Notes under the pieces: model-generated
The model's input: only the letters and a program-made list of their open reading frames with translations
The model's database searches: none
What the model was told of the DNA's origin: nothing
Made by a program: the position numbers and the translations under genes
Shown: piece by piece, positions 1-52,486 of the stretch
Position numbering within the stretch: position 1 is the stretch's first letter
How the letters are laid out: every line of letters begins with the position of its first letter
DNA from: a virus
DNA: 52,486 nucleotides
Virus record (IMG/VR): IMGVR_UViG_3300033979_000594
Span: 1-52,486 of that record
Reading direction: 5' to 3' (one strand)

Positions 1-252
1 GAATTAGAAGTAAGTGATATTAAATTAGCTAATGGTCAATTATGCTTAGACAAAGAACGATTAAGTTTAGAAGTTGAGGAGTTAAAACTAGCTAACAACC
101 AATTATGCTTAGGCAAAGAACAATTGGAATTAGAAGTAAGTGATATTAAATTAGCTAATGGTCAATTATGCTTAGACAAAGAACGATTAAGTTTAGAAGT
201 TGAGGAGTTAAAACTAGCTAACAACCAATTATGCTTAGGCAAAGAACAATTG
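1..252 (+). repeat. Perfect 126-bp tandem duplication inside coiled-coil gene
   Basis: Bases 1-126 and 127-252 appear identical on reading. Each encodes two 21-residue coiled-coil units. A further, diverged unit follows (253-315). The identity, including third codon positions, indicates a recent duplication or ongoing length variation. Confidence 0.9.
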
Positions 253-450
253 GGTTTAGAAGTTAAGGAGTTAAAATTAGCTAATGAGCAGTTATTTTTA
301 AGTAATGCACAGTTGCAATTACACAATAATAAGCTACAATTAGATAATAATAAGCTACAGATGGAGAATAAACAATTGATAATCAATTACAACACACATA
401 TTAACGAGCCTAGTCAATCTTCTATTAATATATTGGAAAGATTCTTATGA
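1..450 (+). CDS. Coiled-coil protein, probably tail-associated (5' end outside window)
   Basis: The reading frame is open from the first base, so the gene is truncated by the window edge. The visible 149 residues are almost entirely heptad repeats arranged in 21-residue units (three heptads each; leucines at a/d positions, polar K/E/N/Q elsewhere), predicting a long coiled coil. The last unit is richer in N and Q and is followed by a short non-repeat tail. Its stop overlaps the next start by 4 bp (ATGA at 447-450), so it is translationally coupled to the tail-type genes downstream. A coiled-coil trimer in a fibre or tail assembly is a reasonable inference from position; no enzymatic domain is visible. 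Confidence 0.7.
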   Translation, partial: ELEVSDIKLANGQLCLDKERLSLEVEELKLANNQLCLGKEQLELEVSDIKLANGQLCLDKERLSLEVEELKLANNQLCLGKEQLGLEVKELKLANEQLFLSNAQLQLHNNKLQLDNNKLQMENKQLIINYNTHINEPSQSSINILERFL

Positions 451-1529
451 CAACAGACTCAACTTTGCAACTAACACCGCAATTAGCCCCGCAGTTTGAT
501 ACCGCTGTTTTAGATTTGAATTTTAAAAAAGGAGAGTCCGCCCAGTTTTCTGTAACTATTGCAGACTATAACCTCGATCTTCGTGGTTGTTTGGTATTTG
601 CAGAAATTAGAAAGTTATCACCTGGATATAACCTTTTACAAGGCTTCACAGGTGTTGCTACTCAAGGGAGTGACACAATCCTATTAAGGCAATATCCCAC
701 CACTCACGATAAGTTTCAGGCTTTAAGTGCTTGTGGTATTCGTGCTGGAGATTTAATCACTTTAGAAGGTTCTGGTATCAATGCTTCAAAAGTATTGGCA
801 GTTACGGACTCTACTTTAGTATGCTCTAGTGCAGCTACTCGGTCAATCAGCGAAGGTCGCTTATTTTTAAGGTCTTTATCATCAGCTTCATTCACTGCTG
901 TACCTATTGCAACACTTGGGGCTATCACGCTTTCAAATAATAGCTCAATTTCAGCCGGATCTGTAAGTTCATCACCTGCTACTGTACCAGCAGGGAATAC
1001 TTTGGTATTTCTTGAAGGAGCTATTGCTAAATCATTTGTCCTATCACAGGATTTAATTGTTGGCGAAGGGTCAATTGTAGGTACAACGGATAACGCTATC
1101 GACAGTGGCTCTTCAGCCAGGATAGGAGTACAAACTATTATTATTAGCGCAGAAGCGGCTAGTGGTGCTACTGCTATCACAGTGTCAGCTTTGTCTATGG
1201 GAATTGAAGCAGGGGCTTTGTTGAACTTTGCTATTAGAACCAGTGACGGCTGGCAATATGTCGGAAAAGCTATTACTTCCACTGTTGTAGCTCATGGTGC
1301 AACTTCTATTCCTGTAAATGCACTAACATCACCAATCCCCAAGAATGCGATCGCTTGGCATGGAAACACGCCTTTTGATTCATTTTATTTGGCAATAGAT
1401 CCGGCAGATACTCAATTTTTAGAGTCTGGGACATACGGGTACGACGTGATTTGTCGAAAGCCTGATGGTTATACGATAAGATTGATACAAGGCAAAGTTT
1501 CTTTGTCTGACCATTGGAGTGACTTATAG
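447..1529 (+). CDS. Phage tail/baseplate-type structural protein, 360 aa
   Basis: The N-terminal stretch (about residues 20-60) alternates short beta strands around an FKKGESAQFSVTI-like segment and a DLRGC turn. This resembles the N-terminal Ig-like domain of baseplate upper-type phage proteins. The rest is Ser/Thr/Ala/Gly-rich beta-strand sequence with few charged residues, as in fibre proteins. There is no signal peptide or membrane segment. It is translationally coupled to the upstream coiled-coil gene and begins a run of virion-type genes on one strand. Family membership was not confirmed, so 'structural' rests on composition and position. Confidence 0.55.
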   Translation: MTTDSTLQLTPQLAPQFDTAVLDLNFKKGESAQFSVTIADYNLDLRGCLVFAEIRKLSPGYNLLQGFTGVATQGSDTILLRQYPTTHDKFQALSACGIRAGDLITLEGSGINASKVLAVTDSTLVCSSAATRSISEGRLFLRSLSSASFTAVPIATLGAITLSNNSSISAGSVSSSPATVPAGNTLVFLEGAIAKSFVLSQDLIVGEGSIVGTTDNAIDSGSSARIGVQTIIISAEAASGATAITVSALSMGIEAGALLNFAIRTSDGWQYVGKAITSTVVAHGATSIPVNALTSPIPKNAIAWHGNTPFDSFYLAIDPADTQFLESGTYGYDVICRKPDGYTIRLIQGKVSLSDHWSDL

Positions 1530-1557
1530 TTATTTGTAATACTTAGGAGAAAATATA

Positions 1558-3480
1558 ATGGCTGATGTAATTGTTTCTAGATCTATTCCCATTGAACCCG
1601 GTCGAAAACCTGCTGATAGAAGTATTTCAGTGACTTTACCTACTGATCAAGGTGAGTTGTATGTAGTTGATGCTACAACTTCACGTTCAGAAGTCCGAGA
1701 GTCTATGTTTGGTTTTGAAACCACTGAGCGTAGGCAATTTTTATTACAAGAACTCCCTGCTTATGGGATTGATTTGAATGTCTGGTCTAACATTGGAAAC
1801 GTAAATTACATTCCCAGTATTGGTGGTATTGAATTGACAGTGCCAACGGCTACAAATTTCTCAACTCATCAAACACAGTTTGCTTTTAAATACCAGCCTG
1901 GTAAGCAGATCTCCATATCTCAAGCGGTACAAGTGGCTATGGGACCGGCGATAGGTAACTCTATCGTTCAATGGGGAGAATTTACCCGGCGTGATGGGTA
2001 TGGGTGGCGGCTGATGACAAAAGATCGCGGTGTAAATTTAACTTCAGACTTAGGATCTACCAATATTCGACCTTGGGATAATTATTTGTATTTTTTCAGA
2101 AGAACGTCAGCTATACCAGCATCAGTTCCTTCTACTAAAAAAGTTACTGTTGATGTTGTTCCGGGGATGTCAAGTTCTACCAATTCAAGCGTATTGGTAG
2201 GTGATAGTTTGTTATATCGTCCTAGTTATTTGGTTGACGCTGATGGATTAAATACTACTTATATTGATTTGGATACCTGGGAAGACTTAGCTTATACGAG
2301 TGTAGTTCCAACTCAGAGTACGTTTAACTGTGACAAATACACTGGACTTTCCGGTGACGGGATTCCTGGTATTGATCAAGTAAGAGGAACTAGTGCTAAA
2401 CAAGTATCAACAATTACTACTAGTTATGTAGTCACAGGATGTACTTATGCTTCTAACTCAACAACAATTACTTGCAATACTTACAATGGGACTACTCAAA
2501 TTTTGACCGTGGGCATGAGTGTCAGGGGAACTGGGATTCCATCAGGAGCAGTCATTACAATTGTTAACAATGGGAACATAAGTATTAGTGCTAATACCAC
2601 AGCAGCAGGAACTAACGCTACAGTTTCCTTTAATGAAGTAGCTAATTTAGCGATGTTTTTGATTCAACGTAGTTGGTACGGTGGATCAGGTGGTCGGTGC
2701 TTAATCTATATGCCGGATCAAAACCCTCCATACAATGGGGGTACACGCTGGGTTAAAGGGCATGAAATCAGAATTGGGGATACTTTACCTGTGGCTTCAA
2801 TGTCCAGCCCAGATATGCCCGTAACTTACTTGATTGGCAAAAGAGCCGGGAATACAACCACTGATGTTAACGCTTTTTTACGTCGCTTTGGAGTATCAGT
2901 ATGGATTGACGGCGGTGATCCACGTCCCGCTAAAATTGAATCAGCTAGTGCTACGGGGGTAACTGTATCTAATGGTGTCTATACTCCTATGTTAGCTTTA
3001 GCGGTCAAGCCTTGGATTTGGAATAGCTCAATAACTGCTAAAAGGCCACAGCGTTCACGGGTATATCCTTATAAGTTGCTAGCGTCCTCGACACAAAATA
3101 CAGAGATTTATTTCGTCAAAGGGTCTGTTACTCAGATAACATCATTAGGAAGTGGGACATCATGGTATTTGGGGCAATCTTCTGAAGATAACTTAAAAGT
3201 AGTGGCAACCACCAGAACTTTCACTGGAACTATAAACTCCAGTTCAGGATATCCCAGTGGTGTCTCTGGGAAATTAATTGGGGCATTTTATGTAGGAGCT
3301 AATGAATCTGTAGATATTGATCTTCAAGAAATTTTTGACCCACAGCGAGAACTTCTGGGTAGAGGAGAAACATCTATTACTGATGATACACCTGGCGACA
3401 CTTTATTAATAATTTGCCGATCTTTGGTTGCTAATACTAATGCGATCGCATCTGTATCTTTAATTTATGGAGTTCAATAA
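1558..3480 (+). CDS. Large virion-type structural protein, 640 aa
   Basis: The start is supported by a GGAGAAAA ribosome binding site 7 bases upstream of ATG. The protein is beta-rich with abundant T/S/N/G and aromatic residues and no transmembrane segment. Around residues 290-360 there is a low-complexity T/N/I-rich segment containing two close cysteines (CTY, TCNTY), like bacterial Ig-like folds in adhesins and tail proteins. The stop codon overlaps the next start by one base (TAATG), indicating an operon. A tail or receptor-interaction role is inferred from context; no specific family was recognised. Confidence 0.5.
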   Translation: MADVIVSRSIPIEPGRKPADRSISVTLPTDQGELYVVDATTSRSEVRESMFGFETTERRQFLLQELPAYGIDLNVWSNIGNVNYIPSIGGIELTVPTATNFSTHQTQFAFKYQPGKQISISQAVQVAMGPAIGNSIVQWGEFTRRDGYGWRLMTKDRGVNLTSDLGSTNIRPWDNYLYFFRRTSAIPASVPSTKKVTVDVVPGMSSSTNSSVLVGDSLLYRPSYLVDADGLNTTYIDLDTWEDLAYTSVVPTQSTFNCDKYTGLSGDGIPGIDQVRGTSAKQVSTITTSYVVTGCTYASNSTTITCNTYNGTTQILTVGMSVRGTGIPSGAVITIVNNGNISISANTTAAGTNATVSFNEVANLAMFLIQRSWYGGSGGRCLIYMPDQNPPYNGGTRWVKGHEIRIGDTLPVASMSSPDMPVTYLIGKRAGNTTTDVNAFLRRFGVSVWIDGGDPRPAKIESASATGVTVSNGVYTPMLALAVKPWIWNSSITAKRPQRSRVYPYKLLASSTQNTEIYFVKGSVTQITSLGSGTSWYLGQSSEDNLKVVATTRTFTGTINSSSGYPSGVSGKLIGAFYVGANESVDIDLQEIFDPQRELLGRGETSITDDTPGDTLLIICRSLVANTNAIASVSLIYGVQ

Positions 3481-5897
3481 TGGAAGAACTACAGAAAATT
3501 TATTTCCCTGAAGAATTTGGTACAGATCCCAAGGATACAGGAAGTCAAGCATTGTCTGACCCCGATAGTCGGCATTATAGTGTTACTCTTGCTAATGATT
3601 ATTTTATTCCTATCAGAAGAAGGAAAAATACTGCCAATCTTCCTGATAGCGAGGTGTCTTCAAGTCAATTTGGGTTTCCGATTCAGGATGAACGGATTTT
3701 GTTATTTGCTGATACTAATGGGTACGGGACGGACTCAACTAAATGGGATATTGGACTGTCACTAACTAATGAACAAAATACTCCTGATGGACTGAGGCTT
3801 TGGGGATTGGGTGTAGGGTTAAACGCTGCTTACACCGGGGTAGAATCTTATACAGAATATAAAGACAATGCTACCCAATTAATTATTAGCAACAACAATA
3901 CGGATGCTTCTAAATATGTGGTTCTCACATCTAAACAATTATTTGATTGTGATGCGGCTAACAATATTTTTGTTAGCTTTGGTATCAAGATGGAGTCCAC
4001 ATTTATTGGTAATGGCTTAACTTTCAGAGCTGGCTTATTTAATTATCAATCTGGCTGGTTTATCCAAGTCAGAAACGATATTATCAGTATTTTCCAAAGA
4101 TTTACAATTGATGGAATTGTCAAGGAAAATATTTATGGAAGGACTGTATTTAAGGACAAATTAGATGGCACAGGACTATCAGGATTAAATATTGATTTTT
4201 CCTTGGTAACGATGTTTGGAATTGAGCTAGGGAGTTTTGACGGCAGTGGGGCTAGGTTTTATATCTACGCGCGAGATGAGAATCAGAATGGTCGCCATAG
4301 ATGGATCTTATTTGCAGATATCCCTACTAGTGAATATGTGCAAACTATAGAAAGAAATCCTATTCCTTTACCTTTCAATTTTGAGATTCAAACATCAGGA
4401 AATACAGGAGGAGTTCTTAGTCGCTACGGCTGTTCTGTCGTCAAGCTGGGGGCTGATAATGCACCTTTAAAATTATTTAGTGCAGCATCAAATACGCTAC
4501 CATTAATTCCTTCCAAGGAAGTGTTTGCATTTGCTATTTTGACTAAAGAACTTTACATAGACAAGCCCAACAATACCAAGATATTTCCCAAGTATTTAAA
4601 TGCTGTTTCTGATGTGCCCATAGAAATTATTTTCAGAAGATTGAAACTGACAAATAGCAATATTGATAGCCTTGGATTTAAACCTAGTTTAAGAGAGGAA
4701 TATGATCCTTTTAATTTGGTTTATTTAATCAGTGGGGATAAACTATACTTTGTCTCTATTGCCAACCAAGCCGCTGTTAAAGCAATTAATGTATCACTGA
4801 ATAATATTTGGTTTGACGCTAGTAAAGATTTAATTTTTGGTACGCAAACGGATAGCAGCGATATTTTAATCATCAACGGTTCTACAGGGGTGATTGTCGC
4901 TTCTGTGGTAACAGGGAAAACCAACTGTCATGATGTGGTGATATCAGGAAACAATCTTTATGTCTCCCATCCTGGCAATAACGAAGTTACTGTATGGAAT
5001 ATTGGTAACATCACAGCCATTACTTCTGTGACTTCACTCACTGTAGGTACAAATCCAATGGATTTAGTGGTGGGAGATGGACGGGTATTTTGTGCTAATC
5101 GGAATAGCAATAGTATTTCTGTTATTACCGTTAGTAACAATTCAGTGGTACAGACACTATCGGTCGTTAGTACACCTAATGCCATGATTCATAACCGCAC
5201 GTCTTTGTACGTAGCTAGTGGGGACAATAAAGTTTACAGGTATGTACAAACAGGAGGAAACTATGCACTAAACAGTAATTTTGACACCATGGCAAATCCT
5301 GATGCTTTGGCATTTGTAGATACTGCTGAAATAATCTATGTAGGAAGTAGTACCAGCAAAACATTAAACATCAGAGATTTGAACGCAGCCACGCCGACTA
5401 CTCAAACTGAAACTTTACCCGCAACTACTACAGCATTAATAAACGATACTGATGGTAACGTTTACTTGTATGACAGTGCTGGGAATGTTACTGATTTATT
5501 TTATGACAAGATATTCGTAACTTTATCAAGCCCAACCAGTAGCTTAAAAGGAAACCTTTTGAGTAGCGCGATCACAGCAGTAATTTTGCCTGGACTACAA
5601 CCTTTAGGAGATATTATTTGTAGCTTCGTTACTAGCAAAAGCAAGCAAATATATTTACAGCAATTTTTTCAAGAATACAGAGAGTTCTTCAGTAGTTCTT
5701 ATGATTTAAATGGATCTACAATTGCTCAAGATTTAATCTTGATTTTCCTCAAACATATTGGTGAGAATTTGAGTTTATTAACTGAGCAAATTATCTGGCT
5801 AGAAGGTGTCGGATTGACTCCTACTTATGGATCAGAGATTCTTCATTTCTCTAATCCTGGGTCAGCTACAGTATCATTAGTAATAGGTCAAAATTAA
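3480..5897 (+). CDS. Tail-type protein with a YVTN-like beta-propeller segment, 805 aa
   Basis: The first 350 residues look like a carbohydrate-binding/lectin-like beta sandwich. Residues about 440-650 contain repeated strands of the YVTN/SMP-30 propeller type: recurring NNLYVSHPGNNEVTVWNI, GDGRVFCANRNSNSISVI and TSLYVASGDNKVYRY motifs, about 40 residues apart. The C-terminal 100 residues carry helical segments that could anchor the protein to the virion. Beta propellers in fibres usually serve as binding platforms. It overlaps the upstream gene by one base. A receptor-binding role is inference. Confidence 0.55.
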   Translation: MEELQKIYFPEEFGTDPKDTGSQALSDPDSRHYSVTLANDYFIPIRRRKNTANLPDSEVSSSQFGFPIQDERILLFADTNGYGTDSTKWDIGLSLTNEQNTPDGLRLWGLGVGLNAAYTGVESYTEYKDNATQLIISNNNTDASKYVVLTSKQLFDCDAANNIFVSFGIKMESTFIGNGLTFRAGLFNYQSGWFIQVRNDIISIFQRFTIDGIVKENIYGRTVFKDKLDGTGLSGLNIDFSLVTMFGIELGSFDGSGARFYIYARDENQNGRHRWILFADIPTSEYVQTIERNPIPLPFNFEIQTSGNTGGVLSRYGCSVVKLGADNAPLKLFSAASNTLPLIPSKEVFAFAILTKELYIDKPNNTKIFPKYLNAVSDVPIEIIFRRLKLTNSNIDSLGFKPSLREEYDPFNLVYLISGDKLYFVSIANQAAVKAINVSLNNIWFDASKDLIFGTQTDSSDILIINGSTGVIVASVVTGKTNCHDVVISGNNLYVSHPGNNEVTVWNIGNITAITSVTSLTVGTNPMDLVVGDGRVFCANRNSNSISVITVSNNSVVQTLSVVSTPNAMIHNRTSLYVASGDNKVYRYVQTGGNYALNSNFDTMANPDALAFVDTAEIIYVGSSTSKTLNIRDLNAATPTTQTETLPATTTALINDTDGNVYLYDSAGNVTDLFYDKIFVTLSSPTSSLKGNLLSSAITAVILPGLQPLGDIICSFVTSKSKQIYLQQFFQEYREFFSSSYDLNGSTIAQDLILIFLKHIGENLSLLTEQIIWLEGVGLTPTYGSEILHFSNPGSATVSLVIGQN

Positions 5898-5916
5898 TTA
5901 AAACACAATTAAAACT

Positions 5917-7956
5917 ATGGCAACTAACACTTTAACCAGAACGGAATCAAGTAACGAATTATTTATTTATAGGCACACCCAAGCATCAGGAAGTGCTGAA
6001 AGTAGTGTGACAACTTTGACTGCACCTGTGACTGGATATAATAATCCATTCAATGATTCAAGTGGACAATGGCGAATATTAAATTTACGGATTGAGGCTG
6101 GGAACTATGATGCAATCCTTGAATTTGGATTTAAAAATAATGACAATAACAAAGCTTTATCTGCTATTTGTGGGTTTACCGTGGGGCAACCACCGATTTA
6201 TGCTACCCACATCAATACTATCTCTAAAAGTATTGCTTACGGATTTATAAATAATCCTTTCACTACCAGTGATGGATTGTATATTATCCATGAAAATACT
6301 CTTGTACAGGTCAGTGGAACGGTTGACATTGCTGCTTTACGTATTATTGTGAAGGATGGCACAGTATCCTACTATAGTGGCTCTAGTTTGCTTCTTTCAA
6401 GTATTATGAGCATATCTTTGTGTCCATTATACGTTGTTGCCGCGTTAGGATTTGCAGGAAACCAAGTTACTAATATAGGTATAAGCGGTGCTAGTGGATA
6501 TACTTTACCTACTCCAGATTACACCAAAGAACTTTATTTCTTGTGCAATGGACTAACAAGCACAGCACCACGATATCCAGGAAGATTAGCTAATTCATCA
6601 ATAGCCACTCATTCATTAACTTATCTTGCAGTGCGTACAAGCGCAACCTTTACTATTTCATATCCAGACGAAGAGGTACAAGTTCCTGGTTTTGGATCTA
6701 CACCAACTAACTATTATGTTTTGCCTAAAAACTATTCAGCAGTTCCTTTTGTTGTTAAGCTTACTTTTCCATCATTAGCAAGTTTAGTCGGACTACAATT
6801 TGTCAATGGAGCAATTGGCGCAGGTAGTTCTTTAATTAGGTCTATTAACGCTTTAACTGGACTAACGGAATTAGAAATTAGAGGAAGTACGGAAAGGCGG
6901 ACATTAGGTAAAAATATTTTTCCAGTAAGCTTAGAAAATTTATATCTTCATGGGAATCATGATATTTCTGCTTCACTCAACGTCATGCCATCACTGAAGA
7001 CATTACGATATTTAGAACAATCGGGAAATTTCACGTCTTTAAATTTAGAATTAATGGCATTTCCAAATTTACAATTATTAGAAATTCCTGAAAGCTTGCA
7101 GTGGGAGGCTTCCAACTTTGAGTCTTTACAGAATTTTCGTTCAATGTTTAATCCCACAAGATCCACATCCACACATGGGTTTTACGGATCTGCGTTATCA
7201 ACTGGAGCAAATTATCTTACAGTAATTACTAATTTAGCGATCGCGCAACAATCAGCAGCATTGCTTTATGGGTGGACTGCCCAATCTTCTGGAAATAATT
7301 CCTACATATCTTTTTTAAGTAGTTATGCTTCACGGATAAGTGGATTTAATTTTAATTCTTCACGAGCAGGAGGTGGTGACACAATTAACGTAAGCGGTAA
7401 TACAATTATTTTGACTATTAACCCATCAGCAAATATCACTAGCGAAACTGATGAATTTCTTGTAGTAAATCAGCCTATCTTACTAAAGAAGACAGATAAT
7501 ACTTCAAAACAATTAAGAATAATAAGTAGCGTGAGCAGAAGTGGTACTACTTACACAATTGCTGTAGGTAGAATTAAAACTGAAGTCACTTGTTCACAAG
7601 TAACGATAACGGCTGGACTAAATAATACTTTTGTCTTGACTGGTAATAGTATTACATCGAATATTGCAAATATTCGAGTAAGAGATACGGTGCGTATAAG
7701 TGGAAGTGCCATGACAATACCACTTTCATCAACTCCTACCCCAACTCCATCTATAGTTATCAGCAAAACATCCAATTCTGTGACCATTTTAAAAGGAAAT
7801 ACAAATGATGGTATTGCCGCACTCAGCAATACTACAGTAATATTTGATTATGAATTTTCAACATCAAATTATGGTACTACGGTAACTTCCCCAGGTACCG
7901 CAAATGAAACCCATCTATCCACAGGTACAAGAGCAATTTATAATTATTTAATTTAA
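5917..7956 (+). CDS. Fibre-like protein with irregular leucine-rich repeats, 679 aa
   Basis: The N-terminal 200 residues are beta-rich. Residues about 290-410 contain an irregular leucine-rich repeat run (LVGLQFVNGAIG, LTGLTELEIRG, LENLYLHGNHDI, LKTLRYLEQSG, LQLLEIPESL), the BspA-like style found in bacterial surface proteins and in some phage fibres. The C-terminal part returns to Thr/Ser-rich beta sequence. No clear Shine-Dalgarno was seen. The gene is separated by one base from the next gene, which has related repeats, suggesting the two act together as adhesins. Function is inferred only. Confidence 0.5.
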   Translation: MATNTLTRTESSNELFIYRHTQASGSAESSVTTLTAPVTGYNNPFNDSSGQWRILNLRIEAGNYDAILEFGFKNNDNNKALSAICGFTVGQPPIYATHINTISKSIAYGFINNPFTTSDGLYIIHENTLVQVSGTVDIAALRIIVKDGTVSYYSGSSLLLSSIMSISLCPLYVVAALGFAGNQVTNIGISGASGYTLPTPDYTKELYFLCNGLTSTAPRYPGRLANSSIATHSLTYLAVRTSATFTISYPDEEVQVPGFGSTPTNYYVLPKNYSAVPFVVKLTFPSLASLVGLQFVNGAIGAGSSLIRSINALTGLTELEIRGSTERRTLGKNIFPVSLENLYLHGNHDISASLNVMPSLKTLRYLEQSGNFTSLNLELMAFPNLQLLEIPESLQWEASNFESLQNFRSMFNPTRSTSTHGFYGSALSTGANYLTVITNLAIAQQSAALLYGWTAQSSGNNSYISFLSSYASRISGFNFNSSRAGGGDTINVSGNTIILTINPSANITSETDEFLVVNQPILLKKTDNTSKQLRIISSVSRSGTTYTIAVGRIKTEVTCSQVTITAGLNNTFVLTGNSITSNIANIRVRDTVRISGSAMTIPLSSTPTPTPSIVISKTSNSVTILKGNTNDGIAALSNTTVIFDYEFSTSNYGTTVTSPGTANETHLSTGTRAIYNYLI

Positions 7957-7957
7957 G

Positions 7958-9187
7958 ATGAAAATAGCAATTAAGACCAACAAAACAGCGGATATTACAG
8001 ACTTAATCCCCAAGTTTGTTGTATTCTTTGATGCTTCTATTCCGACAACCATAACAAGAGATGCAAATAATAAAATCTCAGGATGGCTAGATAGAAGCTT
8101 AAATCAATTTCATGCTACTCAAACGACCCTTACTTATCAACCCACTTACACATCTTTTAATAGCTTTTTTGGGATTAATTGTACGAGTTTAAGTGGAGTT
8201 AATAATTCTTTTCTGCAATTTACTATTAATGCAGATTTTCCAGCAATCAATGGAATTTTGTATGTTGCAACGGATAAATACGTATTACCTTTACCCATTA
8301 ATATATCTAGTAGTAGTAGCAATAGAACATTTGAGATCACTGGTGGGACTTCAAATCTTCTGACTGGATTAATCCTTTTTCAAGGAGAACCAAATGAAGA
8401 TGAAGATAGTAGGATTGTAAGTTATTTGAGCATTAAAGGCTCTAACTCACTGACGTTAACTAATGTGATTATGGATTTTTGCGTTGAAACATCTAGCAGC
8501 CTTTATCTTAATCCTTTAATGGCACAAGTTAACAATTTATCATCTTGGAATCAAATTAATACCAGTAATGTCATTAGTTTCAATCAAGCTTGGCGTAAGA
8601 TAACAAAGCCAACGACATTTCCAATTATAGATACTAGTACCGCTACCAGTATACAACAAGCTTGGCTTGGCATGACTGGACTAACTTCTTTTCCTATTTT
8701 GAATTTTGGAAATGTTCAGACTGCTCGTAGTGCTTGGCTTGGGAACGCAGGATTAACTAGTTTTCCTTTTGTAGCTTTATCTAAAGCTACAGATATCTCT
8801 TTTTCTTGGAGTGGATGCTCAAATCTTACATTATTTCCTGCCATGGATTTTAGAGCCGCAACTGCATTTGAAAATACATGGAGAAATTGCAAGCTTAACC
8901 AAGAGTCTGTAGATAATATTCTGATATCCATAGCGGCGGGATTAGCCAATAATCCAACCAAGATATTAGCAGCCAACGGCGGGTCTTTCACGCTTACAGG
9001 CGGGACTAATGCTGCTCCTGGGACTACCAACAGGAGGTCAAGCTGGGGTGCTAATGTTTGGGAATTTAATCTTTCTCAAATCAATGAAAATATCAGTGGA
9101 ACTATTTATGATTTCAGAAGTGGAATCACAGGGCAACAGGCTAAAAATTGGTTAGCCGCTAAAGGATGGGCGATCGCAACCAACTAA
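7958..9187 (+). CDS. Fibre-like protein with BspA/DUF285-type repeats, 409 aa
   Basis: The first 70 residues contain an FVVFFDASIPTTITRD-type strand, a lectin/fibre-tip style beginning. Residues about 190-320 hold four copies of a 21-24 residue repeat with a W at the start and TSFP or LFP at the end (AWRKITKPTTFP, AWLGMTGLTSFP, AWLGNAGLTSFP, SWSGCSNLTLFP). This is the DUF285/BspA-like LRR pattern. It is the last gene of the tail cluster and is followed immediately by a rho-independent terminator. The most likely role is the distal host-binding fibre. Confidence 0.55.
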   Translation: MKIAIKTNKTADITDLIPKFVVFFDASIPTTITRDANNKISGWLDRSLNQFHATQTTLTYQPTYTSFNSFFGINCTSLSGVNNSFLQFTINADFPAINGILYVATDKYVLPLPINISSSSSNRTFEITGGTSNLLTGLILFQGEPNEDEDSRIVSYLSIKGSNSLTLTNVIMDFCVETSSSLYLNPLMAQVNNLSSWNQINTSNVISFNQAWRKITKPTTFPIIDTSTATSIQQAWLGMTGLTSFPILNFGNVQTARSAWLGNAGLTSFPFVALSKATDISFSWSGCSNLTLFPAMDFRAATAFENTWRNCKLNQESVDNILISIAAGLANNPTKILAANGGSFTLTGGTNAAPGTTNRRSSWGANVWEFNLSQINENISGTIYDFRSGITGQQAKNWLAAKGWAIATN

Positions 9188-9196
9188 ACTAATAAA

Positions 9197-9224
9197 AAAC
9201 CCGCTCTGTAGCGGGTTTCGTTTA
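9197..9224. terminator. Bidirectional intrinsic terminator after tail cluster
   Basis: The stem AAACCCGC (9197-9204) / GCGGGTTT (9211-9218) is followed by T-rich sequence on the plus strand and by a T run on the minus strand. It separates the plus-strand tail operon from the convergent minus-strand genes. Confidence 0.85.
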
Positions 9225-9234
9225 TTGCAATATT

Positions 9235-9582
9235 TTATTCCCAGTTGCTAACATCAATCTCAACGATTTTTGTCTTCTGTTTGTTAAAAAGCTTACTGAT
9301 TTTGTAATTTATCTTATGTTTAAGAATCACAAAGAAGTAAAAAGTCCGCCTAAACTTAAACAAGGGATATGTGACCGCATCTATTATAGATACTAAAAAG
9401 TTTTTAGGCATCAAGCCGTGATAGCAGAAGTCTGTATAAACATCTACCATCTCCAAAGTGGAGTATCCACTGTATTGTGGAAATTGACGTTTGCATTCGT
9501 CTTCCCACACGCCAAACGCTTTCATCGGTTCATAAGTCAAAACATACTGCACATACCACCAACCAAATCTCATTTTTTCCAT
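9235..9582 (-). CDS. Hypothetical protein, 115 aa
   Basis: The frame is open further upstream, but the ATG at 9582 has an AAGGA ribosome binding site 8 bases away and is preferred. The sequence begins MEKMRFGWWYVQYVLTYEP, is rich in aromatic residues, and has a hydrophobic patch (TYPLFKFRRTFYFFVIL, about residues 75-92) that could be an amphipathic membrane-associated helix. The C-terminus is basic. It follows the small membrane protein at 9590-9757 with only 7 bases between. No family recognised. Confidence 0.55.
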   Translation of the reverse strand: MEKMRFGWWYVQYVLTYEPMKAFGVWEDECKRQFPQYSGYSTLEMVDVYTDFCYHGLMPKNFLVSIIDAVTYPLFKFRRTFYFFVILKHKINYKISKLFNKQKTKIVEIDVSNWE

Positions 9583-9589
9583 TGTTTTA

Positions 9590-9757
9590 ATCCTTGCATT
9601 TTCCTTTTTTGATACAATCTCCCGTTTGATCGTCACGGGCTGCCAGTGTGAGACTGGCAATATTAAGAATTGTTAAGATTGCTATTAACAGCAATCCAAT
9701 CTGATTAGGATTCCAGGTTTTATCTGTCCACTCAATACCAGTATTTATGCTAGACAT
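9590..9757 (-). CDS. Small membrane protein with Gp37/Gp68-like N-terminus, 55 aa
   Basis: The ORF starts MSSINTGIEWTDKTWNP. The IEWTDxTWNP string matches, from memory, the conserved start of the phage Gp37/Gp68 family (DUF5131, radical-SAM-like). Instead of the cysteine motif that normally follows, there is a hydrophobic helix (IGLLLIAILTILNIASLTLAA, about residues 20-40) and a short charged tail. It ends just before the next gene and overlaps that gene's ribosome binding site. It could be a decayed and repurposed fragment or an unrelated small membrane protein. No strong ribosome binding site was found. Confidence 0.45.
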
Positions 9758-9811
9758 ATTAGTTGTGGGGTAAAGAGCGATCGCATTCAGGAGCGATCGC
9801 TAATTGGTTAA

Positions 9812-10954
9812 TTAAAATCCGTAATCATCAGGTAATGATTCATCAGCAATTTCAGAAGAACGAGGGCTATAACCATCGTCAAATATCTCTGCGGTTTTGA
9901 TGGTGACTATATCACCATCAACTGTGCCGATAATTTCCCATTTTCCGCCCATGGCGATGTGAGCCAAGTGTTCGGGAATATTGAATTTCTTACCTTCTTT
10001 AGAAAGGACTAAAACCCCTGTGGAATTACTTTCCAGTATTTGAGAAAACTCAACACAGCCTTCAAAAGGCATAATCTCTTTACGTGGCTTGGAAAATGAT
10101 TGGTATTCAGAATACCACTGAGTTATTAGTTTTCCTGCTTCAGAGGACATAGATAACAGCAAATCTTCTAATGCAACGCCACTAAACAGAATCTTTCTAT
10201 TTCCGGCTTTTCGGTGGAACTCAATAGAGTTCCCAACATTTTCCACTGTGGGAATTTTTATTTCTGTTGGAACGCAAAAAGGAGATTCATTTGCATCGTT
10301 GCGTTGAAACCCAATTTTGAAGTCAATCTTGGCAAAAGCCAAGGCGAAAGGCGATAACAACCCGCTTGAACTTACTTTACCAGCCATTTTAAGCCTGGTA
10401 AAGTAAGTTTTACTTACCTTTTCATAAAGGTCTTTTGTTTCTGCGTACAAAGACGCAGCAAACGCTCCTTTTGCCGTATACTGAATCGGCGTTGCGTGCA
10501 AGGGTTGATCGTTTTTACCTAGGAAAAGTATTAAGTTTCTAACAACCACTTTATAGTGGTTTTTGTCCGCTTTTGCGGTTGCCAGTAAAGAGGTTTCCGC
10601 GCCGTTTTCCCAAGCCAATCCTACAAAGCTAAATCTATCATCTTTTGATGGACGATGTTGGATCTCTCTCTGTGATTTGTGGATAATCACAAATTTGGGA
10701 GATTGGGTAATAAAACCAACCTCAGTACCGTCACCCAGTGAAGCCTCATAAGGTTGCCAGGTGTCGTCTGGAATAAATCCAGCTTTTTCGGCTTCTGTGG
10801 CTTTAATAAAAAAGCCTATTTCTCTAATTCCGCCTTCTTTCTCCCACTTGGAAAGCTTACCTGGTTGCAGGTTGGGGGGGGAAATTATTTGACAATAAGG
10901 TATTTGAGTAGAAGCAATGGTGTGATTTACAAATTGTTCCAATAATGTAGTCAT
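9812..10954 (-). CDS. DUF5895-like protein, 380 aa
   Basis: An AAGGAACAATT ribosome binding site precedes the ATG. The protein is soluble, with mixed alpha/beta content and no signal peptide. It resembles the DUF5895 family I remember from cyanobacterial plasmids and phages (an N-terminal QIPYCQIISPP segment, then a GLAWENGA segment and a VGFQRND-like core); this was not checked by search. Its function is unknown to me. Location beside dnaB and the replisome-organiser gene suggests a role in DNA metabolism, possibly nucleic-acid binding. The C-terminal 20 residues are acidic, as in single-stranded DNA-binding proteins, but lack a recognisable SSB fold signature. Confidence 0.5.
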   Translation of the reverse strand: MTTLLEQFVNHTIASTQIPYCQIISPPNLQPGKLSKWEKEGGIREIGFFIKATEAEKAGFIPDDTWQPYEASLGDGTEVGFITQSPKFVIIHKSQREIQHRPSKDDRFSFVGLAWENGAETSLLATAKADKNHYKVVVRNLILFLGKNDQPLHATPIQYTAKGAFAASLYAETKDLYEKVSKTYFTRLKMAGKVSSSGLLSPFALAFAKIDFKIGFQRNDANESPFCVPTEIKIPTVENVGNSIEFHRKAGNRKILFSGVALEDLLLSMSSEAGKLITQWYSEYQSFSKPRKEIMPFEGCVEFSQILESNSTGVLVLSKEGKKFNIPEHLAHIAMGGKWEIIGTVDGDIVTIKTAEIFDDGYSPRSSEIADESLPDDYGF

Positions 10955-11192
10955 AATTGTTCCTTAATCGTTTCTTGATTGTTTCAAATGTGCGGATATA
11001 AAGGCATCGCACCCAGCCTAGATGATTCAAAAAGGGAGATAATCAGTGTCCCCAGTTCTTCTGTATTGCTCAAATAAGAATGGCAATGTAGAAGTTTTTA
11101 CTACTGGGTAGATTACTAATATTCCCAGTATATCCACTGTTTTAAAATGGATATACAAAGTCTCTTCACATAAGTTGCATAGCTTCATTGCT
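10955..11192. other. Intergenic stretch without a convincing gene
   Basis: Only very short ORFs occur in this 238-bp gap. On the minus strand it holds the 5' region of the 380-aa gene, including an inverted pair near 11140-11160 (GTATATCCACTG / ATGGATATAC). A promoter here is likely, but I could not place -10 and -35 boxes confidently. Confidence 0.3.
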
Positions 11193-11360
11193 TCATTCAG
11201 CACTGTTGTGAAGTTTATTAATTACTCGCTGCCCCCGCTCAGTGCGGGGAACTCCATAATCATCAGCCCGCAGCACGACGGCTGCATTACGGGCTAGATT
11301 TTCAGGGACACCTGCATTTTGTAAGGCTTCTTGATAAGCCTTGGTTTTAGTCGTTGTCAT
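11193..11360 (-). CDS. Hypothetical small protein, 55 aa
   Basis: The start ATG shares its A with the TGA stop of the upstream gene (TGATG at 11358-11362), strong support for coupled translation. The sequence begins MTTTKTKAYQEALQNAGVP and is helical and soluble, with a basic C-terminal half (VPRTERGQRVINKLHN). No family recognised. Confidence 0.55.
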   Translation of the reverse strand: MTTTKTKAYQEALQNAGVPENLARNAAVVLRADDYGVPRTERGQRVINKLHNSAE

Positions 11361-12175
11361 CACACCAACTCCTTTATTGTTAGTTTTGCTAATGCCTTAG
11401 CGGCTTCTATCGGAGTATGAAAGTAAGTAACTCCAATAGTCCACCCTCTATCAACATCTAGCCAGATATTGCCGGCTAGATGTCCTTTAACTCGGACTGT
11501 GTAGCGCTCACCCAGCGGGTCTACAATTTGATTATCTTTAATATCATAGTTGATATCTTCGATATCCTGAGATATCGGGACAACCCTCCCGCTACCTCTC
11601 TCGTCATCTATGTAATTAATTGCAAAGGCCTCCGCCTCTGCGTAAGTCAAAAAGCTTTTAAATGTTTCAGAGAACTGGACTTCCCAGTTACCATTGTCAA
11701 AGTTGTGACTAATGGTAGCCACAACAGTTTTACCTTGACAGATTTCAGCGTAACCGAAGTCTATTTCATGAATTACTACCTTTTCTGTGACTTCTTGGAT
11801 TTGTTGCTCAAGAAGTTCAACAATCTCTTGTTGAGCAATTGATTGTTGCTCAACTATTTCAAATCTGTCAGCAGCCCAGCGTTCTGCGGCTGCATAAGTA
11901 CGAAACCCATCTCTTATGATGTTTCCATCCAAGTCAATGACAGAGTACCCTGCCAAGTCGCAGGAGTCCATTCCGTCGTTAAACTCAATAACAACCTGCT
12001 GTTTTTGAACTTCTACAGGCTGTAAATTAGCCTGGTGGGCAACTATAGCGTCAGCCCAGGTGATAACTTGCCTTTTATCACCCTCTGGGGTAACACCCAG
12101 TTCTTTAGCTACCATTTTGCAGTAGCTAATGCCTTTCTTGATTAAAAACTTGACAGAGAAAACTGGATGTGTCAT
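11360..12175 (-). CDS. Hypothetical protein with repeated small domains, 271 aa
   Basis: The N-terminal 45 residues (SVKFLIKKGISYCKMVAKELGVTP) resemble a SAP-like or helix-extended-loop segment. After this come three weakly similar beta-alpha units, each with a strand, a gap and an AxxxA-rich helix (YAAAERWAADRF, YAEAEAFAINYI, PIEAAKALAKL). This resembles domains that read a feature from a table or ligand. A Q/E-rich stretch around residue 100-135 may be a coiled coil. It heads a two-gene unit with the coupled 55-aa gene. Function unknown. Confidence 0.5.
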   Translation of the reverse strand: MTHPVFSVKFLIKKGISYCKMVAKELGVTPEGDKRQVITWADAIVAHQANLQPVEVQKQQVVIEFNDGMDSCDLAGYSVIDLDGNIIRDGFRTYAAAERWAADRFEIVEQQSIAQQEIVELLEQQIQEVTEKVVIHEIDFGYAEICQGKTVVATISHNFDNGNWEVQFSETFKSFLTYAEAEAFAINYIDDERGSGRVVPISQDIEDINYDIKDNQIVDPLGERYTVRVKGHLAGNIWLDVDRGWTIGVTYFHTPIEAAKALAKLTIKELV

Positions 12176-12265
12176 GATTGAATATTCCTGTATGGGACTA
12201 ACAAAGCGATCGCTTACTTCTTGGTCGGAGGGGCGGTCGTTTTTGTTTATATATCTAATATATCA

Positions 12266-12487
12266 TTACAAGATGGAACTGTCAAGTGGTTTTGAAAAAT
12301 ATTTTTTATTTTCCACAAAATCAGCCAGACCTCTTAGTACATCAGGGTTTCGTGCCATTTGTTCAATCAACTCATTGTTGTTAGTGCCTATATACTGTGC
12401 ATAAGCACGATAGATTTGTTTAGCGTCATTAGTAATCATGATTTGCTTAGAAGTCTTAGTTTCGCCATATTTTGGCTTTCCGCTCAT
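12266..12487 (-). CDS. Ribbon-helix-helix-like small protein, 73 aa
   Basis: The protein starts MSGKPKYGETKTSKQIMIT, a basic arm plus beta strand as in RHH DNA-binding proteins, followed by two helices. The C-terminal motif ELIEQMARNPDVLRGLADF is shared with the 68-aa protein at 18556-18762 (ELIERIVRNPDVARGMAAF), so the two are paralogues on opposite arms of the control region. The gene has its own promoter region with two direct repeats upstream. A role as repressor or accessory DNA-binding protein is inferred. Confidence 0.6.
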   Translation of the reverse strand: MSGKPKYGETKTSKQIMITNDAKQIYRAYAQYIGTNNNELIEQMARNPDVLRGLADFVENKKYFSKPLDSSIL

Positions 12488-12513
12488 AAAATTCTCACTT
12501 TGTAATTGTGTGC

Positions 12514-12544
12514 TGATAAAATCAATTTAGCATGATAAAATCAA
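12514..12544. promoter_or_regulatory. Direct repeats TGATAAAATCAA upstream of RHH-like gene
   Basis: Two identical 12-bp copies lie at 12514-12525 and 12533-12544. Their start-to-start spacing is 19 bp, about two helical turns, so a dimeric regulator could bind both on one DNA face. They lie just upstream of the minus-strand start at 12487. Autoregulation by the encoded RHH-like protein is a reasonable guess. Confidence 0.5.
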
Positions 12545-12591
12545 ATATCAAATGCCTATAGGAATAAAAATATGTTTATAGATATACAGAT

Positions 12592-12621
12592 AAAAAATAC
12601 CCACTTTGATACAAGTGGGTA
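12592..12621 (-). terminator. Terminator of the dnaB operon
   Basis: On the minus strand, TACCCACTT / AAGTGGGTA (9-bp stem) is followed by six T. It lies 30 bp after the dnaB stop codon. The stem resembles the TACCCACT hairpin family found five more times at 37.8-48.1 kb. Confidence 0.85.
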
Positions 12622-12650
12622 ATCAATTAATATTTGCACTTATTGATATA

Positions 12651-14000
12651 TCAATAACTTTGTTGAGCTAAATTCTTGAACTCTGAATATTGCCCATCAA
12701 AAAGCAACTTGTCTGTTCCTGTTTCAGCGTTACGTGCCTTTGTAGTAATCAATTCAGCTACACCTACATCTGTAGTTTCTTTATTGTAATATTCATCACG
12801 GTAAAGCATCATAATTACATCTGCGTCTTGTTCAATATTCCCGCTTTCAGACAGGTCGCCCATGGTAGGTCTTTTGTCTGTTCGGCTTTCTGTGGCTCGA
12901 TTTAGTTGAGATAAAGCCAATACTGGACAATTAAACTCTCCTGCCAACTCTTTAAGCATTCGGCTTGTATCCCCAACTTTAACCCGAAAGTCCCTATTAT
13001 TGGACTTATCATTTCTGGCAAGCAGGGTGATGTGATCAACCACAATCAAGCCTACATCGCCAGTTTTAGCTTTCTTTTGCCTAATCGTGTTCCGCATCTC
13101 CATAGGAGAAATGCTAAAATTATCGCATATAAATAGCCTTGAGTCATGTAGTATTTGTGACTGAGTGAGATTAAAAAATTCGTTCCATTCACTTTGAGTG
13201 AGTTGATTTTTTACAAATTGATTCAAACAGGTTCGGGTTAGTTTAGCTGCTAATCTAGCAGCTAAATCTTCTTTAGATGTTTCTAAGGAGAATACGTAAA
13301 CATTCTTCAACAGTACACTGGCAACGTGCCAGGCGATCGCCATACCACAGGCGGTTTTTCCCATACTTGGTCTTCCTGCTAGAATATGCAGCAGTTTTTT
13401 ATGCAGTCCTCCTAGACGGTTATCCAAGTCGTAAAACCCCATCTTGACAGGGGCAGGTCGTTCTCCCGCTTGAATTTCATATTTCTCTGTGTATAAAGAT
13501 GTCACAGCATCACTGATGTGGACTAATTCTGATTTTGTTTGATTAGTGCTTATATCAAGAATCTTTCTTTGGCATTCTTCAATAGCTTCATGTGTCGGGA
13601 CCCAAGTATCCCATGCTATTTTTAGCGATTCATTAAGAGTCTTGATCAATTGCCTGCGTTGATATTTTTCCAGAACTAGTGCCGCCATAGCATCAATATT
13701 AATTGCAGATACTGTACGGTCTACCAAAGTGGCTAATTTATTTCTGCCACCAATTCTTTCTAATTGATCCTTGTCTCTCAGATAATTAGCCATAGAGAGT
13801 AAATCAGTGGGTTGGTGCTGACTGTAGAGTTCCAAAGCAGCCTTGTAAATGATTGCGTGTGCATCTATATAAAATGCTTCGGAAGGTAAAAAATCGCAGA
13901 CTCGTTGAATAGCTTCAGGATCTAGTAAAATGCCGCCTAAGACGACTTCTTCAGCTTCAACGTTTTGAGGGGGCAATAGAGTAATTTCTTGAGTAAACAT
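12651..14000 (-). CDS. dnaB: Replicative DNA helicase, DnaB family
   Basis: The 449-aa length is normal for DnaB. The N-terminal domain (about residues 8-110, PQNVEAEEVVLGGILLDPEA) is the DnaB N-fold. The linker is near 150-180. The RecA-like C-terminal domain has Walker A GRPSMGKT at residues 209-216, Walker B (VGLIVVDHITLL, near 320) and the conserved SQLNRATESR segment (arginine finger region), then the SGNIEQDADVIMMLYRDEYY motif. It is intein-free and appears intact. It would unwind DNA at the element's own replication fork. It lies 21 bp downstream of the probable replisome organiser in the same transcript and ends in a terminator. Confidence 0.95.
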   Translation of the reverse strand: MFTQEITLLPPQNVEAEEVVLGGILLDPEAIQRVCDFLPSEAFYIDAHAIIYKAALELYSQHQPTDLLSMANYLRDKDQLERIGGRNKLATLVDRTVSAINIDAMAALVLEKYQRRQLIKTLNESLKIAWDTWVPTHEAIEECQRKILDISTNQTKSELVHISDAVTSLYTEKYEIQAGERPAPVKMGFYDLDNRLGGLHKKLLHILAGRPSMGKTACGMAIAWHVASVLLKNVYVFSLETSKEDLAARLAAKLTRTCLNQFVKNQLTQSEWNEFFNLTQSQILHDSRLFICDNFSISPMEMRNTIRQKKAKTGDVGLIVVDHITLLARNDKSNNRDFRVKVGDTSRMLKELAGEFNCPVLALSQLNRATESRTDKRPTMGDLSESGNIEQDADVIMMLYRDEYYNKETTDVGVAELITTKARNAETGTDKLLFDGQYSEFKNLAQQSY

Positions 14001-14021
14001 GGTAGTTGACCTTTAAGTTTG

Positions 14022-15155
14022 TTATGCGGACACTGGTAAATGCTTAGACCAATCAAAACGCGGTTGATTAATCAATGCGTATTCCAAATACGCTTGATTC
14101 CAACTACGGTGGCTATAAAAATCTTGCAAGCTTTTGGATTTAATATATTGCTCCCATACAGCCTGATGCTGGATTGGTTGCCAGGTTAATACAGCGTCAG
14201 GAAGGGGGACTAAAGCCATCTCTTTTTTAGTTTTGATGGAATATTCCTTCCATCTGATTTGTAAGTTGTTATGGTCTTTTTTCAGGTGGCTGTAGACATT
14301 AGCCCGTGACTCATGGACATCACTTCCAAATTTGCCCGCCCACTCCAAGGCGAACCATTGCCAAAAGTCATTATCTAACTGGCCATCTTTCTTCCACGGT
14401 CCATCTGGTAGCCATTCCCAAGCTATTTCTTTTGCGCTTTTACGCGGTTTTCCAAATGGTTCAACCACATTTGCCTTGTCAAGACGCGCCGGGGCGGCGG
14501 GCGCAACTTTGTCCAATGAGTGATTTATCTGTTTACCCGAAATTCCTTCCTTTAAATCAGGAATAATAGATATCTGTTCTACTCCATCTTGTCTTAAATC
14601 CTCTTTAGCGGGAGAAAGTCCGCTAGATACTTCTTCTTTAGATATTTCTTTCTTAAATACTTCTTGGAATAAGTATTTATTATGTGGCAGGTTTTCCGTA
14701 GCCGGATTTTCCGTAGCCGGATTTTCCGTAGCTGGATTTTCCGTAGCTGGATTTTCCGTAGCTGGATTTTCCGTAGCCGGATTTTCCGTAGCTGGAAAAC
14801 CTGATTCCGGTTTTACCCTTGCTGTACGGGCTTTCTGAGTTTTTTTGCTTGGTTCGCTTGATGGTATTTCCCGAATAACAGATTTCCATCCTGCCATTCT
14901 TCCGTTTACTCGTGCTTGCTCACGAGTTAAATACCCAAACTTTTCTAATTCTTTTAATGCTGAACAAACAGATGTTTTTCCGTCAGATTCGGATTGATCC
15001 GATAAGTGTTCAGTGTTAATCTCCCACCCATCAGGATAAGAGAGAAGCAAATGATGTAACCCACGCGCTTTGAAGCTTAAACGTGAATCTCTAATAGCTG
15101 CGTTGGCTATTACTGTGTAATCTTTTGAATGCTGCACTCTTATTGTTTCCCCCAT
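14022..15155 (-). CDS. Probable replisome organiser / helicase-loading HTH protein, 377 aa
   Basis: The N-terminal 100 residues (DYTVIANAAIRDSRLSFKARG, then LLLSYPDGWEINTEHLSDQS and ALKELEKFGYLTREQAR) match the winged-helix domain common in plasmid and phage replication proteins. It is followed by a Pro-rich linker with seven PATEN pentapeptides, then a second domain from about residue 240 with a DFWQWFALEWAGKFG helix. Position directly before dnaB suggests origin binding and helicase loading. The ATG at 15155 has GGAGGT upstream; a GTG one codon earlier is possible. Two degraded relatives flank the type IV operon (43277-43694, 47738-48115). Confidence 0.7.
   Translation of the reverse strand: MGETIRVQHSKDYTVIANAAIRDSRLSFKARGLHHLLLSYPDGWEINTEHLSDQSESDGKTSVCSALKELEKFGYLTREQARVNGRMAGWKSVIREIPSSEPSKKTQKARTARVKPESGFPATENPATENPATENPATENPATENPATENPATENLPHNKYLFQEVFKKEISKEEVSSGLSPAKEDLRQDGVEQISIIPDLKEGISGKQINHSLDKVAPAAPARLDKANVVEPFGKPRKSAKEIAWEWLPDGPWKKDGQLDNDFWQWFALEWAGKFGSDVHESRANVYSHLKKDHNNLQIRWKEYSIKTKKEMALVPLPDAVLTWQPIQHQAVWEQYIKSKSLQDFYSHRSWNQAYLEYALINQPRFDWSKHLPVSA
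14692..14796 (-). repeat. 15-bp minisatellite coding PATEN pentapeptides
   Basis: Seven tandem 15-bp units (TTTTCCGTAGCTGGA on the plus strand, C/T variation at one position) encode (PATEN)7 in the linker of the replisome-organiser protein. The repeat keeps the frame, so copy-number change would alter linker length without breaking the protein. Confidence 0.9.
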
Positions 15156-15220
15156 CACACACCTCCATGGGCGTGCAACAGCGCACTTGTCTTATTGACA
15201 AAAATTGAAAAATGATTCAT
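15155..15220 (-). CDS. 21-aa leader ORF coupled to replisome organiser
   Basis: The ATG at 15220 has TTAGGAGCAATT upstream (AGGAG, 9-base spacing). The peptide, MNHFSIFVNKTSALLHAHGG plus V, ends at a TGA that shares its A with the next gene's ATG (TGATG). This reads as a translated leader that couples initiation of the replication gene. The peptide itself shows no known motif. Confidence 0.5.
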   Translation of the reverse strand: MNHFSIFVNKTSALLHAHGGV

Positions 15221-15293
15221 AGTTAAATTGCTCCTAAGAGATTTAAGAAATGGTAGGGGCTGTCCCTCGACTGTGTTCAGCAGTACGAGGGCT

Positions 15294-15497
15294 TTAATTT
15301 TCTGTCTGTTCTGCCAGTGCTTTGGCAAAGGCCAAAACTTGACTGGCAATAGAAGGGTTTTGATCAAGGCATTGGGCGATCGCAATAACTTCTTGCTCAA
15401 TAGCAACGGGAATACGTTTTTGAATGGTTTTCCCAGTCTGCCATTGGTTTTTAAATAGGACCGCGTTTGGCGGTCGTTTTGGGTTTTTATTTGCCAT
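15294..15497 (-). CDS. Small cyanobacterial-type basic protein, 67 aa
   Basis: The ATG at 15497 follows an AAAACG-rich leader. The sequence starts MANKNPKRPPNAVLFKNQW, a basic PP-containing arm, then TGKTIQKRIPVAIEQEVIAIA (strand-helix, RHH-like) and a second helix rich in alanine. Such proteins look like small DNA-binding factors of the RHH class. It is transcribed toward the leader and replication genes and may regulate them. No family name can be given with confidence. Confidence 0.6.
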   Translation of the reverse strand: MANKNPKRPPNAVLFKNQWQTGKTIQKRIPVAIEQEVIAIAQCLDQNPSIASQVLAFAKALAEQTEN

Positions 15498-15600
15498 CGT
15501 TTTTTTAACTCAACACATTTAATATATCTTATTCCCTTGTACCACGTCAATAGAAATAAAGAAGATTTTTTCATACTCAGTAAGTCGGGTAAATGAATGA

Positions 15601-15630
15601 CAATAAAATAGCCACTTGTTTAAGCGGCTA
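15601..15630 (-). terminator. Intrinsic terminator
   Basis: On the minus strand, the stem TAGCCGCTT / AAGTGGCTA (one mismatch) is followed by TTTTATT. It lies 14 bp after the 73-aa gene and ends the small-gene operon. Confidence 0.7.
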
Positions 15631-15643
15631 TTAGTTGATTGTT

Positions 15644-15865
15644 TTATGTAGTTGGTATGTAAGCTTCACACTTAATAGCTATTTGCTCAAAGATTAAATC
15701 TATTCCTTCCCTTAATTCATCTTTGTCATCTTTTTGACATTGCCAGAGATTAACCAAGGTTGTTATTGGGAATCGATTATCGTTGCAGTCGCCTTCGTAG
15801 CTATAAAATTCGTCATTGCGTTCAATCAAAAACCCTGAGTAAATACAATTTAAGCAACTTTTCAT
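15644..15865 (-). CDS. Hypothetical cysteine-containing protein, 73 aa
   Basis: Its ATG overlaps the upstream stop by 4 bp (ATGA), indicating coupling. Four cysteines occur (C4, C7 as CLNC near the start, then one each in GDCNDNR and LWQCQKD), so metal binding is possible. The rest is acidic and helical. It is the last gene of the operon before a terminator. No family recognised. Confidence 0.5.
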   Translation of the reverse strand: MKSCLNCIYSGFLIERNDEFYSYEGDCNDNRFPITTLVNLWQCQKDDKDELREGIDLIFEQIAIKCEAYIPTT

Positions 15866-16080
15866 GATTCACTAATTTTAATCTGATTTAAAGAATAAGC
15901 CTTGTGTAATTTGCCATTAATAGAAACTTCCATGAAACTCCATTTAGAGCCTGTGGGGGCTAATTCTGGAGTATGGAATCCTTCAAATATTGCATCTATC
16001 CATCCATGATTGGGATGCTTGTATTTAATTTTGTCTCCTGTTTTGTAATTGGTTAGTTGCGGTTCTGTTTGTTTTGACAT
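15862..16080 (-). CDS. Hypothetical SH3-like small protein, 72 aa
   Basis: The sequence contains a YKTGDKIKYKHPNHGWIDAIFEGF segment: short beta strands with a G-D-x-I-x-Y turn that resembles SH3-like barrels found in many small phage proteins. A similar pattern occurs in the neighbouring 93-aa protein. It has no membrane segment. It is coupled to the following 73-aa gene. Function unknown. Confidence 0.5.
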   Translation of the reverse strand: MSKQTEPQLTNYKTGDKIKYKHPNHGWIDAIFEGFHTPELAPTGSKWSFMEVSINGKLHKAYSLNQIKISES

Positions 16081-16121
16081 ATTATTAAAGAATGATGTTG
16101 TGTTTTCCTTTTGTCTCCTTT

Positions 16122-16149
16122 AAGTCCGCTGACAAGGCGGACTTTTTTT
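16122..16149 (+). terminator. Hairpin with plus-strand T run
   Basis: AAGTCCGC / GCGGACTT is followed by seven T on the plus strand. No plus-strand gene precedes it, while minus-strand genes cross it. It may protect the minus operon from antisense transcription or act as a processing site. On the minus strand it is directly followed by AAAGGAG. Confidence 0.6.
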
Positions 16150-16151
16150 GT

Positions 16152-16259
16152 TTATTTATGGGATTGAATGATTAAATAACAAAGGGAAATAATTGTTATT
16201 AAGATTGTCTCAATCCCAATGGTGTAAAGGCTAAAAAGCCAAATATTAAAGTGATTCAT
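16152..16259 (-). CDS. Small single-pass membrane protein, 35 aa
   Basis: The ATG at 16259 overlaps the upstream gene by 14 bp. The peptide starts MNHFNIWLFSLYTIGIETIL and continues ITIISLCYLIIQ, about 25 uninterrupted hydrophobic residues, then a short SHK tail. It is followed by the hairpin at 16122-16149. Phage operons often carry such micro-membrane proteins, but function cannot be stated. Confidence 0.4.
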   Translation of the reverse strand: MNHFNIWLFSLYTIGIETILITIISLCYLIIQSHK

Positions 16260-16722
16260 AGTCAATATTCTCTTGTTCAAATAGTGATTGCTGTTTCCAA
16301 TCCTTACGTTCACCATCTAAATATTTGAATGCTTCATTGACAACATTTTTGATAAGCTTAAACTCAACACTTTCCTGATCAGCAATTAATAAATAAGGTG
16401 TGGTTGGACAGGCATATCTTCCTTCTATTTCACACTTACCTGTGATTGTGATGCCTATACTTTCCTCTTGATATTTGATGGAAAGTCCAATGACTTGCCC
16501 CTGCTCAAGCCAGATATGTGGGTTCAATCCAATTGCTTCCACTAACATTATTCGGAGTCCATCCAAGCCATCGTAAAACTCAATTCTGGCTTCTTCTTTT
16601 CCTGTTAAGGAGCAGTTTAAATTTTCTTCCTGATTGTTTTCGTTAACAACCATATAGGCGATACTTATACTTTCAGTGTCCCCTCTTTTGGCTTTTATCT
16701 TGGTGATTTTTCGTTCATTCAT
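16246..16722 (-). CDS. Hypothetical protein with QQSLF near C-terminus, 158 aa
   Basis: The protein is beta-rich, with a basic N-terminus (MNERKITKIKAKRGDTESI) and alternating strands to residue 110, then a helical tail. Near the C-terminus is DWKQQSLFEQE; QQSLF is a weak match to the QL(S/D)LF clamp-binding pattern seen more clearly elsewhere in this window. Its start overlaps the upstream gene by 8 bp. No family recognised. Confidence 0.5.
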   Translation of the reverse strand: MNERKITKIKAKRGDTESISIAYMVVNENNQEENLNCSLTGKEEARIEFYDGLDGLRIMLVEAIGLNPHIWLEQGQVIGLSIKYQEESIGITITGKCEIEGRYACPTTPYLLIADQESVEFKLIKNVVNEAFKYLDGERKDWKQQSLFEQENIDYESL

Positions 16723-16996
16723 GATGCTCTCCTGTGTAATGTTTTAGTATTTCTAAGTCAATAAAAATTTGGGTTGGTGACTGGAGGTGTGGTGGCTTGT
16801 CTAGTTGAATGTAATAAAGCCAGTCACCTGTGCTAATTTGTCTGATACCTGTACAAATTCCCCATCCTTTATTTGTGAGTAGGCGATCGCCGAACCAGTA
16901 AGTTGGTCTGGTTAATGTCTCCCATGGTTCTGTTTTAGATGGTCTAGGCAGTCCCTTTAAGTCTTTAGATGCTATTTTCAATGGTGGTATTTGCAC
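16715..16996 (-). CDS. Hypothetical small protein, 93 aa
   Basis: It begins with GTG and overlaps the upstream 61-aa gene by 32 bp. The core GDRLLTNKGWGICTGIRQI followed by DWLYYIQLD suggests an SH3-like small barrel similar in style to the 72-aa protein downstream. The PKTEPWETLTRPTYW segment before it is typical of flexible linkers. Its stop overlaps the next start by 8 bp. Function unknown. Confidence 0.45.
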   Translation of the reverse strand: MQIPPLKIASKDLKGLPRPSKTEPWETLTRPTYWFGDRLLTNKGWGICTGIRQISTGDWLYYIQLDKPPHLQSPTQIFIDLEILKHYTGEHHE

Positions 16997-17150
16997 GGTA
17001 TTTAATGTCTATTGTTATCTTTTGGCGCATCTCTAAATCTCTTAGGCAAATGGTGATTTCATTGAGCGGATATTCTGGAAAATTATCAATGATTTCTTTC
17101 TGAGTCCGCTCAACTTTGGTAAATTCCATAATCTTTGATTCAAGTGTCAT
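16965..17150 (-). CDS. Hypothetical winged-helix-like protein, 61 aa
   Basis: The sequence MTLESKIMEFTKVERTQKEI followed by IDNFPEYPLNEITICLRDLEMRQ has the spacing of a small winged-helix domain (helix, turn, recognition helix, wing) of the kind used by phage regulators. It overlaps both neighbours and is part of the same early-type operon. Confidence in DNA binding is modest. Confidence 0.45.
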   Translation of the reverse strand: MTLESKIMEFTKVERTQKEIIDNFPEYPLNEITICLRDLEMRQKITIDIKYRANTTIENSI

Positions 17151-17493
17151 TTCTTCCTTTTTGTTTCAAAAACTTGGTTGTAAAATATAGTTGCGCGTTA
17201 GCAGTGTTGTAATCCCAAGGGTCTAGATTCACGACTACTAAATAAGCTCCGTATTTTGAAAGTCTGAAGTCAAGGTGGTTGCGCCCAATTTTGCTACTTG
17301 GATTTGGGACAACTAATTTTAAAAGATGTTTCTGAGGAAATTCTTTTGTATTTTGAAGTAGTTGCTTGACTCTATCTATTGAGTGTTTGAATGTTGCCCA
17401 ATTTGTGCTTACAAGAGGGGCTAATTCGCGGGCTAACCAGTATTCCCCGTCACCATCTATGTGGGAAATATCATCAAAAGGATTACTTTTCAT
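17140..17493 (-). CDS. DinD/BRO-N-like protein, 117 aa
   Basis: The segment DGEYWLARELAPLVSTNWATF resembles the signature start of DinD and related antirepressor domains (xEYWxARxLxxxLxYxxWxxF), followed by a helix of the xxVKQLL type. The canonical family is longer (about 270 aa), so this is a minimal or truncated version. Its start overlaps the preceding gene by 4 bp (ATGA). A role in lysogeny control or DNA-damage response is suggested by family and by its position in the first operon next to the repressor. Confidence 0.5.
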   Translation of the reverse strand: MKSNPFDDISHIDGDGEYWLARELAPLVSTNWATFKHSIDRVKQLLQNTKEFPQKHLLKLVVPNPSSKIGRNHLDFRLSKYGAYLVVVNLDPWDYNTANAQLYFTTKFLKQKGRNDT

Positions 17494-17678
17494 GCTGCAA
17501 CCTTTTCGTTTTTTTTAAATTCTTTTAGTCCAATAGCTAAAAGATTCTCTACTAAAAGTCCAATTTCTTCATCATTTGTCACAGCCAAAATTTTGATTGT
17601 TTTGTACAAATCTCGCGGAATCCTGATCATTGATTTTTCCCGCGCTGGAGTCTGATTTCTAGTTAATTGCTTTGTCAT
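17490..17678 (-). CDS. CopG/RHH-like regulator, 62 aa
   Basis: The frame extends upstream, but the ATG at 17678 gives a compact protein (MTKQLTRNQTPAREKSMIRI). A basic arm leads to a strand (SMIRIPRDLYKTIKI) and two helices (NDEEIGLLVENLLAIGL), the RHH pattern. It is the first gene of the leftward operon and faces the XRE-family gene across a 149-bp control region containing two dyads. It is likely one of the two switch proteins. Confidence 0.6.
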   Translation of the reverse strand: MTKQLTRNQTPAREKSMIRIPRDLYKTIKILAVTNDEEIGLLVENLLAIGLKEFKKNEKVAA

Positions 17679-17703
17679 AAACACTGTTTTACTTAGTATT
17701 ATC

Positions 17704-17825
17704 TTGTGTGTAACACAATTTAATTGTAGCACATAATCTATTGTAATTTACAAAAGAAATATATAACTTTACGTTATCTTTATCATTTTTAATCTATTGT
17801 GTGATTATGTTATTGTGTTACACAA
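17704..17825. promoter_or_regulatory. Divergent control region with two TTGTGT/ACACAA dyads
   Basis: TTGTGTGTAACACAA (17704-17718) and TTGTGTTACACAA (17813-17825) are near-identical palindromes about 109 bp apart. One lies next to each of the divergent genes (RHH-like leftward, XRE rightward); the right one ends 3 bp before the XRE ATG. This is the arrangement of operators for a lysogeny-type switch. The AT-rich centre probably holds both promoters. Confidence 0.7.
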
Positions 17826-17827
17826 AT

Positions 17828-18178
17828 ATGAAAGCTGTTAGAAAGATTTGGACCAAAAAGGGACTAGCTAAATTAGGTGGCATAGTCCGCAGATCCCGCG
17901 AAGCCAGGCAACTGACCTTAAGGGAACTTGCTGACTTGAGTTCTACTGAAGGTAATTCGGTTCACTTTAAAACCATTAGCTGCATTGAAAACTCCTCTGT
18001 AATGCCCAACTTTAATACCCTTGAAGCGATCGCATCATCAGGACTAATTTTTGATGATAAAGGCAAGACTTTAGATATTTATGACTTCATTGATATTGCA
18101 TCTGAGACTGACAGTAGTACAGATGAAGCTACAGATATTTACGCAGACTTACCCCTTTTGAACAATATTGAGAATTAA
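17828..18178 (+). CDS. XRE-family helix-turn-helix regulator, 116 aa
   Basis: The ATG at 17828 is chosen because it follows the operator dyad; an in-frame ATG 27 bases upstream would place the dyad inside the gene. The HTH region spans about residues 15-65 (LGGIVRRSREARQLTLRELA followed by a SCIENSSVMPNFNTLEAIA segment), the classical Cro/CI fold with an S-x-I-E-N motif. The C-terminal 40 residues are acidic. It probably binds the two dyads flanking its promoter. Confidence 0.75.
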   Translation: MKAVRKIWTKKGLAKLGGIVRRSREARQLTLRELADLSSTEGNSVHFKTISCIENSSVMPNFNTLEAIASSGLIFDDKGKTLDIYDFIDIASETDSSTDEATDIYADLPLLNNIEN

Positions 18179-18181
18179 AGT

Positions 18182-18547
18182 ATGAAAGCAGGAAGATTAA
18201 TCAAGTCTATATGTAGCCGGGCTTCTAGTATGAATCAGGCTGCTAAAAAATCTAAAGTCTCTCAAGGGACTTTGAGTGAGTGGCAAGCGGATAAAGTGTC
18301 GCCTGGACTAGAGAAATACGTAGATTTGTGTTTGGCTATGGGTTGCCGTCCCGGTTTTGAATTGGATCAATATTTGGGTTTGGGCGGGGCAAAACCAAAA
18401 ACGGCAGAAGATGTTTTAGGCGTAGCGTTGGGACTACCACCCATAGAACAGCAACGCTTAATCTCTTTAATTACTGCTAAGTATGTTGAATATTTAAGCG
18501 GTGAATTGAAAGATGACATGATAGAATTAGCAGACATCAATAATTAA
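18182..18547 (+). CDS. Helix-turn-helix protein, 121 aa
   Basis: The segment MNQAAKKSKVSQGTLSEWQ followed by PGLEKYVDLCLAMGC gives a Cro/CI-type HTH at residues about 17-55, with the recognition helix SQGTLSEWQA. A second helical segment (PPIEQQRLISLITAKY) probably mediates dimerisation. It is separated from the upstream regulator by 3 bp and so is co-transcribed. It may act together with the upstream XRE protein. Confidence 0.65.
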   Translation: MKAGRLIKSICSRASSMNQAAKKSKVSQGTLSEWQADKVSPGLEKYVDLCLAMGCRPGFELDQYLGLGGAKPKTAEDVLGVALGLPPIEQQRLISLITAKYVEYLSGELKDDMIELADINN

Positions 18548-18555
18548 AGGAAATT

Positions 18556-18762
18556 ATGGCACGACCATCAGATTACGGTAAAAACAAAGTAAGAGTTACG
18601 CTTAGGCTTACTCCAACAGCTAGATGTGTATATCAGTGTTACGCAGACCATTTATGTATAGCCTTTGGTGAGCTAATTGAGAGAATTGTCCGAAACCCAG
18701 ACGTAGCAAGGGGTATGGCTGCTTTTCTGGAGACTGAAAAAAAAGTTTTGGAAAAGGCTTGA
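18556..18762 (+). CDS. RHH-like small DNA-binding protein, 68 aa
   Basis: An AAAGGAAATT ribosome binding site precedes ATG. MARPSDYGKNKVRVTLRLT is a basic arm with strand and the rest two helices, ending in the NPDVARGMAAF motif shared with the 73-aa protein at 12266-12487. It closes the three-gene regulator cluster downstream of the switch. Paralogy suggests both proteins regulate related sites. Confidence 0.6.
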   Translation: MARPSDYGKNKVRVTLRLTPTARCVYQCYADHLCIAFGELIERIVRNPDVARGMAAFLETEKKVLEKA

Positions 18763-18823
18763 CAATTTCATTCTATCCATACATAATGGAAATATAGAAA
18801 AACAAACGACGCGGGAGGGTGTG

Positions 18824-20086
18824 ATGGACTTAGTAAAAAGAAGACAGGTATTGATCAACTTAATCTCCCGCGTCGGGAGGGGTCAACAAAACATCTACCG
18901 CTGGGTAGATGAGTTGATGGAAATTGATGCTCAATTGGAGCATCAGGAACAGACAAAGGAGACAAAAATGTTCAAAATTAACGTTACAGAACTTCACCCT
19001 GAAATTCAAAAAAAATTAGCAGATGAATTAAATGGGGTGTTAAACGCCTCTGAACTAAAGGCTGTTATTATCACCAGCCTAAATCCAGAAGATTTAGACT
19101 GGTATAAATTAGAAATCGCCATCTATGGCAGTGTAGACACTGATTGTGACAGACTGCACCAGTGTCTTTCCTGGGGTGAAGATGACGAAGTAAAGAAAAA
19201 AATAATTAAAGAAGCAGTAATAATTACTGAAAAAAACACAGTAGCCGATGAATTACATCGGCTGAACTTAACTTTCGAGGATCTAAAAAATCCTGCTAAA
19301 TTAGGGTTGGCAGGGTTGATATCCGTGCCTTTTAAAGACAAAGATAAAAGCTATCACAACAAATTAAACCTCCCTCAAGAATGCCAGGGTCTTCCAGCAT
19401 TTTCAACAGGAAATACAAGAAGATCTCAAACATCAACTCATTCTACCAATCGAATGGGAGATTCGGTTAGTCACAAGACATGGGTAACAGAATATGAGTA
19501 CGTCATTGGCACGTATCTATATTGGTCAGATACCAATATAGAAGGGAAAATATTGTTCCCTTCTGAAGCCGAAATCTTGAAAAAAGAAGTTGATCATTTG
19601 GTAGATATAATTTTAAACAACGGGGTAAAAAACCTTTCGGAAGCACGGGAATTAAGTGCAAAAAGACTAGCAAAAATAGCGGACGAAAAAGCCGCTAAAC
19701 TGGCTATACCAAAACCCGAATGGGTTGAAAAGGAAATTACCAGCAACGGAAACGTTAATCGTTTCTGGATTGGTGATGATTACATCTACTCGTTCTGGTG
19801 GAATAGCCAGGACGGGACGGTGTGGCAACAATGTGAAGACCGTACCCGTGGTGAACGTACCCGCGAATCTAAATCTTTGGGTTCAAACCGGGATGTGGTT
19901 ATGAATCACATAAACAGCCTGTTAGCTGAACGCAAACGAGTAAGTGAACTGCTTGCTGCTCAAGAAGAGATTAAGCACCAGCAAGAAAAATTACACAAAG
20001 AGCAATATCAAGAGTACAAAGCTTTACAAAAGAGTAAAGGCGGCATTGTCAAGCCTTTTGAGAAGTGGGTGCAATCAGTAGCTTAG
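18824..20086 (+). CDS. Hypothetical protein with possible internal start, 420 aa
   Basis: GGGAGGGTGTG precedes the ATG at 18824. A second in-frame ATG at 18969 (MFKINVTELHPEI) has a better ribosome binding site, AAAGGAGAC, so a shorter form is also likely. The first 48 residues form a helix typical of small coiled-coil caps (QVLINLISRVGRGQQ). The middle is low in similarity; residues about 215-245 include a TWVTEYEYVIGTYLYW segment. The C-terminal 100 residues are helical and charged (EEIKHQQEKLHKEQYQEYK). No family recognised. Confidence 0.5.
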   Translation: MDLVKRRQVLINLISRVGRGQQNIYRWVDELMEIDAQLEHQEQTKETKMFKINVTELHPEIQKKLADELNGVLNASELKAVIITSLNPEDLDWYKLEIAIYGSVDTDCDRLHQCLSWGEDDEVKKKIIKEAVIITEKNTVADELHRLNLTFEDLKNPAKLGLAGLISVPFKDKDKSYHNKLNLPQECQGLPAFSTGNTRRSQTSTHSTNRMGDSVSHKTWVTEYEYVIGTYLYWSDTNIEGKILFPSEAEILKKEVDHLVDIILNNGVKNLSEARELSAKRLAKIADEKAAKLAIPKPEWVEKEITSNGNVNRFWIGDDYIYSFWWNSQDGTVWQQCEDRTRGERTRESKSLGSNRDVVMNHINSLLAERKRVSELLAAQEEIKHQQEKLHKEQYQEYKALQKSKGGIVKPFEKWVQSVA

Positions 20087-20148
20087 TCTACTACTTGACC
20101 TAAGCACGTCAGTAAACTGCTGTTGTAAATACTGAAGAGCAAAATAAA

Positions 20149-20466
20149 ATGGAAACAACAATGATAGTAGATGGATATACCTATCACCTGGTAGAGTATG
20201 CTTACGTAACAATAGGAGGAGACTTGGTTGGCTATTCCAAATCCCTTGACATTAAACTTGCTGGGGAAATTAAAGAAATACCTGACGATTGTGAGTGGCT
20301 GACACCACTCACTCCAGTTAAACGCGCCCCTCTGGGCGACATCTTCGTAATGGAAGATGGGGTGGATACTTATTCCAGACATTTCTTAGAGGAACAATTA
20401 AAAGAAGAAGAAGAAAGTCTCAAAAGGCGTAGGGTAAAGCCGGGCTGGCAACCTTTTACTTTTTAG
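20149..20466 (+). CDS. Hypothetical protein, 105 aa
   Basis: The protein begins METTMIVDGYTYHLVEYAYV. It is beta-rich in its first half, with a basic, charged C-terminal helix (EEQLKEEEESLKRRRVKPGW). It follows the 420-aa gene after a 62-bp gap. No motif allows a function to be assigned. Confidence 0.45.
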   Translation: METTMIVDGYTYHLVEYAYVTIGGDLVGYSKSLDIKLAGEIKEIPDDCEWLTPLTPVKRAPLGDIFVMEDGVDTYSRHFLEEQLKEEEESLKRRRVKPGWQPFTF

Positions 20467-20560
20467 CTTCAACCCACCTGATGATGGGCGGCTGGCTACC
20501 GTCCGAAACTACCACCCCGGTAGTAGTGGGAATCCTATTTACACCCCACAGGAGACAGAC

Positions 20561-20788
20561 ATGGACGTTAAAGAATTTATTATTGCTAATTGGAAAAGTG
20601 CTGAAGCACTTCGCACTTTATTGGGTGCTGATTTTTCCAAAAATGATGAATTTCACTTTGGTGAAGTTCCCACAGAACAAGCAAGACTTGAGGTGAAAAA
20701 CGGGAAAATCACCCGTGTCACTACATGGTCAGGTTTAAGCTGGTCAGCCAAATATGGCTACAGCAGTCCTGTTGTAGATGTCTTTTAG
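20561..20788 (+). CDS. Hypothetical protein, 75 aa
   Basis: An ACAGGAGACAGAC ribosome binding site precedes ATG. The sequence has a helix at residues 1-20, then GADFSKNDEFHFGEVP and a KNGKITRVTTWSG strand pair, a compact alpha/beta fold. It is preceded by a GC-rich palindrome (ACTACCACC / TAGTAGTG near 20508-20529) in its leader. It ends before a two-hairpin terminator region. Function unknown. Confidence 0.5.
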   Translation: MDVKEFIIANWKSAEALRTLLGADFSKNDEFHFGEVPTEQARLEVKNGKITRVTTWSGLSWSAKYGYSSPVVDVF

Positions 20789-20796
20789 TGTTATTT

Positions 20797-20857
20797 GCGG
20801 ATCATGAAAGATCCGCACTTAAAGCTTTCACAGTCCCCTTTTTAGGGGATATTTTTT
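20797..20857 (+). terminator. Two hairpins, the second an intrinsic terminator
   Basis: GCGGATC / GATCCGC (20797-20816) is followed by TCCCC / GGGGA (20834-20849) and a T run at 20852-20857. The pair resembles an attenuator preceding the 106-aa gene at 20874, whose ribosome binding site lies only a few bases further on. Confidence 0.65.
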
Positions 20858-20873
20858 ATACTTGGAGTAACAG

Positions 20874-21194
20874 ATGAAGGTTGGAGATAGTTTAATTTTT
20901 TTGGATATATCTTACAACAAAACAAGAGGTAAGATTTCTCAAGGAATTGTAGAGAAAGTAGGACGGACATACTTTTATGTTCGTGTTGATTATGATGTAA
21001 TAAAAGTTCAGATAGGGGATTTCCCTATTGTCGTCCAAGAGTACAATGCTGTATTATTTGATTCACAAGAATCATACAGCAACTACATTCAACACAAAGA
21101 TAATCTTAAAAAACTTCAAGTTGCAACCAGAAAACTTGATTTGCTCACACCGGATCAAATACGTCGCATTTTAGAAATAATAGAAGAGCAATGA
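20874..21194 (+). CDS. Hypothetical protein, 106 aa
   Basis: It starts MKVGDSLIFLDISYNKTRGK, an SH3-like GDxVxF strand, continues through beta strands to residue 55 and ends with a helix (TPDQIRRILEIIEEQ). Its stop overlaps the next start by 4 bp (ATGA at 21191-21194), fixing the true start of the methyltransferase that follows. A small accessory protein of the methyltransferase unit is a plausible but untested reading. Confidence 0.5.
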   Translation: MKVGDSLIFLDISYNKTRGKISQGIVEKVGRTYFYVRVDYDVIKVQIGDFPIVVQEYNAVLFDSQESYSNYIQHKDNLKKLQVATRKLDLLTPDQIRRILEIIEEQ

Positions 21195-21854
21195 ATCAAT
21201 TAACACTCTTTGAAGAGCAGCTTACTGTCAGTGATTTTACGAACGATGACTATGAAACACCTGACTAGATTAGCCAAAGCAATGGCTAATCTAGTCTTGC
21301 TTACAGACAGAGAAATCTTAGAACCATTTGCTGGTTCAGGTCAAATAGCTAAATACCTACCAGGCGATCGCTCAGTAGAATGTGTAGAAATCAAGTATTC
21401 CCGATTTTTGGAAGGGAAAGAAAAAGCCAAGTCAGCTACTTGGGTAAATGGCAACTTTTTTAGCGGTGTTTCTAAATGGGGATGTGACCTTATCATCTCA
21501 AACCCACCTTTTTCTTTGTGCGTTGAGGCGGTTGCTAAATCCTTGGAACTGCTCAATGATAGCCCCAATTCCCGTTTACTATTTTTAATGCCTTTGGATT
21601 GGAACTGCTCTCAAGGAAGAGCTAAAGCTTGGGAATCTTTGGATGCACATATCCATCATGTTTACCCTGTTGCTGACAGAGTGGATTACCTGAAAGACAG
21701 CATCCCTATGAGTAAGCAACAAAAATTCATTGGTGGTGTTCCACAATTTAAGAACGGAAAGCCAGTCATGAACAGTGGTCGTCAATGTTACGACGCTATC
21801 TTTGACATTCGTTTAGGCAAGCAGAACTCAGCACTAACATTAATTCACAAATAA
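21191..21854 (+). CDS. Adenine methyltransferase-like gene split by a +1 frameshift
   Basis: The coupled start at 21191 encodes 25 residues (MNQLTLFEEQLTV ... DDYETPD) and meets a TAG at 21266. DDYETP is the usual N-terminal motif of phage-type class I methyltransferases, which continues in the next frame as RLAKAMANLVLLTDREI, then motif I LEPFAGSGQIAKYLPG and catalytic DLIISNPPFS. The main domain is thus intact but separated from its start by a +1 shift. Either the gene is mutated, the shorter ORF starts internally (TTG 21210 or ATG 21252), or frameshifting is programmed. The QLTLF string at the N-terminus resembles a clamp-binding motif. Confidence 0.7.
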
Positions 21855-21869
21855 AAGGAAGATAAAACG

Positions 21870-22301
21870 ATGGACACCCTATTAATCAGCTTGCACCCTG
21901 TCCACTGCCAAAATATTCTCGCAGGGAACAAGACGATAGAGCTTAGGAAAAGAAGTCCAAGGAAAAGAAGTCCAAAAGCCATTAAGCCAGTTTTTTTCCC
22001 TGAATTTACTCAAATACTAATGTATGAAACCAAGCCCACAGCAGCAATTGTAGGAAAAGTGACACCTGTTGAGATATTGGAGCAAACCTGCACTGAGTGG
22101 CATAAGTTTACTAGTGAATTATGCCTTTCCATGTACGATATAGAAGAATATTTAGGCGGGAGATGTGGATATGGAATTAAGCTTAAAGACCCTCAAAAAA
22201 TTAATCTTGTAACATTACCCAAGATGAAAGAACTGGGAATCAACCCACCACAATGCTACAGATATCTAAGTGAGGAATTGGTTGAGCAACTACTCGCATA
22301 A
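21870..22301 (+). CDS. ASCH-domain-like protein, 143 aa
   Basis: The segment LISLHPVHCQNILAGNKTIELRKR matches the ASCH/PUA-like pattern (SIxPxxxxxIxxGxKxxExR), a fold that binds RNA or modified bases. A local duplication, KRSPRKRSPKA, sits just after it. The rest has strands and a helix (MYDIEEYLGG) consistent with a small barrel. It follows the methyltransferase after 15 bp, so it may recognise the same modification. It ends before a strong terminator. Confidence 0.6.
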   Translation: MDTLLISLHPVHCQNILAGNKTIELRKRSPRKRSPKAIKPVFFPEFTQILMYETKPTAAIVGKVTPVEILEQTCTEWHKFTSELCLSMYDIEEYLGGRCGYGIKLKDPQKINLVTLPKMKELGINPPQCYRYLSEELVEQLLA

Positions 22302-22343
22302 TGCTATACTATGGTATAGTAGTACCTACGAAACACTCATATA

Positions 22344-22382
22344 AGCGATTGCCTTTTCCGTTAGGCGATCGCTATTTTTTTT
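22344..22382 (+). terminator. Intrinsic terminator built on HIP1-like stem
   Basis: AGCGATTGCC / GGCGATCGCT (one mismatch) is followed by eight T. It ends the 17.8-22.3 kb rightward unit. Confidence 0.8.
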
Positions 22383-22643
22383 GATTGTGGAAACACCAAA
22401 ACCCTTGAAAATCAGGGCTTTAATTTTCTGGTTTCAATCGTGCCAATTGCCTGTCATTGGTTTAAATCTTTGTATAGCAATAAGTTCGCGCTATGGCTGT
22501 TAAAATTCCCAATAACTAACGGCATAATCCACTTACGATAGAATGAGCATCCGGCGCAATTGTCACCGGTTTAATTGAGTTATTTTGAAGGTAAAAACTT
22601 GGTTTTTTGTCACTGGCACGATTGCTTAAGGACAAAATTCTTG
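22383..22643. other. 260-bp noncoding region with large imperfect hairpin
   Basis: No ORF of note. An imperfect inverted repeat at about 22388-22435 (GAAACACCAAAA / TTTTCTGGTTTC with an inner CCCT/AGGG stem) could form a long hairpin. The rest (GC-balanced, CGCTATGGC and ACGGCATAATCC-type segments) looks more structured than spacer DNA. It could hold a small RNA or an attachment-type site. I cannot identify it. Confidence 0.35.
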
Positions 22644-22683
22644 AAAAAGAAAAAACCCTGTAGTTGATGTACAGGGTTTTGTT
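22644..22683. terminator. Bidirectional terminator, minus-strand operon end
   Basis: AAAACCCTGTA / TACAGGGTTTT is flanked by A-rich sequence on the left and T-rich on the right, so it can stop transcripts of either strand. It lies just below the stop of the 169-aa minus gene. Confidence 0.75.
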
Positions 22684-22693
22684 TTAGTATCAT

Positions 22694-23203
22694 TTAATTG
22701 AGAAGGTTTCTGATTCCTTGGGAATATCCTTTCCCTTCCCCAAGGTTTTTCAAAATTTTCCATTCCTCTTCTGACAATTTAATCTGACGAGAAGTACCGT
22801 CAATTTTTGGCTTATTGTTGTGGGAGTTGGGGTTTTTTCCTCTCCCATCAGGTACAGGGATTTTGACCTTTAGTGTTGTTTCACTAGTTCCATTACCAAA
22901 CGGTTTGTCGTAGTTGGGAGACTTCTTGACTTCCTTTTTTATCTTTATTCCCGTTGGTATATGAGTATACCAATCAGACTTTTTACAATGACTCCAAAGC
23001 TTACCGGGATTTTCGTAAGCTTCTATCATATAGATATCGTCAGCGATATCTATATCTCCTAAACCTGTCTCAATGACATCTGGGATATCATTGTAATTTC
23101 CAGAAGCTATGCTTTTAGCATGAGAATCTGAAAGTTTATTGTAGCTTGTGTAAGCGTAACAAGCTGTGTATTTAACGGTGCTATATTTCGTCACGCTTGT
23201 CAA
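22694..23203 (-). CDS. Hypothetical protein with RHH-like C-terminus, 169 aa
   Basis: TTG at 23203 or GTG at 23194 may be the start; either overlaps the upstream gene. The first 70 residues are polar (YTACYAYTSYNKLSDSHAKS) and the middle is a basic Pro/Lys/Asn-rich linker. The C-terminal segment RQIKLSEEEWKILKNLGEGK matches the small DNA-binding tail seen in cyanobacterial proteins (LSEEEWxILKxLGxG). It is co-transcribed with the 211-aa gene and followed by a terminator. DNA binding is inferred. Confidence 0.5.
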   Translation of the reverse strand: MTSVTKYSTVKYTACYAYTSYNKLSDSHAKSIASGNYNDIPDVIETGLGDIDIADDIYMIEAYENPGKLWSHCKKSDWYTHIPTGIKIKKEVKKSPNYDKPFGNGTSETTLKVKIPVPDGRGKNPNSHNNKPKIDGTSRQIKLSEEEWKILKNLGEGKGYSQGIRNLLN

Positions 23204-23816
23204 TCCATATTTTTGCTGATTTTTCAGTGAAAAACCAATCAGGGATTGGTTTTTGCTGTAATTTTAATTTGGCGATCGCTTTTTCCCTGATAGAAAAAGC
23301 CCAGTCGATTTGTTTGTCGCTGCCTTTTAATTCAGGAAGTGATTCAGCATCAGTTCCCACAACCAAAGAAGGAAGAGTATCAGATTGTTGAACAATCTGA
23401 CCATTTATAATTTTTAGCCATCCCTTTTCAATCTTGTGAGCGTATTGCCCAGCCGCTTCAACAAAGCGGTAAATTCCATCTGCTAGGTTATCAATTCTGA
23501 CTTTGACCACGTGCGATTTCTTTCTGTATGCCCGCTGCTGATTCTCATCGTCTATGGGAGTGCCATAATCGTTGTGCTGATAGCCCGATCCTTCTTGCAC
23601 TAAATAAGCATTAATGCCTTTGGAACGATTTGAATTAAGCTCAATATATTTTGGTTCTGTTTTTGGCTCTGTCTGTGTTGTCATCATTGCCTCTAATTTT
23701 GCTTCTAATACACACAGTCGGTCAACAAATGACTTTAAACCATTCTTTATAGCCTGCAAACAGGCTTGAATTTGATGCTTGATTGTACGGATCTTGAAAG
23801 AGATGGTTGTGGACAT
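23181..23816 (-). CDS. Hypothetical protein with N-terminal coiled coil, 211 aa
   Basis: Residues 1-45 form a helix with heptad-like hydrophobics (IKHQIQACLQAIKNGLKSFV, then RLCVLEAKLEAMM). A second ATG at residue 44/45 (MMTTQTEPKTEPKYIELN) could be an alternative start. The remainder is alpha/beta, with a YAHKIEKGWLKIINGQIV strand pair and a C-terminal KPIPDWFFTEKSAKIWIDKR segment. The downstream 169-aa gene overlaps its end. Function unknown. Confidence 0.45.
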   Translation of the reverse strand: MSTTISFKIRTIKHQIQACLQAIKNGLKSFVDRLCVLEAKLEAMMTTQTEPKTEPKYIELNSNRSKGINAYLVQEGSGYQHNDYGTPIDDENQQRAYRKKSHVVKVRIDNLADGIYRFVEAAGQYAHKIEKGWLKIINGQIVQQSDTLPSLVVGTDAESLPELKGSDKQIDWAFSIREKAIAKLKLQQKPIPDWFFTEKSAKIWIDKRDEI

Positions 23817-23922
23817 TTCTTTATCCCCTGTATTTGTTCATGTTTCTATAATAAGGGATAAAGAAAATAATGTCAATACGGAATTAATAAATTTATTTAA
23901 GACATGAAGCAGATAAGTAAAT

Positions 23923-23957
23923 ACAAAAATCCCCAATCCTTGATAGAAGAACTGGGG
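23923..23957 (-). terminator. Terminator after tmk
   Basis: On the minus strand, AAATCCCCAGTT and GATTGGGGATTT pair (about 10 bp) and lead into TTTTTG. It lies directly below the tmk stop. Confidence 0.75.
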
Positions 23958-23963
23958 ATTTAA

Positions 23964-24575
23964 CTAAACTAAGTATTGTTTTAGGTGGTGCTGTATGATT
24001 GCTTGTACGTCTTCTTTTTTTCTGTTCCCATCTACTTGGATGATTGGATGGCGCTTAAGTTTGTGCAAAAAGTTGTATGCTTTTTGGATACGTAAATGAA
24101 AGTTAATATCTTCTTTCTCAATTCTGTCTAAATTTCTGCGTGTGGCTTTTCGTCTTAGCCCTACTTCCACATCTACATTTATCCATACAGTCATTCCGGC
24201 TTTTAGCCCGTTAGTAGCTAAATTATTTAGCTCAAAAATAAAGCTTGGATCTATGTCCCTGCCATATCCTTGATAAGCAAATGTTGAGTCAATATAGCGA
24301 TCGCACAAAACATATTTTCCTTCCATTAAATTAGGCACTATTACTTCCTGGATGTGCTGCGCTCTATCAGCAAGATACAGAAATAATTCTGCAATTTTGT
24401 ACGGTGATTTATTCAGCAGTATTTCCCGTAAGTCTTTTCCTAATTCTGTCCCTCCTGGCTCACGGGTGGTTACGACAGGCAAGCCCAATCCTTGCATCCA
24501 CTCATAGCACAATTGTATTTGAGTGGTCTTCCCACACCCATCAGTTCCTTCAAAGACTATTAATTTGTTCTTCAT
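23964..24575 (-). CDS. tmk: Thymidylate kinase
   Basis: It phosphorylates dTMP to dTDP with ATP, feeding dTTP synthesis. The P-loop FEGTDGCGKTT is at the N-terminus, the DR(Y) nucleotide motif appears as CDRYIDSTFAYQGYGRD, TTREPGGTELG is the substrate-binding segment, and the LID region RRKATRRNLDRIEKE follows. ATG 24575 gives about 203 aa, normal for the family; the frame also allows 24596. It overlaps the upstream 157-aa gene, so is co-transcribed. A phage-borne copy would help supply nucleotides during replication. Confidence 0.93.
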   Translation of the reverse strand: MKNKLIVFEGTDGCGKTTQIQLCYEWMQGLGLPVVTTREPGGTELGKDLREILLNKSPYKIAELFLYLADRAQHIQEVIVPNLMEGKYVLCDRYIDSTFAYQGYGRDIDPSFIFELNNLATNGLKAGMTVWINVDVEVGLRRKATRRNLDRIEKEDINFHLRIQKAYNFLHKLKRHPIIQVDGNRKKEDVQAIIQHHLKQYLV

Positions 24576-25023
24576 TTGGTACATATTTTTTATCATAATC
24601 TTTGATTACTTGACAATATCTAAGCGCACTTTGAGGGCTATATTCATAGATACTTTTTGCTTGTTTAATTTGACCGGGTAGCATATCAGGGAACTGAATT
24701 AAAATGTCAAGTATTGGTAGCTTAACTTTCTCTTTTTTCAGCATCAAGCTAAGTCTTTTTTCAACATCTTCTCTGGTTCTTTTAAGCGCAATTCCGACTT
24801 GTGCAATGTGGCTGTTTTCAATTTCTTTCATTAAAGTTCTGTCTTCTTCAGTAGTCCATTTTCTTGGTGTAGTTAATTCTCTTTTTGGAACTACAATATT
24901 AATATGTCCTTCCACAATTCTTCTTCTGTAATACCGTACTTTCGATAATTCAATTCCCAGTATCTTGGCAGCTTTGGGGCATTTTTCACGAGCAATAATT
25001 TCTAATTGTTCTTTGCCGATCAT
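24550..25023 (-). CDS. Myb/SANT-like DNA-binding protein, 157 aa
   Basis: Residues about 50-95 (TPRKWTTEEDRTLMKEIENS followed by AQVGIALKRTREDVEKRL) fit a Myb/SANT-like three-helix domain with W and spaced hydrophobics. The N-terminal 30 residues contain a second HTH-like segment (AAKILGIELSKVRYYRRRI). Together they suggest a sequence-specific DNA-binding protein. It overlaps tmk by 26-47 bp depending on the tmk start, and follows the vMAP-type HTH gene by 5 bp. Confidence 0.6.
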   Translation of the reverse strand: MIGKEQLEIIAREKCPKAAKILGIELSKVRYYRRRIVEGHINIVVPKRELTTPRKWTTEEDRTLMKEIENSHIAQVGIALKRTREDVEKRLSLMLKKEKVKLPILDILIQFPDMLPGQIKQAKSIYEYSPQSALRYCQVIKDYDKKYVPNEEQINSL

Positions 25024-25028
25024 GATAG

Positions 25029-25592
25029 TTACTGATGTTCAATGTTTGTCTCGCTGTAGTAGCTATTGAGAATTTTAAATAGTTCTAATAGCGCGTCTCC
25101 TGATAATTGTTCTTGCCGACTTAAGTGTAAGATTGTCTTAAATGAATTGGTTTCTAGCTCACTTAAACTGAGGATAACTGGATATTGAGTCTTGAGGATT
25201 AAGACATTATTCTTAACATCAAATTTCCAGAATGTAGATACATTAATTAGTATTTCATTCTGATTGAATTTGAGGATGTCACGATTAAAAACGACTGCTT
25301 CTTTAATGTTGTGACAAACATTAAATGTGTTGTCTATTTCACCACCCATTACTGAATCCAAAACAGAAATTAAGTTTGAGCGGGTAACTTTAACTTTATG
25401 TTTTTGTCCTATCAATCCATAGAGTTCTCTGGATACAGACCCAACATAACCATCGTCGTAACTTAACTTTTCTGCTATTTCTATGTAAGTCTTTCCGTCG
25501 CAAAGAAGGCTCACGATGTCTCTCTCTATAGTGCTAAGAGATTTGTGTCGTATATTCTCAGAAAGGGCATTAATGTAATTGATATATTTCAT
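25029..25592 (-). CDS. HTH protein of vWA-MoxR-associated (vMAP) type, 187 aa
   Basis: The N-terminal region LSTIERDIVSLLCDGKTYIE followed by IAEKLSYDDGYVGSVSRELY and VKVTRSNLISVL matches the helix-turn-helix module common in cyanobacterial vMAP proteins (GKTYxEIAexLxYxxxYVxxVxxxLxxLL...VTxxNL). The rest, beta strands and a helical end, is not recognised. The usual partner domains are absent, so this is the HTH part alone with a novel C-terminus. It begins a three-gene leftward operon (HTH, Myb-like, tmk) opposite nblA. Confidence 0.6.
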   Translation of the reverse strand: MKYINYINALSENIRHKSLSTIERDIVSLLCDGKTYIEIAEKLSYDDGYVGSVSRELYGLIGQKHKVKVTRSNLISVLDSVMGGEIDNTFNVCHNIKEAVVFNRDILKFNQNEILINVSTFWKFDVKNNVLILKTQYPVILSLSELETNSFKTILHLSRQEQLSGDALLELFKILNSYYSETNIEHQ

Positions 25593-25713
25593 GATCAAAG
25601 TTGTTAAAAAAGCAACAAAAAAGAGGTTTTTGTTGCTAGTGGTGACAAACCTGTTAACTTTATTCGAGATTTTATTAGCTTAACTTTTATTTATTAAAAT
25701 GTCAATTATTCAA

Positions 25714-25742
25714 TTGGCAACAATAAAAATATCTGCAATAAT
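25714..25742 (+). promoter_or_regulatory. Predicted sigma-70-type promoter of nblA
   Basis: TTGGCA (25714-25719), 17 bp, AATAAT (25737-25742). The predicted start is near 25749, about 20 bp before the ATG, with AAGGA as the ribosome binding site. The spacing is consensus though the -10 box is imperfect. Confidence 0.55.
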
Positions 25743-25768
25743 AATTAGTAGTTTCAAGGATTAATATT

Positions 25769-25948
25769 ATGGCTGAATTATCAATTGATCAGCAGTTTCA
25801 GTTAGCTGCTTTTGAACTTCAAGTAAGGCAAATGTCGCGGGAACAAGCACAAGAATTTCTGATTAATTTGTTCAAGCAATATCAAACTCAAAGGGCAGCT
25901 TACATTGAACTTCTGGGACATCAGTGGGGTATAAGCTATATCCCATAA
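25769..25948 (+). CDS. nblA: NblA phycobilisome degradation protein, 59 aa
   Basis: The sequence LSIDQQFQLAAFELQVRQMS then REQAQEFLINLFKQYQTQRA and YIELLGHQWG follows the whole NblA family pattern (L-x-Q-Q-F ... F-x-x-Q-V ... MSxEQAQxFL ... LLKHQWG). NblA binds phycobilisomes and delivers them to Clp protease; freshwater cyanophages such as Ma-LMM01 carry nblA. An AAGGA ribosome binding site lies 9 bases upstream. Oddly, the lysine of LLKHQWG (K53 in the Anabaena protein, reported as needed for phycobilisome binding, from memory) is glycine here. The small size puts it below common ORF cut-offs. Confidence 0.9.
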   Translation: MAELSIDQQFQLAAFELQVRQMSREQAQEFLINLFKQYQTQRAAYIELLGHQWGISYIP

Positions 25949-25957
25949 TTGGTTTTT

Positions 25958-25993
25958 AGTCCCACTGTTTGCTGTTATATTTTTTGTGGGACT
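25958..25993 (+). promoter_or_regulatory. Hairpin between nblA and GIY-YIG gene
   Basis: AGTCCCAC / GTGGGACT form a perfect 8-bp stem with a 20-nt loop. No T run follows, so it may be a processing or attenuation element rather than a terminator, separating nblA mRNA from the downstream gene. Confidence 0.5.
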
Positions 25994-26008
25994 AATTTAT
26001 GTGTTTAT

Positions 26009-26275
26009 ATGCTTTACGTAATTGAATCTAGTAACAACTTATATAAGATTGGTATCTCTAATAATCCGCTTAAACGACTTAACCAATTGCAAGTAGGTAA
26101 TGGTGAAAAGTTAAAGATGGTTGCCATGCTGAATGTACAGAATGAAAAAATTACTGAGAAAAGAATACACTCAATGCTATGGCAAAATAAAAGTATTTTT
26201 GGTAGAAATAATGAATGGTTTAATTTAAGTAATGAGTTATTAAATTGGTTATTGGAATACTTACAGACTTGTTAA
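26009..26275 (+). CDS. GIY-YIG (T5orf172-type) protein, 88 aa
   Basis: ATG 26009 gives MLYVIESSNNLYKIGISNNP, a match to the compact GIY-YIG domain of the T5orf172/Mug113 kind (xxYVhxxxxxhYKIGhSxxxxxRxxxL), including KRLNQLQ as the following R-containing helix. EKITEKRIHSML carries the E-rich helix expected for the nuclease. These domains are stand-alone endonucleases in many phages. It sits directly downstream of nblA and is followed by a hairpin. Function as a homing or host-directed nuclease is inferred. Confidence 0.8.
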   Translation: MLYVIESSNNLYKIGISNNPLKRLNQLQVGNGEKLKMVAMLNVQNEKITEKRIHSMLWQNKSIFGRNNEWFNLSNELLNWLLEYLQTC

Positions 26276-26280
26276 GAAAT

Positions 26281-26307
26281 AAGGAACTACCTTCCTGTTA
26301 GTTCCTT
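26281..26307 (+). terminator. Hairpin after GIY-YIG gene
   Basis: AAGGAACTA / TAGTTCCTT is a perfect 9-bp stem 5 bp after the stop codon. There is no following T run, so termination strength is uncertain. Confidence 0.45.
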
Positions 26308-26356
26308 ACCAAGGATTTATCTTGAATGTACAACCAAATTATAATATATTTTATTT

Positions 26357-26381
26357 AAAAAAATACCCCAATGACGGGGTA
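26357..26381 (-). terminator. Terminator for 26.4-28.0 kb minus operon
   Basis: On the minus strand, TACCCC / GGGGTA is followed by seven T. It lies just below the 167-aa gene's stop. Confidence 0.8.
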
Positions 26382-26388
26382 TAATATT

Positions 26389-26883
26389 TTAAGCAATCTT
26401 TAAAAACGCATCCAGCGTTTTGCTAGGCACAGGCAGATGAGTGTGGAACTCTAGCCCGTGTTTTTCCGCCCATCTTCTCAGTGTCCTGACGTGAGGCGAT
26501 CGCCCAATCTGATGATTTAACCACAAAGGTACATCACAGCCTTTGATACCTTCAATAACAATTTCATCACCTAAAGCCTGTCCTAATGCTGCTTTAACTC
26601 TTGGCTCATTTAAGCGAGTAATTATTTGCTTGAGGGTGACACCAGACTTACATCCAACTGGGGGCTTATCACCTCGCTTTTGTTCCCTGCGAATATACGC
26701 CAACATCATTAACCACTGGCAATGAGTTTTGCTAATCAATACTTCATTATCATTGGGAGTTTTGCGACCGTCGGGAACTTTGCAAATATACTTGTATTTC
26801 CGCCAGGTGCGATCGCAGATGGGGCTACCGTATAATTTAACGCAAACAGCCCGCACCCATAACTCAGGATACATATTACTCAT
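26389..26883 (-). CDS. Hypothetical protein, 164 aa
   Basis: Its ATG overlaps the upstream stop by 8 bp (ATGAGTAA at 26876-26883). The sequence has an N-terminal HTH-like WRKYKYICKVPDGRKTPNDN segment, then KTHCQWLMMLAYIRREQKRG and a C-terminal RSPHVRTLRRWAEKHGLEF helix. The overall basic character suggests nucleic-acid binding. No family recognised. Confidence 0.5.
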   Translation of the reverse strand: MSNMYPELWVRAVCVKLYGSPICDRTWRKYKYICKVPDGRKTPNDNEVLISKTHCQWLMMLAYIRREQKRGDKPPVGCKSGVTLKQIITRLNEPRVKAALGQALGDEIVIEGIKGCDVPLWLNHQIGRSPHVRTLRRWAEKHGLEFHTHLPVPSKTLDAFLKIA

Positions 26884-27097
26884 AACTAGCAATCCTCATT
26901 ATCAATTCTTGTAATGCTCTATAGGAATAGCTACCGCTGCGGTAATCTTTCGCCGCTTGCTCAAGTTCATCGGCTAATATTTCACTAGCAGAAATAAGTG
27001 CTAAGGCTTCTAAGACTTTTGCTAAATCATATAAGTCAAAGTCGGTGCAGTCGGACTCTAAATACTGTAAAACACTTAACAAAGGAATTTTCCACAT
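26876..27097 (-). CDS. Hypothetical helical protein, 73 aa
   Basis: The ATG at 27097 has GGAGGT 5 bases upstream, so the shorter start is preferred over an in-frame TTG at 27109. The protein, beginning MWKIPLLSVLQYLESDCTDF, is acidic and helical with Ala/Leu-rich repeats. It is coupled to the next gene by an 8-bp overlap and follows the HAD gene with only 2 bp between. Function unknown. Confidence 0.5.
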   Translation of the reverse strand: MWKIPLLSVLQYLESDCTDFDLYDLAKVLEALALISASEILADELEQAAKDYRSGSYSYRALQELIMRIASYE

Positions 27098-27099
27098 AC

Positions 27100-27588
27100 T
27101 TACCTCCAATCGTTAGCCCAAATAAAATTAATCCCAGCGTTTTTGGCGCATTGCTCATCTTCTACCCTGTCTCCCACCATTAAAGCATCTTCCAATGGCA
27201 ATGAACAGCAATCTTCAATGAACTGCATAAGCATACCTGGGGAAGGTTTACGATAATTGCGCCCTGGCTTTAAATTAACTACATTTCCGTGTGGATAGCA
27301 TCTATACCCATTACTACCGTCAAAAGTAGTACAGAAATTAATACATTGTAGTTGTGGTAATAATTGCATTGTGTACATTTGTTCTTTGATGCAACTTTCT
27401 AACGTCTTTTTACGCGCTTCTACACCTGCTTGGTTAGTCACGCCTACAATAGTCCAGTCTGAATATCGGGTTATTGTTTCTCCTACCCCAGGTATTAATT
27501 CTTGATCGTAAGGGTCGTTAATAAATGTTGCCCCTGATTTAGTTTGCCGTACAGTGCCGTCTAAATCTAAGAATAAAATTTTACTCAT
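27100..27588 (-). CDS. HAD-superfamily phosphatase, 162 aa
   Basis: The protein opens MSKILFLDLDGTVRQTKSG. D8 and D10 of the DxDGT motif are the nucleophile and acid/base of HAD-IIIA phosphatases (polynucleotide 3'-phosphatase/histidinol-phosphatase type). TIVGVTNQAG is motif II (T). RKPSPGMLMQFIED supplies the motif III lysine, and MVGDRVEDEQCAKNAGINFI is motif IV (GDxxxD). All catalytic motifs are present. ATG 27588 overlaps the upstream stop by 8 bp. A DNA/RNA end-repair or sugar-phosphate role is likely; no kinase domain is attached. Confidence 0.8.
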   Translation of the reverse strand: MSKILFLDLDGTVRQTKSGATFINDPYDQELIPGVGETITRYSDWTIVGVTNQAGVEARKKTLESCIKEQMYTMQLLPQLQCINFCTTFDGSNGYRCYPHGNVVNLKPGRNYRKPSPGMLMQFIEDCCSLPLEDALMVGDRVEDEQCAKNAGINFIWANDWR

Positions 27589-27958
27589 TGGCTTCTCCAT
27601 TAACTAAATTTAGTCTCTTTTGCCGTCCTACGGCTTTGTAATGTCCAAATTCTTTAATCTGGATGTCTTTCTCAGAGACTCCAAATTCTTGGGCTTTCTC
27701 TTGCTCATGTAGCCTCACTACTTGCTGTTCTTGTCTCCATAAAGCAGCGATCGCCATTTCCAGTCCTTCTCCCATGCCCACGCCGTAGCAAGCAATCACT
27801 CTTAAAAGTTTACGCTTAAGTTCAGCAGGGACTTTAGCGCGTACTTCCCGTCTAGCATCGTCTACAACTTTGCGACCGTTGATCATGCCTCGATCAGGAT
27901 GGGCTGCAATGTCAGCTTGCAATTGTTCTCTTGTTTCTGGTTTTTTGCGATTAGTCAT
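27581..27958 (-). CDS. RHH-like or basic accessory protein, 125 aa
   Basis: The first half is basic and includes a strand-helix-helix pattern (REVRAKVPAELKRKLLRVIA, then YGVGMGEGLEMAIAALWRQE) as in ribbon-helix-helix regulators. The second half is charged. It is the first gene of the leftward operon, with direct repeats and a hairpin just upstream in the divergent region. Autoregulation is plausible. Confidence 0.5.
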   Translation of the reverse strand: MTNRKKPETREQLQADIAAHPDRGMINGRKVVDDARREVRAKVPAELKRKLLRVIACYGVGMGEGLEMAIAALWRQEQQVVRLHEQEKAQEFGVSEKDIQIKEFGHYKAVGRQKRLNLVNGEANE

Positions 27959-27978
27959 TCATTTACCTAATTATTCTT

Positions 27979-28059
27979 ATTCCACTAATAGCACACTAAT
28001 AGCGGAATATGCTATTTTTATTTTAAATCCTCCTAGAAGCTGAAACCAACTAGGAGGAT
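27979..28059. promoter_or_regulatory. Divergent control region with direct repeats and a 10-bp hairpin
   Basis: CACTAATAGC occurs twice in tandem, the pair framed by TATTCC / GGAATA (about 27979-28010), a plausible operator for the RHH-like gene to the left. ATCCTCCTAG (28027-28036) and CTAGGAGGAT (28050-28059) form a perfect 10-bp stem with a 13-nt loop upstream of the 80-aa plus-strand gene. Confidence 0.6.
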
Positions 28060-28089
28060 ATTGACCCCGTACACAGGAGCTAATAAATT

Positions 28090-28332
28090 ATGGCACGAGT
28101 TAAGTCAATTGAGGACATTTTGCCCAAGCAAGAAGCGAAAAAAGCCGGTTTCTCGCCAGAATGCCACGGATACCAGAATTTTTGTATTAATTACATTGAC
28201 AGGAAAATCAACGAATACTATCAAGGGACTGGGATTCAGCCGCCAACATTATCCACAATCCAAGCTTGGTTTTATAAAGACAACATCCCAGACTGGGCTG
28301 TGGTCATGTTCAAAAAAAACTTGCTAGTCTAA
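28090..28332 (+). CDS. Hypothetical protein, 80 aa
   Basis: ACAGGAGCTAATAAATT precedes ATG. The sequence MARVKSIEDILPKQEAKKAG is followed by a Y/N-rich segment and a hydrophobic WAVVMFKKNLL end. It has one cysteine pair (CHGYQNFC). It is followed by a large inverted repeat. Function unknown. Confidence 0.5.
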   Translation: MARVKSIEDILPKQEAKKAGFSPECHGYQNFCINYIDRKINEYYQGTGIQPPTLSTIQAWFYKDNIPDWAVVMFKKNLLV

Positions 28333-28333
28333 C

Positions 28334-28406
28334 ACCCCTTTAAATAGAAGTCAATGATTTATGGGATTTACCAGATATCTATTGACGCTCTATTAGAGGG
28401 GTTTTA
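28334..28406 (+). terminator. Large two-level inverted repeat, probable terminator
   Basis: ACCCCT (28334) pairs with AGGGGT (28397-28402), extended by AAATAGA/TCTATTA, with an inner GTCAAT / ATTGAC pair. TTTTAT follows. It separates the 80-aa gene from the next unit. Confidence 0.6.
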
Positions 28407-28459
28407 TATTGAGGACATACCAGACATGACCCGGACATGAGACGGGAAAACAATATGAG

Positions 28460-28729
28460 ATGAATCTACCAAAGTTAAGTCGTAAAGAAGCGGGTGATCG
28501 TTTAGGAGTAGGAGAAAGACAGGTACAGCGATATTTAAAAGTTGCGGTTCAGTATTTAAGTTCATTTAGTTCTTTTATTGACCCAGTAACAAACCAGTTA
28601 AACGGCAGCCCACTTACTGAAAAAGAAGTTAGCAATTTAGAGGAAATACAAGCGTTACTACGTAAGTACAAAAACTCTAAAAAAAGTAAAGAACAAATAG
28701 CAAGTGAGTTAAGCAATGGCAAACATTGA
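28460..28729 (+). CDS. MerR/HTH-like regulator, 89 aa
   Basis: LSRKEAGDRLGVGERQVQRY is a MerR-like/HTH_17 helix-turn-helix beginning at residue 6 (xxxEAAxxLGVxxxxVxRYL), followed by a helical tail with basic KYKNSKKSKEQIAS. It is the first gene of the long rightward cassette at 28.4-33.5 kb and likely its regulator or DNA-binding component. The next small gene overlaps its end. Confidence 0.65.
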   Translation: MNLPKLSRKEAGDRLGVGERQVQRYLKVAVQYLSSFSSFIDPVTNQLNGSPLTEKEVSNLEEIQALLRKYKNSKKSKEQIASELSNGKH

Positions 28730-28877
28730 AGTAGTAGTCCTAATCCGTAAATTAGAAAATGACGGTAGCTACACTGAGTGGCAAGCAAGACCCGGTTTTA
28801 ACGCATTTAACGCTAAAGCAAAGAAAGAAATTCAACAAATGATAGGAGTCACAGGAGCTAATTATGAACGTATTTGA
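28716..28877 (+). CDS. Hypothetical small protein, 53 aa
   Basis: The ORF starts 14 bases before the upstream stop and overlaps the next gene by 14 bp. MANIEVVVLIRKLENDGSYT is strand-rich, then a basic helix (NAKAKKEIQQMIGVTG). Two-sided overlap supports translation. Function unknown. Confidence 0.45.
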   Translation: MANIEVVVLIRKLENDGSYTEWQARPGFNAFNAKAKKEIQQMIGVTGANYERI

Positions 28878-29433
28878 TTTGATTAAGCCATTACTAAAGA
28901 ATCCTATTTCAGATGAACAATTAATAGCAAAAGCCCAATCTATTGCTAATGAAGTTGGGATTGATTTAAATTCACTTTTTGATTCAGTAGCAAATACGTA
29001 TGATAAAGCTACTGTTGAATTTATCGCTAATGAAGTGGATAAAGCTAATAATTTACCTGCTGTCGTTAATAATGATACTCAGTTAGCGACAACAGAACCC
29101 AAAAAGAAGGGTAAAAAAAGCGAGATTAGTAACACCAATATGCCCAATGCAAATGGTGTTGAAGCACTAAGACCTGCTGTTCAGAACTTGAAAACAGCAG
29201 TTGAGTCTGAAACTAAAGAAATCATCCAAGTATTTGATAGTAACTGTGGAAGAGTTGAGAGTGCGGTAACAGCTAAAATTATGCAACGCTGCCAACAAAT
29301 TAACCCCAATATTATCGCTAAAGTGTCCAGCGAGTTGGAGGGATACACAAATCAGTCTGCATCCTTTCGCCAACAGATTGGATCAATCTTCGATGAGGCT
29401 TTTGAAGATATCATCAATTTTGAAGCCGTCTAA
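28864..29433 (+). CDS. Hypothetical helical protein, 189 aa
   Basis: A CAGGAGCTAATT ribosome binding site precedes ATG. Residues 1-60 are an acidic helical domain, residues 75-95 a Lys-rich linker (KKKGKKSE), and residues 95-189 a long helical domain with heptad-like spacing (AVQNLKTAVESETKEIIQVF). No enzyme motif. It probably is a structural or assembly component of the following membrane cassette. Confidence 0.45.
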   Translation: MNVFDLIKPLLKNPISDEQLIAKAQSIANEVGIDLNSLFDSVANTYDKATVEFIANEVDKANNLPAVVNNDTQLATTEPKKKGKKSEISNTNMPNANGVEALRPAVQNLKTAVESETKEIIQVFDSNCGRVESAVTAKIMQRCQQINPNIIAKVSSELEGYTNQSASFRQQIGSIFDEAFEDIINFEAV

Positions 29434-29437
29434 TTGG

Positions 29438-29572
29438 ATGATTGTAGCGATATTTATTCAGTTCTTTATTCTATCAGGAATAGTGATTTATGCAATTTCC
29501 CAGCCACCTAGAAATACAGGAGGAAATAACCAATCCACAACCAGTGGAACTTACGTACAAGCCCAGCGGTGA
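29438..29572 (+). CDS. Small single-pass membrane protein, 44 aa
   Basis: MIVAIFIQFFILSGIVIYAI is a single hydrophobic helix, followed by a polar N/T/S tail (RNTGGNNQSTTSG). The C-terminal half overlaps the next gene in another frame (29490-29572). The arrangement resembles small coat-like or anchor proteins of secretion systems. Confidence 0.5.
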   Translation: MIVAIFIQFFILSGIVIYAISQPPRNTGGNNQSTTSGTYVQAQR

Positions 29573-29855
29573 ATTCACTTTAAAGGGTTCTCCTGCGCTC
29601 AATGCAATTGACAGATTGATAGTTTCATCGGACTATCACAAGGACCAAGACCGTCGTCTCAAATCAGAGTTAGAGCAACGCATAAGCGACGAAGCCAAAA
29701 TGACAAATGCCATGACTATTACCTTTTTAGGCTTGGCGACTCTAACTTTAATCCTCTGTGCATTTTTAAGTATCAACAAATCAACTAACCAGGAGCATAA
29801 ACAATGTTTGACAACATTTTCGCCGGACTCGCAACTCAAGAGAAGACACAATTAA
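29490..29855 (+). CDS. Membrane protein with C-terminal TM helix, 121 aa
   Basis: The first 65 residues are hydrophilic, with an RRLKSELEQRISDE helix. A TM segment (TITFLGLATLTLILCAFLSI) runs about residues 74-93, followed by a basic tail, so the N-terminal domain would be on one side of the membrane. It overlaps the small membrane gene and the next gene in different frames. Function unknown. Confidence 0.5.
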   Translation: MQFPSHLEIQEEITNPQPVELTYKPSGEFTLKGSPALNAIDRLIVSSDYHKDQDRRLKSELEQRISDEAKMTNAMTITFLGLATLTLILCAFLSINKSTNQEHKQCLTTFSPDSQLKRRHN

Positions 29856-30241
29856 CTGGACTTGGTACTGATGTCACGGTAATTGGTGATATGGGGGCTT
29901 CTTTGAACAGAATTAAAGCAACCATGAAGTTACCAGCAGGGGTATCCGCCCAGCAGGTTCTTCAGGAAGCCAAAAACACTGGGGAAATAGAAGCCCAGTT
30001 GGAATTAGCCAAAGACATAGTTGCTAGTAGAAGTCAGCAAATGGATCAATTACTGAGACTCCATGAGTTAAATGTTCAGCATACTCAAAAAGTGATGCAA
30101 GTTGATGAACGTTTAAGAGGAATTAGTGCTAGTCACGGTAAAGTTGTATCCAGATATCAACTAGGCGCAGCAGAAACTCAAGTCAATTTAGACGGCTTTC
30201 AAACAGTTTACGAAGTTCAAGCTAAGGAGATATTTTCATGA
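29804..30241 (+). CDS. Hypothetical helical protein, 145 aa
   Basis: The ATG follows CAGGAGCATAAACA. The middle region (EAKNTGEIEAQLELAKDIVA followed by SQQMDQLLRLHELNVQHTQK) is a long helix, probably coiled-coil. It overlaps the preceding and following genes by 52 and 4 bp. A filament-like or adaptor role in the cassette is conceivable; nothing further is supported. Confidence 0.45.
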   Translation: MFDNIFAGLATQEKTQLTGLGTDVTVIGDMGASLNRIKATMKLPAGVSAQQVLQEAKNTGEIEAQLELAKDIVASRSQQMDQLLRLHELNVQHTQKVMQVDERLRGISASHGKVVSRYQLGAAETQVNLDGFQTVYEVQAKEIFS

Positions 30242-30720
30242 TATTTAAACGGAATAGTGAAGCGGACGCTACCCTATTCCAATTCTTTAATAAAGTTGGT
30301 TGGGGCGTGCTTTTATACAATGCTTACACCCTTTACCCCTACTTTTATGACTTATTAAAGAGTGCGGAATATTGGCAAAGAATATTTGCAAGTGCTGTAG
30401 CAGTGGCTTTGATTTTGGGGATTGAATTGTCAGTAACAACGGTTATATTTGATCCTAAAATGCTAATCAAAGTGTTAACAAAGCCTAAAGCAGATCAGGA
30501 AGTAAAGAAGATATTTGATACAGTTTTTTTTGTAGGATTAATAATTTTTCTGCTCGTAGCATCCTACACATTCTGGACTGATTATCAAATTAATTTGAAG
30601 CAGTTAGGTAATCCTTCTGCTATGTTCTTAAGGGTTCTTTGTGGAGTATTTGTTGTTGGTAGCGAATTGGCTTTTGGATGTGCAAATGTGTTTGATTTAG
30701 CAAGTAAGGAGAGAGATTAA
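30238..30720 (+). CDS. Polytopic membrane protein, 160 aa
   Basis: Four hydrophobic stretches are visible (VGWGVLLYNAYTLYPYF, IFASAVAVALILGIELSVTT, IFDTVFFVGLIIFLLVASY and FLRVLCGVFVVGSELAFGC). The N-terminus carries charged residues. The start overlaps the upstream stop by 4 bp (ATGA). It may form the channel or base of the cassette's membrane assembly. Confidence 0.55.
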   Translation: MIFKRNSEADATLFQFFNKVGWGVLLYNAYTLYPYFYDLLKSAEYWQRIFASAVAVALILGIELSVTTVIFDPKMLIKVLTKPKADQEVKKIFDTVFFVGLIIFLLVASYTFWTDYQINLKQLGNPSAMFLRVLCGVFVVGSELAFGCANVFDLASKERD

Positions 30721-30721
30721 A

Positions 30722-30817
30722 ATGCCAGTAACAGATATCAAAAGTGTAATCACGATATTACTAATTGCATTGTTCTTAGGCATGATTTTGTATTTGCAAT
30801 ACGACATGAGGAGGTAG
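30722..30817 (+). CDS. Micro-membrane protein, 31 aa
   Basis: The ORF begins one base after the previous stop codon. MPVTDIKSVITILLIALFLG followed by MILYLQYDMRR is one TM helix with a positive C-terminal end. It ends 2 bp before the next start, whose GGAGG lies inside this gene's end. Order and spacing indicate real translation. Confidence 0.55.
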   Translation: MPVTDIKSVITILLIALFLGMILYLQYDMRR

Positions 30818-30819
30818 TG

Positions 30820-30999
30820 ATGAATCAACTAAAAGAAGCTTATAGATGTGCTTTTGAAATCAGAGGCTTGTCCAGACAAATGGCTGAAGATTGCGCTCAA
30901 ATAATAATCAATGACCGAACGCGATCGCGCACCCCGGAGGAGCAAATGCTTATAGATAAAGCATTCCAAATTTCTCAATTGTTGATTTTCAAGGATTAA
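30820..30999 (+). CDS. Hypothetical helical protein, 59 aa
   Basis: The ATG at 30820 has GAGGAGG 4-5 bases upstream. MNQLKEAYRCAFEIRGLSRQ is followed by AEDCAQIIINDRTRSRTPEE and a hydrophobic end. It is soluble and helical. It contains the HIP1-like GCGATCGCG. Function unknown. Confidence 0.5.
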   Translation: MNQLKEAYRCAFEIRGLSRQMAEDCAQIIINDRTRSRTPEEQMLIDKAFQISQLLIFKD

Positions 31000-31004
31000 A
31001 AAAG

Positions 31005-31292
31005 ATGAATAGACTATTGTACGGTGGGTTATTATTTTGTGGGTATGCAACTTTCCAGCTTTTAGGCTTTTTAATAAAAGCTTATCCTTCTACTGCCGGC
31101 GGTGCGATCGCACTGATTCTTTTAGGATTGTTACTGATACTAATTGCTGGTTTTAATAATTGGTTAGGGTTATACCACAGATATCACGGGGTAATGAGTA
31201 AAAACTTGACTTTAGTGGGGTTTGCCCCTATTTACATCTTTGGTGGTTTAGTTCTATTTGCAGTCATGGTAGGTTTATATGCAGCATCTTAA
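31005..31292 (+). CDS. Membrane protein with three TM helices, 95 aa
   Basis: TM helices are LYGGLLFCGYATFQLLGFL, AIALILLGLLLILIAGF and IYIFGGLVLFAVMVGLYA. The protein's last 14 bases overlap the next gene in another frame. Together with the 160-aa and 31-aa proteins it forms the membrane part of the cassette. No family recognised. Confidence 0.55.
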   Translation: MNRLLYGGLLFCGYATFQLLGFLIKAYPSTAGGAIALILLGLLLILIAGFNNWLGLYHRYHGVMSKNLTLVGFAPIYIFGGLVLFAVMVGLYAAS

Positions 31293-31788
31293 CTCAATTT
31301 TAAAACGCTTAGAAATTTTGTCTTCTGAATACCCTGAGCATATCATACTTGATGATTATTGGCTAGATGATCTATGCGATAGTTTGGTGACACAAAAGCA
31401 AAACTCAAGTCAAAACCAGCGTTTTCAACTAATAGTAACTGGGGAATTTGGTATTGGTAAATCAGCATTGATTGAGATAATTCAAGAGAGAACTGGTTTA
31501 CATAGAGACGACATTTTGGAAAGACAAAGACCGTTTGATGACGGACTTACTAAAAAACAGAGAGAAAATATCTGTTTAATTGCAATGGGTACTTGCGTGA
31601 TGAGGTACTTCTTGTGCAGCGTTAATTACTGGAGAATTAACCCAGAATTAGCAAATCTTTTTAGGCACGTACGGGATTTGCTTGACAACAAATATATTCC
31701 TTGTGCATTGGTAATTCCTACAAACACGGACCCTTACATAACATTAGCTCCCAACTTACCAAAACCTTCTTATGCAGCATCATACTAA
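31279..31788 (+). CDS. Internally deleted paralogue of the P-loop ATPase, 169 aa
   Basis: The N-terminal half, EYPEHIILDDYWLDDLCDSL and VTGEFGIGKSALIEI (Walker A GEFGIGKS), aligns with residues around 195-250 of the 518-aa ATPase. The C-terminal half (ICLIAMGTCVMRYFL and LDNKYIPCALVIPTNTDPYI) aligns with that protein's residues about 385-450. The roughly 130 residues between, containing Walker B, are missing. It lies immediately upstream with a repeated TATGCAGCATC at both its start and end, so it arose by tandem duplication and deletion. It could act as a regulatory subunit or be a relic. Confidence 0.7.
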   Translation: MQHLNSILKRLEILSSEYPEHIILDDYWLDDLCDSLVTQKQNSSQNQRFQLIVTGEFGIGKSALIEIIQERTGLHRDDILERQRPFDDGLTKKQRENICLIAMGTCVMRYFLCSVNYWRINPELANLFRHVRDLLDNKYIPCALVIPTNTDPYITLAPNLPKPSYAASY

Positions 31789-33328
31789 TCCATTTTCAAA
31801 AGATAAAGACATTTATTCCAAGTTGATAAATGTTGAGCGGGTTCTGATGGGAACTCTTGCAGCTACAGCAATAGCGGGTACGTTTACCCCAGTGATATTT
31901 GCCCCAAACTTAAATAGTGAAGTTAAGCTAATTCAACAGTTACTTGGGCTTTTTTCAGGTGCGTGTTTTACCGCTGAAGTCTACCGACGCAAGCATAAAG
32001 AGAAGTTCTACAAGTCTATTGAAGATGCTAGTCACGCTATTATCAAAGAGGAACTCAAAGGCACGTTTACCTTTGAACAATGTAAGAATGCTATACAATC
32101 TAAGCGTGAGTTGGCAGGGTATATAAATGGACTTCCAGAAATGGAACGACCCCGCTGGATGCAATCTTATGGATTACAAGGCTTAGTTGAGTTACCGCAA
32201 ATACAACAAGCGGTTATTGATGAGCCTAGACAGTTACCAGGTTCTCGTGCCGTGGCTAATCCTGAAATAGCCACAGTGGATGAAAAGATGGTCCAATCAA
32301 TTATCAATCCCAGCACCCGGCAATTACTGGAAGAATTAGCGTCTCAGTATCCTGAATATGTACGGATAGATGATGAATGGGTTGATGAATTGTGTGAAAG
32401 TTCCGCTAGACAGAAGATGAGCGAACGTGCTAACCACCACTTTAGCTTTTGGGGTGAAACTCAGTCAGGAAAGTCTACTTTAGCAGGTGTTTTTATCAAT
32501 AAGATTGCTGCTAAGTCACAAGGACCAGCTTATGTGTTTGGTTCAGACCCTAAGAACTATTTAACAGCTTGGTTGTGTAAATTTAGCCGCAAGTTTGATG
32601 GTTTTAAAACCAATCTAGATCAATGGGTTACGTTTGCCACAAAAGTTATAGATGCACGTCAGGATGAGTTTAAAAACAACCGCAAGGGTGAAGGATTAGG
32701 TGAAATATTCCTGATTCAAGATGAAGTTAATGTGGTATTTGGTGAAGGGAAAGGACTTGTTGGACAAGTGCCGAAAGACACAGCAATGAACCTTTGTGCT
32801 ATGTGGAATTATGTTATTAACTTCACCGCTGCTATGAAGATTCACGGTATTTTTATGGGACAAAACCCATTGAGTACCTACACTGGTTTTAGTCGTCCTG
32901 CGCTTAAAAATATCTGCTTTTTGGCACTAGGTAAAGTATCTAATTACGTTTTAACCAAGATGCCGGAGTTGTTAAATGTCAAAGCAGAAATATCTGATTT
33001 GTTTAGTCAAGTGTGCGAACTTCTGGATAATGAAGAGGTGAGATATGCTCTGGTAATTCCTACCCGTGGTAATCCGTTTGTTGCATTAATCCCAGTATTT
33101 GATATTGATGCAATGGAACAAAACAACGACTCCCAAGATGAACCCCAACCACAAAAGGACACAGCGGACTATTATCAAATATTGGTTGAATGGATTAGAA
33201 GCTTGGGTAGACAGCCCACAGCAGACGAATTAAAAGCAGCCTGGAAACATTTAACCCAACAGGAATTAAACGATAAAGGTGTGGAATTATTAATGGCAAA
33301 ATTAAAGGAGGGAATGGGAGATGAGTAA
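31772..33328 (+). CDS. Membrane-anchored FtsK/HerA/TraD-like P-loop ATPase, 518 aa
   Basis: The N-terminus has hydrophobic segments (LMGTLAATAIAGTFTPVIFA and QQLLGLFSGACFTAEVY), likely membrane anchors. The ATPase domain has Walker A FWGETQSGKSTLAG at about residues 228-241 and Walker B IFLIQDEVNVVF near 320, then a polar loop (FMGQNPLSTYTGF) typical of DNA-pumping ATPases. The C-terminal 70 residues hold a separate helical domain. Its size suits a coupling or translocase motor. The following 67-aa gene overlaps by 8 bp. DNA or protein translocation across the membrane is the best inference, but no substrate is known. Confidence 0.65.
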   Translation: MQHHTNPFSKDKDIYSKLINVERVLMGTLAATAIAGTFTPVIFAPNLNSEVKLIQQLLGLFSGACFTAEVYRRKHKEKFYKSIEDASHAIIKEELKGTFTFEQCKNAIQSKRELAGYINGLPEMERPRWMQSYGLQGLVELPQIQQAVIDEPRQLPGSRAVANPEIATVDEKMVQSIINPSTRQLLEELASQYPEYVRIDDEWVDELCESSARQKMSERANHHFSFWGETQSGKSTLAGVFINKIAAKSQGPAYVFGSDPKNYLTAWLCKFSRKFDGFKTNLDQWVTFATKVIDARQDEFKNNRKGEGLGEIFLIQDEVNVVFGEGKGLVGQVPKDTAMNLCAMWNYVINFTAAMKIHGIFMGQNPLSTYTGFSRPALKNICFLALGKVSNYVLTKMPELLNVKAEISDLFSQVCELLDNEEVRYALVIPTRGNPFVALIPVFDIDAMEQNNDSQDEPQPQKDTADYYQILVEWIRSLGRQPTADELKAAWKHLTQQELNDKGVELLMAKLKEGMGDE

Positions 33329-33524
33329 TCAGTTGAAAGGATTTGTGTTACAGGCTAATGAAGGATTGATTCACAAAGATACCAGCATTTTTAGTGTTGT
33401 ATTTACATCCAGGATTAGTGAAGCTTATCTATTTAATTCACTACGAGAAATTGATGTGTTCAAAACAGTAAGGGGACTACAATCAACGCCATTAATTTGT
33501 TATCAAATCCATCAGCAAACATGA
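33321..33524 (+). CDS. Hypothetical protein, 67 aa
   Basis: The ATG overlaps the ATPase end by 8 bp (ATGAGTAA at 33321-33328), so it is translationally coupled. The sequence MSNQLKGFVLQANEGLIHKD continues with strands and a helix, soluble. It ends the cassette before a strong hairpin terminator. Confidence 0.5.
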   Translation: MSNQLKGFVLQANEGLIHKDTSIFSVVFTSRISEAYLFNSLREIDVFKTVRGLQSTPLICYQIHQQT

Positions 33525-33540
33525 TAAATAATTGCAGTCA

Positions 33541-33572
33541 AAAAGAGTATAAAATATCTATGTACTCTTTTT
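33541..33572 (+). terminator. Intrinsic terminator of the membrane cassette
   Basis: AAAAAGAGTA (33541-33550) pairs with TACTCTTTTT (33563-33572), forming a 10-bp stem with a T-rich descending arm. It is placed right after the 67-aa gene. Confidence 0.75.
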
Positions 33573-33596
33573 GAAAAATGCAGTTTAAGGGTTGCT

Positions 33597-34442
33597 ATGT
33601 CAAGTTATCAACAAGTATTAGACTTTTTAAAAGCACGAGGTGGAGTTGTTAATTTAAGAGAATTAAGACAGTTCCCTAATAGTATTTTAGATACATTACA
33701 TTTGCACCAATATATAGAAATAACGGGACGGATTGGTTGTTATGAAGTATGTTTAATTTGTAGTGAATTTAAGGCTAGAGACGAGAAGAAACCGCAACCA
33801 ACCCAAACTATCATTAAGCCTAAAGAACTCGTTCAAATCCCCAAAAAAACTAAAGTAAAGTCTCAACCAAAAATTAGTAACAATGACAGACTTGAGCGTT
33901 GTCAACAAGTAAGAAATTCTATCTTTAGTGAAATTAAAAATGCACATAAACCCATGTCTGCTATGGAGTTGAAAGATAAGTTTCCACAGATTAGACCTAG
34001 AGCGATCGCCTATCATTTAAAGAGATTAGAAAAGGAAAGTTTGGTATGTTCTATTGATTGGAATACACGGTTATGGACCGACATAGAAAGGGAGTGCTTA
34101 CTTCATGAAATTATAGGTACTTATATTGGCAGGTATGAAAACAAGAACGCTGTTTTAGATGTTTTGAAAAATGCAGATGAAGCAATGTCAGTGACAGGTA
34201 TTTTACGTAAGTTGCCACCAAATCAATGTAGCGGGACTACTTTAAGAAAGATATTAGAATTGTTCATCACAACGGGTATAGTCAGGGCGGGAAGCTATGT
34301 CAAAAGTAATATTGTGTACTTTGCTCTTATTGATAATTCAATAGCTTTATCCCACTTAAATCAACTAATCAAATATAAGAAGAGAAAGTTAAATTCTCAG
34401 TTATCATTACCCCCCAAAAACAGCTATGAAGACCACAATTAA
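33597..34442 (+). CDS. Multi-winged-helix regulator, 281 aa
   Basis: The start VLDFLKARGGVVNLRELRQF is shared in design with the 413-aa protein at 35481 (IIDFIKVRGGVINLRELSHF). After a basic linker come two winged-helix modules (VRNSIFSEIKNAHKPMSAME ... IRPRAIAYHLKRLEKESLV, and VLDVLKNADEAMSVTGILRK). Each has helix, recognition helix and wing. It is probably a DNA-binding regulator. Downstream small genes overlap it. Confidence 0.65.
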   Translation: MSSYQQVLDFLKARGGVVNLRELRQFPNSILDTLHLHQYIEITGRIGCYEVCLICSEFKARDEKKPQPTQTIIKPKELVQIPKKTKVKSQPKISNNDRLERCQQVRNSIFSEIKNAHKPMSAMELKDKFPQIRPRAIAYHLKRLEKESLVCSIDWNTRLWTDIERECLLHEIIGTYIGRYENKNAVLDVLKNADEAMSVTGILRKLPPNQCSGTTLRKILELFITTGIVRAGSYVKSNIVYFALIDNSIALSHLNQLIKYKKRKLNSQLSLPPKNSYEDHN

Positions 34443-34584
34443 AGTCACTGTTAGTGAATTAATCAAAAGTGCTGTCAAGTCTTTAGACGCGCTTTCTCAG
34501 CATCCAGAATTAGCAGACAATTCCACTGTTGAAACTGCTATTAATTTAGTTCTCAAGTTAAAGGGTCAAGTCAAATATGAGTGA
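34426..34584 (+). CDS. Hypothetical small protein, 52 aa
   Basis: The ORF overlaps the multi-winged-helix gene by 17 bp and the next gene by 8 bp (ATGAGTGA at 34577-34584). MKTTIKVTVSELIKSAVKSL looks like a short beta strand followed by a helix, a small regulator or toxin-antitoxin-like size. Function unknown. Confidence 0.5.
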   Translation: MKTTIKVTVSELIKSAVKSLDALSQHPELADNSTVETAINLVLKLKGQVKYE

Positions 34585-34798
34585 AATATCTTACGCATTG
34601 TGTCACGAATTTAAGCAAGCTAGGGATAACTTAGTCATTGATAAATTTCATGCTGTTCAGTCTTCCATTACTGTCAAGAAATGGTGGCAAATTGTTTTTA
34701 AAAACAGTGATGGATTAACAACTATTAAGTACGGATTATCCCAAAAGAAGGCAGAGAAATTAGCTAATGAACTGAACAAATTAATTGATACTAAATAG
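34577..34798 (+). CDS. Hypothetical protein, 73 aa
   Basis: Coupled by an 8-bp overlap. The sequence contains VQSSITVKKWWQIVFKNSDG and GLSQKKAEKLANELNKLI, a strand-helix-helix fold. No recognised family. It is separated by 37 bp from the HNH-like gene. Confidence 0.5.
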   Translation: MSEISYALCHEFKQARDNLVIDKFHAVQSSITVKKWWQIVFKNSDGLTTIKYGLSQKKAEKLANELNKLIDTK

Positions 34799-34835
34799 TA
34801 AAATATGATTATTATTTACTATCAAAAAACCAGCA

Positions 34836-35234
34836 ATGTCTACCAAATACGAAAAGAAAAGTAAGTATCAGCAACGGAAAATGGCAGAGAAGAAAAAGAT
34901 ACAGCAACAAAAAGTGGACTACGATAAACGCTATGGTAGTTCCAGGAAATACCGGAAACAATGCGCGATCGCCCATAAGTCAACCCATGGTTTATGTTGC
35001 GTATGTATGGTTAAAAAATCAGATGAGATACATCATGCTTACTATGGGAAAGATGCAATTGGGGAGTCTACATTTCCGGTTTGCTTATCTTGTCATCAAT
35101 CTATCTGCCATAGCCCCAAGAATTGGATTAGAGACGGTAGCAATCCATTGTGGAAAAACAGGAATACTTCAGAATTTTTGCAGCGATTAAGATTAGGATA
35201 TCAATTGCTCTATGAAGGCATAAATCTGATATAA
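34836..35234 (+). CDS. HNH-like zinc-binding endonuclease, 132 aa
   Basis: A basic N-terminal region (KKSKYQQRKMAEKKKIQQQK) precedes GLCCVCMVKKSDEIHHAYYG, where CxxC and the DEIHH dyad fit the first half of the HNH/beta-beta-alpha metal fold. The second half FPVCLSCHQSICHSPKNW gives CxxCH. Such small HNH proteins occur as phage-borne nucleases. It lacks a clear N of the HNH triad at the usual place, so catalytic activity is uncertain. Confidence 0.65.
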   Translation: MSTKYEKKSKYQQRKMAEKKKIQQQKVDYDKRYGSSRKYRKQCAIAHKSTHGLCCVCMVKKSDEIHHAYYGKDAIGESTFPVCLSCHQSICHSPKNWIRDGSNPLWKNRNTSEFLQRLRLGYQLLYEGINLI

Positions 35235-35264
35235 TTATTTCAACAGGAATTGATACATAAGGTC

Positions 35265-35293
35265 AAGATAGGTTTCCACAGCCTATCTTTTTT
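35265..35293 (+). terminator. Terminator 1 after HNH gene (AAGATAGG stem)
   Basis: AAGATAGG / CCTATCTT with a T run. It is one of two near-identical hairpins spaced 77 bp apart. Confidence 0.75.
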
Positions 35294-35315
35294 TGTGCTA
35301 CAATAAAGGAGGTAG

Positions 35316-35348
35316 ATGCTCATAAATAATGATGCAAGATCAAGATAG
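35316..35348 (+). CDS. Putative 10-aa leader peptide between tandem terminators
   Basis: A strong AAAGGAGG is followed by ATG and ten sense codons (MLINNDARSR) with the stop TAG lying inside the ascending arm of the second terminator (AAGATAGG). Translation could therefore decide whether the second terminator folds, as in attenuators. The peptide starts like the 413-aa gene (MLINQNG), so it may also be a relic of a duplicated start. Evidence is by arrangement only. Confidence 0.3.
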   Translation: MLINNDARSR

Positions 35349-35370
35349 GTTTCCCATAGCCTATCTTTTT
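35342..35370 (+). terminator. Terminator 2 (AAGATAGG stem)
   Basis: AAGATAGG / CCTATCTT with a T run, the second copy of the hairpin. It overlaps the stop codon of the short leader ORF. Confidence 0.75.
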
Positions 35371-35452
35371 ATTAATTATTGTTATTTAAAAAATATTTTG
35401 ATATGATAATATGATAATATGATGATAGGTTTTTTGAGGTTACCTGTGATTT

Positions 35453-35476
35453 GATGGGGTCGTCCCCATCTTTTTT
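35453..35476 (+). terminator. Terminator 3 (GATGGGG stem)
   Basis: GATGGGG / CCCCATC with TTTTTT. It sits between the rightward unit and the convergent 413-aa gene. Confidence 0.75.
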
Positions 35477-35480
35477 GTTA

Positions 35481-36722
35481 TTAATTATTCAAAAAATAAA
35501 GAGTATGCCGTCCTTTGGTACGGGAATACAAAACTCCTGTGGACCTCATTTGTCGTAGTACCCTGTGAATATGTGGAAGGGAATAATCATTAATTAAGTC
35601 GCTTAAAATGCTTTGAGCGTGATGGTTATTGTTTTTGATGGACTCAATAACTTGGTCTCTTAATGTGTATCCAGAAACTTTGTTTAGGCTGTCCATAGCA
35701 GAAGAATTGGACTTGAGAGCAATATGTAAAGAGTATCCGGTGCGCTTTAACTCAATTAGTCCTTTGTTCTTTAGCTTGTGTATAACAACCCAAGCGGATT
35801 TACGTGGTATTTGGGATTGTGCAGATATACCACGAATCCCTAAAGCAATGCTAGTATTTTCTAACACGCTTAAAATTCTTTCAGCAACCTTCTGTGAACC
35901 GGGTCGGGGGGTCCAGTCCCCAAATAGATGAGAGCGATCTGGGGTGGTGTAGTATTTGATATTATTCTTGGTAACACGACTACAGCATAAGATTCCTTTG
36001 CGGGCAAACAGTGATAAGTATGCAGATATGGTTTTGATGTTAGTGGATTCTGGTAATAGCGATCGCACTTGCTGTAATGTCATTGGTGACTCAGAGTCAA
36101 CGACAATCTCTAGTACCCTGTGTTTTAGATTTATGTCTTTAGCTGTGGCTAATTTCTCTTTTAAAGCGGCTGCGGTGGCAGGAACGGGAATTGGTTCAGG
36201 TTTAGGTTTCTTGGGCTTTCTATTCAATCCTACCAGTAATTCTTTTCGGTCGGGAGTGGTGTAGTGCCTAAACATCTTTCTATTTTCACTGCAAACTATA
36301 ATTCCGGCTTTAACCAGTGCTGACAAATAAGCGCAGATACTATTAGGATTGTACTGGATTAGTTGTTCTTTAATCTCACTGGCTGTCACTGGATAATCAG
36401 CGTTTTTAATAACACTAAATATCTTGTTTTTCAGAGAGAAATCATTAGCCTCTCTCTTGGTTTTCTTCTTTTCTACCAACTTATTTTCAATAACTTGATG
36501 GTGTTTTCGTACTTCTTCTTTTGCTGCTATTCCATCATATTTCTTGGTGAATTTATCCAATAAAGTGACTTCAATACCACTACTCCCCCGACCGACTTTG
36601 ATGTATCCTTCCAGCTGTAAAGCTTCAATATCTTTGCGGTTAAAGTGAGAAAGTTCGCGCAGGTTAATTACTCCTCCACGAACTTTAATAAAGTCTATAA
36701 TTCCATTTTGGTTTATTAACAT
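35481..36722 (-). CDS. Multi-winged-helix regulator, 413 aa
   Basis: At least four winged-helix modules are visible: N-terminal VRGGVINLRELSHFNRKDIE; KIFSVIKNADYPVTASEIKE; VLEIVVDSESPMTLQQVRSL; ILSVLENTSIALGIRGISAQ; a further one at the C-terminus (LSDLINDYSLPHIHRVLRQM). Two linkers contain TTPDRK/TTPDRS repeats, marking duplication of a wHTH-plus-linker unit. It is the larger relative of the 281-aa gene. Arrays of winged helices suggest a multi-site DNA-binding protein, perhaps replication or partition-type control. Confidence 0.65.
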   Translation of the reverse strand: MLINQNGIIDFIKVRGGVINLRELSHFNRKDIEALQLEGYIKVGRGSSGIEVTLLDKFTKKYDGIAAKEEVRKHHQVIENKLVEKKKTKREANDFSLKNKIFSVIKNADYPVTASEIKEQLIQYNPNSICAYLSALVKAGIIVCSENRKMFRHYTTPDRKELLVGLNRKPKKPKPEPIPVPATAAALKEKLATAKDINLKHRVLEIVVDSESPMTLQQVRSLLPESTNIKTISAYLSLFARKGILCCSRVTKNNIKYYTTPDRSHLFGDWTPRPGSQKVAERILSVLENTSIALGIRGISAQSQIPRKSAWVVIHKLKNKGLIELKRTGYSLHIALKSNSSAMDSLNKVSGYTLRDQVIESIKNNNHHAQSILSDLINDYSLPHIHRVLRQMRSTGVLYSRTKGRHTLYFLNN

Positions 36723-36737
36723 CTGTCTACACCTGAC

Positions 36738-37568
36738 TTACTTTTTGTCCTTAATAGCTTCATTGATTATAGCAGCTAAATCTTCCAATTTGGACTCATA
36801 GTAATCAGCGTTTTGTTGATATTTGAATATTGAATTAAACAACATTAATTTATTCCATTCAGCCAATAAGAACCCAGCAAAAGTATTCTTATAAAAGAAT
36901 AAATAAATAGCGAAACGACCAGTTCCCCTTTCTGCTAACCAAGTCTCACAAGTTTCATTGTTGGTACAATAAAAATATTTTTGGTTATCATTAATCATTG
37001 GTAAAACAGCGTAGTCAAAAAAATGTTTATTGATTGGTGATTCACGGGCTAAGGAATATTTACCATCTGAGGATACTTCCAAGAACACTGTATGATCTCC
37101 TTCATACTCCTTAAACATAGATAGCCTAGTTGCATTTAGTTCCTTTCTCGTGCGTCTCATTTCTTGAGTAATTCGTAGTACCTCTTCAGAGGAAATATTA
37201 TCAAAATATTTTTGATTACTCATTATTTCCAATAAAACATCTTTAAACTGATAAATAATTGTCTTAACCAAAGTCTCACCTGTTAAGGACACCACAGCCG
37301 TAAATAAGCATCCAGATACAACAATTAAGGCTTTGATAATATTCAGTGATACAACAGCTTCATGAAAATCTTCATAATCAGATTTTTGATAATTCTCCTG
37401 TACTTTTATCGGTTTTTGTGAATTAGCTTGATAGACTTGTATCTGTTTAGATAATCCTTCTGTGTTATCAAAGGCTTTCACTTGACGTGATGTAATGGTG
37501 ACATGAATGAAGCTTTCAATTCCAATTAATAAAAACATTAACCCGTACAATATTTTTTTCTTTTTCAT
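36738..37568 (-). CDS. Membrane protein with cytoplasmic-type domain, 276 aa
   Basis: The N-terminus MKKKKILYGLMFLLIGIESF is a basic signal-anchor; a second TM is LNIIKALIVVSGCLFTAVVSL at about residues 75-95. The loop between is about 55 residues and polar. The C-terminal 170 residues are helical then beta-rich with a YCTNNETCETWLAERG segment and could be a sensor. It lies 15 bp above the multi-winged-helix gene on the same strand, suggesting a signalling pair. Confidence 0.55.
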   Translation of the reverse strand: MKKKKILYGLMFLLIGIESFIHVTITSRQVKAFDNTEGLSKQIQVYQANSQKPIKVQENYQKSDYEDFHEAVVSLNIIKALIVVSGCLFTAVVSLTGETLVKTIIYQFKDVLLEIMSNQKYFDNISSEEVLRITQEMRRTRKELNATRLSMFKEYEGDHTVFLEVSSDGKYSLARESPINKHFFDYAVLPMINDNQKYFYCTNNETCETWLAERGTGRFAIYLFFYKNTFAGFLLAEWNKLMLFNSIFKYQQNADYYESKLEDLAAIINEAIKDKK

Positions 37569-37852
37569 GGTAATTTACCTATAATTTTTACTTAATTATA
37601 GGTAAGTAAAAGTCCTTACAAAATTCCTGAAAACGTTGTAAGTGTGGACATTCCACAAAAAATGTTATTATTATGTTTCATAATTATTTAAGATTTTAAA
37701 GAAATATTTATCCTTTGGTGGTGCTTTTATTATCATTAAAAACAACAAAACCGCTACGTGAGCGGTAATGTTGCGGCAGTTCTACGACGACCCCTAGGCT
37801 GTGCCTATTTGGATTTTAGCACATACTTGATTGGGTTTCATTGTTTTAAAAG
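37569..37852. other. Noncoding region with CCGCT/AGCGG hairpin
   Basis: No gene of note. CCGCTACGTGAGCGG at 37751-37765 can form a 5-bp hairpin with T-poor surroundings. The rest is AT-rich and probably holds the promoter of the 276-aa gene. The stretch TTTCATTGTTTTAAAAG before the hairpin at 37853 resembles the end of the 41.1-kb methyltransferase gene, a possible remnant. Confidence 0.35.
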
Positions 37853-37878
37853 TACCCACTGAAGCGTATTAGTGGATA
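37853..37878 (-). repeat. TACCCACT hairpin family, copy 1
   Basis: TACCCACT / AGTGGATA arms around GAAGCG, at the 3' end of the Rha gene. One of five 26-bp copies at 37.8-48.1 kb. Confidence 0.8.
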
Positions 37879-37884
37879 TGGGAA

Positions 37885-38655
37885 CTATTCACCAATTAAT
37901 CTTTGTCTAGTATCTCCAAATATTAAATCAATGACTTCATCCAATGAATCAGGTGCAACATACTCACTAGTAGAGTGCCTCGTAACGGGTATTAATAAAT
38001 CATCACGGTTCATGTTCCGTAATTTATCAGCTACCCATTTAAGCGAAGGTATCTTTTGTCCAGTACGCTTTTTAATTTCTGCTTTGAGTTGATCAGCAGT
38101 CAGGATTTTGGATACTTTACCCGTTTTTAGTTGCACAATCTCAGTAGCCAAAACTTCAGACTTGACAATCTGATCTGACATCCCTCTTAATGCTAAAACT
38201 GTTTCTTTGCCGTGCATAGTGAGCATAGACGAGTCTATTTCTTTGCCTTTGTTAATTTCCTTGGCAACTGCTAACTGAAGTTCTAGCTCACGGATACGCT
38301 CTGACTGTTGGGGAATAACGGTTTTTATGACGGCTTTAGCCTTTTCAAAAGCAGCTACAAGACTTAACTTGCATTCCACAACCTGATCAGTATTACGGGA
38401 AAAAGTCATTAGTGTGGTGGCTTGCGGTTCAGTCAGGAGTGCATATTTCTCAGGTCTACCGCCAGAACTACCTTCCATGGGTTTATCTACTTCAAATCGA
38501 ACAACCCCAAACCTTGATTCAATTTTATCAAGGTACTTAACCAGGTTTTTAAGAAATGTGTGATGCTCAATACTTAGCTCCCTGGCAATGAGTCGGGAAT
38601 CAACAACCAGTTCACCATTTCTGTCAATTACGTCAATTTGTGTTAAACTGTTCAT
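37885..38655 (-). CDS. Rha-family phage regulatory protein, 256 aa
   Basis: IDVIDRNGELVVDSRLIARE and FLKNLVKYLDKIESRFGVVR fit the pRha N-terminal domain, and KYALLTEPQATTLMTFSRNT is its conserved L-T-x-x-x-x-x-L-M-x-F-x-x-N motif. The C-terminal 120 residues are helical with a TADQLKAEIKKRTGQKIPSL segment. Rha proteins control lysogeny or antirepression. The 5' region contains the structured repeat shared with the KilA-N gene. ATG 38655 is preferred over an upstream GTG. Confidence 0.85.
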   Translation of the reverse strand: MNSLTQIDVIDRNGELVVDSRLIARELSIEHHTFLKNLVKYLDKIESRFGVVRFEVDKPMEGSSGGRPEKYALLTEPQATTLMTFSRNTDQVVECKLSLVAAFEKAKAVIKTVIPQQSERIRELELQLAVAKEINKGKEIDSSMLTMHGKETVLALRGMSDQIVKSEVLATEIVQLKTGKVSKILTADQLKAEIKKRTGQKIPSLKWVADKLRNMNRDDLLIPVTRHSTSEYVAPDSLDEVIDLIFGDTRQRLIGE

Positions 38656-38678
38656 AGTCACTTCTTATTTTTAAGTTG

Positions 38679-38792
38679 ATTACCAGTAACATAACCGTTA
38701 GGAATGTTGATACCGTTCTTAACGGTGCTGGTATTTTATTATTATAACAAATTATCGCAAATATGACTACACTTATTGATATAATAACTATG
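38679..38792. promoter_or_regulatory. Structured divergent control region, copy 1
   Basis: On the minus strand, TACCAGCACCGTTA pairs with TAACGG...CTGGTA, a two-part stem in the Rha leader. On the plus strand, TATAAT at 38780-38785 drives the 195-aa gene. It matches 40969-41081 at roughly 85% by eye, with some stem changes that keep pairing. Confidence 0.7.
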
Positions 38793-38829
38793 TGGTACTT
38801 AATGATTTTTGCAAAAGGGAATAAGCTTT

Positions 38830-39417
38830 ATGGAAGTAACATTAATCGCTTTAATCTTAATATCATATTTAGTCTACTTACTGCATTTTAAAATAATTCC
38901 ATCATTGCAAAGATTAGATAAGAGAGTTTTTAAAAACAAGAACAGACCCAAGTTATCCCCAAATCAAGAATCAGAAATTAAAGGATATATGCGGCAGATA
39001 TTAGCAACTACGAGCTTTAATCGTGTGTCCCTTTATTTCCTAGACTCACCATACATAAACAATAATCTTATTCAAGCAGACTCTTACACATTATGGATAG
39101 AAGCGTCTAAATCTATTCCTATGCGAAAAGACACTAAATTATCTTTTGCTTATATCAGTGAAGAATTTAACCGCATGATACAGGCAAAAATAACTCATAA
39201 ATATTATAAAAACGCTAAAGAGGGTCTAATATGTCAGGTGTGGTTGCGCGATCGCCATACTGTCAGCTATGGGATATATATAATCAATGACTGTTCATTT
39301 TTGTTACTGGAAATTGCTATTACTCAACTTCCTAAGTTATTTTATATTTTATTGAGACACAATAAACACGGAGATTATGTTAGTCCGTGTTCTGCGGTAG
39401 CCCGTGTTTTACAGTAG
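38830..39417 (+). CDS. Membrane-anchored hypothetical protein, 195 aa
   Basis: ATG 38830 gives MEVTLIALILISYLVYLLHF, an N-terminal TM anchor. The soluble part contains PKLSPNQESEIKGYMRQILA and strand-rich sequence with several hydrophobic pairs, then a helical end. It is the first gene downstream of the structured control region. Function unknown. Confidence 0.5.
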   Translation: MEVTLIALILISYLVYLLHFKIIPSLQRLDKRVFKNKNRPKLSPNQESEIKGYMRQILATTSFNRVSLYFLDSPYINNNLIQADSYTLWIEASKSIPMRKDTKLSFAYISEEFNRMIQAKITHKYYKNAKEGLICQVWLRDRHTVSYGIYIINDCSFLLLEIAITQLPKLFYILLRHNKHGDYVSPCSAVARVLQ

Positions 39418-39421
39418 CTGA

Positions 39422-39565
39422 TCAGCCATAAGCAGCTTCATTCATGTCTTCCCCAATGCAGTAGCCATAAAAGTATTGCTCGTTGTCTCTTGTTCCTTCT
39501 GGGTAGGGATTATCGTAAGGTTGATTGTTGAATCCAGCATCATATCCTTCTTCGTATGCAGACAT
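39422..39565 (-). CDS. Small Rmf/CrpP-like protein, 47 aa
   Basis: The ORF reads MSAYEEGYDAGFNNQPYDNP and continues YPEGTRDNEQYFYGYCIGED. The G-x-x-A-G-x-x-x-x-P-Y-x-x-x-x-x-x-x-x-Y-F-x-G-Y pattern resembles ribosome modulation factor/CrpP-type small proteins. It ends 4 bp after the convergent 195-aa gene. It has a weak ribosome binding site. Identification is tentative. Confidence 0.4.
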   Translation of the reverse strand: MSAYEEGYDAGFNNQPYDNPYPEGTRDNEQYFYGYCIGEDMNEAAYG

Positions 39566-39817
39566 AGTTTTTCTCTACTTTCTATAGAATTAATGTAGTT
39601 TCCTGCTTTTCATATTGTTCTTTTACTTATAATTGAATAAAGATTATAAGCAAGAAAATACCCATAGAATCATCTTGAAATCCTACAGGTATAAGGGAAA
39701 CATAACAATTATTCTATCACAAATAATTATAAATATTTAAGGTTTTATGGTAGCTATTTTATGAGCGTTAGCTGTTAGTTTTAATCCGGTTTTCAAAAGT
39801 AAGTTAATATTAAATTA
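39566..39817. other. AT-rich intergenic region, no gene seen
   Basis: 252 bp of AT-rich sequence with no long ORF. It contains an imperfect inverted pair near 39640-39660 and probably the promoters of the small Rmf-like gene and the 109-aa gene. A TATAAT lies at about 39829, inside the start region of the latter. Confidence 0.3.
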
Positions 39818-40147
39818 ATGATTTTGGGTATAATTATGACACAATCTTTGTATTTTTTTAATAATAGCAAAGTTACTCCTGAAGAGGTTGAATTAAAATC
39901 GCCTTTGTCTTGCATTAGTGCTTATGAAGAAACTCTGGAATCTCTTTTGTGTACGGCTGATTATCTTTCACCTACTTCCACTAGCTTTATGATGAATGAC
40001 GCTGTGTGGGGGGCTATTGAGGGAATTATCAGAGATAAAATATCAGCGTTAAAACTTTCTCTTGAGGAACAATTTGATCTGTTGCAAGACCATCAAGTTC
40101 TTGGTAATTTGTTTAGGCGTAATTTATTGCTGGTAAGTGTTTATTAA
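39818..40147 (+). CDS. Hypothetical protein, 109 aa
   Basis: The start at 39818 or the ATG at 39836 (MTQSLYFFNNSKVTPEEVEL) are both possible; the TATAAT between them favours the later one if it is a promoter box. The sequence is helical, with LSCISAYEETLESLLCTADY and a terminal hydrophobic LFRRNLLLVSVY. It ends before a TACCCACT hairpin. Function unknown. Confidence 0.4.
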   Translation: MILGIIMTQSLYFFNNSKVTPEEVELKSPLSCISAYEETLESLLCTADYLSPTSTSFMMNDAVWGAIEGIIRDKISALKLSLEEQFDLLQDHQVLGNLFRRNLLLVSVY

Positions 40148-40160
40148 TTTGCATTGTATT

Positions 40161-40186
40161 TACCCACTAAAGCGTATTAGTGGGTA
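40161..40186. repeat. TACCCACT hairpin family, copy 2
   Basis: TACCCACTAA / TTAGTGGGTA stem (10 bp), loop AGCGTA. Located between the convergent 109-aa and KilA-N genes. Confidence 0.85.
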
Positions 40187-40200
40187 TGGGAATTTACGGA

Positions 40201-40944
40201 TTATTCAAACACTCTGTTAACCCTTTCGCCGGAATCAGTGCATATATTTTTACATTGACTAAACCCATCTGCATTTTGACTATCCATCTTTTCAGATGCG
40301 ATCGCTTCTGCCAATCCCACAGCCATTAATTCAACCCTGGAAAGACCGTCTCTAAGCTTGGTAATCCCACGACTTTGCTTGACCTCTTTGGCTGTTCCCC
40401 CAAGCAAGGGCCTATAAATCTCGTTGGTGCAAATTGCATATTCGTGAGGTGCGGACACACCATGTTCTTTCAGTGTATCAGTAAATTGCACCCTGGTTTC
40501 TAATCCTTCTATGCGCTGCTGAATCCACTCTTCAGTATGTCCTTGTTTTTGCCATCCCTTTTTAGCACGTTCCCTACCGCGCTTATATGCTAACTCTGGG
40601 TTTGCCTCCTCTTCTATGCGCTCTTTAACCCAATCATAAAACTGAGATTTGAGGGAAGGGGACAAATACCCGGCATAATCAATGGCCAATTTCCAGTGTG
40701 CTAAAGTTTTACCGTTGCGTCCTCTTGTAACTTTAAAAACATCTGATAATCTGATATTATCTTTTAGTCTTTTGCTGTCAAGGATTTGATTGATTAGCAT
40801 ATCCGTACTGGGAAGTAATCGCCACTTAGCAGGGGTTTGGCTTTCGGGTCTTCCTGCCATTTCCCATAACTTGGTAAGATTAACAAAATCCTGATCAATT
40901 TCTACAGAAATCCCATTGTGGACGAAAGCTGATATATTAGACAT
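40201..40944 (-). CDS. KilA-N domain protein, 247 aa
   Basis: VEIDQDFVNLTKLWEMAGRP then WRLLPSTDMLINQILDSKRL and TLAHWKLAIDYAGYLSPSLK match KilA-N (xxDGYVNATKLxxxxGK...xxxxhWxxxxLAxxxAxWhSPxF). It is a DNA-binding domain of antirepressors. The C-terminal half holds a second, charged helical domain (GRERAKKGWQKQGHTEEWIQ) and RLRDG-like segments typical of the KilA-C partner. The 5' region has the structured repeat shared with the Rha gene, suggesting joint control. Confidence 0.85.
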   Translation of the reverse strand: MSNISAFVHNGISVEIDQDFVNLTKLWEMAGRPESQTPAKWRLLPSTDMLINQILDSKRLKDNIRLSDVFKVTRGRNGKTLAHWKLAIDYAGYLSPSLKSQFYDWVKERIEEEANPELAYKRGRERAKKGWQKQGHTEEWIQQRIEGLETRVQFTDTLKEHGVSAPHEYAICTNEIYRPLLGGTAKEVKQSRGITKLRDGLSRVELMAVGLAEAIASEKMDSQNADGFSQCKNICTDSGERVNRVFE

Positions 40945-40968
40945 GATTAGCCTACTTTGTCTAGGTTA

Positions 40969-41081
40969 GTTACCAGTGATATCGCCGTTGGGAATGCTGA
41001 CTACATTCTTAACGGTGCTGGTATTTTAATTATAACACTTAATCGCAAATATAACTACACTTATTGATATAATAATCATGT
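40969..41081. promoter_or_regulatory. Structured divergent control region, copy 2
   Basis: About 113 bp similar to 38679-38792. On the minus strand, TACCAGCACCGTT...AACGG...CTGGTA folds into a two-part stem; on the plus strand, TATAAT at 41068-41073 lies 30 bp before the methyltransferase ATG. Confidence 0.7.
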
Positions 41082-41102
41082 ACTTTTATTGATAGCCAGG
41101 GC

Positions 41103-41960
41103 ATGATTAATCAAGTAATTCATGGTGATTGTTTTGAGGTTTTGAAAGATATTCCTGATGGTTCTATTGACGCTGTAATCACAGATCCGCCTTACATGAC
41201 AACTGATTTAAACTTTGATAAAACAGGCTTTGATGTTGACTTATTCTTAAAATTATTATTACCAAAACTTAAAAGTGATGGACAATTAGCTGTATTTGGG
41301 AGTATTGAATTACTTGCTAAGTTTAGCGGTATTTATCCTATTAGATGGTCAGGAATGTGGTTAAAACCGAGAGGAGTGATGAGAACTCATACAGCCAAGA
41401 AACCTATGAGCAAAAGCGAACCTTACTGTATATTTGCTCACCCAAAACATAAAGTATCAAACCTTGTTTATAACAAAATATTATTGCCAGGAGAGCCTTA
41501 TGAAAAAAAACAAAAAAATACTGGCTATATTAGAGACGGCAAAAATCAAATAGATAGAGCAAATGCTTCTGCATGGACCAAAGATGATTATGTTTCAGAG
41601 AATCATGGGACAAGACAGCAAACAGATGTTATTGAATCTCCGTTCAAAGGCTGCATGAAACATCATGAACGAACCATTCACCCCACACAAAAGCCTGTAG
41701 CACTGATATCTACATTGGTTCGGTGGATATCCAACCCCGGCGATTTAGTCCTTGACCCATTTGCCGGTAGTGGTACAACAGCGATCGCCTGTAAAGAACT
41801 CAACAGAAACTATATCTGCATTGAGAAGGAACGGGAATATGTTGACATTATTCATAAACGCCTAAACACTCCCATTACTGAGAGAGGCTTAACTGTAGAG
41901 GAACAGGTAGAGATTGAGGAGAAGATTAAACCCGGTCATCAACAGTTGTCATTGTTTTAA
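41103..41960 (+). CDS. DNA methyltransferase, beta class (N6/N4), 285 aa
   Basis: DPPY (residues 28-31) is the catalytic motif IV. FAGSGT (residues 220-225) is motif I and comes after it, the beta-class order. PTQKP and LIR/LV segments before it are typical. It would methylate adenine N6 or cytosine N4 in DNA, for host-defence evasion or regulation. The C-terminal 25 residues are charged and end in GHQQLSLF, a QLSLF-type sliding-clamp motif. It is followed by a TACCCACT hairpin. No restriction endonuclease was seen next to it. Confidence 0.93.
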   Translation: MINQVIHGDCFEVLKDIPDGSIDAVITDPPYMTTDLNFDKTGFDVDLFLKLLLPKLKSDGQLAVFGSIELLAKFSGIYPIRWSGMWLKPRGVMRTHTAKKPMSKSEPYCIFAHPKHKVSNLVYNKILLPGEPYEKKQKNTGYIRDGKNQIDRANASAWTKDDYVSENHGTRQQTDVIESPFKGCMKHHERTIHPTQKPVALISTLVRWISNPGDLVLDPFAGSGTTAIACKELNRNYICIEKEREYVDIIHKRLNTPITERGLTVEEQVEIEEKIKPGHQQLSLF

Positions 41961-41963
41961 AAA

Positions 41964-41989
41964 TACCCACTAAAGCGTTTTAGTGGGTA
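41964..41989 (+). terminator. TACCCACT hairpin family, copy 3, after methyltransferase
   Basis: TACCCACTAA / TTAGTGGGTA with loop AGCGTT, 4 bp after the methyltransferase stop. No long T run follows, but position suggests 3'-end formation. Confidence 0.75.
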
Positions 41990-42002
41990 CAAAAGATTCA
42001 AG

Positions 42003-42416
42003 CTACTTCAATGGATACCACTGCTCTTCCTGCTGCTCTTTCCGTAGCAGTTTTGGTAAGGTGCGGAAATAAGAAATTGCTTTCTTTTTAGCATCCTCTT
42101 CGTATACAGCGTAGACGTAAAAACGATATACGTCTCCCAGGAAAGAGTAGCCCTCTTCAATTGAACTTATCCCGACCCATCCCTTAGAGACGTACACTGG
42201 GTATTGTTCTTTAGCGTCAAACTTTACCAAATACGGATTTTTATCATGCTTGAGTAGTTCTGGAATTTTCAAAACCTCTCTCTCTTCAATATACGCGGAC
42301 TCATCTTCATTTAAGCCCCATAGAAGTTTTGCTCTTTCTGCATCTTCCATGGATGCGAAAGCGCCGTGAACCTGATAATCTTCATATTCACCAGAGGTGA
42401 GTAGGTATACTTGCAT
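42003..42416 (-). CDS. Hypothetical protein, 137 aa
   Basis: MQVYLLTSGEYEDYQVHGAF resembles small phage proteins of the type MxVYLLxxGEYxDY. The rest is mixed alpha/beta, with a PYLVKFDAKEQYPVYV segment. Its start overlaps the upstream stop by one base, so it is coupled to the RHH-like gene. Function unknown. Confidence 0.5.
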   Translation of the reverse strand: MQVYLLTSGEYEDYQVHGAFASMEDAERAKLLWGLNEDESAYIEEREVLKIPELLKHDKNPYLVKFDAKEQYPVYVSKGWVGISSIEEGYSFLGDVYRFYVYAVYEEDAKKKAISYFRTLPKLLRKEQQEEQWYPLK

Positions 42417-42667
42417 TAAATTAACTCCAGTAAAATTGTTAGTGCCGATTGGATGCTGTTGACTGCATCTTTGATTAATGCCCGCTTTTGGGTTGCGGGT
42501 TTATTTGGTTTAGAAACTAACAACTCATCATTAGCTATTAGTTTCATGAACTTTGAGATGTTGGGGTATTCACCCCACGTACAGCCAAACTCTAAAGCTT
42601 TATTCTCTAGCTTGGCTTTGTCTTCCATTGAGATAGAGAGCGTGATGCTCTCCTGTTTCCTGGTCAT
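42416..42667 (-). CDS. RHH-like protein, 83 aa
   Basis: ESITLSISMEDKAKLENKAL has an RHH-type strand plus helix. The later segment (SNISKFMKLIANDELL reading; here YPNISKFMKLIANDELLVS) forms the second helix. The C-terminus is a hydrophobic helix. It is coupled with the 30-aa ORF by a 4-bp overlap (ATGA). Likely a small DNA-binding regulator. Confidence 0.6.
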   Translation of the reverse strand: MTRKQESITLSISMEDKAKLENKALEFGCTWGEYPNISKFMKLIANDELLVSKPNKPATQKRALIKDAVNSIQSALTILLELI

Positions 42668-42756
42668 TGCAAATAAATTTCAATTTCCATCTCTTTGTTG
42701 AGTAGATAAAGGGCGATCGCTGACTTTAACTTTTTAACGATAAGTGCAACACCCAT
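42664..42756 (-). CDS. Small ORF, 30 aa, coupled to RHH-like gene
   Basis: TTAGGAGTATTGTACC precedes the ATG (AGGAG with about 9 bases spacing), and its stop overlaps the following start by 4 bp. MGVALIVKKLKSAIALYLLN is amphipathic and may associate with membranes. It looks like a translated leader with a good ribosome binding site. Confidence 0.5.
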   Translation of the reverse strand: MGVALIVKKLKSAIALYLLNKEMEIEIYLQ

Positions 42757-42906
42757 GGTACAATACTCCTAATCACTTGGTTAATAGAGGCTTGGGCTGT
42801 CTCCCTTGTCTCTATATTTATATCATTATTTTATCCTTGTCAATAAGAAATTGTCCGTATTTTAATATATTTTGTACTGAATTTTTGAAGTTGTAAATTG
42901 TACAAT

Positions 42907-43194
42907 ATGAAAAGAAGTAAGCGACGTAACCGACATCAACTAAAACAGCAACTAAGGGAATTAGACGCGATCGCGCTTAAACAAATCCATAGAAGCTACA
43001 ACCTTTCTTCGGCTTCCTGGGGTGGTAGTCGTTGCCCTGGATGTGGAATAAGTATTCGACCGTGCCAACTGCTTAACGCTGATTTTAGCCGGACTTTAGT
43101 AGATGAGTATGGCAAATGGGTTGGGCATATTTCAGGGCATTTTCTACCTTGCAAAAAAGTTAAACGCTGTCCCGGCGAAAGGGATTGGTTTTAA
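42907..43194 (+). CDS. Zinc-ribbon-like hypothetical protein, 95 aa
   Basis: ATG 42907 starts MKRSKRRNRHQLKQQLRELD, a very basic helix. GSRCPGCGISIRPCQLL and LPCKKVKRCPGE give CxxC plus two further cysteines, likely a zinc site. It contains a HIP1-like GCGATCGCG. Possibly a small nucleic-acid-binding protein. It ends upstream of the pseudogene at 43277. Confidence 0.5.
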   Translation: MKRSKRRNRHQLKQQLRELDAIALKQIHRSYNLSSASWGGSRCPGCGISIRPCQLLNADFSRTLVDEYGKWVGHISGHFLPCKKVKRCPGERDWF

Positions 43195-43276
43195 AGTTTC
43201 GGGAATTGATATTATTTTTGCCATTAAAAGGATTGATTATAGTTGCATGATGTGAATCATCGTTTTTATTAATCCA

Positions 43277-43694
43277 ATGTCTTTAATGGCTATTTTTATC
43301 CACAATCAGGTTTTCCAGCTGCGGAAAAACCAGCTACGGAAAAACCAGCTACGGAAAAACCAGCTGCGGAAAAACCAGCTACGGAAAAACCAGCTACGGA
43401 AAACCTGCTATATAATAAATACTTATTCAATAAAGTATTTAATTAAAGAATTATCTAAAGAGGAAGTATCTAAGCGGAATGCCCCTCATAAGAGGATTTA
43501 AGAAAAGAACTAACACAACAGATATCTGTTATTCCTGGCTTAAAGACAAATATTTTTAGAGAACAGATAAATCACTCATTGGACCAGGTTATGCCCGCCC
43601 GCCGCGCTTAAACACTATTGCACAAGAAGCTAATAGACTTTGGTTCAGAATTTATAAAGCAATTTTAAAGCGTACTTATTGCATAAATAAAAAA
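43277..43694 (+). pseudogene. Degraded copy A of the replisome-organiser gene
   Basis: The frame reads QSGFPAAEKPATEKPATEK then TENLLYNKYLFNKVFN before a stop, where the intact gene (14022-15155) has ESGFPATENPATEN and TENLPHNKYLFQEVFKKE. In another frame it continues QISVIPGLKTNIFREQ then INHSLDQVMPARRA and a stop, matching QISIIPDLKEG and KQINHSLDKVAPAAPARL. So the linker and following segment survive, with frameshifts and no N-terminal domain. It lies on the opposite strand to the intact gene and just upstream of the type IV operon. A second copy follows that operon. Confidence 0.8.
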
Positions 43695-43724
43695 TACCCA
43701 CTAATACGCTTTAGTGGATACAAA
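43497..43724 (+). repeat. Direct repeat A flanking type IV-B operon
   Basis: About 228 bp from TTTAAGAAAAGAAC to the TACCCACT hairpin. It matches 47928-48143 with few substitutions and small indels (near-identical on reading). Includes the last part of pseudogene A. Confidence 0.85.
43695..43720 (+). repeat. TACCCACT hairpin family, copy 4
   Basis: TACCCACTAA / TTAGTGGATA arms, loop TACGCT. Inside direct repeat A. Confidence 0.75.
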
Positions 43725-43874
43725 AAAATTTAGTTTAAATCTTTTTTAGTGTATCTCAAGGGTTAATCCCACATTTCATACAGATCGTTTATTGATTAAT
43801 TAGCAAAATTATTACATCCGAAAAATATAAAGTTCCGTATACTTTAAGCTTGACATTATTAATAGCTATTAATC

Positions 43875-43883
43875 TGTTATACT
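43875..43883 (+). promoter_or_regulatory. Extended -10 promoter of the type IV-B operon
   Basis: TGTTATACT is an extended -10 element (TGnTATACT); a start near 43890 would give a 30-nt leader to the GTG at 43921. A TTGACA at 43850-43855 is too far (22 bp) for a standard -35 box. Confidence 0.5.
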
Positions 43884-43920
43884 AAGTTACTATTAAATTA
43901 ATTTAGTTTGGGAAAGTAAG

Positions 43921-44439
43921 GTGACAATAAATCATTATGGGATGCCGCAGACACGAGACAAATGTTATGGCGTAGCGGCTTGTTTAAGTTATTGGGTTTT
44001 CAAATGTCGTGATAGAAAACGTAGTCCAGCGATGGGAACTAAAACCTGGACATACTTGGAATCTTCTATCAAGAATTGCGCGGAAATATCCACAAATTTA
44101 GAAGATTATTTACAAAGGCTTTGCGATAAATTGATATCGCAATTAAGACCTGTAGAGCTAACCAAAATCATTCAACCAACTCAGAGAATACTGAGAATTA
44201 ATGAAGATGCAACTGAAATTAAGGAACTACCAATAGATCGAAGTTTGGTTTTTATGGGGTGGCTTGACTTGCTTGCTGATATTGAACCCCACGGATTTAG
44301 TGAGTGGGACGTAATGGAATTGCTCAGAACAAAAACAGGAGTTATTCAAGTAATTTGTCGTCTGCGATTTGAAGAAGATAGAAGTTTGGGGCTTGATGAA
44401 CCAGAAGATTTTATTGAGGTAGAGGTGACAAATGTTTGA
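43921..44439 (+). CDS. First gene of type IV-B module, Cas11-like small-subunit candidate, 172 aa
   Basis: The GTG start has GGGAAAG upstream; ATG 43942 is an alternative. The protein is mainly helical with an N-terminal segment of basic and aromatic residues (LSYWVFKCRDRKRSPAM) and a middle ENCAEIS/LEDYLQRLCDKLISQL helix, suitable for a Cas11-type small subunit. I see no direct sequence signature, so this rests on size, position before csf2 and the coupled operon. Its stop overlaps the csf2 start by 8 bp (ATGTTTGA at 44432-44439). Alternatively it is an unrelated accessory gene. Confidence 0.5.
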   Translation: MTINHYGMPQTRDKCYGVAACLSYWVFKCRDRKRSPAMGTKTWTYLESSIKNCAEISTNLEDYLQRLCDKLISQLRPVELTKIIQPTQRILRINEDATEIKELPIDRSLVFMGWLDLLADIEPHGFSEWDVMELLRTKTGVIQVICRLRFEEDRSLGLDEPEDFIEVEVTNV

Positions 44440-45565
44440 CAATTATAATATTTTTGACAGAGAGAAATTAACTCTGCATTGCTTAATCACGCTACAGACA
44501 CCATTAAGCCATATAGGCGAAGTATCTGGCAATGTTAGCAACTTGAAAACTACTAAGTTATTAGATTTTGAAGGTAATCCTAGAAGTGTTTTTGTCTATT
44601 CTGGTAATGCAATCAGAAACGGTATTTTGCGCCGGGTAGGAGTGGCAGCAGCACTCACAGAATTAGGAATTAAAGTAAATCCAGATACTCACCATACAAT
44701 GTTTGCTGGCGGGCGAATTGATGGGGGGACGGCTTCAGATATGGAACTGGATAAAAAGATCCGGGTCTTTATGCCTTGGTTGTCAGTATTAGGAACAGCT
44801 AAACCCATAGGTGTTTTTGGAACTAAAGAAGCTCAGATGGTAGCTGGTAGAATTAATGTTGGCAGTGGTTATTTAGTCTGCTATGAGTCAGCAGAATACG
44901 TTTACAATCAAGTCCCAGCAATTTTACCACCGGAAATACAACCGACTATTTTAACATTAATTGAAGCCAAAAACAGACTTTCTTCTGACCCTTTTGTTGC
45001 CACAAAACCACAAGACTTGACTAATTGGAATCAAGTAAAATCAGAATGTTTACCATTGGTCAAAAAAGCAATGAAAACATGGACTGAATACTTAACAATT
45101 GATCAGACAACTCGCAGGGATAGCACTTTAGATCCCAACTTACTCAAATTTCTACCATCAGAAGTACAAGCACAATTAACAGGTGATGGTAAAACTAAAG
45201 AGAAAACTAAATCAGACCAGATGATTGCTGCTGATAGATTAATTATGCCCGGTGCTAAACTTTATTCCCGATGGGATTTGAATTGTACTCAAGTAGAGGA
45301 GGGATGGATATTTGATACTTTGCTCAAGTTCTCAGAATCACCTTATATTGGTGGCAAAGGTAATCGCGGTAATGGCAGGGTTCATCTTGATTTCTGGTTT
45401 CAATCTGACCATGAACGGGGTTTATTGTGTTCTTTGAAGGATGGAGTCATGGGGGACAGATTTATTAATTCCCATCAAAAATATCGGGAATATATCAATC
45501 AGTATCAGCAGTTTTTAAGTGAAGCAAAAACATCCAAAGAATTAAGGAAGTTACTAGGTGAATAA
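44432..45565 (+). CDS. csf2: Csf2 (Cas7-like backbone protein), type IV-B
   Basis: The 377-aa protein has the RAMP-like start LTLHCLITLQTPLSHIGEVS, then a Gly/Asn loop (VYSGNAIRNGILRRVGVAAA) like the SGNSLRGxLR motif of Csf2/Cas7. The thumb-like region includes MFAGGRIDGGTASDMELDKK. A late glycine-rich strand FSESPYIGGKGNRGNGRVHL matches the usual xPxxGGxxxxGxGxV end. In type IV complexes this subunit forms the filament that holds the guide RNA. It is coupled by 8-bp overlaps to both neighbours. Confidence 0.82.
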   Translation: MFDNYNIFDREKLTLHCLITLQTPLSHIGEVSGNVSNLKTTKLLDFEGNPRSVFVYSGNAIRNGILRRVGVAAALTELGIKVNPDTHHTMFAGGRIDGGTASDMELDKKIRVFMPWLSVLGTAKPIGVFGTKEAQMVAGRINVGSGYLVCYESAEYVYNQVPAILPPEIQPTILTLIEAKNRLSSDPFVATKPQDLTNWNQVKSECLPLVKKAMKTWTEYLTIDQTTRRDSTLDPNLLKFLPSEVQAQLTGDGKTKEKTKSDQMIAADRLIMPGAKLYSRWDLNCTQVEEGWIFDTLLKFSESPYIGGKGNRGNGRVHLDFWFQSDHERGLLCSLKDGVMGDRFINSHQKYREYINQYQQFLSEAKTSKELRKLLGE

Positions 45566-46244
45566 TTTAAAAGTCACTGCATATTTGTCTACACCGATTG
45601 GTGTCTATGACAATTGGAGTCCTTCTTTAGACGGACTTCTTACCTATAGATTATTAGAAGAAAATAATCTATTATCATCCAATCCTACAATTCAACAACT
45701 TGCAGAAGTTCAGGATTTTTTAGTAGATGAATTACCGCTTAAACAGAATACAATAATGAATGATAAGTATTTCTGTGTAAGTTCACCTTGTTACGTGGTC
45801 AAAAGTGAAAATACTGATAGATACCGGAAAAGATGGGATAATCATGAAAATAGCTTGAATTGGGGGAAAAGAAAGCCTAAATTCTTGACAGGTGAAGGTG
45901 CGGAAAAGTCTTATGATTTGCCTTTATACACTCGTTTAACGAATAGTATTAGTTGGTTTGCAGTAGGAGACAAAGACGGGATTAACGCTCTATTGTCATC
46001 TGTTACCCATATTCAGAAAAAACGAAGTTATGGCAATGGTGAGATTAAGCAATGGCAAATAGAAATAGCTTATGATGACTACCATTTATGGCGAGATGAT
46101 AAGCTAATGCGTCCTATGCCTGTGAGGTTAATATCACAAAAAATAGATAATCCTCAATTGCTCTGGGGATGGAAAAGCCCAGCCTGGTTAGCAGCTAATA
46201 AAGAACTTTGCTATATGCCAAAGGATAATGTGATTTATGCTTAG
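45558..46244 (+). CDS. csf3: Csf3 (Cas5-like), type IV-B
   Basis: Starts GTG in an 8-bp overlap with csf2. LKVTAYLSTPIGVYDNWSPS and LDGLLTYRLLEE resemble the first beta-alpha of Csf3; KKRSYGNGEIKQWQIEIAYD holds the Gly-rich loop (S-x-G-x-G) of RAMP proteins, here SYGNGEI. At 228 aa it is the normal Csf3 size. It would cap the crRNA 5' end. It precedes the CysH-like gene, the gene order expected of type IV-B loci. Confidence 0.8.
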   Translation: MNNLKVTAYLSTPIGVYDNWSPSLDGLLTYRLLEENNLLSSNPTIQQLAEVQDFLVDELPLKQNTIMNDKYFCVSSPCYVVKSENTDRYRKRWDNHENSLNWGKRKPKFLTGEGAEKSYDLPLYTRLTNSISWFAVGDKDGINALLSSVTHIQKKRSYGNGEIKQWQIEIAYDDYHLWRDDKLMRPMPVRLISQKIDNPQLLWGWKSPAWLAANKELCYMPKDNVIYA

Positions 46245-46983
46245 TAATGGTTCTGGGGTTCAATACCCTTGGTTAAAAAAGAAAATTACCAAAGCCATTA
46301 ATTTCATTAATCAATGGCTAGAACAATGTAATTATCAGGTTTATGCAAGTATTTCCGGTGGTAAAGATAGCTTGGTAATGTCTCATTTAATTAGAAAAGT
46401 TTACCCTGATTGCCCGTTAGTTTGGGTAAACCAAGGACTGTTAGCAGAATGGGATGATTGTATTGAGTTATTGGAATACTTGAAAACTCAAAACTGGAAC
46501 ATTATTGAGCTTTGTCCAGTTCGTGATTTATGGCATTTATACATAGATTACGGAGTTCCATTAGAGGGTACAATGGATACAAAAGTAGATAAATTAATTA
46601 ACCAAAAATTGATTTATGATCCATTACAAGAGTACCAAGAAATTAACAATATCAAGGGGTACGCATGGGGAATAAGGAAACAAGAAAGCAAAAATAGAGC
46701 ATTTTATCTTAACAAGTATGGCGAAGTTCATGAACTAAAAAATGGGTTAATTTGTTGCTCGCCTATTGCTCACTGGACTACAGAAGAAATATGGCAGTAC
46801 ATAGATATGTACTCACTCAAATACCCAGCAATTTATGACATTAACAAAATGACAGTCAGGAATGGTTGCCCGATTGGAACTACAGGAGCAAACTGGGGTA
46901 GATTAGCTGAATTAAAAAGATATTACCCCAGTATTTACAACCAATTTGTTGATAAATTCCCACAAATATCAAACTATGTTTAA
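46237..46983 (+). CDS. cysH: CysH-like PP-loop ATPase of type IV-B module
   Basis: YASISGGKDSLVMSHLIRKV carries the PP-loop SGGKDS at residues 40-45 (ATP pyrophosphatase signature). YAWGIRKQESKNRAFYLN and CSPIAHWTTEEIWQYIDMYS match phosphoadenylylsulfate reductase/CysH-type ends; RNGCPIGTTGANWGRL carries one cysteine that could be catalytic. The same gene is a known companion of type IV-B Cas genes; its role there is unknown. It is coupled by 8-bp overlaps. A DndC/PUA-like sulfur modification function is an alternative. Confidence 0.9.
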   Translation: MLSNGSGVQYPWLKKKITKAINFINQWLEQCNYQVYASISGGKDSLVMSHLIRKVYPDCPLVWVNQGLLAEWDDCIELLEYLKTQNWNIIELCPVRDLWHLYIDYGVPLEGTMDTKVDKLINQKLIYDPLQEYQEINNIKGYAWGIRKQESKNRAFYLNKYGEVHELKNGLICCSPIAHWTTEEIWQYIDMYSLKYPAIYDINKMTVRNGCPIGTTGANWGRLAELKRYYPSIYNQFVDKFPQISNYV

Positions 46984-47737
46984 CTGTTATCTTTGTGCTA
47001 AACCAGCTTCAAACCCACTAGAATTATCTAATACTTTCACTATGCACTCATCAGCTAAGTGTCCAGATTCTAAGCTGCTGTGCGATCGCTGCTATTCCAC
47101 AATTTCTGGTAATCAAAAGCAGTTATGGTATTGGAATGAAGGTAAAAATAAGTGGTCAAAACTGTGGGGACGGTCTTTGTCTAGGGTGTACCAAGGTGAC
47201 ACTTTAATAGCACCAATAATTGAAGGTACTCACACTGAAGGTAAAGATACTTTCTTGGTAGTGAAAAACTTATTAACACGGGTAGAAATCAGGGAATATT
47301 TATTAACCCCCCCTGAACCACCGTTTACTATTGCCATAGCAGAATCAGGACAAAAGCACATTATCCCATGGGCATTAGAAGCGCGTAGTCGTACGCTTTT
47401 TCCAGTTCAATTTGAGTTGGACACGGTTTATGTTGATAGCAGATTTAAAAAGTATTTGCAGATATATGAAGAATTAATGGGATTGGGATTTAGTAAAACT
47501 GAGATTGATTCAGGGAATTATAGAAGCGACAAACTGATGAAAGTTTTTGACGATAGATTTTGGGAACTTGAAGGAGGAATAAAAGCCATTAGAGACACTA
47601 GGTTAATAGAGTTGATAAATTACATCGCTCAACTACAATCAAATGCCTTCGTGGCGGAAATAACACCAATTCCTGTAATTCCTGTTTCTCCTATGAGTCC
47701 ACCTGCAATTAACCCAGTTCAGTTGTCTTTATTTTAG
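46976..47737 (+). CDS. csf1: Csf1-like zinc-finger large-subunit protein, type IV-B
   Basis: ATG 46976 lies in the 8-bp overlap with cysH; an upstream TTG is less likely. N-terminal FNCYLCAKPASNPLELSNTF and LLCDRCYSTI give C4/C7 and C36/C39, with C29 between, the zinc-finger pattern of Csf1. The middle binds-type region (KQLWYWNEGKNKWSKLWGRS) is aromatic/basic. A Pro-rich linker (IPVIPVSPMSPPAINP) ends in VQLSLF and stop: QLSLF is a canonical beta-clamp-binding motif. At 253 aa it is near usual Csf1 size. The rest of the family signature cannot be checked by eye. Confidence 0.72.
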   Translation: MFNCYLCAKPASNPLELSNTFTMHSSAKCPDSKLLCDRCYSTISGNQKQLWYWNEGKNKWSKLWGRSLSRVYQGDTLIAPIIEGTHTEGKDTFLVVKNLLTRVEIREYLLTPPEPPFTIAIAESGQKHIIPWALEARSRTLFPVQFELDTVYVDSRFKKYLQIYEELMGLGFSKTEIDSGNYRSDKLMKVFDDRFWELEGGIKAIRDTRLIELINYIAQLQSNAFVAEITPIPVIPVSPMSPPAINPVQLSLF

Positions 47738-48115
47738 CAAAGAAAGCTTTGAAAGCCTTATATTCTCGATCCGTTAAAAGTAACGTTGGAGTCGTTAAAA
47801 GTAACGTTGGAGTCGTTAAAAGTAACGTTGGAGTCGTTGAATTTAAGGTTTCATCTATATTATTGAACAATCTTAATTAACAGTCTTAATTAACAATCTT
47901 TAGCTTAAGCGTAAATAAAAAAGCTTCTTTAAGAAAAGAACTAATACAACAGATATCTGTTATTCCTGATTTAAAAGTAAATATTTTTAGAGAACAGATA
48001 AATCACTCATTGGACCAGGTTATGCCCGCCGCGCTTAAAAATGACAAGAAGCTAATAGACTTTGGTTCAGAATTTATAAAGCAATTTTAAAGCGTACTTA
48101 TTGAATAAATAAAAA
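47738..48115 (+). pseudogene. Degraded copy B of the replisome-organiser gene
   Basis: Immediately after csf1, the frame AKKALKALYSRSVKSNVGVV matches the basic linker of the intact protein (SKKTQKARTARVKPESGF), then a KSNVGVV repeat and a stop. Later, QISVIPDLKVNIFREQ and INHSLDQVMPAALKNDKKLI recover the intact order (QISIIPDLKEG, KQINHSLDKVAPAAPARLDK). The segment is on the plus strand and frameshifted. The last 200 bp are the direct repeat shared with copy A. Confidence 0.8.
47772..47834 (+). repeat. 21-bp minisatellite (KSNVGVV) in pseudogene B
   Basis: Three tandem 21-bp units starting CGTTAAAAGTAACGTTGGAG encode KSNVGVV. It occupies the same linker position as the PATEN repeats in the intact gene, but with a different unit. 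Confidence 0.9.
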
Positions 48116-48143
48116 AATACCCACTAAAGCGTGTTAGTGGGTA
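47928..48143 (+). repeat. Direct repeat B flanking type IV-B operon
   Basis: About 216 bp near-identical to 43497-43724, including the TACCCACT hairpin at its end. The two copies bracket the five-gene operon. Confidence 0.85.
48118..48143. repeat. TACCCACT hairpin family, copy 5
   Basis: TACCCACTAA / TTAGTGGGTA, loop AGCGTG. At the end of direct repeat B and before the minus-strand 67-aa gene. Confidence 0.8.
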
Positions 48144-48166
48144 TCAGGTTGAAACCTACAATGCAA

Positions 48167-48370
48167 CTATAACACTGTTGAAACAGCCAAGACATCATTC
48201 ATGTCCTGACCATAATATTGAACTTCAGCGGTTCTCCGTCCAAAGCGAATATCCGCGTTTCCGCCGAAGGCTCTAATTTTCCCTGCGGACATCTTGACGT
48301 ACACCTGGTTATCGTCCGTTAAGGAAAAATACCCGCAGACTGGTACGTCTTTAAATTGTCTAAGCTTCAT
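48167..48370 (-). CDS. Hypothetical protein, 67 aa
   Basis: An AAGGAGACAAAACA ribosome binding site precedes ATG. MKLRQFKDVPVCGYFSLTDD has repeating short strands and a GRRTAEVQYYGQDM end, a small beta barrel. It is the same type of 65-70 aa protein found in many cyanobacterial plasmids. Function unknown. Confidence 0.5.
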   Translation of the reverse strand: MKLRQFKDVPVCGYFSLTDDNQVYVKMSAGKIRAFGGNADIRFGRRTAEVQYYGQDMNDVLAVSTVL

Positions 48371-48618
48371 TGTTTTGTCTCCTTGTTTTCTGATTTATAC
48401 ATATAGTCTATCTTATTTTTTGTTTACTGTCAAGTGGTTTTAGAAAATATTTGTTTCGCTTGCTTGCTTGTATGGATTAAATTATTAATAAATTACTCAA
48501 TATTTATCTACTTATGCTATCATTAATAAGTACCCAAAAACGTGATTATTCAGAGTAACCACGTTTCTATTACCAGGTACTTAGTCGCTAGTTTCGATAA
48601 CGACCCCAATATATTAAC
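48371..48618. promoter_or_regulatory. Leader/promoter region of the type V effector
   Basis: 248 bp without a gene. AACGTG / CACGTT at about 48540-48566 forms a hairpin near the 5' leader, and TATGCT near 48513 could serve as -10. Upstream it contains the divergent 67-aa gene's control sequence. No anti-repeat was seen here. Confidence 0.4.
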
Positions 48619-50487
48619 ATGAAAACAATCAAAATCAAAATCAAACTTACCACTGATCAGGTGCAACTGTGCGATCGCTATTTGGAAGAACTAACATGGT
48701 TGTGGAACTTAACACTTTCTAATCAACTACATAACCATTGCGTGACGTGGTATGCTTGGGCAGCTAAACTCAGTGCTGACTTGGATAAAGCTACTGAAAA
48801 ATTAGACAAGCTTAAACCTGAACAGCAGCAATTAGTAAAGGATTATTACAGGACTAAGGATAAGCCTAGACTGACTAAAAAAGAACAGGAATTAGTGGCT
48901 AAATTTGACATATTTGCCAGATGGAGTTCATTTAGTTTAGATGGGATTATTCCCGTTCCTTTACGGCTGGGGAATAGCGGTTATGAAGGTTTATCCTGTC
49001 AGATAGCCACAGGTGGGAACTACTGGAAGAGAGACGAAAATATCAACATCCCAATTAATACCAAGAAAGGTATTATTCACGTTAAAGGATACAAATTAGT
49101 TAAGGGTGATAAACTTTGGCAACGAATAGAAATAGTCCCCCATAAGTACCGTACATTCCCTGGTGGAAAGTTTGAAGGTAGGGAACTGACTACTTTGGAG
49201 AAACTTGATAACGTGAATGGACTGAACACTTTAAGGGCATTCCAAAATTTACCAGACTTACAAGTTTCCTCTCACTATATAGGCGGACTACTGGCATTTT
49301 TTAAAGAATCATGGTCGGCATTTCTAGACCCTAAAAGGATGAACAGTAGAAAGCCTAAATTCAAAAAAGACAGTGACAAGATTACAACTTTATCTAACAA
49401 TCAGTGTGCGCCTAATAGGATTGACGTTAATAAAAACATAGTTACTGTCACTGGGTTTAGTCCTATTACCATTATTGATAAGAATTGGGTAAAAAGATTG
49501 AACTTGTCTCAAGTTTTACCACGCACATATATGTTAACCCAAAATCCATCAGGGTACTACATTAATATTGTCATTGCTCATCCATTACATGAAGAGAAAA
49601 TCGCGCTGGTAAAGAAATTACCCAAGGTTAAAAAAGAGTTTGGAGAAGATAGTCAAGAGTACGAAGATATCAAATCAAAAATCAAATTTCTTGAACAACA
49701 AATCAAGGAATCATCAATAGTTAAAGGCAAAGATTTAAGTGTGGGTATTGACCCCGGAGTACAGGCTGTTGTGTCTACAGATCATGGTGCTTTATTCCTT
49801 CCTAACCTTACTAGAGAGCGGGTTTCAATTCATATTGAGGAATTACAATCACGCTTAGACAACGCTGAATTAATTAACGATAAAAAGTGGAAAAGTTTGG
49901 GCAACAAGACCCCTAGAATCAAGACAAAGAATGAAACTAAGTTACAGGAAAAAATAAGCCGTCTACACGAACGTGGGGCTAATTCCTCTAATGCTTTTAA
50001 TCATAAGCTATCCACAAGATTATCTCGTACTTATGAACATATTGCCTGGGAAGACACGCAGATTAATAATCTACTAAAACAAGTAGAGCCAAAAGCATTA
50101 CCAGAAGGGGTGGGATATGCTCACAATGGTGCATCGGCTAAACGCGGTTTAAACTGGATTATGCGACAAAGATGTTTAAGCGATTTAAAAGCTAAAACCA
50201 AACAGAAAACAGAAAATAGAGGTGGCAACTTCCATGAACCACCTGCTAACTACAGTTCTCAAACTTGTCATTGTTGTGGACAAAAGGGAGAACGGCGATC
50301 GCAACATGAATTTGTCTGCAAAAACTCTGACTGTAAGTTATTTGACATTCCCCAGCAAGCTGATACTAACGCTGCTAGAAATCATAAGCAAAATGGTGGT
50401 TTTGAACTGGGAGAGGTCAAATATCATAATGTTAAGCTAGTTTATCAAAAGCCTAAAAGATTTAAGAAAAAACGCTTGACAAAGTAA
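48619..50487 (+). CDS. cas12: TnpB-like type V effector (Cas12, V-U group), 622 aa
   Basis: All RuvC catalytic residues are present: D378 in GIDPGVQAVVSTDHG, E478 in IAWEDTQINNL and D582 in DTNAARNH. The zinc ribbon is C550/C553 and C567/C572. The N-terminal 370 residues form the recognition lobe (ELTWLWNLTL start, RKPKFKKDSD segment). Length and layout match compact TnpB-derived type V-U effectors; cyanobacterial V-U2 is my best guess, from memory. It is not Cas12k, which lacks an intact RuvC site. It is followed by a promoter, a structured RNA and a CRISPR array, so it is CRISPR-linked, not a free transposon gene. It probably cleaves DNA. Confidence 0.82.
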   Translation: MKTIKIKIKLTTDQVQLCDRYLEELTWLWNLTLSNQLHNHCVTWYAWAAKLSADLDKATEKLDKLKPEQQQLVKDYYRTKDKPRLTKKEQELVAKFDIFARWSSFSLDGIIPVPLRLGNSGYEGLSCQIATGGNYWKRDENINIPINTKKGIIHVKGYKLVKGDKLWQRIEIVPHKYRTFPGGKFEGRELTTLEKLDNVNGLNTLRAFQNLPDLQVSSHYIGGLLAFFKESWSAFLDPKRMNSRKPKFKKDSDKITTLSNNQCAPNRIDVNKNIVTVTGFSPITIIDKNWVKRLNLSQVLPRTYMLTQNPSGYYINIVIAHPLHEEKIALVKKLPKVKKEFGEDSQEYEDIKSKIKFLEQQIKESSIVKGKDLSVGIDPGVQAVVSTDHGALFLPNLTRERVSIHIEELQSRLDNAELINDKKWKSLGNKTPRIKTKNETKLQEKISRLHERGANSSNAFNHKLSTRLSRTYEHIAWEDTQINNLLKQVEPKALPEGVGYAHNGASAKRGLNWIMRQRCLSDLKAKTKQKTENRGGNFHEPPANYSSQTCHCCGQKGERRSQHEFVCKNSDCKLFDIPQQADTNAARNHKQNGGFELGEVKYHNVKLVYQKPKRFKKKRLTK

Positions 50488-50504
50488 TAAGATTAGGCTA
50501 ATAT
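50476..50504 (+). promoter_or_regulatory. Consensus promoter of tracrRNA candidate
   Basis: TTGACA (50476-50481), 17 bp, TAATAT (50499-50504): a near-consensus sigma-70 promoter overlapping the last codons of the effector. The predicted start is near 50511. Confidence 0.75.
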
Positions 50505-50510
50505 TAAATT

Positions 50511-50684
50511 ACCGCAGTTTGGGCGGGCAGCTAATAATATTAGCTTATGACTTCTAAGGCTTTTGCCTAAAAAGTAAGGGGGAAGGCGACAACCCCCAAA
50601 GACCAGCCGGAACTATGGCTGGCAACTATACCCTCTCTTTTGGCATATCAAAGCTAGGGCAAAAACCCCAGACATTCGCCAAAA
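50511..50684 (+). ncRNA. tracrRNA candidate of the type V locus
   Basis: The predicted transcript folds into successive stems: CCGC/GCGG (50512-50526), GCTAAT/ATTAGC (50529-50543), AGGC/GCCT (50557-50567), GGGGG/CCCCC (50578-50597), CCAGCC/GGCTGG (50603-50622) and TTTTGGC/GCCAAAA (50638-50684). Between the last two, CAACTATACCCTC (50623-50635) pairs with GAGGATAGTTG of repeat 1 (7 + 4 bp with a 2-nt bulge). CCCCAG at 50666-50671 can also pair with CTGGGG of repeat 1. Promoter, structure and anti-repeat together make this a strong tracrRNA candidate. Confidence 0.75.
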
Positions 50685-50772
50685 GCCCAGAACCATGACA
50701 TTGCAAGAGTTTCGCCCAGTTTCTTTTAAAGATTCAAGCTGATTTAAGCGGCTGAAATGAGATTTTTTAATG

Positions 50773-51515
50773 CTTGCAACTAAGACTGGGGACTGAGGAT
50801 AGTTGAAACCCATAGGTGCGGGTCGTGGGTCCACAATCTCTTTGCTTGCAACTAAGACTGGGGACTGAGGATAGTTGAAACACTCTAGCAACCTAACCCT
50901 AGATTCTATCAAAGATCTTGCAACTAAGACTGGGGACTGAGGATAGTTGAAACCTCCTAAGTAAATATTCATTGATGACATAAAGGTAGCATACTTGCAA
51001 CTAAGACTGGGGACTGAGGATAGTTGAAACTTCAAAAAGACTTTCTCTAGCCTTCCTGTGGCTCTGTCTTGCAACTAAGACTGGGGACTGAGGATAGTTG
51101 AAACTAGAAACTGCTAAGTGTTGTAAGCTATCTATAAATTCTTCTTGCAACTAAGACTGGGGACTGAGGATAGTTGAAACTGAACGCCTAAACCTGCTAG
51201 AATCCTTTGCTGAACTTGCAACTAAGACTGGGGACTGAGGATAGTTGAAACAAGTATCGAAAAGCAGGGGAAACTGATTCGCAAGCCTTGCAACTAAGAC
51301 TGGGGACTGAGGATAGTTGAAACTCTGCCAATGAGATTTGGCAACAATTAAAACAATGGTATACTTGCAACTGGGACTGGGGACTGAGGATAGTTGAAAC
51401 AAACCGACTTTGAAGGACTGGGGACTGAGGATAGTTGAAACTAGGCAGTTTAAACCGGGGGGGTTTATGGAATTTAGACTTGCAACTAAGACTGGGGACT
51501 GAGGATAGTTGAAAC
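50773..51515 (+). CRISPR. CRISPR array 1 (37-nt repeat, 10 full plus 1 truncated copy)
   Basis: Repeat 1 is 37 nt, starting CTTGCAACTAAGACTGGGG and ending GATAGTTGAAAC, at 50773, 50845, 50917, 50994, 51068, 51144, 51215, 51287, 51364 (AA to GG variant), 51479, plus a truncated 26-nt copy at 51416-51441 after a 15-nt remnant. Other spacers are 34-40 nt. The plus strand is probably the sense strand because the 3' half pairs with the tracrRNA candidate. The array lies downstream of the type V effector with no Cas1/Cas2 in the window. Confidence 0.95.
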
Positions 51516-51547
51516 TGTAATCGTCTAGCCTGGGAACATATATGCAA

Positions 51548-52486
51548 CTTGCAATTAACTCAGTTCCTCAAGTCCGGTTTCACCTATTACCTAATAGATA
51601 GGCACGCCACAGGAGACAATTCCCTTGCAATTAACTCAGTTCCCCAAGTCCGGTTTCACCAATGACCAGGTGCGCGATCGCACCCCACAAGAGCAAACTT
51701 GCAATTAACTCAGTTCCCCAAGTCCGGTTTCACCTCCAAAAATCTTTACCATACCCCGGAGCATCCTCTCTTGCAATTAACTCAGTTCCCCAAGTCCGGT
51801 TTCACCTCGCCATTGTCCAGACTGGCGTAAATTTCACTCTTGCAATTAACTCAGTTCCCCAAGTCCGGTTTCACCTTGTTTTAGTAGTTGCCAAATTTCC
51901 TTAGCCGTCCTTGCAATTAACTCAGTTCCCCAAGTCCGGTTTCACCTGACAACCTGACATTTTCTATTCTTTTGTCCCTACTTGCAATTAACTCAGTTCC
52001 CCAAGTCCGGTTTCACCTATATAGAGAAGTATAGCGCCAGGCTGTCTTACATCTTGCAATTAACTCAGTTCCCCAAGTCCGGTTTCACCTTGTATGGCTG
52101 CTTATGCCACCTCAAAATCCCTGACTCTTGCAATTAACTCAGTTCCCCAAGTCCGGTTTCACCAGAATATCTCTAGCCATAGATTAGTAAACCAAGTCTT
52201 GCAATTAACTCAGTTCCCCAAGTCCGGTTTCACCTGAGGACGGGCGCGGCGAGATATTCCAGAAGTGGCTTGCAATTAACTCAGTTCCCCAAGTCCGGTT
52301 TCACCAATTTCCACCGGCACTAAATCTAATCTAGGGATATGCGCTTGCAATTAACTCAGTTCCCCAAGTCCGGTTTCACCGATCGCCCATACTTACCTCC
52401 TATTCCCCAATCTATTACTTGCAATTAACTCAGTTCCCCAAGTCCGGTTTCACCTGCCGTATCCCAGATCGTAAGCTGTGTAAAGG
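51548..52486 (-). CRISPR. CRISPR array 2 (37-nt repeat, 13 copies, continues past window)
   Basis: The plus-strand repeat starts CTTGCAATTAACTCAGTTCC and ends CCGGTTTCACC, at 51548, 51624, 51698, 51770, 51839, 51910, 51981, 52053, 52127, 52198, 52269, 52344 and 52418. Spacers are 32-39 nt. The first copy has one variant base (TCCTCAAG). It follows array 1 after a single 32-nt spacer. Reverse-complemented, the repeat holds GACTTGGGGAACTGAG, close to GACTGGGGACTGAG of repeat 1, so the array is probably read from the minus strand, facing array 1. One spacer contains a HIP1 site. Confidence 0.93.

Follow-up and report, generated by a model that had tools for sequence, protein, structure and literature searches.

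We found that Csf1, the Cas8-like subunit encoded by a phage type IV-B CRISPR-Cas operon, ends in a five-residue peptide, QLSLF, with which its tail quite probably docks on the sliding clamp. The operon lies within the window, the whole stretch of 52,486 nucleotides analysed here. What type IV-B systems do and what CysH contributes to them are questions as old as the name of the subtype, and this peptide is the first sequence-level hint we found of where a IV-B complex acts. We propose, with a probability of roughly 0.6, that the phage complex traded guide-based addressing for addressing to the replication fork via the clamp, where CysH would act. If true, a class 1 CRISPR complex would be addressed by a replication protein in place of a guide. 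The literature searched (preprints and most subscription journals lay outside its scope) yielded no previous description of a CRISPR-Cas protein with a clamp-binding motif, and within that literature the Csf1 peptide is the new part of the finding.

The operon is intact (43921-47737) and comprises cas11-csf2-csf3-cysH-csf1:

43921..44439, + strand, cas11 small subunit, 172 aa, GTG start (PADLOC typeIV_Cas11, 2.7e-6)
44432..45565, + strand, csf2 (Cas7), 377 aa (PADLOC Csf2_0_IV, 2.6e-36)
45558..46244, + strand, csf3 (Cas5), 228 aa, GTG start (PADLOC Csf3_0_IV, 1.8e-43)
46237..46983, + strand, predicted CysH-like PP-loop ATP pyrophosphatase, 248 aa (Pfam PAPS_reduct PF01507, 4.8e-18)
46976..47737, + strand, csf1 (Cas8-like), ATG start (PADLOC Csf1_0_IV, 1.7e-21)
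47642..47737, + strand, predicted-disordered tail of Csf1 ending QLSLF-stop, candidate beta-sliding-clamp-binding peptide (pLDDT and clade-wide conservation)

All five ORFs are present where the sequence-only reading had placed them, and the tight coupling that it described is confirmed by overlaps of 8 nt between adjacent genes. The csf1 ORF is open from a TTG at 46946 (263 aa, 46946-47737); since the 8-nt overlap holds throughout the operon, the real start of csf1 is probably the ATG at 46976. In profile-HMM searches, Csf2, Csf3, Csf1 and the Cas11 candidate each matched a PADLOC type IV model, in line with their proposed identities. Csf2 and Csf3 also matched NCBIfam TIGR03115 (1.1e-7) and TIGR03116 (3.5e-12), each under the curated cut-off of the model, and a sequence search of the PDB with Csf2 returned only a weak IV-A match (E=0.17). 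The fold of Csf1 matched that of type IV-A Csf1 (7xg1_A and 8rc3_G). Homologues of cas11 adjoin csf2 in related loci (38-98% identity), and the identical gene order recurs in further viral records, indicating that it did not arise by chance. A promoter scan gave matches no commoner than in shuffled sequence. The genes dinG and cas10 are marks of types IV-A and IV-C, respectively. Profile searches of the operon and neighbouring proteins scanned revealed no Cas10, DinG or Cas6, as had been claimed for the latter two. The operon is type IV-B by every defining gene, and the original assignment is supported by the Csf2 and Csf3 matches and by the lack of a nearby type III Cas10 among the proteins scanned.

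The last codons of csf1 (CAG TTG TCT TTA TTT TAG, 47720-47737) encode QLSLF followed by a stop, and Csf1 ends in exactly these residues in all complete copies of the window's clade. QLxLF is a known C-terminal clamp motif (PMC4549789), and QLSLF fits the consensus for peptides that bind the beta sliding clamp. The AF2 model of Csf1 is confident in the core, but its pLDDT stays under 50 for most of the tail (residues 233-263); the linker before QLSLF is variable, diverges freely and is predicted to be disordered. Among eight sampled copies, four of the five QLSLF codons carry synonymous changes and none an amino-acid change, demonstrating purifying selection on the candidate motif.

A terminal clamp peptide was detected in 17 of 56 non-redundant Csf1 proteins, compared with 7 of 2,939 other ORFs. 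The QLxLF pentapeptide accounts for twelve of these Csf1 and is found in 6 of the 2,939 other ORFs, a difference with a Fisher p of about 9e-18 when related sequences are treated as independent; five further Csf1 end in a QLxLxL/F-type peptide, a hexapeptide variant that joined the search after some sequences had been seen. Of the six pentapeptide matches outside Csf1, five are copies of the phage's own DNA methyltransferase and the sixth is a IV-B Cas11. The Csf1 C-termini of distant viral IV-B systems read QLGLF, QLELF, QLALDLF, QLQLPF or QLSLF, and on the Csf2 tree the peptide changed at least six times (parsimony 9). Many distant viral type IV-B systems have repeatedly evolved this putative clamp tail on Csf1, suggesting that the system works at replication forks. 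The peptide is missing from 39 of the 56 Csf1, including those of actinobacterial and haloarchaeal plasmids, and the tail is therefore not a general IV-B feature. Unlike Csf1 of the window's clade, the plasmid Csf1 C-termini examined from these two groups carry no clamp peptide. It is also missing from Csf1 in two relatives with their own DnaN, and in Rhodovastum it sits on Cas11, not on Csf1.

Because many IV-B Csf1 lack the peptide and clamp binding is read from sequence, the C-terminus could instead bind no clamp and either contact another subunit or have arisen by chance, which we consider improbable. Shuffling the last 30 residues of Csf1 disfavours chance, as 0.08 motifs were expected and 17 observed, and if the peptide were a subunit contact, one would not expect distant lineages to arrive repeatedly at the clamp consensus, or a methyltransferase and the Rhodovastum Cas11 to carry it. 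Clamp-binding transposases and other enzymes carry C-terminal QLxLF peptides that are likewise short, often unstructured and repeatedly evolved (PMC4549789), whereas here the motif sits on a CRISPR effector subunit.

The methyltransferase is encoded upstream of the operon:

41103..41960, + strand, N6/N4 DNA methyltransferase (PF01555, 3.1e-32) ending ...GHQQLSLF, the same clamp peptide as in Csf1

Alignment revealed that the middle of this protein was swapped between near-identical phages while its clamp tail was kept. Furthermore, the same phage encodes a putative divergent sliding clamp (L106:253-1614; PF00712, 1.4e-8, above the cut-off; PDB beta clamp, 2e-4), in which the central domain matches weakly and the third is too divergent to score. 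The clamp gene is found at 94% identity in one relative.

A comparable exchange affects the fourth gene of the operon. Its product bears the PP-loop motif SGGKDS, which together with the PF01507 match upholds the CysH-like identity first proposed. Its AF2 model (pLDDT 89.9) finds PAPS reductase 6vpu as its best PDB fold (E=5.7e-11, TM 0.63). True PAPS reductase (CysH) has a conserved catalytic C-terminal cysteine. Since no cysteine is invariant in an alignment of 16 CysH-like homologues, the protein is CysH-like and not a PAPS reductase despite its fold. CysH is nearly always present, and it has been exchanged between phages that are nearly identical and that keep their clamp tails. One relative (L012) carries a CysH of another subfamily (~23-28% identity), although the rest of its operon is about 95% or more identical.

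Downstream of the operon, the window carries a type V effector gene and two CRISPR arrays:

48619..50487, + strand, Cas12p (C2c8 / V-U2-like), 622 aa (NCBIfam C2c8, 4.3e-57, below that model's cut-off)
50773..51515, + strand, CRISPR array r1, 37-nt repeats, adjoining Cas12p (repeat and spacer listing)
51548..52486, - strand, CRISPR array r2, 37-nt repeats, truncated at the end of the window

Residues 1-613 of Cas12p are identical to 'Cas12p' of PDB 9jfs/9jg3, making it a neighbouring type V effector that stands outside the IV-B complex. The neighbour of array r2 is a second C2c8/TnpB-like gene, which lies outside the window (L106:8650-10413). Each array thus adjoins its own type V effector, which ruled both out as IV-B arrays. 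The sequence-only reading had seen no array belonging to the operon; this holds for IV-B, although two arrays are visible in the window beside type V effectors. None of 19 spacers matched any of 50,697 phage records. The 3' end of csf1 resembles repeat r2 over 20 nt. We set aside the reading of this likeness as a crRNA-like element; the segment codes for the linker that precedes QLSLF and is not conserved in more distant phages.

With two arrays 3 kb downstream, and a two-repeat mini-array beginning a few bases past the csf1 stop in one relative (L003), the IV-B complex might be guided by crRNAs borrowed from neighbouring type V or host arrays. We regard this as very improbable given the pairing of each array with its own effector, the lack of Cas12p in most related IV-B phage records, the lack of Cas6 in the window's operon and the finding that a studied IV-B complex took up no co-expressed crRNAs (PMC8175902). 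A published hypothesis for array-less IV-B systems holds that the complex soaks up host crRNAs and shields the phage from host CRISPR (PMC8175902), which would make the Csf1 tail incidental. Non-specific RNA binding fits such a sponge (PMC7937560), but it predicts neither a conserved, repeatedly evolved clamp peptide nor the exchange of CysH, and we give it only a slight chance.

In the clamp-addressed mechanism that we favour, Csf2, Cas11, Csf3 and Csf1 would assemble on short non-CRISPR RNA, as is known for another IV-B system, that of Mycobacterium sp. JS623, whose complex assembles on heterogeneous, non-crRNA RNA (PMC7937560). The flexible Csf1 tail would then tether the complex to a sliding clamp, be it the divergent clamp of the phage or that of the host, and so bring CysH, the predicted ATP pyrophosphatase, to DNA that is being copied or has just been copied. 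There, CysH would most likely modify nucleic acid, speculatively through adenylylation-type chemistry, alongside the phage DNA methyltransferase bearing the same tail. The outcome is speculative and could be protection of phage DNA or inhibition of a competitor's DNA. If docking occurs, nucleic-acid modification has about an even chance of being the function, and replication interference somewhat less than that. Tentatively, viral IV-B would be a replisome-borne modifying ribonucleoprotein that lost guide addressing, repeatedly gained a clamp tether and uses an interchangeable CysH to give replicating DNA a protective modification.

Slightly less probable still is that the clamp-docked complex obstructs the fork as a roadblock or competes for the clamp, so that the host chromosome or a co-infecting element can no longer replicate, with CysH as an accessory. 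Plasmid replication is suppressed by type IV-A complexes, and IV-A1 complexes have been observed close to replication forks, also when no target was present (PMC11551745); moreover, two type V effectors with arrays on the same phage are a sign of inter-element conflict. However, interference leaves unexplained both the near-constant presence and subfamily swapping of CysH and the tail shared with the phage's own methyltransferase.

Known systems differ from the phage operon in several respects. The actinobacterial-plasmid type IV-B of JS623 shares Cas11, Csf2, Csf3, Csf1 and a CysH-like gene with it, and likewise has no array and no Cas6 (PMC7937560). That system resides on a plasmid, whereas the replicon of our operon is a phage encoding a putative sliding clamp. 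On Mycobacterium and Rhodococcus plasmids, cysH is often separate and on the other strand, while in the phage it lies between csf3 and csf1. A report on 'Fuxiviridae' viruses of Bathyarchaeia describes a virus-encoded IV-B with a CysH-like protein, as in the phage operon, and refers to type IV systems that several lytic phages carry (PMC10848311). Phage-borne IV-B being already known from that report, the interest of the operon does not rest on the argument of the sequence-only reading, namely the value of a compact cyanobacterial example. 'Fuxiviridae' are archaeal viruses whose IV-B has its own mini-array, and the passages of the report examined here describe no clamp peptide (PMC10848311). 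The nearest named relative is Gloeobacter morelensis plasmid pGMOR1 (NZ_CP063846, L013), with a csf2 50% identical and a CysH-like gene too; its operon differs in having Cas6, a cupin gene and a CysH of the other subfamily, and in lacking the clamp peptide.

Cas6 occurs in pGMOR1 and in relatives L034 and L035-L039. In all of these Csf1 lacks the clamp peptide, and one Cas6-bearing relative has an array (G005). Two relatives (L032 and L043) have neither Cas6 nor the peptide. Loss of Cas6 may be linked with gain of the peptide, a pattern that rests on few independent cases.

The operon's replicon is a viral record (IMG/VR), and TerL occurs in 8 of 12 related records, consistent with the phage-like element first described. 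The host is likely cyanobacterial, as had been suggested, since the nearest cellular relatives are the Gloeobacter plasmid and a Spirulinaceae MAG. A search of 386 cyanobacterial genomes with repeat r1 (up to 3 mismatches) gave no match, and csf2 was found among them only in the Spirulinaceae MAG. Self-BLAST revealed direct repeats bracketing the operon and a partial copy of a rep gene segment:

43497..43717, direct repeat, left copy
47928..48140, direct repeat, right copy, ~90% identical to 43497-43717
43314-43606, partial copy (82%) of a rep gene segment with 15-nt iterons

The operon cas11-csf2-csf3-cysH-csf1 lies at window positions 43921-47737 on the plus strand, where the sequence-only reading had placed its five genes, and the type IV-B assignment was borne out: Cas11, Csf2, Csf3 and Csf1 matched type IV Cas models in PADLOC (E-values of 2.7e-6, 2.6e-36, 1.8e-43 and 1.7e-21, respectively). 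NCBIfam also matched Csf2, Csf3 and Csf1, all three under curated cut-offs. The CysH-like identity proposed for the fourth gene held as well (PAPS_reduct, E = 4.8e-18), and DinG and Cas6, reported missing by the same reading, were indeed not found among the scanned proteins, nor was Cas10. Adjoining genes overlap by 8 nt, a rule from which the csf1 start was set at ATG 46976. The operon is real and, by gene content, an ordinary-looking IV-B operon.

All complete Csf1 copies of the window's clade end in QLSLF followed by the stop codon, a peptide of the QLxLF type, which matches the consensus for beta-sliding-clamp binding. In the alignment, the Csf1 core, whose sole clear solved relatives are type IV-A Csf1 proteins, ends near residue 230 and is followed by a Pro-rich, freely diverging linker, then by these five invariant residues. 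Among eight sampled copies, four of the five motif codons showed synonymous differences with the amino acids unchanged, a sign of selection on the peptide. An AlphaFold model of Csf1 scored ~90 or more over most of the core and mostly <50 in the tail.

For comparison, we used 11 close, 13 more distant and 38 still more distant viral loci, together with four cellular loci and plasmids. Distant Csf1 proteins end in QLSLWG (L040 and L041), QLLLF (second Csf1 of L033), QLGLF, QMEMFL, QIQLELF, QLQLELF, QLALDLF, QLALELF, QLQLPF or QLSLF; most Csf1 proteins, including those of actinobacterial and haloarchaeal plasmids, lack the peptide. Among non-redundant ORFs of at least 100 residues, 12 of 56 Csf1 terminated with the pentapeptide and a further 5 with a longer form, which joined the search only after some sequences had been viewed, vs 7 of 2,939 other ORFs for both forms (Fisher p ~9e-18 for the pentapeptide alone and ~9e-26 for both, related sequences being counted as independent). 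The phage's own methyltransferase accounts for five of these seven, and the Rhodovastum Cas11 (QLELFEAA) for another. When the 30 C-terminal residues of each Csf1 were shuffled, 0.08 matches were expected. On the Csf2 tree, the trait requires 9 changes, at least 6 of them forced by well-supported branches.

We infer that Csf1 probably docks the IV-B complex on a sliding clamp. It is established from other work that non-specific RNA supports assembly of a IV-B complex (PMC7937560) and that IV-A1 complexes lie close to replication forks even when the target is absent (PMC11551745). With the clamp peptide, what IV-B systems do becomes a question that can be tested directly. A probable, divergent clamp is encoded beyond the window in G014, a 64.5-kb record that overlaps the window, is 100% identical gene for gene where compared, and extends 11.4 kb further. 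This 453-aa protein (L106:253-1614) contains a DNA_pol3_beta domain (PF00712, 1.4e-8; PDB beta clamp, 2.1e-4), with the third domain below detection, and has a 94% identical counterpart in the relative G013. The IV-B phages G005 and G008 encode a recognisable DnaN, and the Csf1 of both lacks the peptide. An ADP-ribosyltransferase-like gene (L106:1726-2247; PF01129, 9e-13) probably encodes a host-takeover enzyme of the phage.

Within the cyanobacterial-type clade, the Cas6-bearing loci (L013, L034 and L035-L039; the three that were tested scored between 6e-35 and 1e-49 for Pfam Cas6) lack the peptide, peptide-bearing loci lack Cas6, and L032 and L043 have neither. By a custom profile, Cas6 also occurs at the edge of L018, which likewise lacks the peptide. 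This exclusion, seen in few independent cases, is consistent with guide-based addressing having given way to addressing through the clamp. In G005, a phage with Cas6, there is an array of 5-7 palindromic repeats (L094:6066-6505), against the rule that IV-B has no arrays.

CysH-like homologues retain the PP-loop region and a G-x-R-x-x-E motif, and no cysteine is invariant, as remarked earlier for IV-B (PMC8175902). The predicted structure folds like PAPS reductases and adenylating ATP pyrophosphatases. Speculatively, CysH might modify nucleic acid at the fork; the chief rival to this reading is replication interference. In L012, csf2, csf3 and csf1 are ~95% or more identical to those of the window, and cysH belongs to another, Gloeobacter-like subfamily (~23-28% identity); the 247-aa ORF that follows it had no Pfam or PADLOC match, and the two together span L012:10677-12081. 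Similarly, the phage methyltransferase kept its N-terminus and QLSLF-bearing C-terminal part while its middle was replaced, which parallels the L012 exchange in that the enzyme part changed and the tether was kept. Such swaps could, again speculatively, mean that one modification is traded for another in response to pressure from the host. Two loci are multi-headed: L033 (1696-8665) joins one cas11-csf2 core to the modules csf3-cysH(B)-csf3-csf1 and csf3-cysH(A)-csf1, with the peptide only on the second Csf1, and L082 (4617-9137) has a single core with two csf1 and two csf3.

The surroundings of the operon hold the following features.

37853-37884, 40156-40191, 41959-41994, 43690-43725 and 48113-48148: palindromic intergenic element, TACCCACTAAAGCGTTTTAGTGGGTA type
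43497-43717 and 47928-48140: direct repeats (~90% alike) bracketing the operon
48619-50487: Cas12p gene, next after the operon
50773-51515: array r1
51548 to window end: array r2

Residues 1-613 of the neighbouring effector are identical to the PDB 9jfs/9jg3 protein 'Cas12p', so this effector is already known. Array r1 follows its gene; r2 has a different repeat and adjoins a second C2c8/TnpB-like gene, seen in G014, and the arrays were therefore assigned to type V effectors. Hence the claim that the operon has no array of its own stands in this sense, although two arrays are visible in the window. In L003, an r2-type mini-array of two repeats begins a few bases past the csf1 stop. The second effector (L106:8650-10413, 587 aa) has a long tail with QLTIW, possibly another clamp peptide. 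The left bracketing repeat sits in a stretch that partly duplicates, at 82%, the segment of the rep gene with 15-nt iterons. These iterons lie inside the rep coding sequence (14490-14796), as in lambda O, and partial copies of the segment flank the operon (43314-43606 and 47928-48032). Two copies of the palindrome score as minus-strand terminators; the palindromes could also be regulator sites.

The element is phage-like, as first read: the window is an IMG/VR record with a DnaB-like helicase, a rep gene, a thymidylate kinase, matches to virion-structural proteins and a Rha-type regulator, and terminase is present in 8 of 12 related records. The host is likely cyanobacterial; csf2 occurs in 1 of 386 cyanobacterial genomes, a Spirulinaceae MAG, and among named relatives a Gloeobacter plasmid comes closest (50%). 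In the plasmid loci L014, L047 and L054, DUF3440 or further PAPS-reductase-family genes and ParB-like genes adjoin the IV-B operons, an IbrA/IbrB-like pairing.
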